A stretch of 64,000 bases of DNA from Erythrobacter sp. (GTDB lineage Bacteria > Pseudomonadota > Alphaproteobacteria > Sphingomonadales > Sphingomonadaceae): positions 310,001-374,000 of the forward strand of contig JAACTC010000005.1 of assembly GCA_009993635.1 (NCBI GenBank), in the 5' to 3' direction. The position numbers were made by a program, and so were the translations under genes. Under the pieces are notes generated by a model. That model saw only the letters and a list, made by a program, of their open reading frames with translations. It was not told where the DNA came from and ran no database searches. Shown here piece after piece: positions 1-64,000 of this stretch. Numbering within the stretch: position 1 is the stretch's first letter; the number at the start of each line of letters is the position of its first letter.

Positions 1-276
1 CTCGTCATGGAACACGGTGAGCGCGTCGGGCTCCAGCTTGTAGAACCGCATCGCTTCGGCGACCGAGCGGCCGCTTTCGTTCATAAAGGTGGCGGGTTTG
101 AGCAGCAGGACCTTGTGATTGCCGATCCGGCCTTCCTGTACCCAGCCCTGGAACTTCTTCTGCACCGGGCCGAAATCATAGGCTTCGGCCAGCACGTCGC
201 ACGCCATGAAGCCGATATTGTGCCGATGGAGCGCGTAGCGCGGTCCGGGGTTTCCAAGGCCAGTCCAGATTTGCAT
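1..276 (-). CDS. pth: Peptidyl-tRNA hydrolase, N-terminal part (runs off window)
   Basis: Pth releases peptides from peptidyl-tRNAs that drop off the ribosome, recycling tRNA in the cytoplasm. The 92 visible residues start MQIWTGLGNPGPRY and carry the family's Asn9 and catalytic His19 (in HRHNIGF), then a KPATFMNESG block and the FHDE motif whose Asp91 pairs with the catalytic His. The gene is cut by the window edge, so about half of the usual length of roughly 190 residues is missing. It lies downstream of rplY on the same strand, the conserved rplY-pth order. A hairpin separates the two. Confidence 0.96.
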   Translation of the reverse strand, partial: MQIWTGLGNPGPRYALHRHNIGFMACDVLAEAYDFGPVQKKFQGWVQEGRIGNHKVLLLKPATFMNESGRSVAEAMRFYKLEPDALTVFHDE

Positions 277-310
277 GGTCGCAGTCCCTAATCACTCGCC
301 CCCGAAATGA

Positions 311-344
311 AAACGCCGGACCTCCGCGAAGAGGCCCGGCGTTC
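311..344 (-). terminator. Rho-independent-like hairpin between rplY and pth
   Basis: Read on the minus strand, an arm at 343-331 (AACGCCGGGCCTC) pairs with 325-313 across a six-base loop, with one mismatch, and is followed by TTTTC. It lies just after the rplY stop and before the pth start, so it could end the rplY message or only reduce read-through into pth. Confidence 0.55.
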
Positions 345-367
345 GGGATTGCAATGTGCGGCGCGGC

Positions 368-1045
368 TTATTCGCCGTCGACCACCTGGTCGTCTTCGCC
401 CATCACGGTTTCGGCGTGCTGTTCGATGACTTCGGTTTCGGTGACTTCGTCCTCGCCTTCGCCTTCGGCCTTCTTCAGCGCCGACGGCGCGACGAAGGTT
501 GCGATGGTGAAGTCACGATCGGTAATCGCCGAGGTGCTGCCGTCGGGCAGGTCGACTTCGCTAATGTGGATCGAGTCGCCGACTTCCTTGCCCTTGACGC
601 TGATCGAAATCTCGGACGGGATCTTGTCCGCGTCGCAGACCAGTTCCAGCTCGTGACGGACCACGTTGAGCACGCCGCCCTTCTTGAGGCCGGGCGAAGC
701 TTCTTCGTCGGTGAACACGACGGGGACGCTCACATCCACCTTGGCACCCTTGGACAGGCGCAGGAAGTCCACATGCTCGGGCCGGTCGGTAACCGGGTGC
801 AGTGCCACGTCCTTGGGCAGGGCGCGGACCGTCTTGCCGCCGACTTCAAGCTCGATGATCGAGTTCATGAAGTGGCCGAGGTCGAGCTGGCGAACCAGTT
901 CGCGCTCTTCGACGTGGATCGGCATGGGTTCTTCCTTGCCGCCATAGATCACGGCGGGGACACGGCCTTCGCGACGCAGTGCCCGGGAGGCTCCCTTGCC
1001 AGCCCGGTCGCGCGTCTCGGCCGGCAGGGTCAGAGCGTCGCTCAT
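368..1045 (-). CDS. rplY: 50S ribosomal protein L25, CTC (long) form
   Basis: L25 binds 5S rRNA in the large ribosomal subunit. The 225-residue protein has the N-terminal L25 fold (about residues 1-95, with the [13 protein letters not shown] block) followed by the beta-rich TL5/CTC C-terminal domain (about 100-190) and an acidic tail rich in Glu and Asp. The length suits the long CTC type found in alphaproteobacteria rather than the 94-residue E. coli form. The start is preceded by AAAGGTAG on the minus strand. pth follows. Confidence 0.96.
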
Positions 1046-1161
1046 CGTATACTACCTTTCGAAATGCTGATTATATGCTTCGGTCCGCCACGCCTCCAGG
1101 GATGCACATGGCGCCGAAGCGCGCAGCTGTTAGTGGCAAAGCCGCGCAAACGCAAGCCGCG

Positions 1162-2067
1162 TCAGTTGAGGCGGGTCACCCGGTAGCCACCGGCGCGCAG
1201 CAGCGCCACCAGCCCATCGTCGCCGATCATGTGCGCTGCGCCCACCGCGATCAGCGGGCGCCGTTCGTCGGCCAGCAGGGTCTCGATCTTCGGCAGCCAG
1301 TCGGCATTGCGCCGGGTCAGCAGGGTGGAGCGGATTTCCGCATTCTGCAGCATCCCTTCGCGGCTGAGCTGTTCGAGCCCCTCTTCGTCGCCCGCAAGAT
1401 ACAGCTCCAGCGGGCGCATTCGCGTTTCGAGCGGGGAATTCGATTCCTCGACGATTGCCGCCAGCATGGCGCGCTGGGCGTCTTCGGACAGGCTGTCGAA
1501 CGCCTCGAACTGCGCACGCGCACCCTCCAGCTCGACCACCTGCCGGCGGCCGAAATCGCGGATCAGAGCGCGATCCACGCCGTTGGCCGGGTCGGCACCC
1601 GACTTTACTGCCTGCGCCAGGATCAGCGCCGCACCCCAGCTTTCGATCTTGCCGAAATCGTCGAGCCGGTAGCGCGTCTTGCCGACCAGCTCGGTTAGCC
1701 GCTCGCGCTTGTCGGGCGCAACGCGGGCGACCAGCGGCGGCTGCCCGGCAGACATGGCCAATGGCAGGAACGCGCTTGCCAACGCCCTGCCATCGCCCAG
1801 ATCGGCCACTTCGACCGCCAGAATGTCCGCTTCGGAGATGACCCGATCGGTGTCGTAGTTTCGCCATCGGGCATCGTCGGGCAGCGCGTGGATGGTGCCC
1901 AGCAGCCAGCCTTCGACCTTCCCGGCATCGGGGCCATCGGCCCGCGCGATCTCCCACAGCAGCGGGTTCGTATCGTCGGACCGGCCACCCTCGCCCTGGT
2001 CCGGCTGGCCGCACGCGGCAAGCAGGCAGGCGAGCAGGGCGAGGATGGCGGTCCTTAGCATGGTCAT
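1162..2067 (-). CDS. TraB/GumN family lipoprotein (copy 1)
   Basis: This is a 301-residue TraB/GumN (Tiki-like fold) protein. A signal peptide ends in a lipobox with Cys19 (CLLAAC), so it is probably a membrane-anchored periplasmic lipoprotein. The two conserved motifs of the clan are present: GTIH at about 57-60 and GAAH with His279, which in eukaryotic Tiki proteins belong to a metalloprotease site. Whether bacterial members cut peptides is not settled. Exactly 22 residues follow the last motif His, as in the two paralogues downstream. It follows copy 2 with a three-base gap, so the two are probably co-transcribed. Confidence 0.85.
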   Translation of the reverse strand: MTMLRTAILALLACLLAACGQPDQGEGGRSDDTNPLLWEIARADGPDAGKVEGWLLGTIHALPDDARWRNYDTDRVISEADILAVEVADLGDGRALASAFLPLAMSAGQPPLVARVAPDKRERLTELVGKTRYRLDDFGKIESWGAALILAQAVKSGADPANGVDRALIRDFGRRQVVELEGARAQFEAFDSLSEDAQRAMLAAIVEESNSPLETRMRPLELYLAGDEEGLEQLSREGMLQNAEIRSTLLTRRNADWLPKIETLLADERRPLIAVGAAHMIGDDGLVALLRAGGYRVTRLN

Positions 2068-2070
2068 GCC

Positions 2071-3018
2071 TTACTGGATGCGGGTGATCGAAATGCCGCG
2101 TTCGGCCAGCTTATCCTGCAAACTCTGGTTTCCTGCAAGATGGCCGGCGCCGACCGCCATGAACACGGTGCCCGGCTGGTCGAGCCTTTCGTCGATCCAC
2201 GATGCCCAGTTGGCGTTGCGGGCATACAGCAGGCGATTGGCCAGCGCCGGGTCGGCTTCCAGCGCCTCGTTCAACAATTCGCCCAGATCGTCGACATCGC
2301 CTGCGGCCCATTCGTCGATCATGGTTTGCAGCATGGGCGCGATCCCGTCGATCTCCTGCGCGGTTTCGATCAGATATTCGACCTGGGCATCCTGCGGCAG
2401 CCCGTCGAAGATCGACAACTGGAACTCGATCGTCTCCAGCGCGTCGCGCCCCTTGGTGTCGCCCACGATGCTTTCGAGCACGGTCTCGGTGCCGTTTTCT
2501 CCGGTAAAGCCCGCCTTCTGGAACGCGACCTGCGAAAGCGTGAGCGCGGCGAACCAGGGCTCAAGCTGATCCAGCGAATTGACAGGCATCCCCAGATCGG
2601 TGAGCGCGCCTTCGTACGTCGCACGCTCGGTCCCGTTCATCAGGCTGCGCACGGTCGTGCCTGCGGGCAGCATCGCCGTTTTCTGCACGATGGCCGGGAT
2701 GGTCGCCATCGATTCGGGCGTCATGTCCACTTCGGTGACCAGCTCGTCGCTTTCGCTCAGCGCGTCCTTCACCGGGCCGGTGTACCAGTCGATATCCTCG
2801 GGCAGGGCGTGAACCGTACCGAACACGTAGATCGTGGTGTCGTCATCCGCGACGCGCCACAGCGCGGGGCCGCCCAGTTCCACGTCGCTGGCCGGCACCT
2901 GCGTGCTCGCCACCGGGGTGGGGGTGGACTGCATTTGCGCGCAGGCACCCGCTCCCAGCGAGAGCGCCGCGATGGCGCAGCCGGAGGCGAAGGTCTTCAG
3001 GGTCTTGTTGATGGTCAT
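2071..3018 (-). CDS. TraB/GumN family lipoprotein (copy 2)
   Basis: A 315-residue paralogue of the neighbouring TraB/GumN genes. The N-terminus looks like a lipoprotein signal with Cys26 (LSLGAGAC), followed by a Thr/Pro/Ser-rich linker and the conserved WRVADDDTTIY entry strand. The paired motifs are GTVH at 67-70 and GAGH with His293. The start is preceded by an AGAGGACATACC ribosome site on the minus strand. It sits between copy 1 and the XRE-regulated membrane operon, 51 bases after the last gene of that operon, so it may be read from the same promoter. Function unproven. Confidence 0.85.
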   Translation of the reverse strand: MTINKTLKTFASGCAIAALSLGAGACAQMQSTPTPVASTQVPASDVELGGPALWRVADDDTTIYVFGTVHALPEDIDWYTGPVKDALSESDELVTEVDMTPESMATIPAIVQKTAMLPAGTTVRSLMNGTERATYEGALTDLGMPVNSLDQLEPWFAALTLSQVAFQKAGFTGENGTETVLESIVGDTKGRDALETIEFQLSIFDGLPQDAQVEYLIETAQEIDGIAPMLQTMIDEWAAGDVDDLGELLNEALEADPALANRLLYARNANWASWIDERLDQPGTVFMAVGAGHLAGNQSLQDKLAERGISITRIQ

Positions 3019-3069
3019 GGTATGTCCTCTCTTGGATAAGGTATCGGGGGTGAAGATTGCGAATTTGCG

Positions 3070-3495
3070 TCAGCGCAGTCCCAGTTTGCGTACGACGTAG
3101 GCCACCACGATCAGCCCGATCAGCAGCGAGATGATCGCGAGCGCGTCCGGCGGTGGAATTAAGCCAAGCTGGGCGGCGAAGAACCACACGCCGCTGATGA
3201 AGATGCAACCGTAAGAGCCGATCAGGTGGGCCCACAGGTTGTCCATCCGGTCCAGCTCATCGATCCACCGGAAATAATCCCAGGTGAACCATACCAGACC
3301 GGCGAACACCAGCGCGCACATGACGAGTGGCAACCACAGGGGAATGACACCGTCCTCGTACAGCGCAGCCGCGGCGCCGCTCAACATTCCGCCGATGATG
3401 GCGACGAGGATGGCGAGCGCGACATAGCGCCAGAATGTCCGGCGGCGGCTCTTCAGCCGCTCCTCGCCGGTGGGGGCGGTATCATTCTTCGTCAT
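3070..3495 (-). CDS. Small four-helix membrane protein of the XRE cassette
   Basis: A 141-residue protein starting MTKNDTAPTGEERLKSRRR, then about four hydrophobic helices (roughly 22-45, 52-72, 88-110 and 115-136) and a short basic end. I do not recognise a named family; small membrane proteins paired with XRE regulators of this type are common. The ATG at 3495 overlaps the end of the XRE gene by 14 bases, implying translational coupling. Longer upstream extensions in this frame lie inside the XRE gene and look unlike protein. Confidence 0.75.
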   Translation of the reverse strand: MTKNDTAPTGEERLKSRRRTFWRYVALAILVAIIGGMLSGAAAALYEDGVIPLWLPLVMCALVFAGLVWFTWDYFRWIDELDRMDNLWAHLIGSYGCIFISGVWFFAAQLGLIPPPDALAIISLLIGLIVVAYVVRKLGLR

Positions 3496-3676
3496 GGAAA
3501 ATCTCCTCCACAGGCATGTCGAACAGGCGGCCGATCCTGAATGCGAGCCCCAGCGAGGGATCGTGCTTTCCCGTCTCGATCGCGTTGATCGCCTGGCGCG
3601 ACACTTCGAGCCGCCCGGCAAGCTCGGCCTGGCTCCAGTCCCGCTCGGCGCGCAGAACTTTCAGGCGGTTCTTCAT
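3482..3676 (-). CDS. XRE-family transcriptional regulator, single HTH domain
   Basis: A 64-residue DNA-binding protein that is almost only a helix-turn-helix: LRAERDWSQAELAGRLEVSR followed by QAINAIETGKHDPSLGLAFRI and the tail FDMPVEEIFHDEE. This is the compact YozG/Xre type of repressor. The start at 3676 is set by a four-base ATGA overlap with the stop of the gene before it; the next gene overlaps its own end by 14 bases. It likely controls its own operon through the two dyads at 4686-4743 (inference). Confidence 0.92.
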   Translation of the reverse strand: MKNRLKVLRAERDWSQAELAGRLEVSRQAINAIETGKHDPSLGLAFRIGRLFDMPVEEIFHDEE

Positions 3677-4131
3677 GCGTCGCTGCCTCCACGATAGTGA
3701 TGCCACAGCGAAGCGACATAGAATGCGAGCACCGCAAGCGAGGCGAGCAGGTACGCATCATTCGTCCAGTCGGGCAGGACGAAACGCCGATCGCTGGCCG
3801 ATCCGCCTGCCGAACCGAGCGCAAAGCCAACCCGGTAGGCGCCGCCCAGTATAAAGGCGAAACCCTGGGCACCGATCCACAGTGCCGGGATGATCACGGC
3901 CACTTGCGCGCCCCGGTTGAGCACCGCGCGGAAATAGTCGTCCCAGCGGTTGCTCAGTACGAATATGCAGATCTGCGCGCCGACGAAGGCGGCAGCGGCG
4001 CCGGATACGACCCCGAATAGATCGGTGACGTTCCCGATCGCGAGGATGATTGCCGCGGCCAAACCGAACCATAGCAGGGTATAGGCATAAGACCGCTCTT
4101 CCTCGGTCGGGGCCTGGGGATCAAAGGGCAT
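3673..4131 (-). CDS. Membrane protein of the XRE cassette
   Basis: A 152-residue protein if it starts MPFDPQAPTEEERSYAY at 4131; a longer form from 4227 (184 residues) is possible, but its added stretch is Arg- and Pro-rich and overlaps a small ORF. About four hydrophobic helices are visible (roughly 18-38, 43-60, 78-97 and 126-145). No family recognised. Its stop overlaps the XRE start by four bases, and its start overlaps the preceding 43-codon ORF by 11 bases. Confidence 0.7.
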   Translation of the reverse strand: MPFDPQAPTEEERSYAYTLLWFGLAAAIILAIGNVTDLFGVVSGAAAAFVGAQICIFVLSNRWDDYFRAVLNRGAQVAVIIPALWIGAQGFAFILGGAYRVGFALGSAGGSASDRRFVLPDWTNDAYLLASLAVLAFYVASLWHHYRGGSDA

Positions 4132-4252
4132 GGGCAGGGTCTTCCTGAAGCGATCGCGTACAGACAGCCTGTCGCGCGCCGCGTAGCCATGCGGCGTCGG
4201 AACCGGAAAAGACGGCGCCGAGCGCACCGCGGGCGTCGTGTTCGTCGTTCAT
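4121..4252 (-). CDS. Putative 43-residue coupled small ORF
   Basis: The stop of the upstream membrane gene (TGA, 4251-4249) overlaps an ATG at 4252-4250. That ATG opens a 43-codon frame beginning MNDEHDARGALGAVFSGSDA and ending SLQEDPAHAL, stopping at 4121, eleven bases inside the next gene. The peptide is soluble-looking with one Cys. It may be a genuine small protein, a coupling leader, or the remnant of an N-terminus split from the next membrane gene by a frameshift. The evidence is only the overlap pattern. Confidence 0.4.
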   Translation of the reverse strand: MNDEHDARGALGAVFSGSDAAWLRGARQAVCTRSLQEDPAHAL

Positions 4253-4668
4253 GCCTCGTGCCCTCCGGCCAGCATCCGCCAGTAAAAGCCGATGTAAAAG
4301 CCGGTCAGCGCCACGGCAGCGGGCAGTTGCACCGGGATGGTAAACTCGCGCCACGTGGTGTCGCCGCCCAGCACATCGTCCAGCATCCCGTAGGCCACCG
4401 GCAGCACGAGAGAACAGGCAATGACCGCAATGAATGCCGCCGCGGTTCCAGCCTTCCAAAGCTGCTCAACGTAGTCATCGCGAAGCTTGCGATTGAGGAT
4501 GACGCCCAGCGCCACCAGCAGGAGACCGATAGGCAATCCGTCGACGAAGCCGGGGAGGTCGAAAATGATCGTAGCGAACAACAGAAGCGTAGCGAGCGCG
4601 CCGGTATGCACCATTGTTACGAACATGGCGTAGCGTCGATCTGCCAAGCTGACTTCGGTGGTATTCAT
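4249..4668 (-). CDS. First membrane protein of the XRE cassette
   Basis: A 139-residue protein with four predicted membrane helices (about 13-38, 44-58, 72-93 and 113-132) and short polar ends. It is the first gene after the TTGACA promoter at 4731-4703 and the paired dyads, and ends in an ATGA overlap with the next ORF. No named family recognised. Its place suggests it is the main product of the cassette, with the XRE protein as feedback repressor (inference). Confidence 0.75.
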   Translation of the reverse strand: MNTTEVSLADRRYAMFVTMVHTGALATLLLFATIIFDLPGFVDGLPIGLLLVALGVILNRKLRDDYVEQLWKAGTAAAFIAVIACSLVLPVAYGMLDDVLGGDTTWREFTIPVQLPAAVALTGFYIGFYWRMLAGGHEA

Positions 4669-4683
4669 TGGTTATCCGTTCGG

Positions 4684-4745
4684 TTTGTCAGGTTATGCTG
4701 ACTTTATGTCGTGATTCGCTGTCTATGTCAACAATACCTGACAAA
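4684..4745 (-). promoter_or_regulatory. Promoter with two operator dyads for the XRE cassette
   Basis: On the minus strand, TTGACA (4731-4726) is followed after exactly 17 bases by CATAAA (4708-4703), a sigma-70-type promoter. Two copies of the dyad TGTCA-N8-TGAC(A/T) are present: 4726-4743, covering the -35, and 4686-4703, touching the -10 and start site. Their centres are 40 bases apart. The outer ends also form a perfect ten-base inverted repeat, TTTGTCAGGT at 4684-4693 and ACCTGACAAA at 4736-4745. This is the layout expected of a site repressed by the cassette's own XRE protein. Confidence 0.7.
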
Positions 4746-4810
4746 AGGTGAGGCGGGCATGACATTAGCGGCCGCGCAGCGCAGCCCTTCGTCCGGGTTT
4801 TCTCGAAAAT

Positions 4811-5818
4811 TCAGTTGATCCGGACTGCCGTCAGCCCGCGCTCGGCGAGCATGATCTGCACTGAATCGCTGCCCTGGAAGTGCCCGCTGCCCACTGCGAC
4901 CAGCACCGTGCCCGGTGCATCGAGCCGTTCGTCGAGCCACAGCGCCCATGCGCGATTGCGATCGGTCAGCAGCACCTTCTGCATGGCCTGTTCAAACGGC
5001 GAATCGCCGAACATTTCCTCGGACGGTTCGTCCCCCCGAGCCCAGGCGTGCTCGCTGGCGAACAGCGAGTCGTCGGTTTCCTCCTCCGTTCCGACGAACA
5101 TCGTCTCGAGGCTTTCGCCATCCCACTCAGCGAAATCCTTTTCCAGCTGTGCAATCAGCACCTCCTCGTCGATCGCCAGGACATTGCGAAAGACCGGCAA
5201 CGGCTCTTCGATCGAACCGATCGGTTTTCCCGCCTCGGCAAATTCGGCTTCGAGGATCGTCTCCACTCCGACGTCGCTCGTCGAGCCGGCTTCGTAGGCG
5301 AAACCGATTCCCAGCGCGAAGACGGCCATGATGGGCGGCATCCGGTCGAATGCTTCGAACGGCAGACCGCTCAGGTCCGCCAGCTTGCGCCATTTCTCTG
5401 CCGCTTCGGGCGAGAGGCGCTGCGATGTCGGTGTGCGCTGGCTGCCGGGTGAGAGCAACGGGATGAGCTCCTGCGTCAGCTCATCTTCGGACAGGTCGGC
5501 GTTCGACGATTCCACGATCAGTTCGTCGGCCTCCTGCACGATCGCGTCGAACTGAGGATTTCGCCACACCAGCCCGGGTGGGAGGATATGATAAGTTCCG
5601 AACAGGTAGATCGTGGTGTCCTCGTCCGCGAGGCGCCAGATCGCGGGCCGGGGCTCGTAATCCTGCACGATGACGGGCGCAGGCGCAGGTGCTGGCTGCG
5701 AATTGGATTCCTTCGCCACGCGCAGCGAATGCGGATTTTTCGGTTTGTCCTGTGCCAGCACGCCCAGCGGCAGGGCGAGCAGCGCCGCACCCGCCATGAC
5801 CAACCCGAATTTCCGCAT
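4811..5818 (-). CDS. TraB/GumN family exported protein (copy 3)
   Basis: A 335-residue paralogue with a cleavable signal peptide (ALPLGVLAQ) instead of a lipobox, so it is probably periplasmic and soluble. A Pro/Ala-rich linker follows, then [17 protein letters not shown] with GTYH at about 74-77, and GSGH with His313 near the end. It has an acidic insert around 210-250 missing from copies 1 and 2. The start at 5818 has a strong GGAGGGG site; longer in-frame extensions run toward glyQ and look non-coding. It lies upstream of the XRE promoter on the same strand. Confidence 0.85.
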
Positions 5819-5937
5819 GCGCAATCCCCTCCGTTCGACCGGGTCATCGCCCGGCATCGCGTATGCGTCAACGGCGGTGCGTCCCGAGCGCCTCGCCGTT
5901 GACGCTGCGCACGGCCTTCGCCATGGCCGCATGCACG

Positions 5938-6840
5938 ATGACGAGCCGCGATCCCGCCACCAGCTTCCAGGACATGATCCTAGCCCTGCACGATTTCTGG
6001 GCGGCGCAGGGCTGCGTGATCCTGCAACCTTACGACATGCGGATGGGGGCGGGCACGTTCCACACCGCGACCACGCTGCGCGCGCTGGGTCCGGAGCCGT
6101 GGAACGCCGCGTTCGTGCAGCCGTGCCGCCGGCCTACCGATGGCCGCTATGGCGAGAACCCGAACCGGCTGCAGCACTATTACCAGTATCAGGTGATCCT
6201 CAAACCCAGCCCGCCCGATATCCAGGACCTCTATCTGGAATCGCTGCGCGTGATCGGAATCGATCCTCTCAAGCACGATATCCGCTTCGTGGAAGACGAC
6301 TGGGAATCGCCCACGCTGGGCGCGTGGGGGCTGGGCTGGGAGGTCTGGTGCGACGGGATGGAAGTCACCCAGTTCACCTATTTCCAGCAGATGGGCGGGT
6401 TCGACTGCAAACCGGTGGCGGGCGAACTGACCTACGGGCTCGAACGCCTCGCGATGTATATCCAGGGCGTCGACAGCGTGTACGACCTCTCCTTCAACGG
6501 GCAGGGCACAAGCTATGGCGACGTGTTTCTCGAAAACGAGAAGCAGATGTCGAAATGGAACTTCGAGGTCGCGGAGACGGACGCGCTGTTCGACCTGTTC
6601 GCCAAGGCCGAAAAGGAATGCGAGAACGCGCTCGCCAACGATGTTCCCATCGCCGCCTACGAACAGGCGGTGGAGGCGAGCCACATCTTCAACCTGCTGC
6701 AGGCGCGCGGCGTGATCTCCGTGCAGGAACGCGCCAGCTACATGGGCCGCGTGCGCGATCTGGCGCGCGGGTCCTGCGAGAAATACGCGCAGCTGATGGC
6801 GCCGGAATGGGCCGAGAAATATCCGGGGTGGACGCTGTGA
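5938..6840 (+). CDS. glyQ: Glycyl-tRNA synthetase alpha subunit
   Basis: The alpha subunit of the bacterial alpha2beta2 glycyl-tRNA synthetase, which charges tRNA-Gly in the cytoplasm. The 300 residues include the landmarks [52 protein letters not shown] and [17 protein letters not shown], which make the class II active site. I chose the ATG at 5938 ([10 protein letters not shown]); an ATG at 5923 is also possible. glyS follows after a palindromic repeat. Length is normal. Confidence 0.97.
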
Positions 6841-6859
6841 ATCTCGTCCACCAATCTCC

Positions 6860-6944
6860 CGTCACCCCGGACTTGATCCGGGGTCCCGCTTCTTCGAGCG
6901 CCGCCCAAAAGGAAAGCGGGACCCCCGCATTCGCGGGGGTGACG
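6860..6944 (+). repeat. Intergenic palindromic repeat (REP-like) between glyQ and glyS
   Basis: Outer arms CGTCACCCC (6860-6868) and GGGGTGACG (6936-6944) enclose inner arms GGGGTCCCGCTT (6880-6891) and AAGCGGGACCCC (6914-6925), with further small hairpins in each half. This is the short mobile-like palindrome common between genes in Sphingomonadales. It lies inside the glyQ-glyS transcript, ending three bases before the GGAGG ribosome site of glyS, so its folding could affect glyS translation. Confidence 0.8.
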
Positions 6945-6957
6945 ATGGAGGCCCGCA

Positions 6958-9381
6958 ATGGCTGATTTCCTCCTCGAACTGCGCTCCGAAGAAATCCCCG
7001 CGCGGATGCAGGCGGGCGCGCGCGCCGAACTCGAAAAGCTGTTCCGGCGCGAGATGGACGCGGCGGGCGTCGGCATGGGCGAGATCACCGTGTGGTCCAC
7101 CCCGCGCCGCCTCGCGCTGATCGCGCGCGGGCTGCCAAGCGAAACGCAGGCCGTCAGCGAGGAAGCCAAGGGGCCTCCCGTGGGCGCGCCCGATCAGGCG
7201 GTGGACGGCTTCTGCCGCAAGGCGGGCGTCACCCGCGACCAGCTCGAAGTGCGGGAGGTCAAGGGCCGCGAGACGTACTTCGCGGTGATCGAAACGCCGG
7301 GCCGGACGGTGCGCGACGTGCTCGCCGAAGCCATCCCCGCCATCATCCGCGATTTCGCATGGCCCAAGTCGATGCGCTGGGGCGCGGCGTCGATCTCCAC
7401 CGAAAGCATGCGCTGGGTTCGCCCCTTGAGTGGCATCGTCGCGCTGCTGGGCGACGAGGTGGTCGAGTGCGAGGTGCATGGCGTTACCTCGGGCGCGGTG
7501 ACGCTGGGGCATAGGTTCCACCACTCGGGCGACATCACGATCGGCAATGCGGATGACTATGCGGTGAAGCTGCATGCCGGCAAGGTCATCGTCGATCAGT
7601 CGATCCGTGAAGATTATATCGCGCAAGAAGCGAGGGGGTTGGCCGAGGTTTCTGGCCTAAGGCTCGTTGAAGACCACGGTCTGGTGGTCGAGAATGCCGG
7701 GCTCACCGAATGGCCGTGCCCCATTTTGGGATATTTCGACGAAGAATTTCTCGACGTCCCTCCCGAGGTCATCCAGCTTACCGCGCGGGTGAACCAGAAA
7801 TATTTTGTGTGCGAAGACAGCGCGGGCACACTCGCCAACGCCTTCATCTGCACCGCCAATATCGAGGCGGAAGATGGCGGCGCGGCGATTGTCGACGGCA
7901 ACCGCAAGGTGCTCGCCGCGCGGCTTTCCGATGCGCGTTTCTTCTGGGATGTCGACCGGCAGAAAACCCTCGCGCAACACGCCGAGGGCCTGAAGCGCAT
8001 CACCTTCCACGAAAAGCTGGGCACCGTCGCCGACAAGGTCGATCGCGTGGCCAAGCTGGCACGGTGGCTGGTGGAAGAGGGGATCGTCGGCGCATCGCGG
8101 AGTCCCCGCGAAGGCGGGGACCTCCCGCAGACGAGCGCCGGGCCGAACGAGGTCCCCGCCTTCGCGGGGACTCAGGAAGAGCTCGCTAGTCTCGCCGAAC
8201 AGGCCGCGCGGCTGTGCAAGGCCGATCTCGTCACCGAGATGGTCGGCGAATTTCCCGAGCTGCAAGGCCTGATGGGCGGCTACTACGCCCGCGCCGAGGG
8301 CCTGCCGGATGCCGTCGCCGACGCGATCCGCGATCACTACAAGCCGGTCGGGCAGGGCGACGATGTGCCGACTGCTCCGGTAACGGTGGCGGTGAGCCTG
8401 GCGGACAAGCTGGATACGCTCTTCGCATTCTATTTTGCTGAAGAGCGCCCTACCGGATCGAAGGATCCCTTTGCGCTTCGTCGAGCAGCGCTTGCAGTGA
8501 ATTCAATTCTAACCGCTTCCGGATATCGGCTCAATCTAACGGAAGCCGCATGGCGTTGGCTTTCCGCTGCTCTCGATATCCCTAAAACTTATGATCCCGA
8601 CACTAAGGTAAAGTGGCAGTACAATGATTTAACCATCCGCTTCATCGGAGATATGAACGTCTTTGACGTGAACCATATTCTCGAAACCGAAAGTTGGGGC
8701 GACCTCAAGGGGCGACTGGAGTACGCGAGCAAGCGCAAATACGACTTGGTCAGAACAAGCTTCATGGACCTCCTCGACTTCTTCGCCGACCGCCTCAAGG
8801 TCCAGCAGCGCGAGGCGGGCGTGCGTCACGACCTGATCGACGCGGTGTTCGCGCTGGGCGGGGAGGACGATCTCGTCCGCCTGCTCGCCCGCGTCCACGC
8901 GCTCCAGTCGTTCATGGAGACCGAGGACGGCACCAACCTGCTCGCAGGGTACAAGCGTGCGGCCAATATCCTGCGGAAGGAAGACTGGCAGGGCGCGGAC
9001 GATGCCCCCCACACCGGCGAGGAAGACCCGCTGGTGCTGGTCGACGATCCCGACATGAGGGAGATCGTCGCAGCGCAAATGGCCGAGAAAAACACTCACC
9101 CGGCTGGTAAAGCCCTGTCCTACACGCCCGAACCGGCCGAAAAGGCGCTGATCGATGCGCTCGACACCGCGGGCCCACAGGCTGAGGCGGCGGTTCAGGA
9201 CGAACGCTTCGCCGATGCCATGTCCGCGCTCGCCAGCCTGAGGAAGCCGATCGATGATTTCTTCGAAACCGTTACCGTCAACGACGACGAAGAGGCCAAG
9301 CGCACTGCGCGGCTGGGGCTGCTGGCGCGGTTCCGCGATGCGGTTCACCAGGTGGCCGATTTCGGCAAGATCGAGGGATAG
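6958..9381 (+). CDS. glyS: Glycyl-tRNA synthetase beta subunit, with in-frame repeat and atypical patch
   Basis: The beta subunit of GlyRS, involved in tRNA recognition. The 807-residue frame starts MADFLLELRSEEIPARMQ, contains LRPLSGI-like and ARLSDARFFWDVDR core blocks, GSKDPFALRR near 500, and the anticodon-binding end with RLGLLARFRDAVHQVADFGKI. It is roughly 60-110 residues longer than the usual 690-750 (from memory). Two causes are visible: residues 382-405 are encoded by a perfect inverted repeat (8101-8172), and residues about 494-602 come from a stretch of clearly lower GC. The frame stays open throughout, so the gene is probably functional. Confidence 0.95.
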   Translation: MADFLLELRSEEIPARMQAGARAELEKLFRREMDAAGVGMGEITVWSTPRRLALIARGLPSETQAVSEEAKGPPVGAPDQAVDGFCRKAGVTRDQLEVREVKGRETYFAVIETPGRTVRDVLAEAIPAIIRDFAWPKSMRWGAASISTESMRWVRPLSGIVALLGDEVVECEVHGVTSGAVTLGHRFHHSGDITIGNADDYAVKLHAGKVIVDQSIREDYIAQEARGLAEVSGLRLVEDHGLVVENAGLTEWPCPILGYFDEEFLDVPPEVIQLTARVNQKYFVCEDSAGTLANAFICTANIEAEDGGAAIVDGNRKVLAARLSDARFFWDVDRQKTLAQHAEGLKRITFHEKLGTVADKVDRVAKLARWLVEEGIVGASRSPREGGDLPQTSAGPNEVPAFAGTQEELASLAEQAARLCKADLVTEMVGEFPELQGLMGGYYARAEGLPDAVADAIRDHYKPVGQGDDVPTAPVTVAVSLADKLDTLFAFYFAEERPTGSKDPFALRRAALAVNSILTASGYRLNLTEAAWRWLSAALDIPKTYDPDTKVKWQYNDLTIRFIGDMNVFDVNHILETESWGDLKGRLEYASKRKYDLVRTSFMDLLDFFADRLKVQQREAGVRHDLIDAVFALGGEDDLVRLLARVHALQSFMETEDGTNLLAGYKRAANILRKEDWQGADDAPHTGEEDPLVLVDDPDMREIVAAQMAEKNTHPAGKALSYTPEPAEKALIDALDTAGPQAEAAVQDERFADAMSALASLRKPIDDFFETVTVNDDEEAKRTARLGLLARFRDAVHQVADFGKIEG
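8101..8172 (+). repeat. Palindromic element inserted in frame inside glyS
   Basis: Bases 8101-8123 and 8150-8172 are perfect reverse complements (23 bases each, 26-base spacer). Each arm is itself a hairpin, GTCCCCGC-GAAG-GCGGGGAC. The 72 bases are 24 whole codons and translate to SPREGGDLPQ...NEVPAFAGT between conserved GlyS sequence. The design resembles the intergenic palindromes of the window and, in concept, the Rickettsia palindromic elements that live inside proteins. Confidence 0.85.
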
Positions 9382-9438
9382 AATTTTGCGCCTGAACACT
9401 GTGTCAGGTGTGTCAGCGAATACCGGGGTACCTTGCAA

Positions 9439-12117
9439 ATGAGCCAGACAGTCTACCACTTCGGCGGCGATGCCGACCATTCGGACGCACGCCAGAAGGA
9501 CAAGAAGCTGACCGGGGGCAAGGGCGCGAACCTTGCCGAAATGGCCAGCATCGGGCTGCCGGTGCCCCCCGGTTTCACCATCACGACCGAGGAATGCCTC
9601 GCCTATCTGGATGGCGCGCACGAATTTTCGGACAGGTTGCGCGATGCGGTGGCGCGGGGCGTCGCCCATGTGGAGAAGACCGTCGGCAAGAAGCTGGGCG
9701 ATGCGGCCGATCCGCTGCTGGTCTCGGTCCGCTCGGGCGCGGCGATTTCGATGCCCGGCATGATGGACACGGTGCTCAACCTCGGCCTCAACGACGAAAC
9801 GGTGAAGGGCCTCGCGCAGACCAGCGGCGATGCGCGCTTTGCCTGGGATAGCTACCGCCGGTTCATCCAGATGTACTCGGACGTCGTGCTCGGCATAGAT
9901 CACGGGCTGTTCGAGGAAGCACTGGAGATCATGCGCGAGGATCATGGCTTCTACTCGGATACCGAGATGGAGGCGCAGCACTGGGAAACGCTGGTCGGCG
10001 AATATCTGACAATCGTCGAGCGCGAGCAGGACGAGCCGTTCCCGCAGGATGTGGATACGCAGCTATGGGGCGCGATCCGCGCGGTGTTCGACAGCTGGGA
10101 CAGCGAGCGGGCCAAGATCTACCGCCGCCTCAACGATATTCCGCACGATCTGGGCACGGCGGTGAACGTGCAGGCGATGGTGTTCGGTAACATGGGCGAT
10201 ACCAGCGCCACCGGCGTCGCCTTCACGCGCGATCCCTCAACCGGCGAAAACGTGTTCTACGGCGAATGGCTGGTCAATGCGCAGGGCGAAGACGTGGTGG
10301 CGGGCATCCGCACGCCGCAATACCTCACGAAGGCGCGGCGCGAGGAAGCCGGGGCGGACAAGCCGAGCATGGAAGAGGCCATGCCCGACGCCTTCGAAGA
10401 GCTGGCGCGCGTGTTCGGGCTGCTGGAACGGCATTATCGCGACATGCAGGATATCGAGTTCACCGTGCAGGAAGGCACGCTGTGGCTGCTGCAGACCCGC
10501 ACGGGCAAGCGCACCGCGAAGGCGGCGCTCAAGATGGCGGTGGACATGGAGGCCGAAGGGCTGATCGACCGCAAGACGGCACTGCTGCGGATCGATCCCA
10601 TGGCGCTCGACCAGCTGCTGCACCCCACGCTCGACCCCGATGCCCCGCGCGATGTGCTGGCCACCGGGCTCCCTGCATCGCCGGGCGCAGCCTCGGGCAA
10701 GATCGCGCTGGATGCCGACACCGCCGAACAATGGGCCAATCGCGGCGACGCGGTGATCCTGGTGCGGGTCGAGACCAGCCCGGAAGACATTCACGGGATG
10801 CACGCGGCGAAGGGTATCCTGACCGCACGCGGCGGGATGACCAGCCACGCCGCGGTGGTGGCGCGCGGCATGGGGCGCCCATGCGTGTCGGGCGCCAGCG
10901 GGGTCTCGATCGACAAGGCGGCGCGCACGCTGCGCATCGGGCAGGCCGAGCTTTCCGAAGGCGATGTGATCACGCTGGATGGCGGCAACGGGCAGGTCAT
11001 GCGCGGCCTGGTCCCCACGATAGAGCCCGAACTGGCGGGCGATTTCGGTACCGTGATGGAATGGGCCGATGCAGAACGCCGGATGGGCGTGCGGACCAAC
11101 GCCGAAACGCCCGAGGACTGCCGCACCGCGCGCAGTTTCGGTGCGGAAGGCATCGGCCTGTGCCGCACCGAACACATGTTCTTCGATGCGAACCGGATCA
11201 TGGCGGTGCGCGAGATGATCCTTGCCGAGCGTGAGGATGGCCGCCGCGCGGCGCTGGCCAAGCTATTGCCCGAACAGCGCAGCGATTTCGAGGAAATCTT
11301 CGAGGTCATGGCAGGCCTGCCGTGTACGATCCGCCTGCTCGACCCGCCGCTGCACGAGTTTTTGCCTTCGAGCGACAGCGACTTTGCCGATCTGGCCGAA
11401 ACCACCGGCCTGCCGAGCGAACAGCTGAAGCGCCGGGTGGAGGAACTGCACGAATTCAATCCGATGCTGGGCCATCGCGGATGCCGCCTCGGCATTACCT
11501 ATCCCGAAATCTACGAGATGCAGGCACGCGCCATTTTCGAGGCGGTGTGCACGGTGAAGGAACGCACCGGCGAGGCTCCGCTGCCCGAAGTGATGATCCC
11601 GCTGGTGGCGACCCGGCGCGAACTGGAAATCCTGCGCGCGCTGGTGGACCGGGTGGCGGAAGAGGTCTTTGCCGCCACCGGTACGCGGGTCGACTACCTC
11701 GTGGGGACGATGATCGAGCTGCCGCGCGCCGCGCTGTTGGCGGGCGAGATTGCGGAGGAGGCGCGCTTCTTCAGCTTCGGCACCAACGATCTGACGCAGA
11801 CCACGCTGGGGCTGAGCCGCGACGATGCCGGGCGGTTCCTCGGCACCTATGTGGACCGGGGCATCTTCGCGCGCGATCCGTTCGTCAGCCTGGATGTAGA
11901 TGGCGTGGGCCAGCTGGTCGAACTGGCGGTCGAGCGCGGACGCGCGACGCGCGGCGACCTGAAGCTGGGCATCTGCGGCGAGCATGGCGGCGATCCGGCC
12001 AGCATCGGCTTCTGCGAGAAGGTGGGGCTGGACTACGTCAGCGCCTCACCCTTCCGCGTGCCCATCGCGCGGCTGGCGGCGGCGCAGGCCGCGTTGCGCG
12101 CATCCGACGCGGGCTAG
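9439..12117 (+). CDS. ppdK: Pyruvate, phosphate dikinase
   Basis: PPDK interconverts pyruvate, ATP and Pi with PEP, AMP and PPi, linking glycolysis and gluconeogenesis. The 892 residues contain the nucleotide-binding N-terminus (KGANLAEMASIGLPVPPGF), the swivelling domain with catalytic His470 in GGMTSHAAVVARGMG, and the PEP-binding barrel ending GICGEHGGDPASIGF. The ATG at 9439 is used; a TTG two codons earlier is less likely. The 57-base gap after glyS holds a direct repeat TGTCAG-GTG-TGTCAG (9402-9416). The stop overlaps the stop of the convergent methyltransferase gene within the tetramer CTAG. Confidence 0.97.
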   Translation: MSQTVYHFGGDADHSDARQKDKKLTGGKGANLAEMASIGLPVPPGFTITTEECLAYLDGAHEFSDRLRDAVARGVAHVEKTVGKKLGDAADPLLVSVRSGAAISMPGMMDTVLNLGLNDETVKGLAQTSGDARFAWDSYRRFIQMYSDVVLGIDHGLFEEALEIMREDHGFYSDTEMEAQHWETLVGEYLTIVEREQDEPFPQDVDTQLWGAIRAVFDSWDSERAKIYRRLNDIPHDLGTAVNVQAMVFGNMGDTSATGVAFTRDPSTGENVFYGEWLVNAQGEDVVAGIRTPQYLTKARREEAGADKPSMEEAMPDAFEELARVFGLLERHYRDMQDIEFTVQEGTLWLLQTRTGKRTAKAALKMAVDMEAEGLIDRKTALLRIDPMALDQLLHPTLDPDAPRDVLATGLPASPGAASGKIALDADTAEQWANRGDAVILVRVETSPEDIHGMHAAKGILTARGGMTSHAAVVARGMGRPCVSGASGVSIDKAARTLRIGQAELSEGDVITLDGGNGQVMRGLVPTIEPELAGDFGTVMEWADAERRMGVRTNAETPEDCRTARSFGAEGIGLCRTEHMFFDANRIMAVREMILAEREDGRRAALAKLLPEQRSDFEEIFEVMAGLPCTIRLLDPPLHEFLPSSDSDFADLAETTGLPSEQLKRRVEELHEFNPMLGHRGCRLGITYPEIYEMQARAIFEAVCTVKERTGEAPLPEVMIPLVATRRELEILRALVDRVAEEVFAATGTRVDYLVGTMIELPRAALLAGEIAEEARFFSFGTNDLTQTTLGLSRDDAGRFLGTYVDRGIFARDPFVSLDVDGVGQLVELAVERGRATRGDLKLGICGEHGGDPASIGFCEKVGLDYVSASPFRVPIARLAAAQAALRASDAG

Positions 12118-12866
12118 CCCCAGCCTGTCAGGCTCAGGAGTTCGAAGGTTTCGGTCACCTTGCCGTCGTCTTCGGCGAGCGATGCGAAACCTGCCTTCGC
12201 AGCCGCCAAGCCGGTGGCGGACATGGGGGGAGGGGCATCCGCCAGCACGCCGGTCAGCGCCTGATCGCGCAAGTCCGCGATCAGCCTGTCGAAACCGCGA
12301 TAGCGTGCGCGCAAGGTGCGGCTGTCGACCACATGCTTGGCAAAGCCCGCCCGGCTCAGCAGCGCGCTGGCGGCGGGCCGGTCGATCTGCGGATGAATCC
12401 GCGCATGCGGCCGCTCGCCATCCGCGCCGAGCAGGATGTGCCGCAATGCCGGCAGCGTGCCCGCCCCGGTAAACTGCGCGATCAGTAGCCCGCCCGGCTC
12501 GGTCCCCCTGCGCAGGTGGACCAGCGCGCCGGGAAGGTCGTTCAGTGTGTCGAGCGTGTTGAGGCTGAAGACGTAGCGAAATGTGCCGGGCAGCGGCTGC
12601 TCCTCGTCCAGATCGGTGGGGCCGCGCTGCTCCACGGCAAAGCCGCGCTGGGCCAGCGCAGGAGCAAGCTGGCCGGTCGCATCGCCCAGCACCAGTGCCT
12701 TGCCCGGCTCTGCGCGCATGAAGGCGAGTCGTTCCAGCACATCCTCGATCATGTCGTCGAACACGAAGGTCGCAGCATCCGTCACCCGCTGCCGCATGAT
12801 TGCCCGGGCATAGCGCGCGCGCCTGCGGGCGGGGGAGAAGATGCGGGGGACGTGCTGCTCTGTCAT
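12114..12866 (-). CDS. SAM-dependent methyltransferase, BioC/NDUFAF5-like
   Basis: A 250-residue class I methyltransferase-like protein starting MTEQHVPRIFSPARRRARYA. The entry matches the NDUFAF5/BioC-type family (F-x-R-x-L/R-x-x-x-R start). The SAM motif I is weak: ALVLGDATGQLAPAL replaces the usual acidic-GxGxG loop. Later blocks FSLNTLDTLNDLPGALVHLRR and LLIAQFTGAGTLPALR fit motifs II to III. Substrate unknown; a role in respiratory-complex assembly or biotin synthesis cannot be told from the sequence. An ATG two codons upstream is possible. It is divergent from comF. Confidence 0.72.
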   Translation of the reverse strand: MTEQHVPRIFSPARRRARYARAIMRQRVTDAATFVFDDMIEDVLERLAFMRAEPGKALVLGDATGQLAPALAQRGFAVEQRGPTDLDEEQPLPGTFRYVFSLNTLDTLNDLPGALVHLRRGTEPGGLLIAQFTGAGTLPALRHILLGADGERPHARIHPQIDRPAASALLSRAGFAKHVVDSRTLRARYRGFDRLIADLRDQALTGVLADAPPPMSATGLAAAKAGFASLAEDDGKVTETFELLSLTGWG

Positions 12867-12923
12867 CGCCATGCCACGTGGCGCGCTTGCGCCCGCCTTG
12901 CAAGGCGCGCAAGGCTGGCGGGA

Positions 12924-13721
12924 ATGGGGAGACGCACTTTCTCGCGCGCAATCGCGCCGCTGGTGGACTTCGTATATCCGCCCCGCTGCCCTTTGTGCGG
13001 GGAGGGGATTGCCGCCGGACCGGGGCTGTGCGCCAGCTGCTGGGATGAACTGGAGTTTCCCGGGCACCCGGCGTGCGATCGCTGTCAGCTGCCATTGCCC
13101 AGCGCCACGGCCGACCCTGTTTGTACGGCATGCCAAGCCATTCCTCCGCGCCATTCGGGGATCAGTGCAGGGGTGCTCTACACCGAAAGCGCGCGGCAAC
13201 TGGTTTTGCGCTTCAAACACGGGGGGCGCATCGGCCTCGCCAGTTTGATGGCCCGGTTGATCGTCGGGCGGCTTGGCGATGTGTCGGCCGATGCCGTACT
13301 GGTCCCGGTTCCGCTGCACCGCACGCGGTTGTGGCTGCGGGGCTATAATCAGGCCGCGCTGCTTGCCCGTGCGATGGCGGCGCAGACGGGCCATGCGGTC
13401 GTCGTCGACGGCTTGCGGCGGACCCGCGCGACACCGATGCTGGGCGGCCTCGGGCGAGCCGACCGGGCGAAGACCCTGCGCGGGGCCATCGCGATGAACC
13501 CAGCAAGATCGCGCGAAATCGCCGGCCGCGAGGTCATTCTGGTCGACGACGTCCTCACCAGCGGGGCGACGACCGACGCCTGCGTGCGCGTATTGCTTGC
13601 GGCAGGAGCCGATAAGGTGCGGATCGCGTGCTTCGCCAGAGTGCCCGAGCCGAGGCATGGGGACATCGAGCTGCCCGGAAACGAAACGCCCGGGACCAGC
13701 AAGGTCCCGGGCGCCGCGTGA
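12924..13721 (+). CDS. comF: ComF family phosphoribosyltransferase-like protein
   Basis: A 265-residue ComF/GntX protein. An N-terminal four-Cys zinc module (CPLCGEGI, CASCW, CDRCQLPLP, CTAC) precedes a type I phosphoribosyltransferase fold with VPVPLHRTRLWLRGYNQ and the PRPP loop VILVDDVLTSGATTDAC near the C-terminus. In naturally competent bacteria ComF is needed for DNA uptake; elsewhere the role is unclear. The start has GGCGGGA just before it. An 11-base hairpin lies across the last codons. Confidence 0.9.
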   Translation: MGRRTFSRAIAPLVDFVYPPRCPLCGEGIAAGPGLCASCWDELEFPGHPACDRCQLPLPSATADPVCTACQAIPPRHSGISAGVLYTESARQLVLRFKHGGRIGLASLMARLIVGRLGDVSADAVLVPVPLHRTRLWLRGYNQAALLARAMAAQTGHAVVVDGLRRTRATPMLGGLGRADRAKTLRGAIAMNPARSREIAGREVILVDDVLTSGATTDACVRVLLAAGADKVRIACFARVPEPRHGDIELPGNETPGTSKVPGAA

Positions 13722-13730
13722 CGAATTTTT
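13687..13730 (+). terminator. Hairpin over the 3' end of comF
   Basis: CGCCCGGGACC (13687-13697) and GGTCCCGGGCG (13703-13713) form a perfect 11-base stem with a five-base loop; ATTTTT follows at 13725-13730 after a 12-base gap that contains the comF stop. The T-run is farther away than in a standard intrinsic terminator. It probably still helps 3' end formation. The following 286 bases up to hisI show no gene or RNA I can support. Confidence 0.45.
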
Positions 13731-14016
13731 CTAGGATCGCCCGGCTGTTCCCCCGAAAAGCCGTTTAAGCAATCCAAAACCCTCGTCGTAACACCCCCGG
13801 AAAACCCCCAACCGGAAGTGCCTCCCCCTGAACCCGGCGCATCTGTATGGCGCCTTGGCCTGAAGGGTGACCATCGCTGGCCACGAGGTGCAGTCTTTCC
13901 AAACAACGGGCTGCTTGCAATGAGATCGTTGTGTCGGCGACAGGATTCACGCAACAGTGTTGTGCGATGGCAACAATTGCGCCACCCGCACGAGACCGGT
14001 CTTGGAATGGGAAACG

Positions 14017-14403
14017 ATGACAGACGCACACGCACACGCACACGACAGGGAAAGCGGCGACGCCTTCATGCCGAAATTCGGTGCGGACGGCCTGCTGACC
14101 GGCGTGGTGATGGACGCCGCGACGCATGAAGTGCTGATGGTCGCGCACCTCGATGCAGAGGCTCTGGCCGCCACGCAGGAGACTGGCCTGGCGCATTTCC
14201 ATTCCCGCTCGCGCGGCACGCTGTGGTGCAAGGGTGAAACCAGCGGCAACGTGCTGCGGGTGAAAGAGATCAGGGTCGATTGCGATCAGGATGCGCTGGT
14301 GATCATGGCCGAGCCCGCGGGCCCGGCCTGCCATACCGGGGCGCGCAGCTGCTTCTACCGCAGACTAGGCGCGGATGGCCGATTGGAGCCGCTCGCCAGT
14401 TGA
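14017..14403 (+). CDS. hisI: Phosphoribosyl-AMP cyclohydrolase
   Basis: HisI opens the purine ring of phosphoribosyl-AMP in histidine synthesis (third step). The 128 residues hold the family motifs [25 protein letters not shown] and [11 protein letters not shown], whose Asp and Cys residues bind Mg and Zn. The N-terminus, [14 protein letters not shown], comes from a CA-rich tandem repeat and adds a His/Ala run not needed by the fold. The gene stands alone, away from any his operon. Its stop codon is adjacent to the MerR operator. Confidence 0.95.
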
Positions 14404-14417
14404 CCTTTACGTAAAGG
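14404..14417 (+). promoter_or_regulatory. Palindromic operator before the MerR-type regulator
   Basis: CCTTTACGTAAAGG is a perfect 14-base palindrome, 17 bases before the regulator's ATG. TTGACC at 14400-14405 and TATACA at 14421-14426 flank it like -35 and -10 boxes, with a spacer of 15 by my count. A TTTACGTAAA core is what I recall for LiuR-type MerR regulators of branched-chain amino acid breakdown, so autoregulation is likely. Confidence 0.6.
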
Positions 14418-14434
14418 GCATATACAAGGCTTGC

Positions 14435-14875
14435 ATGACAAAGGCCGCAGCGAAAAGCCCCTACACCGGTGCGGGAGCGCACCTCGACCGCCCCGACGCG
14501 CAGGATCGTGAGACCTATTCGATCTCCGACCTGACCGCCGAGTTCGATTGCACCGCCCGTGCGCTGCGCTTTTACGAAGACGAGGGGTTGATCGCGCCGA
14601 CCCGCAATGGCCTGTCGCGCATCTACTCCAAGCGCGATCGCGCGCGGCTCGCGTGGATCATGCGCGCCAAGAACGTCGGCTTCAGCCTGACCGAGATCAA
14701 GGAGATGATCGACCTCTACGATCTCGGCGATGGCCGGGTAGAGCAGCGGCGCGTGACGATTGAGCGATGTCGCGCCCATGTCGCAAAGCTGAAGCAGCAG
14801 CGCGACGATATCGATTCATCGATCTCCGAGCTTTCCGATTTCATCGCTCATATCGAGCAGATCGACCAAGACTAG
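14435..14875 (+). CDS. MerR-family regulator, LiuR-like
   Basis: A 146-residue MerR-type protein. The winged HTH covers about residues 28-96 ([52 protein letters not shown]) and a coiled coil of about 40 residues follows ([20 protein letters not shown]). There is no Cys-rich metal site, as in LiuR-type members that sense acyl-CoA metabolism. It is followed after 52 bases by an acyl-CoA dehydrogenase on the same strand and preceded by a TTTACGTAAA palindrome. The LiuR assignment rests on these three facts together. Confidence 0.8.
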
Positions 14876-14927
14876 AACCAACACCCCCACACCCATTCCC
14901 CGAAATCCCGACGCGAAGGACACCCCG

Positions 14928-16733
14928 ATGCCCAGCTATACCGCACCGACCCGCGATTTCCGCTTCATCATCAACGAAATGCTGGAGCTGGAAAGCTACG
15001 CAAGCCTCCCCGGTTTCGAGAATGCGAGCACCGATATGGTCAACTCGATCCTCGAAGAAGCGGGCAAGTTCACCGCCGAGGTGCTGCAGCCGCTCAACCA
15101 GGTCGGCGACCAGGAAGGCTGCACGCGGCACGATGATGGCTCTGTCACCACTCCGACCGGCTTCAAGGATGCGTTCAACCAGTTCCGCGAAGCTGGCTGG
15201 GGCACGCTTTCGATGCCCGAGGAATTCGGCGGGCAGGGCCTGCCACACGTGGTCGCCTTCGCGATGGAAGAGATGATCAGCTCCTCCAACCAGTCCTTCG
15301 GCATGTATCCGGGCCTGACCAACGGCGCGATCTCCGCTCTGATCGCCAAGGGCAGCCAGGAACAGAAGGAAAAGTACCTCCCCAAGATGGTGACCTGCGA
15401 ATGGACCGGCACCATGAACCTGACCGAGCCGCATTGCGGCACAGACCTGGGCCTGATCCGCACCAAGGCAGAGCCGCAGGCCGATGGCAGCTATTCGATC
15501 ACGGGCACCAAGATCTTCATCTCCGCCGGTGAGCACGACATGGCGGAAAACATCATCCACCTCGTGCTGGCCAAGACGCCGGGCGCGCCTGATAGCTCGA
15601 AGGGCATTTCGCTGTTCGTGGTGCCCAAGTTCCTCGTCAACGACGATGGCTCCGTGGGTGAGCGCAACGGCGTGATGTGCGGCTCGATCGAACACAAGAT
15701 GGGCATCCACGGCAACTCGACCTGCGTCATGAATTATGACGAGGCGAAAGGCTGGATGGTCGGCGAGGAGAACAAGGGCCTCGCCGCGATGTTCATCATG
15801 ATGAACGCCGCGCGACTGGGCGTGGGTATCCAGGGCCTCAGCCAAGCCGAAGTCGCCTACCAGAATGCAGTCACCTACGCGCTCGATCGCCGTCAGGGCC
15901 GCGCGCTGACCGGCCCGGCCGAGCCTGACGAGAAGGCCGATCCGATCTTCGTCCACCCCGATGTGCGCCGGATGCTGATGGACGCCAAGGCGTTCAACGA
16001 AGGCATGCGCGCTTTCGCGCTGTGGACCGCGCTGCAGCAGGACCTGAGCCATGCGCTGCAGGACGAGGACGAGAAACAGCTGGCGAACGATCTGGTTGGC
16101 CTGATGACCCCGGTCATCAAGGGCTACGGCACCGACAAGGGCTACGACGTCGCGAACAACATGCAGCAGGTTTATGGCGGCCACGGCTACATCGCCGAGT
16201 GGGGCATGGAGCAGTTCGTGCGCGATTCGCGGATCGCCATGATCTACGAAGGCACCAACGGCATTCAGGCGATGGACCTCGCCGGGCGCAAGCTTGCCAT
16301 GCACGGCGGCCGCGCGGTGCAGGCATTCTTCAAGCTGGTCGATGACGAAGTCGCGGCGGCCAAGGACGAAGAAGGCATGACCGAGCTGGCCGAGGCGCTG
16401 GAAAAGGCGGTCGGCGAACAGAAGGCAGCGACCATGTGGTTCATGCAGAACGCCATGCAGAACCCCAACCACCTGGGTGCGGGCGCGCATCACTACATGC
16501 ACATCATGGGCATCACTTGCCTGATGCTGATGTGGGTCAAGATGACGCGCGTCGCCAAGGGCAAGCTGGCCGAGGGGAGCGACGACAAGGCCTTTTACGA
16601 GGCCAAGATCGCCACCGCACGCTACTTCGCCGACCGCTTCGTACCCGATGCCGGCGCGCTGCGTCGCAAGATCGAAAGCGGCAGCGATTCGATGATGGCG
16701 CTGGGCGAGGACGCTTTCTCGACTGCCGCCTGA
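14928..16733 (+). CDS. Acyl-CoA dehydrogenase, DmdC-like large type
   Basis: A 601-residue FAD-dependent acyl-CoA dehydrogenase of the long type with an extra C-terminal domain, the group that includes DmdC (3-methylmercaptopropionyl-CoA dehydrogenase). FAD and substrate blocks are [28 protein letters not shown] and [17 protein letters not shown]; the catalytic base is Glu441 in [14 protein letters not shown]. The C-terminal part after about 460 is the added helical domain. Actual chain-length or DMSP preference cannot be read from the sequence. Probably co-controlled with the MerR gene just upstream. Confidence 0.93.
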
Positions 16734-16755
16734 TCGCGGGATCGATTACCGATAC

Positions 16756-16795
16756 AAAAAGGGACGGGCCGGTGCTTTACCGACCCGCCCTTTTG
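16756..16795. terminator. Bidirectional terminator between convergent acyl-CoA dehydrogenase and cysK
   Basis: An A-run leads into GGGACGGGCCGGT, a short loop (GCTTT) and ACCGACCCGCCC followed by TTTTG. One arm mismatch is tolerated. The A-run and T-run let it act for both convergent genes. Confidence 0.8.
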
Positions 16796-16808
16796 TCTGC
16801 TTAAGCCA

Positions 16809-17729
16809 TCACGCTTCGGGCAGGAAGTCGGGCACCGACAGATACCGCTCGCCCGTGTCGTAGTTGAAGCCGAGCACGCGCGAGCCTTCGGAGAGCTCGG
16901 GCAGCTTCTTGGCGATCGCGGCCAGCGTTGCGCCGCTGGAGATGCCGACCAGCATCCCTTCCTCGCGCGCGGCGCGGCGGGCCATTTCCTTGGCGTCTTC
17001 CGGATCGACCTGGATCGCGCCGTCGATTGCCTGCGTGTGCAGATTTTCGGGCACGAAGCCTGCTCCGATGCCCTGAATCGGGTGCGGGCCGGGCTCGCCG
17101 CCCGAGATCACAGGTGAGCCTGCGGGCTCTACCGCCCAGGCCTTCATCTCGGGCCAGTGGCGCTTCAGTTCCTCGGCGCAGCCGGTCAGGTGACCGCCGG
17201 TGCCGACGCCGGTAATCAGCGCATCGACCGGCTTGTCGACGAAATCGCCGAGGATTTCCTTCGCGGTGGTGCGCACATGGACCTGCCAGTTGCTGTCATT
17301 GTCGAACTGGCTGGGCATCCATGCGCCCTCGTCCTGCTCGACCAGCTCCTGCGCGCGGCTGATCGCGCCCTTCATGCCGCCTTCCTTGGGGGTCAGGTCG
17401 AATTTCGCGCCATAGGCCAGCATCAGACGGCGCCGCTCGAGGCTCATGCTCTCGGGCATGACGAGCACTAGTTTGTAGCCCTTGACCGCGGCGACCATCG
17501 CGAGGCCGATCCCGGTGTTGCCGCTGGTCGGTTCGATGATCGTGCCGCCTGGCTTGAGCTTGCCGGACTTTTCCGCGTCCTCGACCATTGCGAGCGCAAT
17601 CCGGTCCTTGATCGAGCCGCCGGGGTTGGCGCGTTCGCTCTTCACCCACACGTCATGGTCGGGGAACAGGCGCGAGAGGCGGATATGCGGCGTGTTGCCG
17701 ATGGTTTCGAGGATCGAGTCGGCTTTCAT
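16809..17729 (-). CDS. cysK: Cysteine synthase A (O-acetylserine sulfhydrylase)
   Basis: CysK makes cysteine from O-acetylserine and sulfide using PLP. In the 306 residues the PLP lysine is Lys41 (NPGGSIKDR), the substrate loop is PTSGNTGIG, the phosphate loop is GVGTGGH and the C-terminal PLP contact is GISSGAT. The start at 17729 overlaps the stop of the upstream MFS gene by four bases (ATGA), so they are co-translated. Upstream in-frame codons lie inside that gene. Confidence 0.95.
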
Positions 17730-19057
17730 GGAATCTTCTCCTGCAAGGTCTGTTCGGGGGTTTCCTCCCTTAACGACGGAGGCGGGTCGAAGGTCCGGGT
17801 GTGGCGCAGAACTGGGAAGATGCGGCTCCACATGGCGACTGTCACGATCGCGCCAACCCCGCCGAAGATCACCGCGCCCGCCGGGCCGATCACGCTGGCG
17901 AGGAAGCCGGAGAACGCATCGCCCCCTTCGTTCGATGCGCTGATCGTCAGCAGGCTGGCGGAGGAAACGCGGCCGCGCTTGTCGTCGGGCGTGTGCAGCT
18001 GGATCAGCGACTGGCGGATATAGACGCTGAACATGTCGGCCGCGCCCACGATCACCAGCATCGCCAGGCTAAGCGGCATCGAGCGCGACAGGCCGAAGAT
18101 GATCGTCGCGAGGCCGAACAGCGCGACCGCCCACAGCATCTTTGGCCCGACATTGGTCTTCAGCGGGCGGAAGCTGAACCACAGCGCAGTCACCGCCGCG
18201 CCGATGGCAGGGGCGGCGGCAAGCTGCGCAAGGCCGGTCTCACCCACCTGCAGGATATCGTACGCGAAGGGCGGGAAAAGTGCAGTCGCGCCGGCGAGGA
18301 ACACCGCCATCAGGTCGAGCGTGATCGCGCCGAGCACCATCTTGTTGTGCAGCACGTATTTCCACCCGTCGATCACCTGGCCGATGGGGCGCTGCGCCCC
18401 GGTTATGGGGGAGCGGGGGACCTTGCCGATGGTGCTGATCGCAATGATCGAAACGAGGAACAGCCCGGCGGCGATGGCATAGGGCAGGGCGGGCATCGCG
18501 TCGTAGGCATATCCGCCGACCGCAGGGCCCACGATCATCCCGGTCTGCCACGCGATGGAGGACAGCGCGATGGCGTTGGGCAGGATCGCCTTGGGCACGA
18601 GGTTGGGCGCCAGCGCCGACAGGGCAGGTCCGTTGAACGCGCGCACCACGCCCAGCAGCACCGCGACCGAGAACAGCGATGTGAGGTCGATATGGCCGGT
18701 ATAGGTCGTCCACGCGAGATAGCCTGCGCCGAAGAACTGCAGCCCGATCGTCAGCCGCGACACCGTCTTGCGGTTGAAGCGATCGGCGGCGAGGCCGGAG
18801 AAGGGCGAGAGAACGAACAGCGGAAGGAACTGCAGCAGCCCGATCAGCGCGAGCTGGCCCGACGCCTCGTAGGCGTTCAGGCCGTTGCCGCGCGCGATGG
18901 TGTAGGTCTGCCACCCGATGATCAGCATCATCGCGTACTGGCCGACGATCATCGTGAATCGCGCCAGCAGATAGGCGCGGAAATTATGGATTCGCAGCGG
19001 CGAGGGCTCGCTCGTGCTGTCGGCGGGTGCGTCTGAAGATGTCACGAGGCTCGCCAT
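17726..19057 (-). CDS. MFS transporter, EntS/MFS_3-like exporter
   Basis: A 443-residue major facilitator with about 12 helices and the [14 protein letters not shown] loop (a motif A variant) after the second helix. The overall pattern is that of the EntS/MFS_3 group of drug and siderophore exporters. It is translationally coupled to cysK, which raises export of cysteine, O-acetylserine or a related compound as a possibility, but nothing in the sequence fixes the substrate. Confidence 0.85.
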
Positions 19058-19129
19058 GACAGGCGGCCTGCTGCGACAAAAGCAAATTCTGGCGCGGGGT
19101 ATGCAAGCGCGGCTTTACCCGCGCGTAAT

Positions 19130-19486
19130 TCAGTGGCGTCGGCGCAGGCGCGGGTTGGGCTGCAACCGGTCGATCAGTTCGAGGAAGTCGTCCACCCGGA
19201 TTATCCGTTCGAACTGAAAACCGGCGCGGTTGCTCTTTGTCCAGATCAGATAGGCCTCGATCCGGCCAATAACCGGAAAGCTCACGATCACGCGGTCGCC
19301 GCGGCTGCCGCCTTCGGCATTATCGATCATGAAGCCGTTAGCCGACACGTTGCTGATGTGCAGGCCGACATCGCCGCGACCGAAATACTCGGCGATCACG
19401 CTATAATCGACAGGATGGCGCATCGCCGCGCGCTGATCGGTTACACTGAGATGCGATGCCACAGTCAAATCCTCCGGGGCCACCAT
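19130..19486 (-). CDS. PilZ domain protein
   Basis: A 118-residue single-domain PilZ protein, expected to bind cyclic di-GMP. The two binding motifs are present: RAAMR (Arg19, Arg23) and NVSANG (Asn46, Ser48, Gly51), the N-x-S-x-x-G variant. The rest fits the beta barrel. The downstream effector is unknown; such stand-alone PilZ proteins often act on motility or polysaccharide export. It stands alone between the MFS gene and tyrS. Confidence 0.85.
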   Translation of the reverse strand: MVAPEDLTVASHLSVTDQRAAMRHPVDYSVIAEYFGRGDVGLHISNVSANGFMIDNAEGGSRGDRVIVSFPVIGRIEAYLIWTKSNRAGFQFERIIRVDDFLELIDRLQPNPRLRRRH

Positions 19487-19536
19487 TGGCCCTGTCCAGA
19501 TGACTGCTTCTATCTGCCAATCGCTGAATTTGGGTT

Positions 19537-19575
19537 AAACCGTGCTGTCCTAAATCGGGACAAAAGCACGGTTTT
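19537..19575 (-). terminator. Hairpin downstream of tyrS
   Basis: AAACCGTGCT (19537-19546) pairs with AGCACGGTTT (19565-19574), and GTCC with GGAC inside, leaving a short bulge. It begins ten bases after the tyrS stop on the minus strand. The T-run there is short, so termination efficiency is uncertain. Confidence 0.5.
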
Positions 19576-19583
19576 CTAGCAAC

Positions 19584-20822
19584 TTAGCGGGTCACGATGC
19601 CGTGTTTCTTGCGTCCGAGCGAAAGCCGCCTTTGTGCTCCCTCGTCTACGGTCAGCTGCAGGCCCGGGTCCGACTGGACCTCGTCGTCGAGCCGCACGGC
19701 GCCTTCGGCGATCTTGCGTTTGGCTTCCTTGTTCGACGCGGTGAAACCGATCGCGGTCAGCGCAGCGGGGAGGGACAGGCCATCGCCCACCGCCAGCACC
19801 GGCAGATCATCGCCAGCCCCGCCCGCGAAGGTCTCACGCGCGGTCGCCTCGGCCTTTGCCGCTGCGTCCTCGCCGCGCACCATCTCGGTCACCGCATTGG
19901 CCAGCGCGATCTTGGCGTCGTTGATCTCCGCCCCCTCGAGCGTTTCGAGCCGGGCGATCTCGTCCAGCGGGATATCGGTGAACAGGCGCAGGAAGCGGCC
20001 TACGTCGCGATCGTCGGTGTTGCGCCAGAACTGCCAGAAATCGTAGGCGGGCAGCATGTCTTCGTTCAGCCAGACCGCGCCGCTGGCGGTCTTGCCCATC
20101 TTCCTGCCGTCCGCGGTCGTCAGCAGCGGCGTGGTAAAGCCATAGAGCTCGCCGCCACCGGTGCGCCGGGTCAGCTCGATCCCGTTGACGATATTGCCCC
20201 ACTGGTCGCTGCCGCCCATCTGCAAGCGACAGCCATACCGCTGCGCCAGCTCGCGGAAATCGTAGGCCTGCAGGATCATGTAGTTGAATTCGAGGAAGGT
20301 CAGCGGCTGCTCCCGGTCGAGCCGGGTTTTCACCGAATCGAAGGTCAGCATGCGGTTGACCGTGAAATGCGGGCCGACATCGCGCAGCAAGTCGAGGTAG
20401 CCAAGGCCGCTCAGCCATTCGTCGTTGTTGACCATAACCGCGTCGGTCGGCCCCCCTTCTTCTCCCTCGGGTGCGAAGGTCAGGATGCGTTCGAAGACCT
20501 TGCGGATGCTCGCGATATTGCCTGCGATCACCTCATCGGTCATCAGCTGGCGGCTTTCGTCGCGGCCCGAGGGGTCGCCGATCTTGCCGGTTCCGCCGCC
20601 CATGACGACGATCGGCTTGTGCCCGGTCTGCTGAAGCCGACGCAACAGCATGATCTGGACCAGTGATCCGACGTGCAGGCTGGAGGCGGTCGGATCGAAT
20701 CCGACATATCCTGGGACAATCTGCTCGGAAGCAAGAAAATCAAGTCTTTCCGCATCGGTAATTTGATGCGTATAGTGCCTTTGGTCGAGCACGTTCAGCA
20801 GTTCGGATCGATAGGCGGGCAC
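19584..20822 (-). CDS. tyrS: Tyrosyl-tRNA synthetase
   Basis: TyrRS charges tRNA-Tyr. The 412-residue protein has the HIGH-equivalent SLHVGS at about 49-53, the tyrosine pocket [12 protein letters not shown] and GGSDQWGNI, the KMSKS-equivalent KMGKTASG at about 240, and an S4-like RNA-binding C-terminus ([17 protein letters not shown]). This is the TyrRS form found in most proteobacteria of this order. The next gene is divergent, 50 bases away. Confidence 0.96.
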
Positions 20823-20872
20823 TGGTTCCTCCAGGGGGGAAAGATCGCGCCCGCTAGCATGGGGGGTCGCAA

Positions 20873-21418
20873 ATGCAAACGTACAGGTTGAAGCCGCATC
20901 CTAAAACACCGCCGCTGGAAGTCAGCGCGATATCGGTCACCATGATGCGCCTGATGGGTGGCGATCTGTTGCTGCGCTATCGGATCAACAATTCCAGCAA
21001 GGTGGTGGTACCGCGCGGCTACGCGCACCGCAGCCAGGACGATCTGTGGCGGCGCACCTGCCTCGAGTTCTTCATCTATGAACAGAACGGCCGCTACCGC
21101 GAATTCAACTTCGCGCCCGCGGGCGACTGGGCGGCGTTCCAGTTCGCATCCTATCGCAAGCTTGCCGGCGATTATGTGCCCGAAACCGCGCCGCAGATCG
21201 ATTTCCAGCGCGGCCCGCAGGTCATCACGGCGACCGTAAGGCTGCCGGCACGCCTGCTCGACGGGGTGAAATCCGCCGCATTGTGCGCCGTGATCGAGGA
21301 AGAAGGCGGGCACCATTCGCTGTGGTCGCTGGTGCATTGCCGCGACGAACCCGATTTCCACGACCCGATGAGCTTCGCCATCCGCTTCGGCCAGAGCACG
21401 CCCAAACCACGCAAATAG
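20873..21418 (+). CDS. DOMON-like domain protein
   Basis: A 181-residue beta-rich protein resembling the DOMON-like (type 9 carbohydrate-binding) proteins of sphingomonads: [30 protein letters not shown] and the C-terminal [14 protein letters not shown]. No signal peptide is visible. It is placed 14 bases before NamZ, a peptidoglycan-cleaving enzyme, so carbohydrate or wall binding is a reasonable but unproven guess. The ribosome site GGGGGG lies before the ATG at 20873. Confidence 0.7.
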
Positions 21419-21432
21419 GCTCTCCAGCACGC

Positions 21433-22629
21433 ATGAAGTTCGGTATCGACCGGCTGCTTTGCGAGCCGGACCTACGTAAGCCCCTGGAAGGGAAACGGGT
21501 CGCGCTGGTCGCTCACCCGGCATCGGTCACCAGCAGTCTGGAGCACAGCCTCGATGCGCTGATCGCGGCGGGGGTGAACGTCACCTCCGCTTTCGGGCCG
21601 CAACACGGCCTGAAGGGCGACAAGCAGGATAACATGGTCGAAACGGGGGACGAGACCGACCCGACCTACAATATCCCTGTTTTCAGCCTCTATGGTGAAG
21701 TGCGCCGCCCGACCGGGCAGATGATGTCGAGCGCGGATGTGTTCCTGTTCGACCTGCAGGATCTGGGCTGCCGCATCTATACCTTCGTCACTACGCTGCT
21801 CTACCTGCTGGAAGAGGGCGCCAAGCACGGCAAGGCCGTGTGGGTGCTCGACCGGCCCAATCCCGCCGGGCGACCGGTGGAAGGCACCTTGCTGGTGCCG
21901 GGGCAGGAAAGCTTCGTCGGTGCCGGGCCAATGCCGATGCGCCACGGCCTGACGATGGGCGAGATGGGCCACTGGTTCATCGATCACTTCGGGCTCGATG
22001 TCGATTACCGGGTGATCGGGATGGATGGGTGGCAGCCCGACGGGCCGGGCCATGGCTGGCCGCAAGACCGCATCTGGATCAACCCGAGCCCCAATGCCGC
22101 CAACGTAAACATGGCGCGCGCCTATGCGGGCACGGTGATGATCGAAGGCGCGACGTTGTCCGAGGGGCGGGGCACCACCCGACCGCTCGAAGTGCTGTTC
22201 GGCGCGCCCGACATAGACGCCGGTGCGGTGCTGGCGGAAATGCAGCGTGTGGCACCTGCGTGGCTCAAGGGCTGCGCGATCCGCGAATGCTGGTTCGAAC
22301 CGACATTTCACAAGCACGCCGGCCAGCTGTGCCACGGGCTGATGATCCACGCCGAAGGGCCGTTCTACGATCACGCGCAATTCCGCCCGTGGCGGCTGCA
22401 GGCGCTCGCCTTCAAGGCGATCCGCACGCTGTACCCGGACTACGAGATCTGGCGGGACTTCCCTTACGAGTACGAGCTGGACCGGCTGGCGATCGACGTC
22501 ATCAACGGCGGGCCGGCCCTGCGCGAATGGGTGGACGATCCCTCCGCTGCGCCGGTCGACCTCGATCGCATGGCGACCAATGACGAGACCGACTGGCGCG
22601 ACACTGTCGCCAGTCACCTGCTGTATTGA
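21433..22629 (+). CDS. DUF1343 exo-beta-N-acetylmuramidase-like protein (NamZ family)
   Basis: The 398-residue protein matches the DUF1343 family, whose Bacillus member NamZ removes terminal MurNAc from peptidoglycan fragments. Recognisable blocks: FGPQHGLKGDKQDNM, FDLQDLGCRIYTFVTT, VLDRPNPAGR, EGATLSEGRGTTRP. I use the ATG at 21433 (MKFGIDRLLCEP); earlier in-frame codons lie inside the DOMON-like gene. There is no signal peptide from this start, which would make it cytoplasmic and suggests wall recycling. The stop is next to the M24 gene. Confidence 0.88.
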   Translation: MKFGIDRLLCEPDLRKPLEGKRVALVAHPASVTSSLEHSLDALIAAGVNVTSAFGPQHGLKGDKQDNMVETGDETDPTYNIPVFSLYGEVRRPTGQMMSSADVFLFDLQDLGCRIYTFVTTLLYLLEEGAKHGKAVWVLDRPNPAGRPVEGTLLVPGQESFVGAGPMPMRHGLTMGEMGHWFIDHFGLDVDYRVIGMDGWQPDGPGHGWPQDRIWINPSPNAANVNMARAYAGTVMIEGATLSEGRGTTRPLEVLFGAPDIDAGAVLAEMQRVAPAWLKGCAIRECWFEPTFHKHAGQLCHGLMIHAEGPFYDHAQFRPWRLQALAFKAIRTLYPDYEIWRDFPYEYELDRLAIDVINGGPALREWVDDPSAAPVDLDRMATNDETDWRDTVASHLLY

Positions 22630-22643
22630 GAGGATTTGCGACC

Positions 22644-23897
22644 ATGGATCGACGCCAGTTCGGCAAGCTTGCGGCACTTGGCGGGGCCGCAACGCTGCTG
22701 CCCGGCTTCGCCAGCGCGCAGATGACGGGCGACGCGGACGATCTGCCCAACCTGGCGGCAGCCGCGAAGCCGATCACCGTCGAGGAACGGCGCGCGCGCG
22801 TGGCCAAGGCTGGCGCGCTGATGCGGGCGAACAACATCGACGCGGTCCTGATCGAAGCGGGATCGAGCCTGCTCTACTTCACCGGCATCCGCTGGTGGCG
22901 CAGCGAACGGCTGACCGCTGCGGTCATCACCCGCGACGGCGAAATTGCGGTGGTGACGCCGTTCTTCGAAGAGCCTTCGGTGCGTGAGAGCCTGGCGCTC
23001 GATGCGCAGGTGCTGACATGGAACGAGGATGAAAATCCGCTCCTCACGGTCGCCAACTGGCTCAGGAAGGGCGGGTTTTCCCTAGGCCGCATCGGGATCG
23101 AGGAAACGGTGCGCTTCTTCGCATTCGATGGTCTGGCGGAGGCTCTGCCCGGGTCGATGATCGTCAGTGCCAATCCGGTCGTGCGCGGATGCCGCATGAT
23201 CAAGTCCCCGGCGGAACTCGCGCTGATGCAGGTCGCCAACGACATCACGCTGCGCGCATACCGCCACATGTACAGCAAGATCGAAGCGGGGATGACGCCC
23301 GCCGATGTCGGCAGGCTGATCAACAGCGCGACGGTGGCGATGGGCGGATCGCCCGAATTCGCGCTGGTCCTGCTGGGCGAAGCGAGCGCCTACCCCCACG
23401 GCACCGGCAAGCCGCAGGAAGTGCGCGAAGGCGAGGTCGTGCTGCTCGATTGCGGGTGCAACGTGCACGGCTACCAGTCCGACATTTCGCGCAGTTTCGT
23501 GTTCGGCGAGGCGAGCGATCACCAGCGGCTCGTCTGGAACCAGATGCGCAAGGGCCAGCAGGTCGCTTTCGAAGCGGCGCAGGTCGGGGTGGAAGCGGGC
23601 AAGGTCGACGATGCGGTGCGCGCTTACTACGAAACCCTGGGCTACGGGCCAGGCTATGAACTGCCGGGCACGTCGCATCGCACCGGGCATGGTATAGGCC
23701 TCGATGGGCACGAACCGGTCAATCTGGTCCACGGCGAAACGACGAAGCTCGCGCCGGGAATGTGCTTCTCCGACGAGCCGGGCATCTACATTCCGGGCAG
23801 CTTCGGCATCCGCATCGAAGACTGCTTCTACATGACCGAAAACGGCCCGCGCTGGTTCAGCACGCCGCCGTCGTCGATCGACAATCCTATCGGGTAG
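22644..23897 (+). CDS. M24-family metallopeptidase (Xaa-Pro aminopeptidase-like), Tat-exported
   Basis: A 417-residue pita-bread peptidase. The N-terminus DRRQFGKLAALGG...FASAQ is a twin-arginine-type signal, suggesting folded export to the periplasm. Dinuclear metal ligands are visible: Asp269 in LLDCGCNVHG, the Asp of YQSDISR, the His of TGHGIGLDGHE, and the Glu residues of DEPGIY and IRIEDCF. A creatinase-like N-terminal domain precedes them. The start at 22644 follows an AGAGGA site. It overlaps the convergent DUF817 gene by 11 bases. Confidence 0.9.
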   Translation: MDRRQFGKLAALGGAATLLPGFASAQMTGDADDLPNLAAAAKPITVEERRARVAKAGALMRANNIDAVLIEAGSSLLYFTGIRWWRSERLTAAVITRDGEIAVVTPFFEEPSVRESLALDAQVLTWNEDENPLLTVANWLRKGGFSLGRIGIEETVRFFAFDGLAEALPGSMIVSANPVVRGCRMIKSPAELALMQVANDITLRAYRHMYSKIEAGMTPADVGRLINSATVAMGGSPEFALVLLGEASAYPHGTGKPQEVREGEVVLLDCGCNVHGYQSDISRSFVFGEASDHQRLVWNQMRKGQQVAFEAAQVGVEAGKVDDAVRAYYETLGYGPGYELPGTSHRTGHGIGLDGHEPVNLVHGETTKLAPGMCFSDEPGIYIPGSFGIRIEDCFYMTENGPRWFSTPPSSIDNPIG

Positions 23898-24753
23898 GGC
23901 CGGGCCGCCTGATCGGCTGCACCAGCGCGACGAGCACGAAGCTGATGATCATCAGCAGGTACCAGCTGCCGTATTTGGCCAGGCTCACGGGCTTCCACGC
24001 GATCTCCTGCCCCGGATAGTTCCACGCGTTGGCAAACGTCGCGATATTTTCCGCAAACCAGATGAACAGCGCGACCAATCCGAAGCCGAGCAGCAGCGGC
24101 ATCCAGCGATGCACCCGGAAATTGCGGAAATACACGCTGGTGCGCCAGAAGATCAGCGCGGTCGCGGCAAACAGCAGCCAGCGCAGATCGATCCAGTAGT
24201 GGTGCAGGAAGAAGTTGGCATAGATTGCGCCCGCCAGCAGCCAGGTGGTCCATCGCGGCGGGTAATGCTCGAAGCAAAAATCGAAAATGCGCCAGACGCG
24301 CGCGATATAACTGCCGACGCTTGCGTACATGAAGCCGGAGAACAGCGGCACGCCCGCGATCTTCAGCAGCGCGGGCTCTGGATAGACCCATGATCCGGCA
24401 TAGGTTTTGAAAATCTCCATCACCGTGCCGACGATGTGGAAGATCAGGATCACCTTCGCCTCGTCCCACGTCTCTAACCGGAACGCGAGCATCCCGATCT
24501 GGATGCCAAGCGCAGCCAGCGTCAGGAAATCGTACCGGGCGAGGGGGGCCCCAAACAAATCGGTGTCGAGATAGAACAGGTGCGTAGCCAGCAGTAGCGC
24601 GAGCAGCAGCCCCCCGAACAGGCAGGCCCAACCCTGCTTGAAGCCGAACAGCAGGAACTCGTAGATCAACAGCCGCCAGCCTGTGCCCGGATCGAAAGCT
24701 TCGAGCCGCGCGCGGATTTGCTGGAAGCGGCTTGCGCCGGAACGCTGGTTCAC
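23887..24753 (-). CDS. DUF817 integral membrane protein
   Basis: A 288-residue protein with about eight membrane helices. It matches DUF817 (B. subtilis YoaT type): the conserved core ETWDEAKVILIFHIVGTVME, KTYAGSWVYPE and GVPLFSGFMYASVGSY is clear, with charged residues inside helices. The function of the family is unknown. It is coupled to the VWA gene by a four-base overlap (24750-24753) and overlaps the M24 gene convergently. Confidence 0.85.
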   Translation of the reverse strand: MNQRSGASRFQQIRARLEAFDPGTGWRLLIYEFLLFGFKQGWACLFGGLLLALLLATHLFYLDTDLFGAPLARYDFLTLAALGIQIGMLAFRLETWDEAKVILIFHIVGTVMEIFKTYAGSWVYPEPALLKIAGVPLFSGFMYASVGSYIARVWRIFDFCFEHYPPRWTTWLLAGAIYANFFLHHYWIDLRWLLFAATALIFWRTSVYFRNFRVHRWMPLLLGFGLVALFIWFAENIATFANAWNYPGQEIAWKPVSLAKYGSWYLLMIISFVLVALVQPIRRPGPTR

Positions 24754-25934
24754 GCCCCGTGCTTGCGGCTCAATTCGCGCATCGCATCGTCCAGCCCGTC
24801 GAGCGTCAGGGGGTACATCCGGTCATTGACCAGCTGCTTCATGATGCTGGTCGACTGCGAGTAGTTCCACTGTTTCTCCGGGATCGGGTTGAGCCACACG
24901 GTCGCCGGATAGGTGTTCGCCATGCGCTGCATCCAGGTCGCGCCCGCTTCCTCGTTCATATGCTCCACGCTGCCGCCCGGATGGGTGATCTCGTAGGGGC
25001 TCATCGCGGCATCGCCGACGAACACGACCTTGTAGTCGTGGCCGTACTTGTGGAGGATGTCCCAGGTTTTCGTCCGCTCCTGCCAGCGGCGGCGGTTGTC
25101 CTTCCACACGCCTTCGTACAGGCAGTTGTGGAAGTAGAAGAATTCGAGGTTCTTGAACTCTGATGTGGCCGCGCTGAACAGCTCTTCGGTCACCTTGATG
25201 AAGGGGTCCATCGATCCGCCGACGTCGAGAAACAGCAGCAGCTTCACCGCATTGCGCCGCTCGGGCCGCATATGTATATCGAGCCAGCCCTGCTTGGCGG
25301 TGCCACGAATCGTGCGGTCGATATCGAGCTCGTCTGCCGCGCCTTCGCGGGCGAAGCGGCGCAGGCGGCGCAACGCCATCTTGATGTTGCGGGTGCCCAG
25401 CTCCTTGGTGTTGTCGAGATTCTTGAATTCGCGCTTTTCCCAGACCTTCACCGCGCGCTTATTCTTGCTCTCGCCGCCGATCCGTACGCCTTCGGGGTGA
25501 TAGCCGGAATGGCCGAAGGGCGAGGTGCCGCCCGTGCCGATCCACTTGTTGCCGCCCTCGTGGCGCTCCTTCTGCTCCTCGAGCCGCTTCTTCAGCGTGT
25601 CCATCAGCTCGTCCCACGAGCCCATTTTCTCGATCTTGGCCATTTCCTCTTCGGAGAGATATTTCTCGGCGATCGCCTTCAGCCAGTCTTCGGGTATCTC
25701 GACCGGGTTTTGGCCGTAATCGGTCGCGATGCCCCTGAAGACCTTGGCGAACACCTGGTCGAACCGGTCGATCAGCCCTTCGTCCTTCACGAAGGTGGCG
25801 CGGGCGAGGTAGTAGAACGCCTCGGGCGTCTGTTCGATCACATCGCGGTCAAGCGCCTCCAGCAGCGTGAGGTGCTCCTTGAAGCTGGCGGATATGCCCG
25901 CCGCGCGCAGTTCGTCGACGAAATTGAAAAACAT
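24750..25934 (-). CDS. VWA domain protein, CoxE-like
   Basis: A 394-residue VWA/CoxE protein. The N-terminal 200 residues are the helical family-specific part (FKEHLTLLEALDRD), followed by the VWA domain whose metal site starts LLFLDVGGSMDPF. Such proteins work with MoxR-type ATPases in metalloenzyme maturation or stress. The matching MoxR gene is at 28603, on the same strand but separated by two other genes. No signal peptide, so cytoplasmic. DUF817 is coupled downstream. Confidence 0.88.
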   Translation of the reverse strand: MFFNFVDELRAAGISASFKEHLTLLEALDRDVIEQTPEAFYYLARATFVKDEGLIDRFDQVFAKVFRGIATDYGQNPVEIPEDWLKAIAEKYLSEEEMAKIEKMGSWDELMDTLKKRLEEQKERHEGGNKWIGTGGTSPFGHSGYHPEGVRIGGESKNKRAVKVWEKREFKNLDNTKELGTRNIKMALRRLRRFAREGAADELDIDRTIRGTAKQGWLDIHMRPERRNAVKLLLFLDVGGSMDPFIKVTEELFSAATSEFKNLEFFYFHNCLYEGVWKDNRRRWQERTKTWDILHKYGHDYKVVFVGDAAMSPYEITHPGGSVEHMNEEAGATWMQRMANTYPATVWLNPIPEKQWNYSQSTSIMKQLVNDRMYPLTLDGLDDAMRELSRKHGA

Positions 25935-25937
25935 GGC

Positions 25938-27086
25938 CTAGTCACCCATCGGCAGCGATATGGTCGATCCGTCCCCGGTCCGCTCGACCACGGCGAGGAA
26001 TCCCTCGTCATTGACCGCCTCCAGCATCTGCTCGAACGGCGGCATGGTTTCGAACGCACGGTAGAATTGCGTGCGCATCCCGTTGCCCAGCGTCAAGAGG
26101 ATGGGACGCGGGTTGGCATTCTCGTCGGCAAAGCCAATGGACCCGACGGAGGCGACCACACCTGAATCTCCGAAGACGATCGCATACGGCTCGCCGCTAT
26201 CGGCATGGCGGTAGGCCATGCGCCCGGGTTGCGAGCTGGCATCCCGGCACAGAATGCTCCGCCCCTGCTCTCCGGCAGCATCCGCCGGCGTAAAGGACGC
26301 AGCCGTTTCCGACGAATCATAGAGAAGGGAGATGGCCGTGGTCGACAGCAGCCAGTCGGTCATCTCCAGATCGCGCCGCCGGGCTTTCGGCAACGCTCTG
26401 GCATCTTCGCACGGCGCGATGCGATAGGCGGGCGGCGCCTTGCCCGCAGCCGGCGAGAGCGGCAGCCCGGCAGCAATCAGCGCAAGCCGCTTGTCGAGCG
26501 TGGCGGCATCGCCTGTCTTCGAAGACATCCGCAGCTTGATCAGCCAGTCCCCGCGCTGGAACATCGCGAGGCCTGTGGATCGGAACGGCCCCTCCACGGG
26601 ATAAGTGGTGCGCAGCCCGCTTCCTTCCCCGATCATCGCATCGCCGAAATTGGCGTAGAGCCCCGCGCTCGTGTCGACCGTGCCCAGACGATCATTGGCG
26701 AAGATCGATTGCGCGGTGGCATCCATCATCATCGAGACATCATAGCTGCCCGAACGGTAGATATAGATGGAGAGAATTTCGTCTTCCGAAGGGGAGAAAT
26801 AAGTCGATCCGATATTGTTATCGCCCGCGAGGAAGCTGGTGATGCGGTCGCGCTGCAGGCCGTTGAGGGTCGGGGGGAGGCGAATGCCCGTGGGCGCATG
26901 CTGCCAGTCCGCTCCGGGATCGACCGCGATCCGCTCGGGCTCCGCATGCGCGGCCGTGGGCAATCCCGCAGCGATAGCAACGGCAAGTGCAGCATTGCGC
27001 ATGGCAGACATGCGCGACGCGCGGCGGCGGTGCGTTGTCCGGATCGCTCCGCCAAGAGCGCGTAACACGGCAATTATCCGGTTCAT
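25938..27086 (-). CDS. Hypothetical exported protein
   Basis: A 382-residue protein I cannot assign. The ATG at 27086 has a perfect GGAGGTG ribosome site; from it the N-terminus is a long signal, with a basic region (RTTHRRRASR) then MRNAALAVAIAAGLPTAAHA. The mature part is mixed alpha/beta with two Cys in IAPCEDARALPKARRRD and SILCRDASSQPG that could form a disulfide. It ends three bases before the VWA gene, so it may be co-transcribed with that gene and DUF817. Confidence 0.75.
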   Translation of the reverse strand: MNRIIAVLRALGGAIRTTHRRRASRMSAMRNAALAVAIAAGLPTAAHAEPERIAVDPGADWQHAPTGIRLPPTLNGLQRDRITSFLAGDNNIGSTYFSPSEDEILSIYIYRSGSYDVSMMMDATAQSIFANDRLGTVDTSAGLYANFGDAMIGEGSGLRTTYPVEGPFRSTGLAMFQRGDWLIKLRMSSKTGDAATLDKRLALIAAGLPLSPAAGKAPPAYRIAPCEDARALPKARRRDLEMTDWLLSTTAISLLYDSSETAASFTPADAAGEQGRSILCRDASSQPGRMAYRHADSGEPYAIVFGDSGVVASVGSIGFADENANPRPILLTLGNGMRTQFYRAFETMPPFEQMLEAVNDEGFLAVVERTGDGSTISLPMGD

Positions 27087-27180
27087 TGTCACCTCCATGC
27101 CACAGCTGCACCCGTCAAGGACGGCTGACCTGCGCGTTCCACCCGGCCGCTCGAATGCGGCCCCTCTGTTGCGCGAAGCT

Positions 27181-27230
27181 GGCGATAACCCACCGGAGTC
27201 GCTCGCCTTTCACCGGCGATAAGCCACCGG
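27181..27230 (+). repeat. Direct repeat pair upstream of the L,D-transpeptidase gene
   Basis: GGCGATAACCCACCGG (27181-27196) recurs at 27215-27230 with one change, 34 bases apart. It lies in the 273-base divergent region between the exported hypothetical and the L,D-transpeptidase gene, in which I see no other clear feature. A regulator site or slippage product is possible. Confidence 0.4.
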
Positions 27231-27359
27231 CGCGCCCGTTACCCGCGCCTCTAGGGCCTAGGTCGATTGGGGGGAGGGGGCAAGCGCGCGGGCCGCGAAA
27301 CAGAATATGGTTAACGAATTGTGTTGAACCGACTCGACCCGCAGCCTTACCTTTCGATC

Positions 27360-28430
27360 ATGGTTAAAGGGGGCTTTACCGTCATTGCCATCGCGACCGT
27401 ACTTTGTGCGGCCGTCTTGCTCGTCATGTCGGGAGGCACGATCCTGCTTGGCAAGAGCCCGGCAACGCCCTCCGCGCAGAGTACTATCTCCCCCTTCGCT
27501 CCCGGCGACATCGTCTACACGTCGACCCCGGTCGTGCAGGATGTGCCGCCGTCGCCCCCACCGCCACCGCCGCGCTCAACGCGCAAGCCCGCCGCAGGGA
27601 TGCCGCCGGCGGTCGATACCGTGCTCAGGCGCGGCACGCTGATCGTGATCAGCAAGGCCACGCAGGAAATGTACGTTTTCAAGGATGGCGCGCTGTGGGG
27701 CACATCGCCGGTTTCAACCGGCAAGCGTGGCCACGATACCCCCGTGGGGATGTTCCCGATCCTGCAGAAGCGGGTGTTTCACCGGTCCAACATCTATTCC
27801 AACGCGCCCATGCCGCACATGCAGCGCCTGACATGGACCGGCATTGCAATCCATGCCGGCAAGCTGCCCGGCTATCCCGCATCGCATGGCTGCATCCGTC
27901 TGCCCGCAGCGTTTGCCAAGTCGCTGTTCGCCATCACCGAGATGGGCGAAACGACGGTGATCGTCACCAATAATCGCGTGACAAGCGGCAGCCAGGCCCG
28001 GCGCCTCGCGGTTGCCATGCCGATGCCGCAGCCCGGAGAGCGCGGCCACCTGATCCAGCGGCCGGAGCCGCAACTGGCCGATCTGGAAGACAGGCCCGTC
28101 AATCTGCTGCCGACCGAGCCCGCCGATCCGACGCCGCAACTGGCCGCCGCACCCGAGACGCGACCGGTGCCCGAACCCACGCCGGTGCGGGCAGCATCCG
28201 CTCCCGGCCAGACGATCCAGCTCGCCGCCAAGGGGAGCCCGGACGAAGCGGAGGCCTACTGGTCGCGGATCAGCGCAAGGCACCCCGAGCTTGAGAGTTA
28301 CGAGAAGGCCATCATCCCGGCGACGGTTGGCGCAAAGCAGTATTACCGCCTGCGCGTGACCGGCCCGGGGGCCAATGCCGCCTGCATGGCGCTGAAACGC
28401 GCGGGAACGGACTGCTTCCCAGTCAAGTAG
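27360..28430 (+). CDS. L,D-transpeptidase with C-terminal SPOR-like domain
   Basis: A 356-residue membrane-anchored YkuD enzyme that makes or modifies peptidoglycan or lipoprotein cross-links in the periplasm. One helix (about 5-27), a Pro-rich linker, then the YkuD domain (about 90-205) with the catalytic motif YPASHGCIRLP (His176, Cys178). A Pro/Ala linker leads to about 70 C-terminal residues (AEAYWSRISARHPELESYEK to the end) that look like a SPOR domain, which binds denuded glycan at division sites. The start is uncertain: TTG at 27321 would add 13 residues. Confidence 0.88.
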   Translation: MVKGGFTVIAIATVLCAAVLLVMSGGTILLGKSPATPSAQSTISPFAPGDIVYTSTPVVQDVPPSPPPPPPRSTRKPAAGMPPAVDTVLRRGTLIVISKATQEMYVFKDGALWGTSPVSTGKRGHDTPVGMFPILQKRVFHRSNIYSNAPMPHMQRLTWTGIAIHAGKLPGYPASHGCIRLPAAFAKSLFAITEMGETTVIVTNNRVTSGSQARRLAVAMPMPQPGERGHLIQRPEPQLADLEDRPVNLLPTEPADPTPQLAAAPETRPVPEPTPVRAASAPGQTIQLAAKGSPDEAEAYWSRISARHPELESYEKAIIPATVGAKQYYRLRVTGPGANAACMALKRAGTDCFPVK

Positions 28431-28602
28431 CGCAAGACCGCAGAGGCGCGGATTGTCCGGTAGGCCGCGGGCCAGCCGATATCAGGAAAAGCATTAGGGT
28501 TCCGGCGGCCTGCCAGGCGTTGCCGCCACTGCTTCCATGATTTCCAGCGTTGCGCCGGTCAGCCTCGCGTGGAGGGCGGGCCGGCGCAGCAGGTGCCGAT
28601 GA

Positions 28603-29448
28603 TTACTGCTGACGCCGCGCCATGAAGGCGAGGCGTTCGAACAGCATCACGTCCTGTTCGTTCTTCAGCAGCGCGCCGTGCAGCGGCGGGATCGCCTTGT
28701 TGGGGTTGGCATCCTGCAACACCTCGACCGGCATATCCTCGTTCAGCAGCAGCTTGAGCCAGTCGAGCAATTCGCTGGTGCTGGGCTTCTTCTTCAGGCC
28801 GGGCACGTCGCGGATGTCGTAGAAGATCTCCATCGCCTTGCTGACGAGCTGCTTCTGGATGCCGGGGAAGTGCACGTCGATGATCTCGCGCATCGTCTCG
28901 CGGTCGGGGAAGGCGATGTAGTGGAAGAAGCAGCGCCGCAGGAATGCGTCGGGCAGTTCCTTCTCGTTGTTCGAGGTGATCACCACGATCGGGCGTTCCT
29001 TCGCCTCGATCCGCTGCTGCGTTTCGTAAACGTCGAAGCTCATCCGGTCGAGCTCCTGCAACAGGTCGTTGGGGAACTCGATATCCGCCTTGTCGATCTC
29101 GTCGATCAGCAGCACGGGCAGCTCTGGGCTTTCGAACGCCTCCCACAGCTTGCCCTTCTTGATGTAGTTGGAGATGTCGTGAACGCGCTCGTCGCCCAGC
29201 TGGCCATCGCGAAGGCGAGCGACCGCGTCGTACTCGTAAAGGCCCTGATGCGCCTTGGTGGTGGATTTCACGTTCCACTCGATCAACGGAGCGCCCACCG
29301 CCTTGGCGATCTCGTGCGCCAGCACCGTCTTGCCGGTGCCGGGCTCACCCTTGACCAGCAGCGGCCGGCGCAGCGTCACTGCCGCGTTGACCGCCACCTT
29401 CAGGTCGTCGGTCGCGATATAATCCTCGGTGCCTTCGAAACGCTCCAT
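28603..29448 (-). CDS. MoxR-type AAA+ ATPase
   Basis: A 281-residue AAA+ ATPase. Walker A GEPGTGKTVLAHEIA, Walker B LLIDEIDKAD, sensor 1 ITSNNEKELPDAFLRRC and the C-terminal lid are all present. MoxR ATPases act as chaperones with VWA partners; the likely partner is the CoxE-like gene at 24750. The ATG at 29448 follows AAAGGGG; in-frame upstream sequence looks non-coding. The next gene upstream on the strand is the beta-lactamase-like gene, 70 bases away. Confidence 0.93.
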   Translation of the reverse strand: MERFEGTEDYIATDDLKVAVNAAVTLRRPLLVKGEPGTGKTVLAHEIAKAVGAPLIEWNVKSTTKAHQGLYEYDAVARLRDGQLGDERVHDISNYIKKGKLWEAFESPELPVLLIDEIDKADIEFPNDLLQELDRMSFDVYETQQRIEAKERPIVVITSNNEKELPDAFLRRCFFHYIAFPDRETMREIIDVHFPGIQKQLVSKAMEIFYDIRDVPGLKKKPSTSELLDWLKLLLNEDMPVEVLQDANPNKAIPPLHGALLKNEQDVMLFERLAFMARRQQ

Positions 29449-29518
29449 CGGGCATCCCCTTTCAAGTCTCGTTTCAAAACCTGCTAGGGGCACCGATGCA
29501 GTGCCGCAAGGGCTGGCG

Positions 29519-30832
29519 TCAGTCGGCAAGCGAGAGAATGCGCTTGGCAAGCAGCAGCAGGCCCGTGGTGCCGACAGGGGCGGCGGGATCGTTCTGGCTG
29601 ATCGCGAGCATGTACCACCGGCCCGCGTCGTCACGCAGCAGCCAGCTCATGTTGAGTACGCCTTCTTCCGAGCCGCCCTTGAAGCCGACGTAGTCCCACG
29701 CGGCAGTATCGCTGTCGTCCAGCCCGGTGTTGACCGCCATGATCTGCCGCGCGGTATCGCCGGGCAGCGCGGCGAGCTCGCGCATCAGCGCGCGCTGGTC
29801 GGCCATGCTGGCGAACCACTCGATATCCTCGATCAGAACGGGCGTGCCCGAGGTGAAGGTTTCCATGAAGCGTGCTTCGTCGATATCCTCCAGATCGAGC
29901 GTGGCGAGCATGGCGCGCCGCTGCGCCTCGTCCGCCGCGGCATATTCCGCTCCCCGGTCGCCGGACTTGATCACGAACAGCTCGCGGGTGGTGAGGAAGG
30001 GCAGCGTTTTGGCGAGGTTCGCATGGCCGGTTGCGCGCAGCTCAGCCTCGATAGCCTCGCGCCCCACGGTGCGCATCACGAGGTCGGTCGCGGTGTTGTC
30101 GCTGATCGAGATCATCAGCGTCGCGGCGGTTTGCAGCGTTACGGGCGCACCGTCGGGCCAGGTCTGCAACACGCCGCTGGGGAAGCTTTTCGCGTCGAGT
30201 GATACGACATCGTCCCACGCAAGGCGGCCCTCATCCACTGCGCGGGCAAGCGCGGCGAGCACGTAGAGCTTGAAGGTGGACCCGATGGCAAAAGGCTGGG
30301 CCATGTCGCCATAGGCGAAGATCGGTTCGCCATCGAGCGGCCCGAACCATGCCGCCTTGCTGCCCGGCAGGTCCGCCATGTCGGCAGAAATGCTCTCCGG
30401 ACCGGAGGCGACCGGCTTGATGTCGTTCAACAGCAGGCCCGTGATCTTGTACGGTGCGGTCGATTGCAATGTCATCGGGCCGCCCGCCAGCGCGTTTTCG
30501 AACCGCAGCGTGATCTTGGCGGAGTCGCTACCGGTCGGCTCGACCGATTCAACCCCCACGATCGGCCCGAGCTGGGCGGTCAGTTGCTGGCTGACCTTTG
30601 CGAACTGTTCGGCCGAAACCTGCGCGAGGAACCCGTCGGAGAATACGTCCGCGGCATCGCCCTCACCCTTGATCAGGGCGACAACATCCGCGGCGCGGCT
30701 GTCCAGCCGGTCTTCCTGCGATTGCTGCTCCTGTGCGTGGGCCGGGGTGGCGAGAGTGCCCCCGCCGATGGCAAAACTGCCCATGACAATCGCCATTCCG
30801 CCGATAAGCGCACGCGTTTTCTTGACTCGCAT
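29519..30832 (-). CDS. Beta-lactamase-like serine hydrolase
   Basis: A 437-residue exported protein (signal ending TPAHAQ). The C-terminal two thirds resemble class A beta-lactamases: STFK with nucleophile Ser185, SDN near 250 (ISISDNTATDL), and KGG near 384 in place of KTG. The first 145 mature residues form a separate domain with a DUF3887-like flavour, not a lactamase part. This layout is seen in wall-associated esterase-like hydrolases; real antibiotic breakdown cannot be assumed. An ATG at 30853 is also plausible. Confidence 0.8.
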   Translation of the reverse strand: MRVKKTRALIGGMAIVMGSFAIGGGTLATPAHAQEQQSQEDRLDSRAADVVALIKGEGDAADVFSDGFLAQVSAEQFAKVSQQLTAQLGPIVGVESVEPTGSDSAKITLRFENALAGGPMTLQSTAPYKITGLLLNDIKPVASGPESISADMADLPGSKAAWFGPLDGEPIFAYGDMAQPFAIGSTFKLYVLAALARAVDEGRLAWDDVVSLDAKSFPSGVLQTWPDGAPVTLQTAATLMISISDNTATDLVMRTVGREAIEAELRATGHANLAKTLPFLTTRELFVIKSGDRGAEYAAADEAQRRAMLATLDLEDIDEARFMETFTSGTPVLIEDIEWFASMADQRALMRELAALPGDTARQIMAVNTGLDDSDTAAWDYVGFKGGSEEGVLNMSWLLRDDAGRWYMLAISQNDPAAPVGTTGLLLLAKRILSLAD

Positions 30833-30931
30833 GATACGTCTCCCTTTCCTCATTTCCTAACAGCTAATGGCATTTAGCGAAATGCCTAAATGACTGACCC
30901 GCCGACACCGCTTGCAAGAGACCCCCGAACG

Positions 30932-32149
30932 ATGCCCACCCAGAAGCTGACAATTCCAACAACGCGTGGATACGAACTGGCCGGGGCGCTCGAACTGCCC
31001 ACCGGCCTGGTGCGCGGGGCGGCGCTGTTCGCGCACTGCTTTACCTGCACGAAGCAGAGCAAGGCGGCAGTGGAGGTGACGCGCGCTCTGGCGCGCCATG
31101 GCATTGCGACGCTTCGGTTCGATTTCACCGGGCTGGGCGGCAGCGGCGGCGATTTCGGACGCGCGGGCTTCGCCAGCGATGTCGAGGATCTGGTCGCCTC
31201 GGCAAACCATCTGTGCGACCGGTTCGGTGACGGCATCCTGCTGGTCGGCCACAGTCTTGGCGGTGCCGCAGTGCTGGCGGCGGCGGACATGATCGGGCGC
31301 GATCGCATTGCGGCCATCGCCACCATCGGCGCCCCGGCGGACGTGCCGCATGTTCTGGGCAACATCGCGGGCGATCTCGCCGCGATCGATCGCGACGGGG
31401 AGGGGGAAGTAACAATCGGCGGCCGCGATTTCCGGTTGAGCCGCGAATTTCTTGAAAAGACGCGGGCGATCGATCTGCCCAGCGAGGTCGCGCGGCTGAA
31501 GCTGCCCATCCTGATCGCGCATTCTCCGACCGATCAGATCGTCGGGGTCGAAAACGCGACGAAGCTTTTCCTCTCCGCCAAACATCCCAAGAGCTTCATC
31601 AGCCTGGCCGAGGCGGACCATCTGCTGACCAAGCCGGAGGATGCGCATTTCATTGCCGAGGTCATCGCCGCGTGGGCCGCGCGCTATATCCCCCTGAAAG
31701 AAAACTGGCCGATGCCGGAAAAAGGCGTGGTGGCGTGTACCGGGCACGGCAAGTTCGGCACCGAGGTACACACCGCGTCGCATCGCTTCATCGCCGACGA
31801 ACCGCGCAGCTATGGTGGCGACGATAGCGGCCCCACGCCCTACGATCTGCTGGGCGCGGCGCTTGGCACCTGCACCGCGATGACGATGAAGATGTACGCC
31901 GACCGCAAGGGCCTGCCGTTCGAAGGCGCGCATGTCGCCGTGACGCACGAGCGTGACCACGGGGAGGACTGCGACCATTGCGAGGAGGAAGGCAGCCAGG
32001 TGCAGGCGCTCAACCGCGTGATCACCATTACCGGCGACGACCTGACCGAAGAACAGCGCGCCAAGCTGATCGAGATTGCTGACAAGTGTCCCGTCCACAA
32101 GACGCTGGAAGGGCACCTGCATGTGCATACCAGGGTGGGCGAACGTTGA
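30932..32149 (+). CDS. Fused alpha/beta-hydrolase and OsmC-family peroxidase-like protein
   Basis: A 405-residue two-domain protein. Residues about 1-255 are an alpha/beta-hydrolase with nucleophile Ser108 in GHSLGGAA and late His in EADHLLT. Residues about 265-405 are OsmC/Ohr-like: the two redox Cys are Cys314 (LGTCTAMTMKMYADRKGLP) and Cys386 (DKCPVHKTL). OsmC proteins reduce organic hydroperoxides. The fusion suggests hydrolysis of an ester or thioester and peroxide removal on one substrate (inference). An ATG at 30890 is possible but lacks a ribosome site. Confidence 0.9.
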   Translation: MPTQKLTIPTTRGYELAGALELPTGLVRGAALFAHCFTCTKQSKAAVEVTRALARHGIATLRFDFTGLGGSGGDFGRAGFASDVEDLVASANHLCDRFGDGILLVGHSLGGAAVLAAADMIGRDRIAAIATIGAPADVPHVLGNIAGDLAAIDRDGEGEVTIGGRDFRLSREFLEKTRAIDLPSEVARLKLPILIAHSPTDQIVGVENATKLFLSAKHPKSFISLAEADHLLTKPEDAHFIAEVIAAWAARYIPLKENWPMPEKGVVACTGHGKFGTEVHTASHRFIADEPRSYGGDDSGPTPYDLLGAALGTCTAMTMKMYADRKGLPFEGAHVAVTHERDHGEDCDHCEEEGSQVQALNRVITITGDDLTEEQRAKLIEIADKCPVHKTLEGHLHVHTRVGER

Positions 32150-32163
32150 GGTAGGGGCCAGGA

Positions 32164-32736
32164 TCACGCCGCCTCCAGTGCGTCGGCCTGCTGCTTCAGC
32201 CCGCGCGCTGCGCGCAGGTTCAGCCAGATGACGAAGCCGAAAAACGCCAGCGTCGCGCCAAAGGGCAGCCCCATGTCGGCCAGGATCTCTCCGGCACCGA
32301 CCGTGCCGACCGCCTTGGCCGCGACCGTACCATACACCCCCAGCACCCCCGGCAGCAGCGGGCCGATATACCACAGCGGTACGGTGCGCAGAGCCTCCGC
32401 CTGGCGGCGATATTGCGCCACCAGATGGCTGCGGCAGTCCTCTTCCGGCCTGCGGCGCTGCATCGATGCGCGTCGGTAGAGGTTCAACAAGACCAGCAGC
32501 GTGCCGACCACCATCAGCAACATGGCACCCGCCATCAGCGTTTCGCCGAGCGAGACATACATCGCGAAGGCGGGGATTTCGAAGCACAGCAGCATACCAC
32601 CGGCGGCATATTCGAACATGTTGCGGCGCCTGATCCGGCGCTCGAACATGCTCATGCGGCTCTTGAGCTCTTCGGGCTCGGTAAAGCCGTCGGCGCTGCC
32701 CACGGCGCGCCAGATAGTCTGCAGATCGTCGGTCAT
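32164..32736 (-). CDS. Membrane protein coupled to the ECF sigma factor, possible anti-sigma
   Basis: A 190-residue protein: about 40 soluble charged residues at the N-terminus (LQTIWRAVGSADGFTEPEEL), then four hydrophobic helices in two hairpins (about 42-60, 64-85, 120-142, 150-172). Its ATG overlaps the sigma factor's stop (ATGA), and GGAGGATCG precedes it. Position and topology suggest an anti-sigma factor, but I see no HxxxCxxC zinc motif of the usual ZAS anti-sigma domain. Not recognised as a named family. Confidence 0.7.
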   Translation of the reverse strand: MTDDLQTIWRAVGSADGFTEPEELKSRMSMFERRIRRRNMFEYAAGGMLLCFEIPAFAMYVSLGETLMAGAMLLMVVGTLLVLLNLYRRASMQRRRPEEDCRSHLVAQYRRQAEALRTVPLWYIGPLLPGVLGVYGTVAAKAVGTVGAGEILADMGLPFGATLAFFGFVIWLNLRAARGLKQQADALEAA

Positions 32737-33248
32737 GTTCGATCCTCCGGTGGTTCGAATTGTGAAGCCAGCCTGTCGCGCAGCCGCGATAGCCGGGTTG
32801 CGGCAGCGCCGCTGGAAAGTCCGGTGACATCCGCGATCTCCGCTCCCGAATGGCCTTCCAGCCACAGCAGGATCACCTGCGCGTCGAGCAGGGGGAGGGT
32901 GCGGATGATCGCGTGAAGGCGGGTGAGGGCGTGAGCATCCGCCGCCGCTGCTTCTCCGCTTTCGGGCAGGGGCAAGGCCTCGATCTGCTCGATATCGACC
33001 ATCGCCGGGCGGCGAGCATCGCGCCCCACATGATCCGCCGCGACATTATGCGCGACGCGGAAGACCCAGGTCTTGAGCGCGCACTTGCCATCGAACCGCG
33101 CGAAACTGCGCCACAGTTCGAGATGAATGTCCTGCTCCAGATCGCGCGCCGTGTCCGCATCGCGCTCCATCGCCCGGGCAAGCCGCGCAATTGCGGGTGC
33201 GAACTGCTCGCCCGCCTGGCGGTAAAGAGTGGCCTGTTGCCCGTTCAT
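32733..33248 (-). CDS. ECF-type RNA polymerase sigma factor
   Basis: A 171-residue ECF sigma factor. Region 2 is seen in RDLEQDIHLELWRSFARFDG and LKTWVFRVAHNVAADHV (about 36-75), region 4 in LPLLDAQVILLWLEGHSGAE and GLSSGAAATRLSRLRDRL (about 118-160). It directs RNA polymerase to a stress or envelope regulon that cannot be read from sequence. It is translationally coupled to a membrane protein. The 149-base region upstream holds ACCTGAC/GTCAGGT motifs that may be its own target. Confidence 0.93.
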   Translation of the reverse strand: MNGQQATLYRQAGEQFAPAIARLARAMERDADTARDLEQDIHLELWRSFARFDGKCALKTWVFRVAHNVAADHVGRDARRPAMVDIEQIEALPLPESGEAAAADAHALTRLHAIIRTLPLLDAQVILLWLEGHSGAEIADVTGLSSGAAATRLSRLRDRLASQFEPPEDRT

Positions 33249-33286
33249 GCGCCTTTAGTCGGCTAGCCGGGGCATTTCTTACAGGG

Positions 33287-33330
33287 ACCTGACGAAAAAA
33301 CTTCTGGTCATCGTCAGATATCTGTCAGGT
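33287..33330. promoter_or_regulatory. Inverted ACCTGAC/GTCAGGT sites between the sigma factor and a small exported protein
   Basis: ACCTGAC at 33287-33293 faces GTCAGGT at 33324-33330, and a CAGATATCTG palindrome lies at 33315-33324. The stretch is AT-richer than its surroundings and sits between two divergent genes. I take it as a control region of unknown factor. Confidence 0.4.
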
Positions 33331-33397
33331 TTTGTCATTTGCTACTGCAACCAGCCCGTTCGATGCTCTGCACTCAACAACCGGAAAGAGTGCAGAA

Positions 33398-33787
33398 ATG
33401 CGAATTATCGTCCTTGCCCTGATCGCCGCCGGCCTGGTTGGCCCTGCCAACGCGCAATCCGATTTTTCCCAAGGTGAAATGGCTTGGGAAGACATGGCGC
33501 CGTCGGTGCGGCAGAAAGCCTATGAAAGGGTCATCAGATGTGCAGGCATCGCCAAGGGTGACGAAACCCTTTCCAGCAGCGCGGCCGACAAGGCCAAATA
33601 CAAGCAGGAAATGACCGATCTGATGATCTATGCCCGTGAGGTCTCGGGCAAGGATTTTGGCGCAATGGTGCCGGATCTGGCAGCACAGACGAAGGCTTAT
33701 TTCGCCGTTCTGGAGAGCGGAGATACCGCGAAGGGAATTGCCTTCAAGGGCGATTGCGGGATGGTTCTGGCAGCGGCTCGGCAATAA
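33398..33787 (+). CDS. Small exported hypothetical protein
   Basis: A 129-residue protein with a signal peptide (MRIIVLALIAAGLVGPANAQ) and a helical mature part with two Cys, in VIRCAGIAKGDE and FKGDCGMVLAAA, likely a disulfide in the periplasm. I do not recognise the family. It is divergent from the ECF sigma gene and may belong to its regulon. The ATG at 33398 follows a GGAAAGAG site. The next gene, parE, is convergent. Confidence 0.7.
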   Translation: MRIIVLALIAAGLVGPANAQSDFSQGEMAWEDMAPSVRQKAYERVIRCAGIAKGDETLSSSAADKAKYKQEMTDLMIYAREVSGKDFGAMVPDLAAQTKAYFAVLESGDTAKGIAFKGDCGMVLAAARQ

Positions 33788-33849
33788 GGCCGACAGCAAT
33801 CCGCATCTGGCGTTAGCGCAGGCCTGGGCGAAGGCCACGGCGCGCATCG

Positions 33850-35838
33850 TCACGCATCGATGAGCTCGCGATCCAGATCGCCCGCCTTGTTCTGAATGAA
33901 CTGGAAGCGGTGCTCCGGGTTGCGGCCCATCAACTGGCCGACCAATTCCTTCACAGCCGCGCGGTCTTCGAATTCCGGCGGCAGGGTGATGCGGATGAGG
34001 CTGCGGCTATCGGGGTGCATGGTGGTCTCGCGCAGCTGCGCGGGGTTCATCTCGCCAAGACCCTTGAAGCGGCTGATCTCGATCTTCTTGCCCTTGAACA
34101 CGGTCTCTTCCAGCTCACGCCGGTGCTCTTCATCGCGGGCATAGCGGCTCTCCTTGCCGGACGTCAGGCGGTAGAGCGGCGGCTGGGCGAGAAAGAGGTG
34201 CCCCTTGCGCACCAGGTCGGGCATTTCCTGGAAGAAGAACGTCATCAGCAGCGTCGCGATATGTGCGCCGTCGACATCGGCGTCGGTCATGATGACTACG
34301 CGGTCGTAACGTAGCTGATCGGCGTCGCAATCCTTGCGCACCCCGCAGCCGAGCGCGAGGATCAGGTCCGCTATCTCGCTGTTGGCGCGGATCTTGTCCG
34401 CGCTGGCGCTGGCGACGTTCAGGATCTTGCCGCGGATCGGCAGGATCGCCTGCGTCTTGCGGTCTCGCGCCTGCTTGGCGCTGCCGCCCGCGGAATCGCC
34501 TTCGACGATGAACAGCTCGGTCTCCGCACCGGTTTCGCCAGAGCAATCGGTCAGCTTGCCCGGCAGGCGCAGCTTCTTGGCATTCGTTGCGGTCTTGCGC
34601 TTCACTTCGCGCTCGGCGCGGCGGCGCAGGCGCTCGTCCATCCGCTCCATCACTTCGCCCAGCAGCGCCTTGCCGCGCTCCATATTGTCGGCAAGGAAGT
34701 GGTCGAAATGGTCGCGCACCGCGTTCTCGACCAGCTTGGCGGCTTCGGGCGAAGTCAGGCGGTCCTTGGTCTGGCTCTGGAACTGCGGATCGCGGATGAA
34801 GACCGACAGCAGGACTTCGGCGCCCGCCATCACGTCGTCCGCCGAAATGTCCTTCGCCTTCTTCTGGCCGACCAGATCGCCGAACGCGCGCAAGCCCTTG
34901 GTCAGCGCGTTGCGAAGGCCCTGTTCGTGCGTGCCGCCATCGGGCGTGGGCACTGTGTTGCAGTACCAGCTGGTCGCGCCTTCGGAGAACAGCGGCCAGG
35001 CGATCGCCCATTCGACGCGGCCCTGCGAAGTGCCATCCTGCGAAGGGAAATCCTGACTTCCAGCGAAGGGTTCCGCGGTGACGCATTCGCGCCCGTTGAT
35101 CCGCTGCGCAAGATGATCGGCCAGCCCGCCGGGGAACTTGAAGGTCTCTTCCTCGGGCACATCGTCGCTGGCCAGCGAGGGCGCGCATTTCCAGCGGATT
35201 TCGACGCCGGCGAACAGGTACGCCTTGGACCGGGCGAGCTGGAACAGTCGCTTGGCGCTGAACTGCCGCGTACCGAAAATCTCCGGGTCAGGCGTGAAGC
35301 TGACCGTGGTGCCGCGCCGGTTGGGCGCCGCGCCGACCGTCTCGATCGGCCCGAGCGTCTGCCCCTTGGAGAATTCCTGCGCATACAGCGTCTTGTCGCG
35401 CGCGACCTCGACCCGCGTATGCTCGGACAGGGCATTGACGACGCTGACGCCCACGCCGTGCAGGCCGCCGCTGGTCGCATAGGCCTTGCCCGAAAACTTG
35501 CCGCCCGAATGGAGCGTGGAGAGGATGACTTCGAGCGTCGACTTGCCCGGAAACTTGGGATGTTCGTCCACCGGCATCCCGCGACCATTGTCGGCGATGG
35601 TCAGGCGGTTGCCTTCCTCAAGCCGGACCTCGATCCGCGATGCATGGCCCGCCACCGCCTCATCCATCGAGTTGTCGAGAACCTCGGCGGCGAGGTGGTG
35701 CAGCGCGCGGTCGTCCGTCCCGCCGATATACATGCCGGGGCGGCGACGCACGGGCTCCAGCCCTTCCAGCACTTCGATGGAGGAGGAATCGTAATCGCCG
35801 CTGGAGGTCGGCGTACCGTCGAACAGATCATCGGACAT
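33850..35838 (-). CDS. parE: DNA topoisomerase IV subunit B
   Basis: ParE is the ATPase subunit of topoisomerase IV, which separates replicated chromosomes. The 662 residues carry the GHKL ATPase start (RRRPGMYIGGTDDRALHHL, DNSMDEA), the transducer region and the TOPRIM part with EGDSAGGSAKQARDR, LPIRGKILNV and DADVDGAHIATLL. The C-terminus ends in QFIQNKAGDLDRELIDA. ParE rather than GyrB is favoured by the short length and the absence of the GyrB insert. Confidence 0.95.
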   Translation of the reverse strand: MSDDLFDGTPTSSGDYDSSSIEVLEGLEPVRRRPGMYIGGTDDRALHHLAAEVLDNSMDEAVAGHASRIEVRLEEGNRLTIADNGRGMPVDEHPKFPGKSTLEVILSTLHSGGKFSGKAYATSGGLHGVGVSVVNALSEHTRVEVARDKTLYAQEFSKGQTLGPIETVGAAPNRRGTTVSFTPDPEIFGTRQFSAKRLFQLARSKAYLFAGVEIRWKCAPSLASDDVPEEETFKFPGGLADHLAQRINGRECVTAEPFAGSQDFPSQDGTSQGRVEWAIAWPLFSEGATSWYCNTVPTPDGGTHEQGLRNALTKGLRAFGDLVGQKKAKDISADDVMAGAEVLLSVFIRDPQFQSQTKDRLTSPEAAKLVENAVRDHFDHFLADNMERGKALLGEVMERMDERLRRRAEREVKRKTATNAKKLRLPGKLTDCSGETGAETELFIVEGDSAGGSAKQARDRKTQAILPIRGKILNVASASADKIRANSEIADLILALGCGVRKDCDADQLRYDRVVIMTDADVDGAHIATLLMTFFFQEMPDLVRKGHLFLAQPPLYRLTSGKESRYARDEEHRRELEETVFKGKKIEISRFKGLGEMNPAQLRETTMHPDSRSLIRITLPPEFEDRAAVKELVGQLMGRNPEHRFQFIQNKAGDLDRELIDA

Positions 35839-35940
35839 AGGGAGTACATTGGGCGTGGGCGCGCCGCTTCACAAGCTTTGCGCGCCCGCTATCCCACGAT
35901 TGCTTTCACCTCGGCCGGGGCCAGGGGCGCATTTAACGTG

Positions 35941-37164
35941 CTAGAAGCTATCCGGCGCAGGTGAAACGACGATAACCTGCCCGTCGCGCACTTCGCGCAC
36001 TTCGAGCGCACGCTGTGCATTGCCGTCGCTCTGGAAGCGGAACGCACCGTCCAGCCCCAGAAAACCGCCGCGCGAGGTCAGCTGCCCGGTGGGGAAGGGC
36101 GTGCCTGGCTGCCAGGATTCGCCCGCTACGCGCAGCACCAGCAGCACGCTGTCGTAGCCAAGCGTCGCGATCCGATAGGGCGAATTGCCGAAGCGGGTGC
36201 GGTAGCTTTCGGAGAAGCGGCGGTAGCGCGAATCCGACAGCGCGGAGAACAGCGCGCCGTCCATCACGCCCGCCGCCGGGATATCGGCCTCGCCGCTCCA
36301 CAGCTCGGTGCCCAGCAGGCGCGGGCTGAGGCCGCCGTCGGGCCGCAGCTCTGCCGCTGCCGTGATTGCAAGCCGGGGGCTGTCGGCGATCATCACCGTG
36401 TCGAATCCGCCACGGGCACGCAGGCGCCGCGCCGCGCTGGCGGCAGAGCCTTCGTTGCGGGAATATCGCTCGGTCGCGACCAGGGAACCGCCCGCATCGC
36501 GCAGCGCCGCGATCAGCGCCAGTTCCGCCTGGCGCCCATATTCGCCGTCGGGCACCAGCGCACCATAATTGCGAGCGCCCTGTGCGCGGGCGAACTGGAC
36601 GGTGCGCGCGACCGATTGCGAGGGCGACAGGCCCATCAGGTATACATCGGGCGATGCCACGCTGACATCGTTGGAAAACGCGATCAGCGGCACGCCCGCC
36701 GGGCGCGCAACGGAAAGGATTTCGGGCACGTCGCTGGCGAGCAGCGGGCCGAGGATCAGCTGATTGCCCTCGGCAATCGCCCGGCGTGCGGCATCGCGCG
36801 GATCGCCTGCGGTGTCGTAAGTGGTGATGCGCAGGTTATCGGCGTTGGTATCGAGCAATGCCATCATCGTCGCATTGGCGATCGACTGGCCGACGCGCGC
36901 ATTGTCTCCACTGGTCGGCACCAGCAGCGCAACCCGGTGGCGTGCGCCGTCCTGCGGCAGGGGCGTGGGAGCAGGTGCGGTGGTGCCGCGCGGGATGGGC
37001 GGCAGGGTCGCCGCGTCGGACTGCCGGGGCGTGGTCGTCGGCTGCGAAGTCGGCGGGGGCGGAGTGCCCGGCGCATCGACCTGCGGAATGATCTGGCAAC
37101 CCGCCAGCAGCAGGCCCGCTCCCAATGCGAGGAACAGTCGGCGGCAATCGCGGAGGCCCATCAT
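35941..37164 (-). CDS. Penicillin-binding protein activator-like lipoprotein (LpoA family)
   Basis: A 407-residue lipoprotein (lipobox LLLAGC, Cys23) with a Pro/Thr-rich linker to about residue 72 and then a type I periplasmic-binding-protein fold (VALLVPTSGDNARVGQSI, GPLLASDVPEIL, LGYDSVLLVL). In gammaproteobacteria LpoA activates PBP1a from the outer membrane; this shorter form is usually annotated as a PBP activator in alphaproteobacteria. It is divergent from rsmI, the same neighbour as in E. coli yraM-rsmI, which supports the call. Confidence 0.85.
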   Translation of the reverse strand: MMGLRDCRRLFLALGAGLLLAGCQIIPQVDAPGTPPPPTSQPTTTPRQSDAATLPPIPRGTTAPAPTPLPQDGARHRVALLVPTSGDNARVGQSIANATMMALLDTNADNLRITTYDTAGDPRDAARRAIAEGNQLILGPLLASDVPEILSVARPAGVPLIAFSNDVSVASPDVYLMGLSPSQSVARTVQFARAQGARNYGALVPDGEYGRQAELALIAALRDAGGSLVATERYSRNEGSAASAARRLRARGGFDTVMIADSPRLAITAAAELRPDGGLSPRLLGTELWSGEADIPAAGVMDGALFSALSDSRYRRFSESYRTRFGNSPYRIATLGYDSVLLVLRVAGESWQPGTPFPTGQLTSRGGFLGLDGAFRFQSDGNAQRALEVREVRDGQVIVVSPAPDSF

Positions 37165-37190
37165 GCTTGCGAAAATCCCCTCGGTTGGTC

Positions 37191-38057
37191 ATGGCTGGTG
37201 GTGTGAACGACAGCAGCGATGCCAGCCCCAACGCCGCGCTTGCGCCAGGCCTGTATATCGTAGCGACGCCGATTGGCAATCTGAACGACATCACCTTGCG
37301 GGCAATCGACGTGCTGACGCGGTGTGACGGGGTCGCGTGCGAGGATACGCGTGTGACCGGCAAGCTGATGCGCCATCTCGGCCTGTCCAAACCCCTGTGG
37401 CGCTATAACGACCATGCTGAAGAGCGCGATCGGGCGCGCCTGATCGAAAGCATGGCCACGCGTGCGGTTGCGCTGGTGAGCGATGCGGGAACGCCGCTGA
37501 TCTCCGATCCCGGCTATCGGCTGGTGAACGCAGCACGCGATGCCGGGATAGAGATACAGACCATCCCCGGGCCCTGCGCCGCCATCGCCGCGATGACGCT
37601 GGCCGGATTGCCGAGCGACCGGTTCCTGTTCGCAGGCTTCCTGCCCGTGAAGGAGAAGGCGCGCGCCGATATGCTGGCGGAGCTGGGCGAAATCGATGCG
37701 ACGCTGGTGTTCTATGAAAGCGCAGGGCGGCTGGGCAGGACGCTGGCCGCGATCGACGCCGGGCTGCCCGGCCGCCGCGTGGGCGTTGCGCGCGAGCTGA
37801 CCAAGATGCACGAGGAATGCCGGGTCGATACTCCGGCGGCGCTGATTGCGCATTACGACGCGAAGCCGCCCAAGGGCGAGATCGTGCTGCTGGTCGAGCC
37901 GCCGCATGAAACCGAGGCGAGCGAGGCGGATGTGGACGCGCTGCTGTGTGCCGCGCTGGAGACAGACAAACCCTCTCAGGCCGCGGCCAAGGTTGCCAGG
38001 GCGACCGGGGCCGACCGCAAGGCACTCTATGCCCGCGCGATGGAACTGCGCCGGTGA
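37191..38057 (+). CDS. rsmI: 16S rRNA (cytidine1402-2'-O)-methyltransferase
   Basis: RsmI methylates the 2'-OH of C1402 in the 30S decoding centre using SAM. The 288 residues show GLYIVATPIGNLNDITLRA, CEDTRVTGKLM, VSDAGTPLISDPG and the TIPGPCAAIAAMTLAGLPSD block of the tetrapyrrole-methylase fold. The start is taken at ATG 37191; GTG 37203 is possible. The stop overlaps the yraN GTG start by three bases. Conserved order yraM-like/rsmI/yraN. Confidence 0.95.
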   Translation: MAGGVNDSSDASPNAALAPGLYIVATPIGNLNDITLRAIDVLTRCDGVACEDTRVTGKLMRHLGLSKPLWRYNDHAEERDRARLIESMATRAVALVSDAGTPLISDPGYRLVNAARDAGIEIQTIPGPCAAIAAMTLAGLPSDRFLFAGFLPVKEKARADMLAELGEIDATLVFYESAGRLGRTLAAIDAGLPGRRVGVARELTKMHEECRVDTPAALIAHYDAKPPKGEIVLLVEPPHETEASEADVDALLCAALETDKPSQAAAKVARATGADRKALYARAMELRR

Positions 38058-38410
38058 CGCAAAAGCGGGAGCGCGCCGAAAAGGCGGGGCGCGGCGGCGA
38101 GGAAGAGGCCGCCCGCTGGCTCGAAAGCGAAGGGTGGGACATCCTCGGTCGCCGCCGCAAGACACCGCTTGGCGAAATCGACCTGATCGCGCGGCGCGAA
38201 AGGCTGATCGCGTTCGTCGAGGTCAAATGGCGGCGCAGCGTGCCCGATCTGGATCTCGCAATCGACGAACGGCGGCTCGAACGCGTTGCTGCGGCGGTAG
38301 GCGCGGTGGCGCATGAATACGCAACCGAAGGCGAAGACATTCGCATCGACGTGATCCTGCTTGCACCCGGCGCGCAGCCTCGCCACATCGCCAATGCCTG
38401 GATGCCGTAG
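38054..38410 (+). CDS. yraN: YraN/UPF0102 nuclease-fold protein
   Basis: A 118-residue protein of the UPF0102 family, a restriction-endonuclease-like fold. The core GEIDLIARRERLIAFVEVKWRR gives the E-D-ExK residues of such nucleases. Biological role unknown. It starts with GTG at 38054, within GTGA overlapping the rsmI stop, so it is co-translated. A REP-like palindrome follows, before gshB. Confidence 0.9.
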   Translation: MTQKRERAEKAGRGGEEEAARWLESEGWDILGRRRKTPLGEIDLIARRERLIAFVEVKWRRSVPDLDLAIDERRLERVAAAVGAVAHEYATEGEDIRIDVILLAPGAQPRHIANAWMP

Positions 38411-38419
38411 TGCGCTTCC

Positions 38420-38506
38420 CGTCATTGCGAGGAGCGTAAGCGACGACGCAATCCAGCGCGTAGCGCGCGACCGCCCCTGGATTGCTTCGCTACGCTCGCA
38501 ATGACG
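38420..38506 (+). repeat. Intergenic palindromic repeat between yraN and gshB
   Basis: CGTCATTGCGAG (38420-38431) pairs with CTCGCAATGACG (38495-38506) and GCAATCCAG (38448-38456) with CTGGATTGC (38477-38485), with smaller hairpins inside. It is a second REP-like family, distinct from the CCCCGG type at 6860. Confidence 0.85.
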
Positions 38507-38515
38507 AGGTAAGAC

Positions 38516-39487
38516 ATGACTCTACGCACCGCCTTCCAGATGGACCCGATCGAAGACGTCAAGATCGCGGGCGATTCCAGCTTCGCGCTGATGCTCTCTG
38601 CGCAGGAGCGCGGTCACGAGGTGTGGCATTACGATGTGAAGTCGCTCGCGTGGGAAAGCGACGGCAGCCTTGCGGGCAAGATCACCGCCTTCGCGCGTCC
38701 GGTGAAGGTCCGGCGCAAGGAAGGCGATCATTTTGAATGGCTGGGCGAGCGCCGGGTGATCGACCTTGCGAAGGATATCGACGTCGTCTGGCTGCGGCAG
38801 GACCCGCCTTTCGATCTCGGCTACATCACCGCCGCCTTCCTGCTTGACCGGCTCAAGGGCACCACGCTGGTGGTGAACGACCCGCGCGAGGTGGTGAATG
38901 CGCCGGAAAAGATGTTCGTGCTGGATTACGCGCGCTTCATGCCGCCGACGCTGATCGCGCGCCGACTGGCGGACATTCAGGCCTTCCAGAAGAAACACGG
39001 CGCGGTGGTGGTCAAGCCGCTGCACGGCAATGGCGGCAAGGCGATCTTCAAGATCGATCGTTATGGCACCAACCTCTCTGCGCTGTCCGAAGTCTTCGAC
39101 AAGCAATGGCCCGAAGCGCACATGGTGCAGGCCTTCCTGCCCACGGTGAGCGAGGGGGACAAGCGGATCGTGCTGGTCGACGGCGAAGTCGCAGGCGCGA
39201 TCAACCGCAAGCCGGGCGAGGGCGAGTTCCGCAGCAATCTGGCGCAGGGTGGCTCGGCCGAGGCGGCGCAACTGACCGACCGCGAGGCGGAAATCTGCGC
39301 CGCGATGGGGCCCGAGCTGAAGAAGCGCGGGCTGGTGTTCGTCGGGATAGACGTGATCGGCGGCGAATGGCTGACCGAGATCAACGTAACTTCACCCACC
39401 GGCATCGTCGCGATCGACCGCTTCAATGGCACCGATACCGCAGGCGCGCTGTGGGAGGCGACCGAGCGGCGGCATCGCGAGATGTGA
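38516..39487 (+). CDS. gshB: Glutathione synthase
   Basis: GshB joins glycine to gamma-glutamylcysteine to make glutathione. The 323-residue ATP-grasp enzyme shows WLRQDPPFDLGYITAAFLLD, NDPREVVNAPEKM, VVVKPLHGNGGKAIF, and EGEFRSNLAQGG, ending with the Mg site TEINVTSPTGIV. Length and order are normal. Placed right after a palindromic repeat. Confidence 0.96.
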   Translation: MTLRTAFQMDPIEDVKIAGDSSFALMLSAQERGHEVWHYDVKSLAWESDGSLAGKITAFARPVKVRRKEGDHFEWLGERRVIDLAKDIDVVWLRQDPPFDLGYITAAFLLDRLKGTTLVVNDPREVVNAPEKMFVLDYARFMPPTLIARRLADIQAFQKKHGAVVVKPLHGNGGKAIFKIDRYGTNLSALSEVFDKQWPEAHMVQAFLPTVSEGDKRIVLVDGEVAGAINRKPGEGEFRSNLAQGGSAEAAQLTDREAEICAAMGPELKKRGLVFVGIDVIGGEWLTEINVTSPTGIVAIDRFNGTDTAGALWEATERRHREM

Positions 39488-39495
39488 GGTCTAAC

Positions 39496-39592
39496 TTCTC
39501 CCCTCCCCGCGGGGAGGGGTTGGGGGTGGGGGCTCTGCCCCATCAGCCGAAGCACACCCCCACCCGACCTCCCCCTCAAGGGGGGAGGAGAA
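39496..39592. repeat. GC-rich palindromic repeat between convergent gshB and SIMPL genes
   Basis: CTTCTCCCCTCCCC at the left matches GGGGGGAGGAGAA at the right (ending 39592), enclosing GTTGGGGGTGGGGG against CACCCCCACCC. It starts eight bases after the gshB stop and directly abuts the stop of the SIMPL gene, so it may act as a two-way terminator. A third repeat family in this window. Confidence 0.7.
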
Positions 39593-40333
39593 CTAGTTCA
39601 GCTCATACGCCACGGTCGTCACCACGCGGACCTTTTGGAATGGCGTGTTCGCGCCGCTGCTATCGCAGTATTCGCAGTCCACCCCGTCGCGCGCGCTGAT
39701 CGAGAAATAGCCCTGGCTGGCGGTCTTGATCTTGCCCACCGATGCGCCGCTGTCGTTGGCGAATTGCTGCGCGCTTTCGCGGGCGCTGCGATTGGCCTCG
39801 GCGATCATTTCCGGTTTCAGATCGTTCAGCCCGGTGAAGGTGTAGTTGACCGATCCGCCGCCCATCTCGACGCCCGCACGCAGCAGATCGGCCTGCTTCG
39901 CGTAGGCCTGCCGCGCGCGCATCACATCGTCGGTGCGCAGCTGGATCGTGCGCGAAACGGTGAGGTTTTCGGGCAGCGGATTACCGTAGGCATCGCGCGG
40001 CTGATCGCGCATCAGCGAGATATCGCTGTCGGTGAAGTCGCTCGGCTTGAAACCTGCATCGGTGAAGAACTTGCGCACCGCCTGCGCCTGCTGGTCGACT
40101 GAATTCTGCACGCTCGCCAGATCATTGCCGGTGTCGGAAAAGCGGATCGACCAGGTTGCGATATCGGCGGTAACGTCGCGTTCGGACACGCCCTTCACGG
40201 TCACTTCGCGATCAGCCTCTTTCGCGCGGCGCAAACCGTCGCCCAGCAGGAAACCGCTTCCCATCAGCCCGACCATGACGATCGCGACCGATCCCAGCAC
40301 CACGAAACGATTGCTTTCGACAAACCCGGCCAT
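39593..40333 (-). CDS. SIMPL (DUF541) domain exported protein
   Basis: A 246-residue protein with one N-terminal membrane helix (about 10-32) and a SIMPL/DUF541 domain: REVTVKGVSERDVTADIATW at the start and FQKVRVVTTVAYEL at the end. The family includes E. coli YggE, linked to oxidative stress. Most likely anchored in the inner membrane facing the periplasm. Divergent from dedA across a 215-base gap with no other feature I can support. Confidence 0.88.
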   Translation of the reverse strand: MAGFVESNRFVVLGSVAIVMVGLMGSGFLLGDGLRRAKEADREVTVKGVSERDVTADIATWSIRFSDTGNDLASVQNSVDQQAQAVRKFFTDAGFKPSDFTDSDISLMRDQPRDAYGNPLPENLTVSRTIQLRTDDVMRARQAYAKQADLLRAGVEMGGGSVNYTFTGLNDLKPEMIAEANRSARESAQQFANDSGASVGKIKTASQGYFSISARDGVDCEYCDSSGANTPFQKVRVVTTVAYELN

Positions 40334-40548
40334 CCCTCATCTCCTTACCGGCCGGCGCGGGTGCGGCCTCCATTGACCGGGTCACCGCTGCGACCAACCG
40401 TGCTGATCTATCGATGAGTCGTTGTGAACCTGCGCTGAAGCGTTCCTTGGAGTCGATGAGTTGAGTTTGCTGGCGCGACAAACCGCTCGCGCGATCGGTG
40501 TCAACCAGCGGCATGGCAACTTTCGCAGGCAGCACGCATTGGTGTGCC

Positions 40549-41154
40549 ATGGACAGCGCGATACTCTCGATCATCCAGCAGCTCGGTTATTTCGGAATCG
40601 CCGTTATGATGGCGCTGGAAAACATCTTCCCACCGATCCCGTCCGAGGCGATCATGGGCGCGGGCGCGCTGGCGATGACGCACGGCAAGATGGAATTCTG
40701 GCCGCTGCTGATCGCGGGCACGGCGGGCACACTTGCGGGCAACTACGCCTGGTATCTGGTGGGCGACCGGGTCGGTTACGAAAGGCTCGGCCCGCTGATC
40801 GACAAGTGGGGCAGGTGGCTGACGCTGGAGTGGGAAGATATCGAACGGGCCGTGAACTTCTTCCAGAAGCACGGCCAATGGGCCGTGTTCGTGCTGCGTG
40901 CGACTCCCGTGATGCGCACGATGATCTCGCTCCCGGCGGGGCTGGCCCACATGAACCTGTGGCGCTTCCTGATCTTCACCGCGGCAGGCTCGGCGATCTG
41001 GAACGCGTTGCTGATCGCAGGCACCGTATGGATCGCGAACAGCTTCGCCGAAGCGCAGACGTGGCTCGGCTGGGGTATTGTGGCCGTGGTCGTGCTGGCG
41101 GTGGCGGGGTATCTGTGGCGGCTGGCAACTTGGAAACCGCGAGCCGAACGCTAG
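40549..41154 (+). CDS. DedA family membrane protein
   Basis: A 201-residue DedA/SNARE-associated (VTT) membrane protein, a family of lipid-flipping and transport proteins tied to membrane potential and drug resistance. The family block ALENIFPPIPSEAIMGAGAL is present, with FVLRATPVMRTMISLPAGLAHM after a reentrant loop. The start ATG is at 40549. Its stop overlaps the stop of convergent xerC inside CTAG. Confidence 0.9.
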   Translation: MDSAILSIIQQLGYFGIAVMMALENIFPPIPSEAIMGAGALAMTHGKMEFWPLLIAGTAGTLAGNYAWYLVGDRVGYERLGPLIDKWGRWLTLEWEDIERAVNFFQKHGQWAVFVLRATPVMRTMISLPAGLAHMNLWRFLIFTAAGSAIWNALLIAGTVWIANSFAEAQTWLGWGIVAVVVLAVAGYLWRLATWKPRAER

Positions 41155-42080
41155 TCGCTGCGCTTGCTCTCCGGCTCGCCTGTCCGCTCTGTGGCCCTCT
41201 CGCGGGGATGCGCGCTGCGATAGGTATCGAGCAGGCGCGCCGCATCGACCTCGGTATAAATCTGCGTCGACCCCAGGCTGGCATGGCCCAACAGTTCCTG
41301 CAGGCTGCGCAGGTCCGCGCCGGCGCCCAGCAGGTGCGAGGCGAAGGAATGGCGCAGCGCGTGCGGCGTAGCGTTGGCGGGCAGGCCGATCTCCGCACGC
41401 ACCTCCGCCATCGCCTTCTGCACCAGCCCGGGTGAGAGCGGCCCACCACGGCTTCCGCGAAACAGCGGCTGTTCGGGCGGCAGGGGATGCGGGCACGCGG
41501 CGACATAGTCCGCCAGCGCGATACGGATTGCGGGCAGGATGGGCACCACGCGGGTCTTGCCCCCCTTGCCGATGACGCGGATCGTTTCGCCGGGCGCCGC
41601 GTGCTCGCCCGTCAGCGACAGCGCCTCACCAAGCCGCATTCCAGCCCCGTAGAGCAGCAGCAGCACCGCACGATCACGCAGCCCCGTCCATTCCTCGCGC
41701 CGCCTCTCACCGATCTTCTCGGCCAGATGCACCGCCTCGTCCGGAGTGACGGGGCGGGGCAGGGTGCGCTTGATGCGCGGGCCGCGCAGCCGCGGTGCCT
41801 GCGCGTCGCCGACGCCCGCCTCCTGCCGCGCAAATGCGAGGAAGGCGCGCAGGGCGGACAGCTCGCGCGCGGCGGATCGGTTGCTCAAGCCATCGGCACG
41901 GCGCCGGGCGAGCTGGGCCCGCAACGCCGGTGCTTCCAGACTTGCCACGGCCGGCCATTCGTTCGCTCCGGTTTCCTCCAGAAGGCGCTCTGCCGCCCGA
42001 ACATAGGCACGCACGGTATGGGGCGAGAGGCGGCGTTCCGCCGCGAGGTGGCTTTCCCAGCGGTGCAGGACGCCGCTCAT
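41151..42080 (-). CDS. xerC: Tyrosine recombinase XerC
   Basis: XerC resolves chromosome dimers at dif with XerD. The 309-residue protein has a SAM-like N-domain (LSPHTVRAYVRAAERLLEE) and all catalytic residues: Arg149 (GAGMRLGEAL), Lys172 (GKGGKTRVVP), His240 and Arg243 (HALRHSFASHL), His266 (LGHASLGS) and nucleophile Tyr275. Location in a housekeeping row with hemW, rdgB and rph argues for XerC and against a mobile-element integrase. The start overlaps the hemW stop by four bases. Confidence 0.9.
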   Translation of the reverse strand: MSGVLHRWESHLAAERRLSPHTVRAYVRAAERLLEETGANEWPAVASLEAPALRAQLARRRADGLSNRSAARELSALRAFLAFARQEAGVGDAQAPRLRGPRIKRTLPRPVTPDEAVHLAEKIGERRREEWTGLRDRAVLLLLYGAGMRLGEALSLTGEHAAPGETIRVIGKGGKTRVVPILPAIRIALADYVAACPHPLPPEQPLFRGSRGGPLSPGLVQKAMAEVRAEIGLPANATPHALRHSFASHLLGAGADLRSLQELLGHASLGSTQIYTEVDAARLLDTYRSAHPRERATERTGEPESKRSD

Positions 42081-43240
42081 GCCGCGCACAGGTCCGACGA
42101 GACGAGCTCTGCCAGCAAGGCATCGAGCAGCGGCATCCCCTGCGGAGTGACGGTGATCCGGTCGCCTGCCAGCATGACAAAGCCGAGCCCGGCATAAAAT
42201 TCGGCACGCTGGCGATCGATCAGCGCATCGGGCGTAGTATCGAAACGTGCGGCCAATGCCGCCAGGTCGATCCCCTCGGCCAGTCGCAGGCCCATGAGCA
42301 GCGCCTCGCTCAGGGCTTCCTCCGGGGCCAGCGCGCGCTCTTCGGACATGCCGTGGCCGTTCTCGCCCACGCGGCGCAGAAACGCCTCGGGCTTCTTGTG
42401 CCGGATGGTCGCCATGCCGCCACGCCGCCCATGCGCGCCGGGCCCGATGCCGACATAGTCGCGATAGCGCCAGTAGGTCAGGTTGTGATGGCTCTGTGCG
42501 CCTTCGCGCGCATGGTTGCTGATTTCGTAGGCGGGCAACCCCGCCGCTTCTGTCTGCTCCTGCGTCAGCACGAAGAGATCGGCGGCCTCGTCCGCATCCA
42601 TCGGCGTCAACCGACCACGCGCCACGGCACCGGCGAAGCCCGTGCCCGGCTCGATCGTCAGCTGGTACAGTGAAAGATGTTCGGTGCCGAAGGCCAGAGC
42701 GCGTGCAAGCTCTGCCTCCCATTCGGCGGCGCTCTGGCCGGGGCGCGCATAGATCAGATCGAAGCTGACCCGCCCGAAAAGGTCTTGCGCGCTTTCAACC
42801 GCCGCCATGGCCTCTGCGGCGCTATGTTCGCGACCGAGAAAAGCCAGCGCCTCGTCATGCAGGGATTGCACGCCCAGCGACACGCGGTTGACCCCGGCGC
42901 TGCGGAAATCTGCGAACTTGCCCGCCTCGTAGGAGGTCGGATTGGCCTCCAGCGTGATCTCGGCATCCTGCGCAAGGCCCCAGAGCCGCTCCGCTTCGCC
43001 GATCAGTGCGCCAGCCAAGGCAGGCGGCATCAGCGAAGGCGTACCCCCGCCGAAGAAGATCGATCCGACGCGCCGGCCCGATGTCAGCGCATGCTCGTGT
43101 GCCAGGTCCGCCAGCAGCGCCGCTTGCCATGCGTCCGCATCCACGACGTCGCGAACATGGCTGTTGAAGTCGCAATAGGGGCACTTCTTCAGGCAGAAGG
43201 GCCAGTGGATATAGAGCGCAAGATCGTCCGCTGCGGGCAT
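42077..43240 (-). CDS. hemW: Radical SAM heme chaperone HemW
   Basis: The 387-residue protein is the HemN-like radical SAM protein HemW, which carries heme to target proteins. The iron-sulfur motif is CLKKCPYC (Cys16, Cys20, Cys23), followed by IFFGGGTPSLM and GVNRVSLGVQS. The short N-terminal region before the motif, lacking HemN's extra Cys region, separates HemW from HemN. Coupled to xerC below and 40 bases from rdgB above. Confidence 0.92.
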   Translation of the reverse strand: MPAADDLALYIHWPFCLKKCPYCDFNSHVRDVVDADAWQAALLADLAHEHALTSGRRVGSIFFGGGTPSLMPPALAGALIGEAERLWGLAQDAEITLEANPTSYEAGKFADFRSAGVNRVSLGVQSLHDEALAFLGREHSAAEAMAAVESAQDLFGRVSFDLIYARPGQSAAEWEAELARALAFGTEHLSLYQLTIEPGTGFAGAVARGRLTPMDADEAADLFVLTQEQTEAAGLPAYEISNHAREGAQSHHNLTYWRYRDYVGIGPGAHGRRGGMATIRHKKPEAFLRRVGENGHGMSEERALAPEEALSEALLMGLRLAEGIDLAALAARFDTTPDALIDRQRAEFYAGLGFVMLAGDRITVTPQGMPLLDALLAELVSSDLCAA

Positions 43241-43280
43241 TATGCGAACCTAGGGATCGATGGCCGCAAAGGCTAGTTCG

Positions 43281-43907
43281 TCAGCCGAACTGCTCCGCCA
43301 CCAGCTTCGCAAAGGCATCGGCGCGGTGGCTGATGGCGTGCTTTTCCTCTGGCGCAATTTCGGCAAACGTCTGCTCGCGGCCTTCCGGGACGAACACCGG
43401 ATCGTAGCCGAAGCCAAGCTCGCCGCGCGGGGGCCAGGTGAGCGAACCGGGCGCAATCCCTTCATACACCGCATATTCGCCATCGGGCCATGCCAGCGCC
43501 AGCGTGCAGTGGAAAGCGGCGCTGCGATCCACATCCGCCCCCTGCTGCGAGAGCAGGCCTTCGACCTTGCCCATCGCCATGTACCAGTCGCGGCCCGGTT
43601 CGCCCTCGAACCACTGCCGCTCGGCCCAGTCGGCGGTGTAGACGCCGGGGCGGCCACCCAGCGCGGCAACCGACAGCCCGCTGTCGTCGGCCAGACTGAC
43701 GATACCCGAGCCTTGCGCCGCCGCGCGCGCCTTGATCAGCGCATTCTCCACGAAGGTCGTGCCGGTTTCCTCCGGCTCGGGCAGGCCCAGCGCACCGGCG
43801 GAGATGCACTCCACCCCATAGGGCGCGAGCAAGGCCGAAATCTCTTTCAGCTTGCCCGCATTATGCGTGGCGATGACGAGCTTGCCCGAGCCGATATGCC
43901 GCGTCAT
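43281..43907 (-). CDS. rdgB: dITP/XTP pyrophosphatase (RdgB/HAM1)
   Basis: RdgB hydrolyses non-standard purine nucleotides such as dITP and XTP, protecting DNA. The 208 residues have [17 protein letters not shown] at the start, the metal-binding [22 protein letters not shown] and [11 protein letters not shown]. Its start overlaps the rph stop by four bases. The conserved rph-rdgB-hemW order supports the call. Confidence 0.95.
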
Positions 43908-44617
43908 TTCACCGCTGCGTCCTGTGCCTTGAAGATTTCGCCGCAGCCCATCTGCGCCAGGCGCAGCAGGCGAAGCAGGGCTTCTTCGTCATAGGCCGCG
44001 CCTTCGGCGGTGGCCTGCACTTCGGCGATCTTGCCGCCTTCGATCAGCACGAAATTGGCATCGGCATCGGCCGTGCTGTCTTCGGCGTAATCGAGATCGA
44101 GCACCGGAGTGCCCTTGTAGATGCCGCAGGAAACCGCCGCGATCTTGCCCGAGATCGGGTCTTCGAGGATCGCCCCCGATTTCTTCAGCGAATCGACCGC
44201 AAGCCGCAGCGCAACCCATGCGCCCGAGATCGCCGCGGTCCGCGTGCCGCCATCGGCCTGGATAACATCGCAGTCGAGCGTGATCTGCCGCTCGCCGAGC
44301 TTCTTCATATCTACGACAGCGCGCAAGCTGCGCCCAATAAGCCGCTGAATTTCCTGAGTTCTGCCCGACTGCTTGCCCCGCGCGGCCTCACGGCTGCCGC
44401 GGGTGTGGGTGGCGCGCGGGAGCATGGAATATTCGCCGGTAACCCAGCCAGCGCCCTTGCCCCGCATCCACGGTGGCACGCTGTTTTCGACGCTGGCGGT
44501 GCAGAGCACGCGCGTATCGCCGAAGCTGATCAGGCAGCTGCCCTCGGCGTGCTTGGTAAAGCCGGTTTCGATGCTGATGGCGCGCATTTGGTCTGGCGCA
44601 CGGCCTGAAGGTCGCAT
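43904..44617 (-). CDS. rph: Ribonuclease PH
   Basis: RNase PH trims tRNA 3' ends by phosphorolysis. The 237-residue protein contains [60 protein letters not shown] and the phosphate-site [18 protein letters not shown]. Length is typical. It is the first gene of an overlapping run rph-rdgB-hemW-xerC. It is divergent from the DUF6438 lipoprotein gene. Confidence 0.96.
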
Positions 44618-44712
44618 GGGAATTCCTCTGGTATGACTGGTCGCACGCGCCGTAGCGGCCTATTCATCGGGTGGCCAGTGGACTCGCCCCATGCAGGCAG
44701 GCACTGCGCATC

Positions 44713-44740
44713 AAGGGGAACCAGCCCAAGGGGAACCAGC
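44713..44740 (+). repeat. Tandem duplication of the ribosome-binding site
   Basis: AAGGGGAACCAGC occurs at 44713-44725 and again at 44728-44740, directly before the ATG at 44741. Each copy holds an AAGGGG Shine-Dalgarno-like core, so the gene has two stacked ribosome sites, the nearer with ordinary spacing. Confidence 0.75.
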
Positions 44741-45256
44741 ATGGTCCGATCACTCGCGTTATTTTCGCTCGCCTTTTCGCTAGGTGGCTGCGTCACTCCG
44801 GCCGACACGCCCGCAAACGCTGTCGGCGCGACCATCGATTACAGCCTTTCGCCCTGCTTCGGCTTCTGCCCGTCGTTCGACCTGTCGGTCACGCCCGATG
44901 GTGCCGGGACGTATGACGGAAAAGGCTGGGTGGCGACGCGCGGGGAAGCGCGCTTCACGGCGAGCGATTGGCAATACCGGGCCTTCGCCGAGCGGCTCGC
45001 GCCCTTCCGCCCCGAAAGTTCGGTGACCTATGGCTACGACAATTGCGATGGCCCGCTGGCAACCGATTCCCCCAGCGTTGAAATTACCTGGCGAGAGCCG
45101 GGTGAGGAGCCGGTAACGCTCAACTGGTACATGGGCTGCCGCCAACCCGGCCTCGCCGAGAACAGTCAGGCAATATCCAGCGCGTGGCAGGAGCTGCCGG
45201 TAGGCGACCTGGTGGGCTCCGACGAGGAGCGACAGAAATATGGCGGGTTCGAATAA
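44741..45256 (+). CDS. DUF6438 lipoprotein
   Basis: A 171-residue lipoprotein (lipobox SLGGC, Cys17). The mature part starts DYSLSPCFGFCPSFDLSVT, the hallmark of DUF6438 (a CF-x-x-CP motif after a strand), then DGAGTYDGKGWVATRGEARF. Two more Cys, in DNCDGPL and MGCRQPG, may form disulfides. Function unknown. Regulation may include the duplicated ribosome site just upstream. It precedes hrcA by 27 bases. Confidence 0.78.
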   Translation: MVRSLALFSLAFSLGGCVTPADTPANAVGATIDYSLSPCFGFCPSFDLSVTPDGAGTYDGKGWVATRGEARFTASDWQYRAFAERLAPFRPESSVTYGYDNCDGPLATDSPSVEITWREPGEEPVTLNWYMGCRQPGLAENSQAISSAWQELPVGDLVGSDEERQKYGGFE

Positions 45257-45283
45257 TCCGGCTTTGTCACTAGATATAACCGT

Positions 45284-46324
45284 ATGACCGGACCACCGCT
45301 CACCGAACTGACCGACCGTACGCGCGATATCTTCCGCCTGGTGGTGGAGCAGTATCTGGCCACCGGCCAGCCGATCGGCTCCAAGACCCTGGCAGAGGGC
45401 GGGGCGGTCGACCTTTCGCCTGCCTCCATCCGCTCGGTGCTGGCAGACCTCGAAAAGCTCGGACTGCTGGCCGCGCCGCATATCTCCGCCGGGCGCAAGC
45501 CGACCGAAAGCGGGCTGCGCCTGTTCGTCGACGGGATGATGCAGCTCAGCCAGCCGAGTGCGGACGAACGCCGTGCGATCGAGGAACGGCTGGGCAATCC
45601 CGGCCCGCTCGAAGCGCGGCTGGAAGCGGCGAGTGCGATGCTGTCCGACCTGTCGGGTGCCGCGGGCATGGTGCTGGTACCGACAGCGGAGCGGCGGCTG
45701 GCGCAGATGAGCTTCGTCTCGATCGATCCCGAACGCGCGCTGGCGGTGCTGGTCGATTCCAACGGGCAGATAGAAAACCGCCTGATGGAGATCGCCGGGG
45801 TCGGGCAGGGCGCGCTGGATGCGGCATCCAATTATCTATCCGCCCGGCTCGCCAATCGCAGCCTCGCCGAAGCCTTGAAGGATATCGAGGCGGAGATCGC
45901 CAGCGGGCGCAGTGCGCTGGACGAAGCATCCGCCAATCTGGTGCAGCGCGGCATCGCGATGTGGAGCGAGGATGCGGATCGCAGCCCGGTCTTCATCGTG
46001 CGCGGGCAGGCCAAGCTGCTCGACGACGAAGCAATTGGCGATGTGGAGCGCGTGCGGCAATTGCTGGACGAGCTGGAGAACAAGCGGGCGGTGGCCGAAG
46101 TGCTGGAACGCGCGCGCGAGGCGCAGGCAACGCGCATCTATATCGGCAGCGAAAATCGCCTCTTCGCGCTCAGCGGTTCGTCTGTTATCGCCTCGCCCTT
46201 CCGCGACCGCGATGGGAACATCGTGGGCGTGCTGGGGGTTATCGGGCCGACGCGCTTGAACTACGCCCGTATAGTTCCCATGGTCGATTTTACCGCACAA
46301 TCACTGGGCCGATTGACCGGCTAG
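45284..46324 (+). CDS. hrcA: Heat-inducible repressor HrcA
   Basis: HrcA represses groE-type operons by binding CIRCE elements. The 346 residues have the winged-helix N-terminus (RTRDIFRLVVEQYLATGQPI, GSKTLAEGG, LSPASIRSVLADLEKLGLL) and the GAF-like part ending FTAQSLGRL. No CIRCE (TTAGCACTC-N9-GAGTGCTAA) is visible before it or before dnaK, so its target is probably groESL elsewhere. grpE follows after 20 bases, the usual pairing. Confidence 0.96.
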   Translation: MTGPPLTELTDRTRDIFRLVVEQYLATGQPIGSKTLAEGGAVDLSPASIRSVLADLEKLGLLAAPHISAGRKPTESGLRLFVDGMMQLSQPSADERRAIEERLGNPGPLEARLEAASAMLSDLSGAAGMVLVPTAERRLAQMSFVSIDPERALAVLVDSNGQIENRLMEIAGVGQGALDAASNYLSARLANRSLAEALKDIEAEIASGRSALDEASANLVQRGIAMWSEDADRSPVFIVRGQAKLLDDEAIGDVERVRQLLDELENKRAVAEVLERAREAQATRIYIGSENRLFALSGSSVIASPFRDRDGNIVGVLGVIGPTRLNYARIVPMVDFTAQSLGRLTG

Positions 46325-46344
46325 CAGGACAGTATTCGCTACAC

Positions 46345-46968
46345 ATGATGCAAGACAACACCGATCCCAAAGACGAACCTATTCAGGACGAAACCGCGCT
46401 GGACGAAGAGGCCGAGCGTGAGCTGGCAGGCGTGCCCGAGCATCTTCGCAACCAGGACGAAGACGACGACGAATCCTCGGACGAAGCGGACGACCTGAGC
46501 GAGGCGCTGGCCCGGCTCAAGGGCGATCTCGACACTGCACGCCAGGAGGTGCTCTACGCCCGCGCCGAGACGCAGAACGTGCGTCGCCGTATGGAAAAGG
46601 ACATCGCCGATACGCGCGCCTATGCCGCGACCGGCTTTGCCCGCGACATCCTTTCCGTGTCGGACAATCTGGTGCGCGCGATCGATTCGATCCCCGAGGA
46701 CCTGCGCTCGGACGACAAGTTCAAGGGCCTTGTCGCCGGGATCGAAGCGACCCAGCGCGAACTGGACCGCGTGTTCAGCCAGCACGGCGTTACCCGCGTG
46801 GCCGCCATGGGCCTGCCGCTCGACCCCAATGTGCATCAGGCGATGATGGAAATCCCCAGCGATGATGCCGAACCGGGTACGGTGATTCAGGAAATGCAGG
46901 CGGGTTATCTGATCAAGGACCGGCTGCTGCGCCCGGCAATGGTCGGAGTGGCGAAGAAGCCGGATTAG
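46345..46968 (+). CDS. grpE: Nucleotide exchange factor GrpE
   Basis: GrpE releases ADP from DnaK. The 207-residue protein has an acidic disordered start (to about residue 55), the long dimer helix (ALARLKGDLDTARQEVLYAR), and the signature ending with HQAMMEIPSDDAEPGTVIQE, GYLIKDRLLRPAMVGV. Two ATGs in a row (46345, 46348) make the exact start uncertain by one codon. The partner dnaK is 2.9 kb downstream. Confidence 0.96.
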   Translation: MMQDNTDPKDEPIQDETALDEEAERELAGVPEHLRNQDEDDDESSDEADDLSEALARLKGDLDTARQEVLYARAETQNVRRRMEKDIADTRAYAATGFARDILSVSDNLVRAIDSIPEDLRSDDKFKGLVAGIEATQRELDRVFSQHGVTRVAAMGLPLDPNVHQAMMEIPSDDAEPGTVIQEMQAGYLIKDRLLRPAMVGVAKKPD

Positions 46969-47030
46969 GGGCCTTGGAACAAATGGGTGATCCCGGCTTT
47001 GGTCTTTCACAGGTCCACAGGAGAGCCCCT

Positions 47031-47339
47031 ATGTTCGCCAAGTTCACCAAAACCCGTTTCGCCCTCGTCCCCGTCGCCATGATTTCCGCGCTTTCGCTCG
47101 GTGCGTGTGCGGAAAACTATTCCGCCGAAGGCGGCCTCGGCGGCGCGGCGCTTGGCGCTGCTGCCGCTGCCGTCACCGGCGGCGACATTACCCGGTATGC
47201 GCTGGCTGGCGCCGCTGCGGGCGCGCTTGCCGGGTACTTCGTCGACAAGAACGATGGCTGCGACGGCTATGATCGCGACGGCTATCTGGACGAAGATTGC
47301 TTCGGCACGCGCGGCTACCCGGCCGATCCGCGCCGTTGA
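47031..47339 (+). CDS. Glycine-zipper lipoprotein
   Basis: A 102-residue protein with a lipobox (LSLGAC, Cys26), then two glycine-zipper-like stretches (GGLGGAALGAAAAAVTGG and ALAGAAAGALAGYF) and an Asp/Tyr-rich tail with two Cys (DGCDGYDRDGYLDEDCFG). It resembles YMGG/glycine-zipper 2TM proteins of the outer membrane. Function unknown. Ends in a strong two-way terminator. Confidence 0.8.
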   Translation: MFAKFTKTRFALVPVAMISALSLGACAENYSAEGGLGGAALGAAAAAVTGGDITRYALAGAAAGALAGYFVDKNDGCDGYDRDGYLDEDCFGTRGYPADPRR

Positions 47340-47356
47340 TCGCGCAACGCTTTTCA

Positions 47357-47391
47357 AAAAGAGGGCCGCCCTGCGAAGGGCGGCCCTTTTC
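47357..47391. terminator. Bidirectional terminator after the glycine-zipper gene
   Basis: GGGCCGCCC (47363-47371), a six-base loop TGCGAA and GGGCGGCCC (47378-47386) form a perfect nine-base stem with TTTT after it and an A-run (CAAAAAGA) before it. It serves the glycine-zipper gene and the convergent indoleamine-dioxygenase-like gene. Confidence 0.88.
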
Positions 47392-47405
47392 ATATCGGGC
47401 CGGTA

Positions 47406-48572
47406 TCAGTCGACCAGCTGCGCGCGATTTTCGTCGCGGTGTTTCTTGAGGTATTTCATGAACGGCGTGCCGCCGGTGCCGACATCGGGATCATTGCCCG
47501 CGATGCTGCCCGCCTGTTTGTTGATGTAGCTCGCCGCATATTCGAGGTGACGGGTGCGGAACCGCGCTGCCTGCTCAAGGCACGCGTTGAACGCATTCTT
47601 CAACGCACGGTCATCCGACGCGGTCACGAAGTCGCGCAGGCGCGAATGCTGCGCCAGATCCTCGATAAAGCGGCGATGCTCCACGGGGCGATACTGGTGC
47701 AGTTCGTCGAGGAAGCTTTTCAGCGGGTCGTCCGAATGGCCCACCTGGAAAAGGGCGTCCATCGCAGGGACGATGCTCGACTGACTGCCGGTCTGCCCCC
47801 GCAGCGCCTGCGGCCTGCCTTCGAACCGGTCGATCCCTTCGTACACCAGCCCGCCATCGGTCATCGCGGGGTTGTTCGCCCAGCCGTGGATGTAGGGCCG
47901 CACGCGCTGGAAATAGATATACGGGTCGCATCGCTCGGGCATGCGGGCGAAGTGGGCGTAAATCCGCTCCCACGCGTCGTCCATTTCGCGCAGCAAGCGG
48001 GTGGCTTCGCCGGTATCCTCGTCGCGCGCGGCGCGCACCAGGCGGCACGCATTGTCGAGCAATACGCCCGCTTCCGCCTCGATCGCGACATGGACCAGCA
48101 CGAACCAGTTCTCGTCCGCGCCGCCAAGGAAGTTCTGGTGCATCGCGATATTGTCGAGGTTGATCGGGCCGGACTTGTCGAGCCGGTACCAGTTGTCGAG
48201 CACATAGCCCGAATAGGGCAGCAGCGGCGCCTGCCCCAGCCTGTCGGCAATCGCGACCATCGGTCGCGAAAGATTGGCGGGCAGCTGGGCAGGGGGCGTT
48301 TCCTCGCCCCAGACGTAGGCCTGCACGAGGAAGGAATAGTGCACCATCGCGGTGCGGACCTGTTCTTCCGGTGCGTCTTGCGCCCAGGCCCCGATCTCGG
48401 GATCGGGCAGCGCGTCGAGGAAGTGCCGCACGCGGCCAGTGGTCAGCAGGGCGGAAAGGTTTCCGGCTGCGGCGACGATCGGCGCGAAGGTTGCAGGAAG
48501 CGAAATCTCGTCGATCTCGTAATGCGAAAGGTAGCCGCGATCGCGGCTTAGACCATAGTCCGTAAGCTCCAT
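47406..48572 (-). CDS. Indoleamine 2,3-dioxygenase-like heme protein
   Basis: A 388-residue member of the indoleamine 2,3-dioxygenase family, heme enzymes that open the tryptophan ring to N-formylkynurenine. Matching blocks are RPYIHGWANNP, GLVYEGIDRFEG, LRGQTGSQSSIVPAMDALF and the heme-binding His342 in RFRTRHLEYAASYI. No kynurenine formamidase or kynureninase is visible nearby, so bacterial IDO-like activity on tryptophan is not assured. Confidence 0.82.
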   Translation of the reverse strand: MELTDYGLSRDRGYLSHYEIDEISLPATFAPIVAAAGNLSALLTTGRVRHFLDALPDPEIGAWAQDAPEEQVRTAMVHYSFLVQAYVWGEETPPAQLPANLSRPMVAIADRLGQAPLLPYSGYVLDNWYRLDKSGPINLDNIAMHQNFLGGADENWFVLVHVAIEAEAGVLLDNACRLVRAARDEDTGEATRLLREMDDAWERIYAHFARMPERCDPYIYFQRVRPYIHGWANNPAMTDGGLVYEGIDRFEGRPQALRGQTGSQSSIVPAMDALFQVGHSDDPLKSFLDELHQYRPVEHRRFIEDLAQHSRLRDFVTASDDRALKNAFNACLEQAARFRTRHLEYAASYINKQAGSIAGNDPDVGTGGTPFMKYLKKHRDENRAQLVD

Positions 48573-48664
48573 GATGAAGGGTGTCCGCCGGGCGCGGGTT
48601 GGGCCGCCCGGTCGACGCGATGACTATCAATCGGCACGGGCCTGCTCAAGCCCATGACGCTACG

Positions 48665-49192
48665 TCATCCACCCGCGCCGGGGAAACGCACCAGCAGATC
48701 GTAAGCCTCGCGGCTGGCAATCCCCGCCACGCGCACCCCGTTGCGCAGCCAGAAGGCGTGCTTCACGATTTCGGCCTGCTGCTCGATCCCGTATTTTTCC
48801 AGCCGCCAGCCGGGCTTGAGGCTGTAATCGTAGCGGCACCAGGGGTGGCGATGCAGAGGCAGGTACCATTCGCCCCTGCTCTGCGTCTGCCACACGTGGG
48901 TCATCTCGTGGATGAAATGCCCCTTCTGGTTGTGGTTGCCGCGCGCAAAATCGTCGCAATATCCGTTCGAACCCGGGTGGAAATGCAGGTGCCCGCTGGG
49001 CGCCATGGTGACGTTGCGCGGCTGGAAGAAAGCCCACTTGCGCCGCCGGATCGTGACCTTGCGGTAATCGATCGCGGTGCCGAAGACGCTGCGCGCCAGT
49101 GCGACCTCGCCTTCGGTCAGCTGCCGCTCGCCCCCAGCGGGGCAGGCGGACACCGGCGCGTCATGCGCCTCCGCGTCGATCGGATGATCCAT
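48665..49192 (-). CDS. Vgr-related zinc-peptidase-like protein
   Basis: A 175-residue protein with the zincin motif HEMTHVWQTQ (His95, Glu96, His99). Related sequences are often labelled vgr related protein because similar domains are fused to VgrG spikes. No signal peptide, no T6SS gene nearby. The DFARGNHNQKGHFIHEM and WRLEKYGIEQQAEIV segments are typical of this group. Start at 49192 (MDHPIDAEAHD); an ATG four codons earlier is possible. Enzyme activity unproven. Confidence 0.65.
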   Translation of the reverse strand: MDHPIDAEAHDAPVSACPAGGERQLTEGEVALARSVFGTAIDYRKVTIRRRKWAFFQPRNVTMAPSGHLHFHPGSNGYCDDFARGNHNQKGHFIHEMTHVWQTQSRGEWYLPLHRHPWCRYDYSLKPGWRLEKYGIEQQAEIVKHAFWLRNGVRVAGIASREAYDLLVRFPGAGG

Positions 49193-49214
49193 GCCGTTGG
49201 TCAATCCGCCGCGA

Positions 49215-49688
49215 TTACCGCTCCGCGTCGGCGGGCAGGATGTCGGCTTCGAAATCCATCGTCTTGCCGCCCGCCATGGTCAGCGTGACTTTGGTCTTCC
49301 CGCCTGCCTCCAGCGAGGGGTCCAGCTCGAAAGCCATGACATGCTTTTCGCCGGGTTCGAACGAAACGGTTTCGCCCGGCTGCAGGGTCACCACGCCGAT
49401 CGATCCCATCTCGGTATCGTCGTATTCCATGTAGTCGTGCAACTCGGCGCTCGCCGCACCCTCAACGTCCGCGCGGCGCACCGAGATCGCCCGGTCGCTG
49501 GTATTCTCCAGATCGAAATAGACCGCCGCCGGATTGCCCGCCACCGCGGGCAGGAACAGGCGCGCATTGGTCGCTGCGATCGGAGCCGCGGCTGTCTCTG
49601 CATTTTCGGTCTCGGCGGCGTCCTGCGAACAGGCCCCCAGCACAGTACCTGCCAGCCCCAGGGCGATTGCTGCGTAAATCGGCTTCAT
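49215..49688 (-). CDS. Periplasmic copper chaperone, PCu(A)C family
   Basis: A 157-residue lipoprotein (Cys20, GTVLGAC) with a PCu(A)C domain that carries Cu(I) to cytochrome oxidase. The copper motif is intact: His84 and Met87/Met94 in AELHDYMEYDDTEM and His116, Met118 in PGEKHVMAF. Divergent from dnaK; ACCTGAC at 49716-49722 lies in its upstream region. Confidence 0.9.
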   Translation of the reverse strand: MKPIYAAIALGLAGTVLGACSQDAAETENAETAAAPIAATNARLFLPAVAGNPAAVYFDLENTSDRAISVRRADVEGAASAELHDYMEYDDTEMGSIGVVTLQPGETVSFEPGEKHVMAFELDPSLEAGGKTKVTLTMAGGKTMDFEADILPADAER

Positions 49689-49740
49689 CTTATTCTTCTC
49701 CGAAAGAAACGTTTCACCTGACGACTAGGCGCAAGCCTCT

Positions 49741-49768
49741 CTTGTGCCAAGAACAAGCGCACCTATAT
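49741..49768 (+). promoter_or_regulatory. Possible heat-shock (RpoH-type) promoter of dnaK
   Basis: CTTGTG (49741-49746) and, after 13 bases, CACCTATAT (49760-49768) loosely match the alphaproteobacterial RpoH boxes CTTGAA and CCCCATNT, about 95 bases before dnaK. CTTGT-N7-ACAAG in the same place is an inverted repeat. Match is partial. Confidence 0.35.
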
Positions 49769-49862
49769 CCGCGGCTCAAACCAGAGCTGTCGAGCGGCAT
49801 CGCCCTTGGATGGGGTGTCGCGATGGGCAGTGTCCAACAATAGCCAACGGATGCGGGGTATC

Positions 49863-51818
<1,956 letters not shown>

Positions 51819-51837
51819 TCACCCGATGATCGGATAC

Positions 51838-51876
51838 GGGCGCCGCGCAGACCCAATGGGTGGCGCGGCGCCCTTT
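51838..51876 (+). terminator. Hairpin between dnaK and dnaJ
   Basis: GGGCGCCGCGC (51838-51848) and GCGCGGCGCCC (51863-51873) form a perfect 11-base stem with a 14-base loop, followed by TTTCC. In a dnaK-dnaJ operon it probably lowers dnaJ relative to dnaK by partial termination. Confidence 0.7.
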
Positions 51877-51902
51877 CCTTGCAGCTACCCGGTGATTGAG
51901 TA

Positions 51903-53015
51903 ATGGCTTCCGAACCCGATCTTTATGAATTGCTTGGCGTACCGCGCAGTGCGGACGCAGCGGCGATCAAAGCTGCCTATCGCAAGATGGCGATGCAGTA
52001 TCACCCCGACCGAAACCCCGGAAATCCCGAGGCAGAGGCGCGGTTCAAGGCGGTGGGCGCAGCCTACGAAGTTCTGAAAGACCCGCAGAAGCGCGCGGCC
52101 TACGACCAGTATGGCCACGCCGCGTTCCAGCAGGGCGGCGGTGGCGGCGGCGGCCACCAGGCCGATTTCGGCGATATCGGCGATATCTTCGAAACCATCT
52201 TCGGCAGTGCGTTTGGCGGAATGCGCCAGGGCGCGAGGCGCGGGGCGGACCTGCGCTACGATCTCGAAATCACGCTGGAAGAAGCCTTCCACGGCAAATC
52301 GACCGAGATCGAGATCGAGGTTTCGCAGCAATGCGACGTATGCAGCGGTTCGGGCGCGGAGCCTGGCACCGGAACGCGCACCTGCAACATGTGCGCCGGT
52401 TACGGCAAGGTGCGTGCGCAGCAGGGCCTGTTCGTGGTCGAACGGCCGTGCCCCAACTGCCATGGTCGCGGCGAAGTGATCGAGAGCCCGTGCCGCAACT
52501 GCCGGGGCGACGGGCGCGTGGATGCGCCGCAATCGCTATCGGTCGACATCCCTCCCGGCGTCGATACGGGCACCCGCATCCGCCTTTCGGGCAAGGGCGA
52601 GGCCGGGCCGCGCGGCGCGCCTTCTGGCGATCTCTACATCTTCATCCATATCCGGCAGCACAGCGTGTTCCAGCGAGAAGGATCGAACCTGATCGCGCGC
52701 GTGCCAATCAGCTTTACCACCGCTGCGCTGGGCGGCCAGGTCGACATTCCCGACCTCGACGGTTCGAGCAACCGGATCGACATTCCCGCCGGCATCCAGT
52801 CGGGCAAGCAGCTGCGGCGTCGCGGTGCGGGCATGCCCGTGCTTCAGGGGCGCGGGCGTGGCGATCTGGTGGCGGAGATCACGGTCGAAACGCCGACCAA
52901 GCTCAGCAAGCGCCAGCGCGAGATTCTGGAGGAGTTCCGCGATACCGAGACGGGTGAGGAATGCCCGGAATCGCGCGGCTTCTTCGACCGGATAAAGGAC
53001 GCGTTCGGGGCCTAG
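51903..53015 (+). CDS. dnaJ: Chaperone DnaJ (Hsp40)
   Basis: The 370-residue type I DnaJ stimulates DnaK ATPase and delivers clients. The J-domain has YHPDRNPG, a Gly/His linker follows (GGGGGGG at about 80), then four zinc CxxCxGxG repeats ([32 protein letters not shown]) and the client domain with FQREGSNL. Follows dnaK after a hairpin. Confidence 0.97.
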
Positions 53016-53025
53016 TCGGACGCGC

Positions 53026-55350
53026 CTAGGCGCCCAGCTTCCGCTCGATTTCCGCGTGCAATCCGTCTAGCAGGCCCGGCGAACAGCGCAGCGCCCCGCG
53101 CTCTTCTTCAATGATCGCCAGGAGCGCGCTGCGCAGGATGTCGCGCCGTTCGGCAGGCGGGATCGCCTCATCGCAGGTCGATAGCACCATATCGACCATC
53201 CGCTCGCAGCCGTGCAGGCGCCCCCAGAGGTAGTCGTTCTCGCGGTAGGCGCGGCTGAAGAAGGCACCGAATTCGTAGAACTCTATGCCACGCAGCGTCG
53301 CCTGCGTGCCGCCATCGCGGATCGCGGTCGCGTCTTCCGGGCTGATCCGGTCCACCTTGACCGGCTCGAACTCGTTCATGCCCTGAATTCCCAGAATGGG
53401 CAGGGTCGCAACGTCGTAGAACGGGAAGCCGAGATAGGCGTACATGATCCGCCGACGCAGCTCGCGCGGCATGTCCGCCAGCGCGGTGGCCAGCGCCTCT
53501 TCCGCCCGCGTGTCGAGCGTCATCAGATCGCGCACCCCGGCCACGTGATCCAGCACCGCGCCCGGGTTCTCCATCGCATCCGCGGCGATGGGCACGAATT
53601 CCGGCCCCAGCGGCTTTACGCCGTCGTTTTCGAAATAGATCGCCAGGATCTGGTAGATCGCCTCGCGCGCCTTATCGAGCGCCTCGTTCGGAATATCGGG
53701 GTCGGCCTCCCAGTCGCGGGCGGTGCGCCGTGCCAGCAGCCGCAGGCGGCGGACGCGAAAGGCAAGGTCGAAGCTGCGGAAGAACGCGATAGCCTCCGCG
53801 CTCGCGCCGCCCGAGCCGACCAGGCTCGTCAAGCCGCGTTCGTGCATCGCGTCGCGCAGGCGCCCGGCGACGAAATGCGGATCGTGTTCGCCATCCTTGG
53901 GCGCGGCCTGGCGCACCAGTTCGCCAATCCGTTCGAGGATGCCCGCAAATTTGAGCTCGGCATACCCGGCGAAGGTATACCCCGCCTGCACCGCAGCAGC
54001 CTGCTGCGCCTTGCCGCGCCAGTTCGCCAGCCGCCGGGGCGTCGGTCGGTCGAAAAACACCGTCCGGTCGAACAGTTTCTCGACCGCTGCCTCCACCTCG
54101 GGCCGCAGCTTGGCGATCATCATCTGCAGGCGCGCGGCATGGCGGGACTGTTCGCTGATCCATTCCAGATTGTCGCGGATCGGCTGTTCGCGCGGCAGGC
54201 TGGAGATCGAGCCGAAGATGTTCTCGAAAAAGCCGACCGGCTGGTGAACCTTTTCCTCGTCGCGCACATACCGGTCGGGCCGGGGGTCGATATAGGCGAA
54301 GCGACGCTCGACCTCGCGTACCGCAGGGCGACCGCGCAGCGCATCGATCGCGCCTTCGAACGGGCGGTTGACCAGCACGGAACCGTCGATCAGCGAAACC
54401 CCGTCCACCGATCCGTCGTCGCAATGCGCGGGCATGATCCGGCGCAGGAAAGCCTCGCGGTTCGCCCAGTCGCGGCCGGTTTTCTCCGCCAGCCCGTCTA
54501 TCTCGCTCACCTGAAGGGGCGGGAAGGCACCGGGGAAGCTGGCGGTGGCCCGCGCCGCGAATGCGAGTTCGAGCGGATTGGCCAGGCTCTCGCCTGCCGC
54601 TTCGGGCGTGCGCGCGGTGAACGAGATCGGCATGCGATGCTCGCTTTCGCGCACCAGCGGCGGGCTGTTGAGCCGCAGGGTCGAGAGATACCCGTGGAAA
54701 TCCGTGGTCGGCACGTAGAGGTCGATCGGGTGGCGCGGCGGCAGCAGCGGACCGTCCGCCGGCGTCGCATCCATCGCGGCGAGTGCTTCCAGCAGCATCC
54801 CCGACATCGTTTCGCCGGAAAACGGCGGAGCGAACCAGCGCCCGCGCACCAGCTTGGACACTTTTTCGCGCACTTCCTCGCGCGTTTCGGGGGCCACGCT
54901 TTCGGAAACGAGGTTGCCGGGTCGCCGCAACACGTAGTTGGCCAGCGGCTGCGCCCAGACCTTGGCGAAGCGCCAGCCCATCCGCGCGTCTTCAGCCGTC
55001 AGCCGGTCGATATCCGCATTGTCGAGCCACAACTGCGTCAGCGGTTCGAGCGAGCGGCCCGAATAGATCGCCTGGGCCAGGAACACGGCATTGATCCCGC
55101 CCGCGCTCGCCCCGCTGAAAATGTCGGGCAACACGCGCAGCCGCAGGTCGTGCCGTTCGGCCAGCAATTCCAGCAATTGGCGGTATTCCGCAGCGACGCC
55201 GCCCGCATTCGCTTCGCCCGCATGAAACGCGCGGCTGGCGCGCGCGAGGTTCCACACCTCTTTCGTCACGCCGTGCATATAGACCGCAAGGCTCACCCCG
55301 CCGTAGCAGACCAGCCCGATCCGAAGTTCCTTCTGCCGCATCGCCTCCAT
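53026..55350 (-). CDS. Large patatin-like protein with DUF3376-type C-terminus
   Basis: A 774-residue patatin-related protein, predicted lipid acyl hydrolase. The N-terminal patatin fold (about 8-335) has an oxyanion glycine run CYGGVSLAVYMHGV, nucleophile Ser82 in FSGASAGG, and catalytic Asp322 in SLIDGS. The remaining 440 residues are helical and match the patatin/DUF3376 layout. No signal peptide or membrane segment. Possibly acts on membrane lipids inside the cell. A later start at Met4 is equally possible. Divergent from radA. Confidence 0.88.
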   Translation of the reverse strand: MEAMRQKELRIGLVCYGGVSLAVYMHGVTKEVWNLARASRAFHAGEANAGGVAAEYRQLLELLAERHDLRLRVLPDIFSGASAGGINAVFLAQAIYSGRSLEPLTQLWLDNADIDRLTAEDARMGWRFAKVWAQPLANYVLRRPGNLVSESVAPETREEVREKVSKLVRGRWFAPPFSGETMSGMLLEALAAMDATPADGPLLPPRHPIDLYVPTTDFHGYLSTLRLNSPPLVRESEHRMPISFTARTPEAAGESLANPLELAFAARATASFPGAFPPLQVSEIDGLAEKTGRDWANREAFLRRIMPAHCDDGSVDGVSLIDGSVLVNRPFEGAIDALRGRPAVREVERRFAYIDPRPDRYVRDEEKVHQPVGFFENIFGSISSLPREQPIRDNLEWISEQSRHAARLQMMIAKLRPEVEAAVEKLFDRTVFFDRPTPRRLANWRGKAQQAAAVQAGYTFAGYAELKFAGILERIGELVRQAAPKDGEHDPHFVAGRLRDAMHERGLTSLVGSGGASAEAIAFFRSFDLAFRVRRLRLLARRTARDWEADPDIPNEALDKAREAIYQILAIYFENDGVKPLGPEFVPIAADAMENPGAVLDHVAGVRDLMTLDTRAEEALATALADMPRELRRRIMYAYLGFPFYDVATLPILGIQGMNEFEPVKVDRISPEDATAIRDGGTQATLRGIEFYEFGAFFSRAYRENDYLWGRLHGCERMVDMVLSTCDEAIPPAERRDILRSALLAIIEEERGALRCSPGLLDGLHAEIERKLGA

Positions 55351-55414
55351 CTAGCTGGGGAAGGGGGTGAAAGGCAACTTGCGTTCCGCAAATGTTCCGC
55401 CTAGGTCCACGGCC

Positions 55415-56776
55415 ATGGCCAAGCCCAAGAAACGCTATGTCTGCCAGGCCTGCGGCGGTGTCGCCTCGCGCTGGCAGGGTCAGTGCGGCGACTGCGCCGA
55501 ATGGAACACGCTGGTGGAAGATGTCCCAGCGACGGTCTTCAGCCAGAAGCACGATCTGTCGGGCGGGGGGCGCAGGCTCGAATTCGTATCGCTGAGCGAT
55601 GCGGTGGAGCCGCCCAAGCGCGCGACATCGGGCCTGAAGGAATTCGACCGTGCGCTGGGGGGCGGGCTGGTGCCCGGCGCGGCAATCCTGATCGGCGGCG
55701 ATCCCGGCATCGGCAAATCCACGCTGCTGCTGCAAACCGCGGGCGCCGTGGCCAAGCGGGGCGGGGATGTCGTCTATGTCAGCGGCGAGGAAGCATCCGC
55801 GCAGGTGCGCCTGCGGGCGGAACGGCTGGGGCTGGCGAACGCGCCCGTACGGCTGGCCTCCAGCACATCGGTGCGCGACCTGCTGACCACTCTGGGGGCG
55901 GGCGAAGCGCCCGACCTGCTGATCGTCGATTCGATTCAGACCATGTATTCGGACACGATCGAAGGCGCACCCGGCACGGTCAGCCAGGTGCGCGGCTGCG
56001 CGTTCGAGCTGATCCGCTACGCCAAGGAACGCGGCACCGCGCTGGTGCTGGTCGGCCATGTCACCAAGGACGGCAATATCGCCGGACCGCGCGTGCTCGA
56101 ACACATGGTCGACGTGGTGATGAGCTTCGAAGGGGAGCGCAGCCACCAGTACCGCATCCTGCGCGCGCTCAAGAACCGCTTCGGTGCGGTCGACGAGATC
56201 GGCGTGTTCGCGATGGCGACCGAGGGGCTGGAGGAGGTCGAGAATCCTTCGATGCTCTTCCTGTCGGGCCGCGACGCGCCGCTGGCGGGCAGCGCGGTAT
56301 TTCCCGCGATGGAGGGCACGCGGCCCGTGCTGGTCGAGATCCAGGCGCTGATCGTGCGGCTGCAATCGGGCGCGACCCCGCGGCGTGCGGTGGTGGGGTG
56401 GGACAATGGCCGCCTCGCCATGCTGCTCGCGGTGCTCGAATCGCGCTGCGGGCTCAATTTCAGCGCGGCAGAGGTCTATCTCAATGTCGCAGGCGGGTAC
56501 CGGCTGGCTGACCCGGCAGCGGATCTGGCGGTGGCCGCCGCACTGGTTTCGGCCCTGGCGGACAAGCCGCTGCCCGATCGCTCCGTATGGTTCGGCGAGG
56601 TATCGCTGGCGGGCGAAATTCGCCCCGTCGCGCACTCCGGTCTGCGGCTGAGAGAGGCAGCGAAACTGGGATTTTCCAGCGCACATGGCCCGCTGCGCGA
56701 AGAAAAGGCTTCACCCGGCATTCAATTCGGTGGATTTAGGCAACTTGGCCAATTGGTAGACCGCGTGATGCAATAG
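55415..56776 (+). CDS. radA: DNA repair protein RadA
   Basis: RadA/Sms is a RecA-like helicase that promotes branch migration in recombination repair. The 453 residues have the zinc finger CQACG...CGDC (about 11-28), Walker A GGDPGIGKSTLL, the RadA signature KNRFGAVDEIGVF and a Lon-like C-terminal domain. The ATG at 55415 begins MAKPKKRYVCQAC, the family start. cvpA follows, 39 bases on. Confidence 0.96.
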   Translation: MAKPKKRYVCQACGGVASRWQGQCGDCAEWNTLVEDVPATVFSQKHDLSGGGRRLEFVSLSDAVEPPKRATSGLKEFDRALGGGLVPGAAILIGGDPGIGKSTLLLQTAGAVAKRGGDVVYVSGEEASAQVRLRAERLGLANAPVRLASSTSVRDLLTTLGAGEAPDLLIVDSIQTMYSDTIEGAPGTVSQVRGCAFELIRYAKERGTALVLVGHVTKDGNIAGPRVLEHMVDVVMSFEGERSHQYRILRALKNRFGAVDEIGVFAMATEGLEEVENPSMLFLSGRDAPLAGSAVFPAMEGTRPVLVEIQALIVRLQSGATPRRAVVGWDNGRLAMLLAVLESRCGLNFSAAEVYLNVAGGYRLADPAADLAVAAALVSALADKPLPDRSVWFGEVSLAGEIRPVAHSGLRLREAAKLGFSSAHGPLREEKASPGIQFGGFRQLGQLVDRVMQ

Positions 56777-56815
56777 CGATTGCGTGCGATACTTGGTGGT
56801 TTAGATTGAGGCACC

Positions 56816-57388
56816 ATGACCGGGTTCGACATCATCGTGCTGCTGATCGTCGCGATCGCCGCTGCAGGCGGTTTCGCGCGTGGATTCGTGCAGGAAATCC
56901 TGTCGCTCGCCGCATGGATTCTGGCGCTGCTTGCAATCCAGAACCTCCACACGCCGCTGCACGACTTCATCGAACCGCGCTTCGGCACGCCGACGACATC
57001 CGCCATCCTCGCCTTCGCGCTGCTGCTGCTGATCCCCTATGCGGCGATGAAGCTCATCGCGTCGCTGGTGGGCGGCAAGGCGCGCGAATCGCTGCTCGGC
57101 CCGCTCGACCGGGTGCTCGGCTTCGGGTTCGGCGCGCTGAAGGGCGCGATCATCGTGGTGATCGGCTTTTCGCTGCTGGTGCTCGGCTACGATACCGTGT
57201 GGGGCTACCAGGGCCGCCCGACATGGATCGTCACCGCGCGCACCTATCCAGCAATCAATGCAGGCACCGAAGCACTGGTCAGCTATGTGCAGGATCGCCG
57301 GGCGGAGCTGCGGAGCGATGGCGATGCTGCTGCCGGTGACGCCGAGGATGGCGATCGCGCGGTAACGGGCGCTTCTGCATCCGAATGA
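56816..57388 (+). CDS. CvpA family membrane protein
   Basis: A 190-residue protein with four helices and the family's start FDIIVLLIVAIAAAGGFARG. CvpA is named for its role in colicin V production in E. coli; in other bacteria it supports envelope integrity. The C-terminal 40 residues are polar and Ala/Asp-rich. Same-strand neighbours radA and an IscU-like gene (7 bases downstream). Confidence 0.9.
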   Translation: MTGFDIIVLLIVAIAAAGGFARGFVQEILSLAAWILALLAIQNLHTPLHDFIEPRFGTPTTSAILAFALLLLIPYAAMKLIASLVGGKARESLLGPLDRVLGFGFGALKGAIIVVIGFSLLVLGYDTVWGYQGRPTWIVTARTYPAINAGTEALVSYVQDRRAELRSDGDAAAGDAEDGDRAVTGASASE

Positions 57389-57395
57389 TCCGCAC

Positions 57396-57821
57396 ATGAG
57401 CAAGCTCTACACCCCCGAAATCCTCGGCCTGGCGGTGCAGCTGGCCGACTACCCCCGGCTGGCCGAACCCGATCGCACGGCAGAGGCGCGCTCGCGCACA
57501 TGCGGCGGGGTCCTGACGCTGGACCTCGCGCTCGACGATGCAGGGCGGGTCGACGCGCTGGGCCTGTCGGTATCGGCCTGCGCGATCGGGCAGGCGGCGG
57601 CGGCGATATTCGCAGGACAGGCACGGGGCCGCGGCGAGGAGGAGATGCTCGCCGCTGTGGGAGAGATCGAAGGCTGGCTGGCGGGCGAGCGTGGGCTGCC
57701 CCAGTGGCCGGGGCTGGCAGCGATCGCACCTGCGCAAGGCTTCCCCGCACGCCATGGTGCAATCCTGCTGCCCTGGAATGCGGCGGCAGACGCGCTTTGC
57801 AAGGCGCCCATCGCGCGCTAG
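57396..57821 (+). CDS. IscU/NifU-like scaffold family protein lacking the third cysteine
   Basis: A 141-residue NifU_N-type protein. Cys36 (RTCGGVL) and Cys62 (VSACAIGQAA) match two of the three cluster-binding Cys of IscU/SufU; the third position, in RHGAILLPW, is Ala122 where R-x-x-C is expected. The one other Cys is Cys135. It may be a scaffold-like protein with a different function. No isc or suf genes nearby; cvpA precedes and an MFS gene follows. Confidence 0.82.
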   Translation: MSKLYTPEILGLAVQLADYPRLAEPDRTAEARSRTCGGVLTLDLALDDAGRVDALGLSVSACAIGQAAAAIFAGQARGRGEEEMLAAVGEIEGWLAGERGLPQWPGLAAIAPAQGFPARHGAILLPWNAAADALCKAPIAR

Positions 57822-57855
57822 ATCGGTCGAAAAATCGGAGGGGATTTTTACGACC

Positions 57856-59490
57856 ATGAGCGCGTCCGACGCCGCAATCGCTACCCGTCAGCCAACCGAC
57901 AAGGAAATCCGGCTGGTCATCGCCGCCAGTTCTGCCGGGACCATCTTCGAATGGTACGATTTCTTCATCTACGGCACGCTGGCCGGCCTGATCGGCGCGG
58001 CGTTCTTTCCCGCCGGTAACGAGACTCTCCAGATCCTTCTGGTGTGGGCAGGCTTCGCCGTCGGCTTCGGCTTTCGCCCGCTCGGCGCGATCCTGTTCGG
58101 CTTTCTGGGCGACCGGCTGGGGCGCAAATATACCTTTCTCGTCACCGTGACCCTGATGGGCATCGCCACCGCGGGCGTCGGCCTGATCCCCAGTGCGGCG
58201 AGCATCGGCCTTGCCGCGCCGATCATCGTGATCGCCTTCCGCATTCTGCAGGGCCTTGCGCTGGGCGGCGAATATGGCGGCGCGGCGATCTATGTCGCGG
58301 AACACGCACCACCCGAAAAGCGGGGCTTCTACACCAGTTTCATCCAGGCGAGCGTGGTCGGCGGTTTCGCGCTGTCGATCATCGTGGTGCTGGCTTGCCG
58401 CGCGATCATTCCGGCAGGGGATTTCGCAGCATGGGGCTGGCGCGTCCCCTTCCTGCTGTCGATCATCCTGCTCGGGATTTCGCTGTGGATGCGGCTCAAG
58501 CTGTCCGAAAGCCCGGTGTTCCAGGCGATGAAGGAAGCGGGCGAGACCGCGGGCAACCCGTTCGTCGAAAGCTTCACCTATCCAGGCAACAAGAAGCGGA
58601 TTTTCGTGGCGCTGTTCGGTATCACCGGCGTGCTGACCACGATCTGGTACACCGCATTCTTCAGCGGGCTGTCCTTCCTGCGTGGTCCGATGCGCGTGGA
58701 TGAAGGCGTGGTCGAATGGCTGCTGCTGATCGCAGGCGTGATCTCGATGAGCTTTTACATCGTGGTCGGCCGCTGGTCCGACCGTATCGGCCGCAAGAAG
58801 CCGATCATCATTGGCGCGGTCCTGTCCCTCATCCTGCTGTTCCCGGTATTCTGGGGCATGGGCCACCTCGCCAATCCTGGCCTTTCTGCGGCGGCAGACC
58901 GCACTCCGGTGGTGGTAACCGGGCAGGACTGCACGCCCGATCCGTTCGCCGAACTGTTCGGCCGACAGCAGAGCGCGTGCGGCAAGGTGCTCGACGTGCT
59001 GACCTCCAGCGGGGTGCGCTATGATCTGCAGGAAGGCGGCGCGCTGGGCGTGACCGTGGGTGCAGAACCCGTGGCGATCGACGCTGCGTGGCTTAACGAT
59101 GATGCGGGCCTGCGGGCCGGCATCCGTGACGGGCTGACCGCGCGCGGGTTCGATTTCAGCACCCAGATACCGCCGCTTGCCAATCTGCTCGGCATCGTCG
59201 CGCTGCTGCTGGTGATGGGAGCTCTCTCGGCGCTCACATACGGTTCGGTCGCGGCGCTGTTGTCCGAAATGTTTCCGCCACAGATCCGCTATTCCTCCAT
59301 GTCGATCCCCTATCATATCGGCGCGGGCTACCTCGGTGGCTTCCTGCCATTGATCGCGGGGGTGATCGTGGCGCGGTCCGGCGATATCTATGCGGGGCTC
59401 TGGTATACGTGGATCGTGGTCGCTTTCGGGGTGATCGTTGCATGGTGGGGCTTGCCCAGCGGGCCGCCGCGTGATTTCGAGGATCGGTGA
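57856..59490 (+). CDS. MFS transporter, MHS/ProP-like, with large periplasmic loop
   Basis: A 544-residue metabolite:H+ symporter-type MFS protein (SSAGTIFEWYDFFIYGTLAG, FGFLGDRLGRKYTF, ILQGLALGGEYGGAAIYVAE). Between helices near 340 and 438 lies an unusual ~95-residue hydrophilic stretch with two Cys (GQDCTPDP, QSACGKVL), probably a folded periplasmic loop. The ATG at 57856 is clear. The stop overlaps alr's GTG start. Confidence 0.9.
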   Translation: MSASDAAIATRQPTDKEIRLVIAASSAGTIFEWYDFFIYGTLAGLIGAAFFPAGNETLQILLVWAGFAVGFGFRPLGAILFGFLGDRLGRKYTFLVTVTLMGIATAGVGLIPSAASIGLAAPIIVIAFRILQGLALGGEYGGAAIYVAEHAPPEKRGFYTSFIQASVVGGFALSIIVVLACRAIIPAGDFAAWGWRVPFLLSIILLGISLWMRLKLSESPVFQAMKEAGETAGNPFVESFTYPGNKKRIFVALFGITGVLTTIWYTAFFSGLSFLRGPMRVDEGVVEWLLLIAGVISMSFYIVVGRWSDRIGRKKPIIIGAVLSLILLFPVFWGMGHLANPGLSAAADRTPVVVTGQDCTPDPFAELFGRQQSACGKVLDVLTSSGVRYDLQEGGALGVTVGAEPVAIDAAWLNDDAGLRAGIRDGLTARGFDFSTQIPPLANLLGIVALLLVMGALSALTYGSVAALLSEMFPPQIRYSSMSIPYHIGAGYLGGFLPLIAGVIVARSGDIYAGLWYTWIVVAFGVIVAWWGLPSGPPRDFEDR

Positions 59491-60596
59491 GCACATTACC
59501 CGAACCCCCGCCGCCGACTCTGCGCCTTGCGATAGACACTGCCGCGCTGGCCGATAACTGGCGCGCGCTGAATGCGCTGTCCGGTTCGGCGCGGGCGGGG
59601 GCTGCCGTGAAGGCGAATTGCTACGGCCTGGGGGTGGAGCATTGCGTGCCCGCACTGGTGAAGGCGGGCGCGCGCGATTTCTTCGTCGCGCACTGGGGCG
59701 AGGTCGCGCCGGTACTGGCGCACGTACCGCCGGAGCAGCTTGGCGTGCTGCATGGGCCGAACACCTCCGAAGAGGCCGCGTACGCGAGGGGCACAGGCGT
59801 GCGCCCCGTCATCAACTCGCTGCACCAGGCGCGGCTGTGGAGCGAGGCAGGGGGCGGGCCGTGTAACCTGATGATCGACACCGGGATCAACCGGCTGGGC
59901 GTTTCGCTGGCCGAACTGGGCGACCCGGTGCTGGGCACGCTCGATGTGCAGGTGCTGATGTCGCACCTGTCCTCGGCAGAGGAAGATGCTGCGATCAGCG
60001 CGCAGCAACTGGCGCGGTTTCGCACCGCCTGTGCCAAGGTGCCACACCGCGAAACCAGCATCGCCAACAGCGCGGGCATCGCGCTGGGCGAGGATTATCG
60101 CTGCGACCTCACGCGCCCGGGCCTTGCGCTGTATGGCGGGGTACCGACACCGTCACTGGCGGGGCAGATCCGCCAGGTCGCCTTTCCGCAGGCGGCGATC
60201 ATCCAGACGCGCAATCTGAGCGCGGGCGATACGGTGGGCTACAACCGCGAATTCACCGCGCCCGGCGCAATGCGCGTGGCGACGGTTTCGCTCGGCTATG
60301 CGGACGGGTTCCTGCGCAGCTGGGGGAAGCAGGGTTATCTTGCGCATGACGGGCGCATGCTGCCGCTGCTGGGCAAGGTGTCGATGGACATGGTGGTGGT
60401 CGACCTTGCTGCCGCGCCCGACCTGCGCGAGGGCGACTGGCTGGATGTGCCCTACCACCTTCCCGATGCTGCGCAGCGATCGGGCCTTTCGCAATATGAA
60501 TTGCTGACCGCCCTGGGCGATCGTTTCGGACGTAGCGTCAAGGCGGATTGCGCGGATCATGCTGCAAGTGCTAAGCCCCTTGCTGCGCAGCATTAA
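59487..60596 (+). CDS. alr: Alanine racemase
   Basis: Alr makes D-alanine for peptidoglycan. The 369-residue PLP enzyme has catalytic Lys42 in AVKANCYGLG (a departure from the common AVKADAYGHG), substrate blocks LMIDTGINRLGV and LTRPGLALYGG, the VGYNREF loop with the second-base Tyr, and GKVSMDMVVVDL. It starts with GTG at 59487, inside the GTGA that ends the MFS gene, so the two are coupled. phaR follows after 21 bases. Confidence 0.94.
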   Translation: MSTLPEPPPPTLRLAIDTAALADNWRALNALSGSARAGAAVKANCYGLGVEHCVPALVKAGARDFFVAHWGEVAPVLAHVPPEQLGVLHGPNTSEEAAYARGTGVRPVINSLHQARLWSEAGGGPCNLMIDTGINRLGVSLAELGDPVLGTLDVQVLMSHLSSAEEDAAISAQQLARFRTACAKVPHRETSIANSAGIALGEDYRCDLTRPGLALYGGVPTPSLAGQIRQVAFPQAAIIQTRNLSAGDTVGYNREFTAPGAMRVATVSLGYADGFLRSWGKQGYLAHDGRMLPLLGKVSMDMVVVDLAAAPDLREGDWLDVPYHLPDAAQRSGLSQYELLTALGDRFGRSVKADCADHAASAKPLAAQH

Positions 60597-60617
60597 TCCC
60601 GGAGCCAGTGTAACCCG

Positions 60618-61184
60618 ATGTCCAGCAAGAAGCATGTCGATGGCGAGCCCATCATCATCAAGAAATACGCCAATCGGCGGCTCTACAACACCTATTCCTC
60701 CAGCTACATCACGCTCGACGATCTGGCGCACATGACCCGCGAAGGGCTGGAATTCACCGTGGTCGACGCCAAGAGCGGCGACGACATTACGCATTCGATC
60801 CTGACGCAGATCATCGTCGAGGAAGAGGCCAACGGCGAACAGATGCTGCCGGTCAGCTTCCTGCGCGATCTGATCTCGATGTACGGCAATTCGATGCAGT
60901 CGATGATGCCCAGCTATCTAGAAGCGAGCATGGCGAATTTCCGCGCCAATCAGGAAAAGATCACCGAAGCCTGGAAAAGCGGCATGGCGGGCAACCCCTT
61001 CGCCAAGATGGCGGAGACCAACCTCGCGATGATGCGCGCCGCAACCGATGCGCTGACCGGGCAGGCCGCCACCAGCAAGACCCCGCCCGCAGACAGCACC
61101 GCGGGCGATACCGCAAGCGAACTTGCCTCGATGCGCGACCAGATGGCCGCGATGCAGAAGAAGCTCGACGAACTGGGCAAGTAG
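60618..61184 (+). CDS. phaR: Polyhydroxyalkanoate synthesis repressor PhaR
   Basis: PhaR binds DNA and PHA granules to control phasin and storage-polymer synthesis. The 188-residue protein has the PHA-binding N-terminus IIIKKYANRRLYNTYSSSYI and TREGLEFTVVDAKSGDDITH, then a Met/Gln-rich helical C-terminus ending DQMAAMQKKLDELGK. A palindromic repeat separates it from proS. Confidence 0.93.
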   Translation: MSSKKHVDGEPIIIKKYANRRLYNTYSSSYITLDDLAHMTREGLEFTVVDAKSGDDITHSILTQIIVEEEANGEQMLPVSFLRDLISMYGNSMQSMMPSYLEASMANFRANQEKITEAWKSGMAGNPFAKMAETNLAMMRAATDALTGQAATSKTPPADSTAGDTASELASMRDQMAAMQKKLDELGK

Positions 61185-61203
61185 GCGGAATTTCGGTGGC
61201 CGC

Positions 61204-61280
61204 TCGCCCTGAGCTTGTCGAAGGGCGGCACTTCTTTTAGCGCGGCTTCGCATCAAGAAAGACAGTGCTTCGACAGGCTC
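61204..61280 (+). repeat. Palindromic repeat between phaR and proS
   Basis: GAGCTTGTCGAAG (about 61211-61223) and CTTCGACAGGCTC (61268-61280) are inverted copies with one mismatch; CGCCCT and AGGGCG flank the left hairpin. A fourth REP-like family. It fills most of the 148-base phaR-proS gap. Confidence 0.8.
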
Positions 61281-61332
61281 GACACGAAGGTGTGTGCGCT
61301 TATCGAGGTACAAGCCAAAGGCCAGAACACAC

Positions 61333-62877
61333 GTGTCCAACATCCGTCACGCCCTTACCGTCAAACGCGAAGACGATTTCGCCGCCTGGTATCAGGCCGC
61401 CATTGCCGAGGGGCAGATGGCCGAGGAATCGGGGGTGCGCGGGTGCATGGTCATCAAGCCGTGGGGCTACGGCATCTGGGAACGCATCCAGCGCCTGCTC
61501 GACGACCGGATCAAGGCGACCGGCCACGATAACGCCTATTTCCCGCTCTTCATTCCGCTTTCCAATTTCGAGCGCGAGGCAGATCACGTCGAAGGCTTTG
61601 CCAAGGAAATGGCGGTCGTCACCCATCACCGCCTGATCGCGGACGGGAAGGGCGGGCTGATCCCCGATCCCGAAGCGAAGCTGGAAGAGCCGCTGGTGGT
61701 GCGGCCCACTTCGGAAACGATCATCGGCGATGCGATGGCGCGCTGGGTGCAGAGCTGGCGCGACCTGCCGCTGAAGCTCAACCAGTGGGCCAACGTGGTC
61801 CGCTGGGAAATGCGCACCCGCATGTTCCTGCGCACCAGCGAATTTCTCTGGCAGGAAGGCCACACCGCGCACGCCACTGGCGAAGAGGCGAAGGACCACA
61901 CGCTGACCATGCTCGAAGTCTATCGCGCGATGGCAGAGGAAGATCTCGCGCTGCCCGTGATCGCGGGCGAGAAGCCCGAGCATGAGCGTTTCCCCGGCGC
62001 GGTCGAGACTTGGTCGATCGAGGCGATGATGCAGGACGGCAAGGCGCTGCAGGCGGGCACCAGCCATTATCTCGGCACCAATTTCGCCAAGGCCTCGGGC
62101 ATCAAGTACCAGGCGCAAGAAGGCGGCGAGCAGTTCGCGCACACCACCAGCTGGGGCGTTTCGACCCGGCTGATCGGCGGCGTCATAATGACGCACGGCG
62201 ACGACGACGGGCTGCGCGTCCCGCCCCGCATCGCACCGTGGCAGATCGTGATCCTGCCGATGCTGCGCGGCAACGACGACGATGCTGCGCTGATCGAATA
62301 TTGCGAAGCCTTGCGCGCCACGCTCGCCGGCCAGCATGCGCTGGGCGAACCGGTGCGCGTGCTGCTCGACACCAAGCCCGGCAAGCCCGCGCAGAAGCGG
62401 TGGGACTGGGTGCGCAAGGGTGCGCCGGTCATCGTCGAGGTCGGCGGTCGCGACATGGAGAACGGCGTCGTCACGCTGATCCGCCGCGACCAGCTGTGGG
62501 ACATGGAAACGGGCAAGCTTAACTCGCAGGCCCCGACGCGCGAAGTTGCCGAGGAGACCATTCCCGGCCTGCTCGGCGATATCCAGCAGGCGCTCTTCAC
62601 CGAAGCAGCCGAACGCCGCGATGCCAACATCGCGCGCGGGATCGAGAGCTGGGATGGCGTGGTCGATTTCTTCGCCAGCAACGGGAAGTATCCCGGCTGG
62701 GTCGAGGTGCAATGGTCCAAGCCGTCGGGCGATGCGCTGGAGCAGGTCGTCGAAAAGCTGAAGGCTGAAAAGCTCACCATCCGTAACGTGCCGCGCGATG
62801 CAACGCCTGCGGACGGCACCTGCATTTTCACCGGCGAACCGGCGACCGAGCGGGTCTACGTCGCGCGCGCCTACTGA
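61333..62877 (+). CDS. proS: Prolyl-tRNA synthetase, short (type 3) form
   Basis: ProRS charges tRNA-Pro. The 514-residue form lacks the editing insertion of E. coli ProRS but keeps class II motifs: KPWGYGIWERIQ, VVRPTSETIIGDAM, RWEMRTRMFLRTSEFLWQEGHTAHA and HGDDDGLRVPPRIAPWQ, and ends KVYVARAY-like. I take the GTG at 61333 (SNIRHALTV follows); a GTG at 61294 would add 13 residues. Spans a repeat-rich upstream region. Confidence 0.94.
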   Translation: MSNIRHALTVKREDDFAAWYQAAIAEGQMAEESGVRGCMVIKPWGYGIWERIQRLLDDRIKATGHDNAYFPLFIPLSNFEREADHVEGFAKEMAVVTHHRLIADGKGGLIPDPEAKLEEPLVVRPTSETIIGDAMARWVQSWRDLPLKLNQWANVVRWEMRTRMFLRTSEFLWQEGHTAHATGEEAKDHTLTMLEVYRAMAEEDLALPVIAGEKPEHERFPGAVETWSIEAMMQDGKALQAGTSHYLGTNFAKASGIKYQAQEGGEQFAHTTSWGVSTRLIGGVIMTHGDDDGLRVPPRIAPWQIVILPMLRGNDDDAALIEYCEALRATLAGQHALGEPVRVLLDTKPGKPAQKRWDWVRKGAPVIVEVGGRDMENGVVTLIRRDQLWDMETGKLNSQAPTREVAEETIPGLLGDIQQALFTEAAERRDANIARGIESWDGVVDFFASNGKYPGWVEVQWSKPSGDALEQVVEKLKAEKLTIRNVPRDATPADGTCIFTGEPATERVYVARAY

Positions 62878-62897
62878 TCGAAACCGAGGGGGATTTC

Positions 62898-63440
62898 ATC
62901 GGGACAGCAATCAAGCACGGGTTTGCGAACCTGACCAATTTTTCGGGCCGCGACAGCCGCAGCCTGTTCTGGTGGTGGGTGCTGCTGATCGTCGTGATCA
63001 CCTTCGCCCTCAGCTTCATCTCCGGCATCGTCTTTGCCGCAGGCGCGATGGGCGGTGCGTTTCAGGCGGGCGCCGATGGCGTCGATGAGGCGCAGATCCA
63101 GGCTGACATGATGCACAACATGGCAGGCAGTCTGGGCACGCAGGCATGGATCGGCGTCGGCATCTCGATCATCGGGCTGGCGCTGCTGATCGCCTCTTTC
63201 GTTCGCCGCCTGCGCGATGCGGGACTGCCGGTGCTGATCGCGGTGATCCCCGTTATCACCACCATCATCGCATGCTATGCCAGCCTCGCCGGGGTCGACG
63301 ATGTGCGCGCCGCGATGATGAGCGACGATGCACAGGCGCTGCAGGATGCTGCGGCGGCGCCCGGCCTCGGGATGGTAGCCTATATCGGCTATCTCGTGGT
63401 GATCGTGTGCGGCCTGATCCCGAGCCGGAACGCCGACTGA
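62898..63440 (+). CDS. DUF805 membrane protein, apparent ATC start
   Basis: A DUF805 family inner-membrane protein of about 180 residues with four helices and FVRRLRDAGLPVL. Without upstream coding the conserved N-terminus is lost: the in-frame sequence before the first standard start (GTG 62979) reads IGTAIKHGFANLTNFSGRDS and RSLFWWWV, which is the family's usual beginning, with ATC at 62898 where ATG is expected. GAGGGGGA lies five bases before it. Either AUC initiation or a recent start-codon loss. Function of the family is unknown. Confidence 0.7.
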   Translation: MGTAIKHGFANLTNFSGRDSRSLFWWWVLLIVVITFALSFISGIVFAAGAMGGAFQAGADGVDEAQIQADMMHNMAGSLGTQAWIGVGISIIGLALLIASFVRRLRDAGLPVLIAVIPVITTIIACYASLAGVDDVRAAMMSDDAQALQDAAAAPGLGMVAYIGYLVVIVCGLIPSRNAD

Positions 63441-63523
63441 GCACCCTTCGCACAAGCGATTGATCGGGGGGCAGGGCGCGGTTCGGGATAGTACCGCGCC
63501 CCCCATGCGTTTAGAGCCCCGAC

Positions 63524-64000
63524 ATGGCAAATCGCGCAAAAAATCTTCCCAAGGGCCTGCCTACGCAAAAGCAGGTTCTCGAATTCATCGAAACATCGGA
63601 CAGCACGGTGGGCAAGCGCGAGATCGCGCGCGCATTTGGCCTCAAGGGGCAGGAAAAGATCGCGCTCAAGAAGCTGCTGAAGGATATGGCCGAGGAAGGC
63701 CTGATCGACGGCAAGAAAACCGCGTTCCACCGGCTGGGCGGCCTGCCCAAGGTCACCGTGCTGCGCGTGGTGGAGATAGAGGATGGCGAACCCATCGCCG
63801 TGCCCGAAAAGTGGGAGCCGGATGATGGCGCAAAACCGCCGCGCCTGACGATAATCGAAAAGTCGCGCGGCAAGGGCGCGAAGGGCATGCCCGCGCTCAA
63901 GGTGAACGACCGCGTGCTTGCGCGCACCGAAGAGACGCCGCGCGGCTGGCGCGCCCACCCGATGAAGAAGCTGGCGCAGCAGACCGAAGGCCTGATCGGG
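63524..64000 (+). CDS. rnr: Ribonuclease R, N-terminal part (runs off window)
   Basis: RNase R is a 3'-5' exonuclease that degrades structured RNA and helps quality control. The 159 visible residues begin MANRAKNLPKGLPTQKQVLE and give the N-terminal helix-turn-helix (GKREIARAFGLKGQEKIALK, KLLKDMAEEGLIDG) and the start of the cold-shock region. No stop before the window ends; a full RNase R is around 750-800 residues. It is the last gene of the same-strand series from radA. Confidence 0.9.
   Translation, partial: MANRAKNLPKGLPTQKQVLEFIETSDSTVGKREIARAFGLKGQEKIALKKLLKDMAEEGLIDGKKTAFHRLGGLPKVTVLRVVEIEDGEPIAVPEKWEPDDGAKPPRLTIIEKSRGKGAKGMPALKVNDRVLARTEETPRGWRAHPMKKLAQQTEGLIG

Follow-up and report, generated by a model that had tools for sequence, protein, structure and literature searches.

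Repeated capture of palindromic DNA as the probable origin of an in-frame repeat in a surface loop of the glycyl-tRNA synthetase beta subunit

How does a long perfect palindrome come to be translated within the gene of an essential enzyme? This question is raised by glyS, which encodes the beta subunit of glycyl-tRNA synthetase (GlyRS) in the window, that is, the whole stretch of 64,000 nucleotides analysed here. A perfect inverted repeat was found in this gene at positions 8,100 to 8,173 (forward strand), with two arms of 25 nt (8,100–8,124 and 8,149–8,173) that are 100% complementary and separated by a 24-nt spacer. The sequence-only reading had described a 72-base element with perfect 23-base arms; the palindrome proved to be real and perfect, but the arms and the span had to be revised to these values. 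The element codes for about SPREGGDLPQTSAGPNEVPAFAGT. Each arm carries a short hairpin, GTCCCCGC-GAAG-GCGGGGAC, with an 8-bp stem and a 4-nt loop, and as judged from the sequence the left REP-like unit occupies 8,102–8,121 on the forward strand and its inverted copy 8,152–8,171 on the reverse strand. The whole element is therefore a head-to-head dimer of REP-like units, two inverted units with 24 nt between the outer arms, and its stem and loop sizes lie within the range of CGTC-tagged REPs (8–9 bp, 4–5 nt). It is the sole perfect long inverted repeat of the window; the remaining pairs listed, each 14 nt or longer, are 70–93% complementary. The RNA of the element is predicted to fold with −73.6 kcal/mol (z −4.4 versus shuffles).

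The host frame (6,958–9,381, forward strand; 807 residues) is free of stop codons. Its identity as glyS was established by Pfam (tRNA_synt_2f, E 6.7e-177), NCBIfam (glyS, E 1.3e-206) and structural matches to solved bacterial GlyRS, and the palindrome lies in frame within this gene. Taken by itself, the element accounts for about 24 residues, in agreement with the sequence-only reading, and the window loop with its 52 residues is about 28 longer than the 24-residue loop of relatives without an insert. By loop comparison the net insert was approximated to 28 codons at 8,089–8,172 (forward strand), between RWLVEEGIV and LAEQAARL. In the AlphaFold model of the window GlyS (mean pLDDT 87.6, fold matching solved GlyRS), residues 374–405 appear as a loop of low confidence, in blocks with a pLDDT of about 55, flanked by helices 357–373 and 406–419, with neighbours above 90. 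The model thus places the insert in a loop of the HD domain that is predicted to be disordered and to lie at the surface, in line with the surface loop that the sequence-only reading had proposed to look for. This loop corresponds to the position between residues 379 and 386 of E. coli GlyS, inside the HD domain (341–540), and is distinct from the tRNA-contacting loop H18-19 (near 473–476). The predicted tryptic junction peptide of the window GlyS loop is EGGDLPQTSAGPNEVPAFAGTQEELASLAEQAAR.

Other parts of the protein also vary. The segment encoded at 8,554–8,766 (GlyS residues about 533–603) is hypervariable: even species that share about 80% identity in the rest of the protein cannot be aligned here, although the frame stays open in every one of them, and model confidence is low. 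It was considered as a second repeat insert and rejected, as its sequences are unalignable and hold no repeat peptides. In other species, two further GlyS loops, near residues 285–289 and 677–716 (window numbering), contain repeat-like peptides, namely in L078, L083, L021, L101, L007, L009, L120 and others.

Copies of the element were searched for in the window genome with exact patterns and fetched stretches, and all copy counts refer to these. Two further relatives of its exact sub-family were located, a diverged copy on contig C7 (98,338–98,411; 76% over all 74 nt) and an element with GAGTCCC...GGGACTC ends on contig C13 near 70.6 kb (L193), and typical CGTC REPs were found at about 7–8 loci. 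One CGTC-type REP dimer lies directly between glyQ and glyS (6,860–6,944, forward strand; ends CGTC...GACG); it is related to the insert inside glyS of same-genus relatives and matches the glyS loop L021 with 88% over 86 nt. Together with REP dimers between genes, the C7 copy and the L193 element bear out the earlier suggestion that the palindrome is related in design to intergenic REP-like elements of the same genome. The window element itself lacks the CGTC tag, its ends being GAGTCCCC...GGGGACTC. No GTAG tag was found on it, no direct repeat that would represent the target site duplication of a MITE is common to its flanks (ATCGCG and AGGAAG), and it had no match among plasmids. A search of the window genome for the RAYT transposase (PF01797) gave no match, which is consistent with the lack of transposase association of CGTC REPs, and RAYT-driven transposition within this genome was rejected on that ground. 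Outside glyS, the window holds copies of the CTTCGACARGCTCAG and CCCTCCCC/GGGTGGG families at 61,200–61,280 and 39,496–39,533.

In order to place the insert among relatives, the corresponding loop was compared in GlyS of 40 relatives, 80 named genome records and family genomes. Removal of identical loop DNA, which also eliminated genomes present under both a handle and a name, left 160 sequences from Sphingomonadaceae (in the GTDB sense) and a few outgroups from other families of the order. Loop length was bimodal: 71 loops were empty (21–26 residues, about 24) and 89 were extended (at least 29 residues, with lengths ranging from about 30 to 84). Extended loops made up 44 of the 80 glyS loops in named records and 22 of 40 in further family genomes, and this fraction of about one half is only approximate because both samples favour GlyS similar to that of the window. 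The many empty loops of about 24 residues show that the segment is not universal among homologues, although no empty loop was present among the same-genus relatives sampled. The longest inverted arms of extended loops had a mean of 13.0 nt compared with 7.1 nt in shuffles. In the first set, 59 of 67 extended loops matched repeat DNA outside the loop in fetched DNA, mostly at loci of other species; the loop repeats are therefore dispersed repeat types, their multicopy status in each own genome being a separate matter.

None of the loops read was broken in frame or contained a stop codon. Because a loop was extracted only when its two flanks lay in the same frame, a broken loop would have appeared as missing; six loops missed by the first search were motif variants of empty loops, and no missing case was left unexplained. 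This uniform reading frame bears on the idea that the segment is removed or skipped, by RNA processing or ribosome bypassing, to give a protein without it. A strong hairpin with coding sequence on both sides would suit such a process, but skipping would not demand that every loop be open in frame, and we regard it as very improbable. An assembly artefact was rejected as well, since inserts occur at the same site in many independent assemblies, named isolates included.

In about 80 of the 89 extended loops the DNA contains either repeats, which belong to no fewer than four unrelated families, or the 3' ends of tRNA-Asn, tRNA-Met or tRNA-Arg genes. Classification by DNA patterns assigned 36 extended loops to CGTC-type hairpins and their kin (family A), 20 to CCCTCCCC/GGGTGGG repeats (family C), 13 to CCTCCCCG...CGGGGAGGGGGACC repeats (family D), 8 to CTTCGACARGCTCAG repeats (family B), one to a VERSRD-type repeat (family E) and five to tRNA 3' ends. 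A permissive pattern with three mismatches was discarded, its control giving about 40% as many matches. Ten extended loops remained unclassified, some of which (e.g., L010 and L016) resemble single repeat units, and a repeat was absent in L017, L022 and L434. A T-arm, acceptor strand and CCA stand at the beginning of the five tRNA loops (L083, L437, L442, L410 and L426), all in frame inside glyS, and L005 holds a sixth, decayed tRNA end. The L083 segment is 93.5% identical over 31 nt to Sphingomonas tRNA-Asn, that of L437 97–100% over 31–33 nt to tRNA-Met genes, and that of L426, a bare tRNA 3' end, 96.6% over 29 nt to Sinorhizobium tRNA-Arg. Rfam searches of the tRNA-end loops returned only sub-threshold matches, with no tRNA model among the best. 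In L083, L437, L442 and L410 the tRNA end is followed downstream by a repeat; the donor was therefore plausibly a stretch of DNA that extended beyond the 3' end of a tRNA gene and into an adjacent repeat. The window segment is thus palindromic, in frame and absent from many relatives, and elsewhere the same loop is filled by unrelated families and tRNA 3' ends. The insert of the sequence-only reading is real, and across the family it is not an isolated case.

Other genes were compared as hosts. In ppdK, the neighbour of glyS, repeats were found in three of 53 loci (L106, L153 and L143), against 44 of 80 extended glyS loops. The repeat-derived residues lie inside pyruvate phosphate dikinase, at the same site in L106 and L153. 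The ileS gene of the window genome contains two in-frame repeats of different families (contig C11, about 221.5–222.2 kb; L191 and L247), and in relatives the second of these sites is occupied by family C or empty. Interior CGTC-type insertions in five same-genus genomes were confined to glyS and ileS; hosts in eight genomes of other genera were glyS, valS, truB, an error-prone DNA polymerase, the linker of pyruvate dehydrogenase E2 and one protein without family match. Where long ORFs ran across further repeats in the genome, codon-position GC marked most of them as upstream extensions or spurious frames, and these were rejected. Among the hosts, tRNA-acting genes are in excess, but this is suggestive only, because the patterns were exact, the set was small and glyS had been chosen beforehand. 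That genes of tRNA-acting enzymes (glyS, ileS, valS, truB) are preferred capture targets, with tRNA 3' ends and nearby REPs as donors, seems unlikely; if true, translation enzymes would continually gain noncoding tRNA- or REP-derived peptides at fixed loops.

The apparent over-representation of tRNA-related enzymes, the recurrent occurrence of the insert and the very stable hairpin (the fold energy given above) would also fit an insert selected for a function, either as a regulatory loop of GlyRS or, at the mRNA level, as a hairpin by which translation is slowed or the transcript stabilised. However, the window loop and L168 read the 5' arm of the same element in different frames (SPREGGD and VPAKAGT, respectively), and the peptide is therefore not the thing that is kept. 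Sister species do without the insert, families, lengths and reading frames vary, and the structural model shows disorder, all of which makes a selected function quite improbable.

The history of the loop was followed on a GlyS gene tree built without the variable regions. At least in terms of state changes, which on a gene tree may be insertion or recombination alike, 31 switches between empty and filled loops were needed, of which supported branches force 22, and 51 when all states were considered together. A single insertion shared by descent in its simple form was rejected by this tree and by the unrelated families. In close filled/empty pairs, identity fell to about 0.45–0.76 at codons 368–378 and 0.47–0.87 at codons 411–420, adjacent codons being mostly at 0.8–0.97, and the association of residues with filled status was confined to residues 369–418. 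This narrow drop and association indicate that the loop behaves as a short cassette which includes the helix tips. Filled alleles share the right flank LADxAEQAARL (with some T/A variants), which was not seen in empty ones; with the collapse of identity beside the loop, this suggests that some of the turnover may have come about by the swapping of filled cassettes that were already present, instead of by new insertion.

These same observations would fit a single ancestral insertion that gave rise to a filled allele with flanks of its own. This allele would then have spread between lineages by local recombination, families being swapped inside it and new insertions into empty loops being rare. 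The limits of the status association, the sharp drop in nucleotide identity only beside the loop (e.g., in the pair L077/L160) and the filled loops of the basal family members L016, L011 and L143 speak for this possibility. On the other hand, families without sequence similarity and the bare tRNA 3' end of L426 meet the same junction, and replacement of one family by another would still demand repeated capture of unrelated DNA. Moreover, the Gly-Ile-Val codons GGGATCGTC (8,080–8,088, forward strand) contain a CGTC that is often the CGTC tag of the REP inserted in relatives: among 28 loops that carry a forward CGTC REP, there are 16, several of them congeneric, in which the REP directly abuts on, and shares, this native Ile-Val CGTC. 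One ancestral filled allele is thus a possible explanation, which we hold to be the less probable one.

Our observations are best explained by a tolerant GlyS surface loop that repeatedly captures intergenic palindromic DNA, a REP-like dimer residing there in the window and its peptide being a passenger rather than a selected motif; we assign this reading a probability of about 0.7. Intergenic palindromic DNA would be copied into the loop repeatedly, both through the insertion of mobile REPs and through local recombination between short stretches of homology, of which the native CGTC is an example. Because GlyRS is essential, only in-frame, stop-free events would survive, and the repeat, translated by the ribosome, would form a disordered loop that hardly affects the enzyme. 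Later the segment may be exchanged or lost as a short cassette, the tips of both flanking helices included. The untagged window element without target duplication, in a genome without RAYT, counts against capture of a REP, and no insertion in progress was observed among the sampled loops.

In-frame palindromes are known from Rickettsia, as the sequence-only reading had stated, but their occurrence outside this genus is not new. A 2013 survey reported CGTC and GTAG REPs within genes, among them tRNA synthetases, not specified by name, of Erythrobacter litoralis and Sphingopyxis alaskensis, and truB and DnaE2 are also hosts (Di Nocera et al., 2013; PMC3733652). The CGTC REPs described there resemble the inserts reported here in their hairpins (8–9 bp stem, 4–5 nt loop), head-to-head dimers, in-frame insertion of 20–30 residues into conserved genes, tRNA synthetase hosts and occurrence in alphaproteobacteria such as Erythrobacter and Sphingopyxis; the window element differs from them by its missing tag. 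In that survey REPs mostly occupy different sites per gene category (with the exception of recB in two Xanthomonas), whereas here one loop receives several unrelated families and tRNA ends in many genera. GTAG REPs associated with RAYT are similar as dimeric non-autonomous elements, but the window element has no GTAG tag and its genome no RAYT. The literature searched, mostly outside subscription journals, yielded no account of a single loop in which several unrelated families reside; single in-gene cases are known, and one loop as a landing pad common to many families appears to be new.

Rickettsia palindromic elements (RPE, about 150 bp; PMC10969869), like the WPE of Wolbachia, are palindromic DNA in frame inside housekeeping genes, and in residing within a conserved ORF the window element corresponds to them. 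RPE-7 was described in isoleucyl- and phenylalanyl-tRNA synthetases, and for RPE orthologues with inserts at the same site the authors left undecided whether a hotspot or a common origin is responsible (PMC3767692). At the glyS site, by contrast, the families clearly have nothing to do with one another, and empty sites occur as well. For the choice between a hotspot and one old insertion, the glyS loop offers a natural experiment, in which several unrelated donor families and tRNA ends are found at a single site that is empty in sister species. It makes directly measurable how protein segments originate from noncoding DNA and how well essential enzymes tolerate this.
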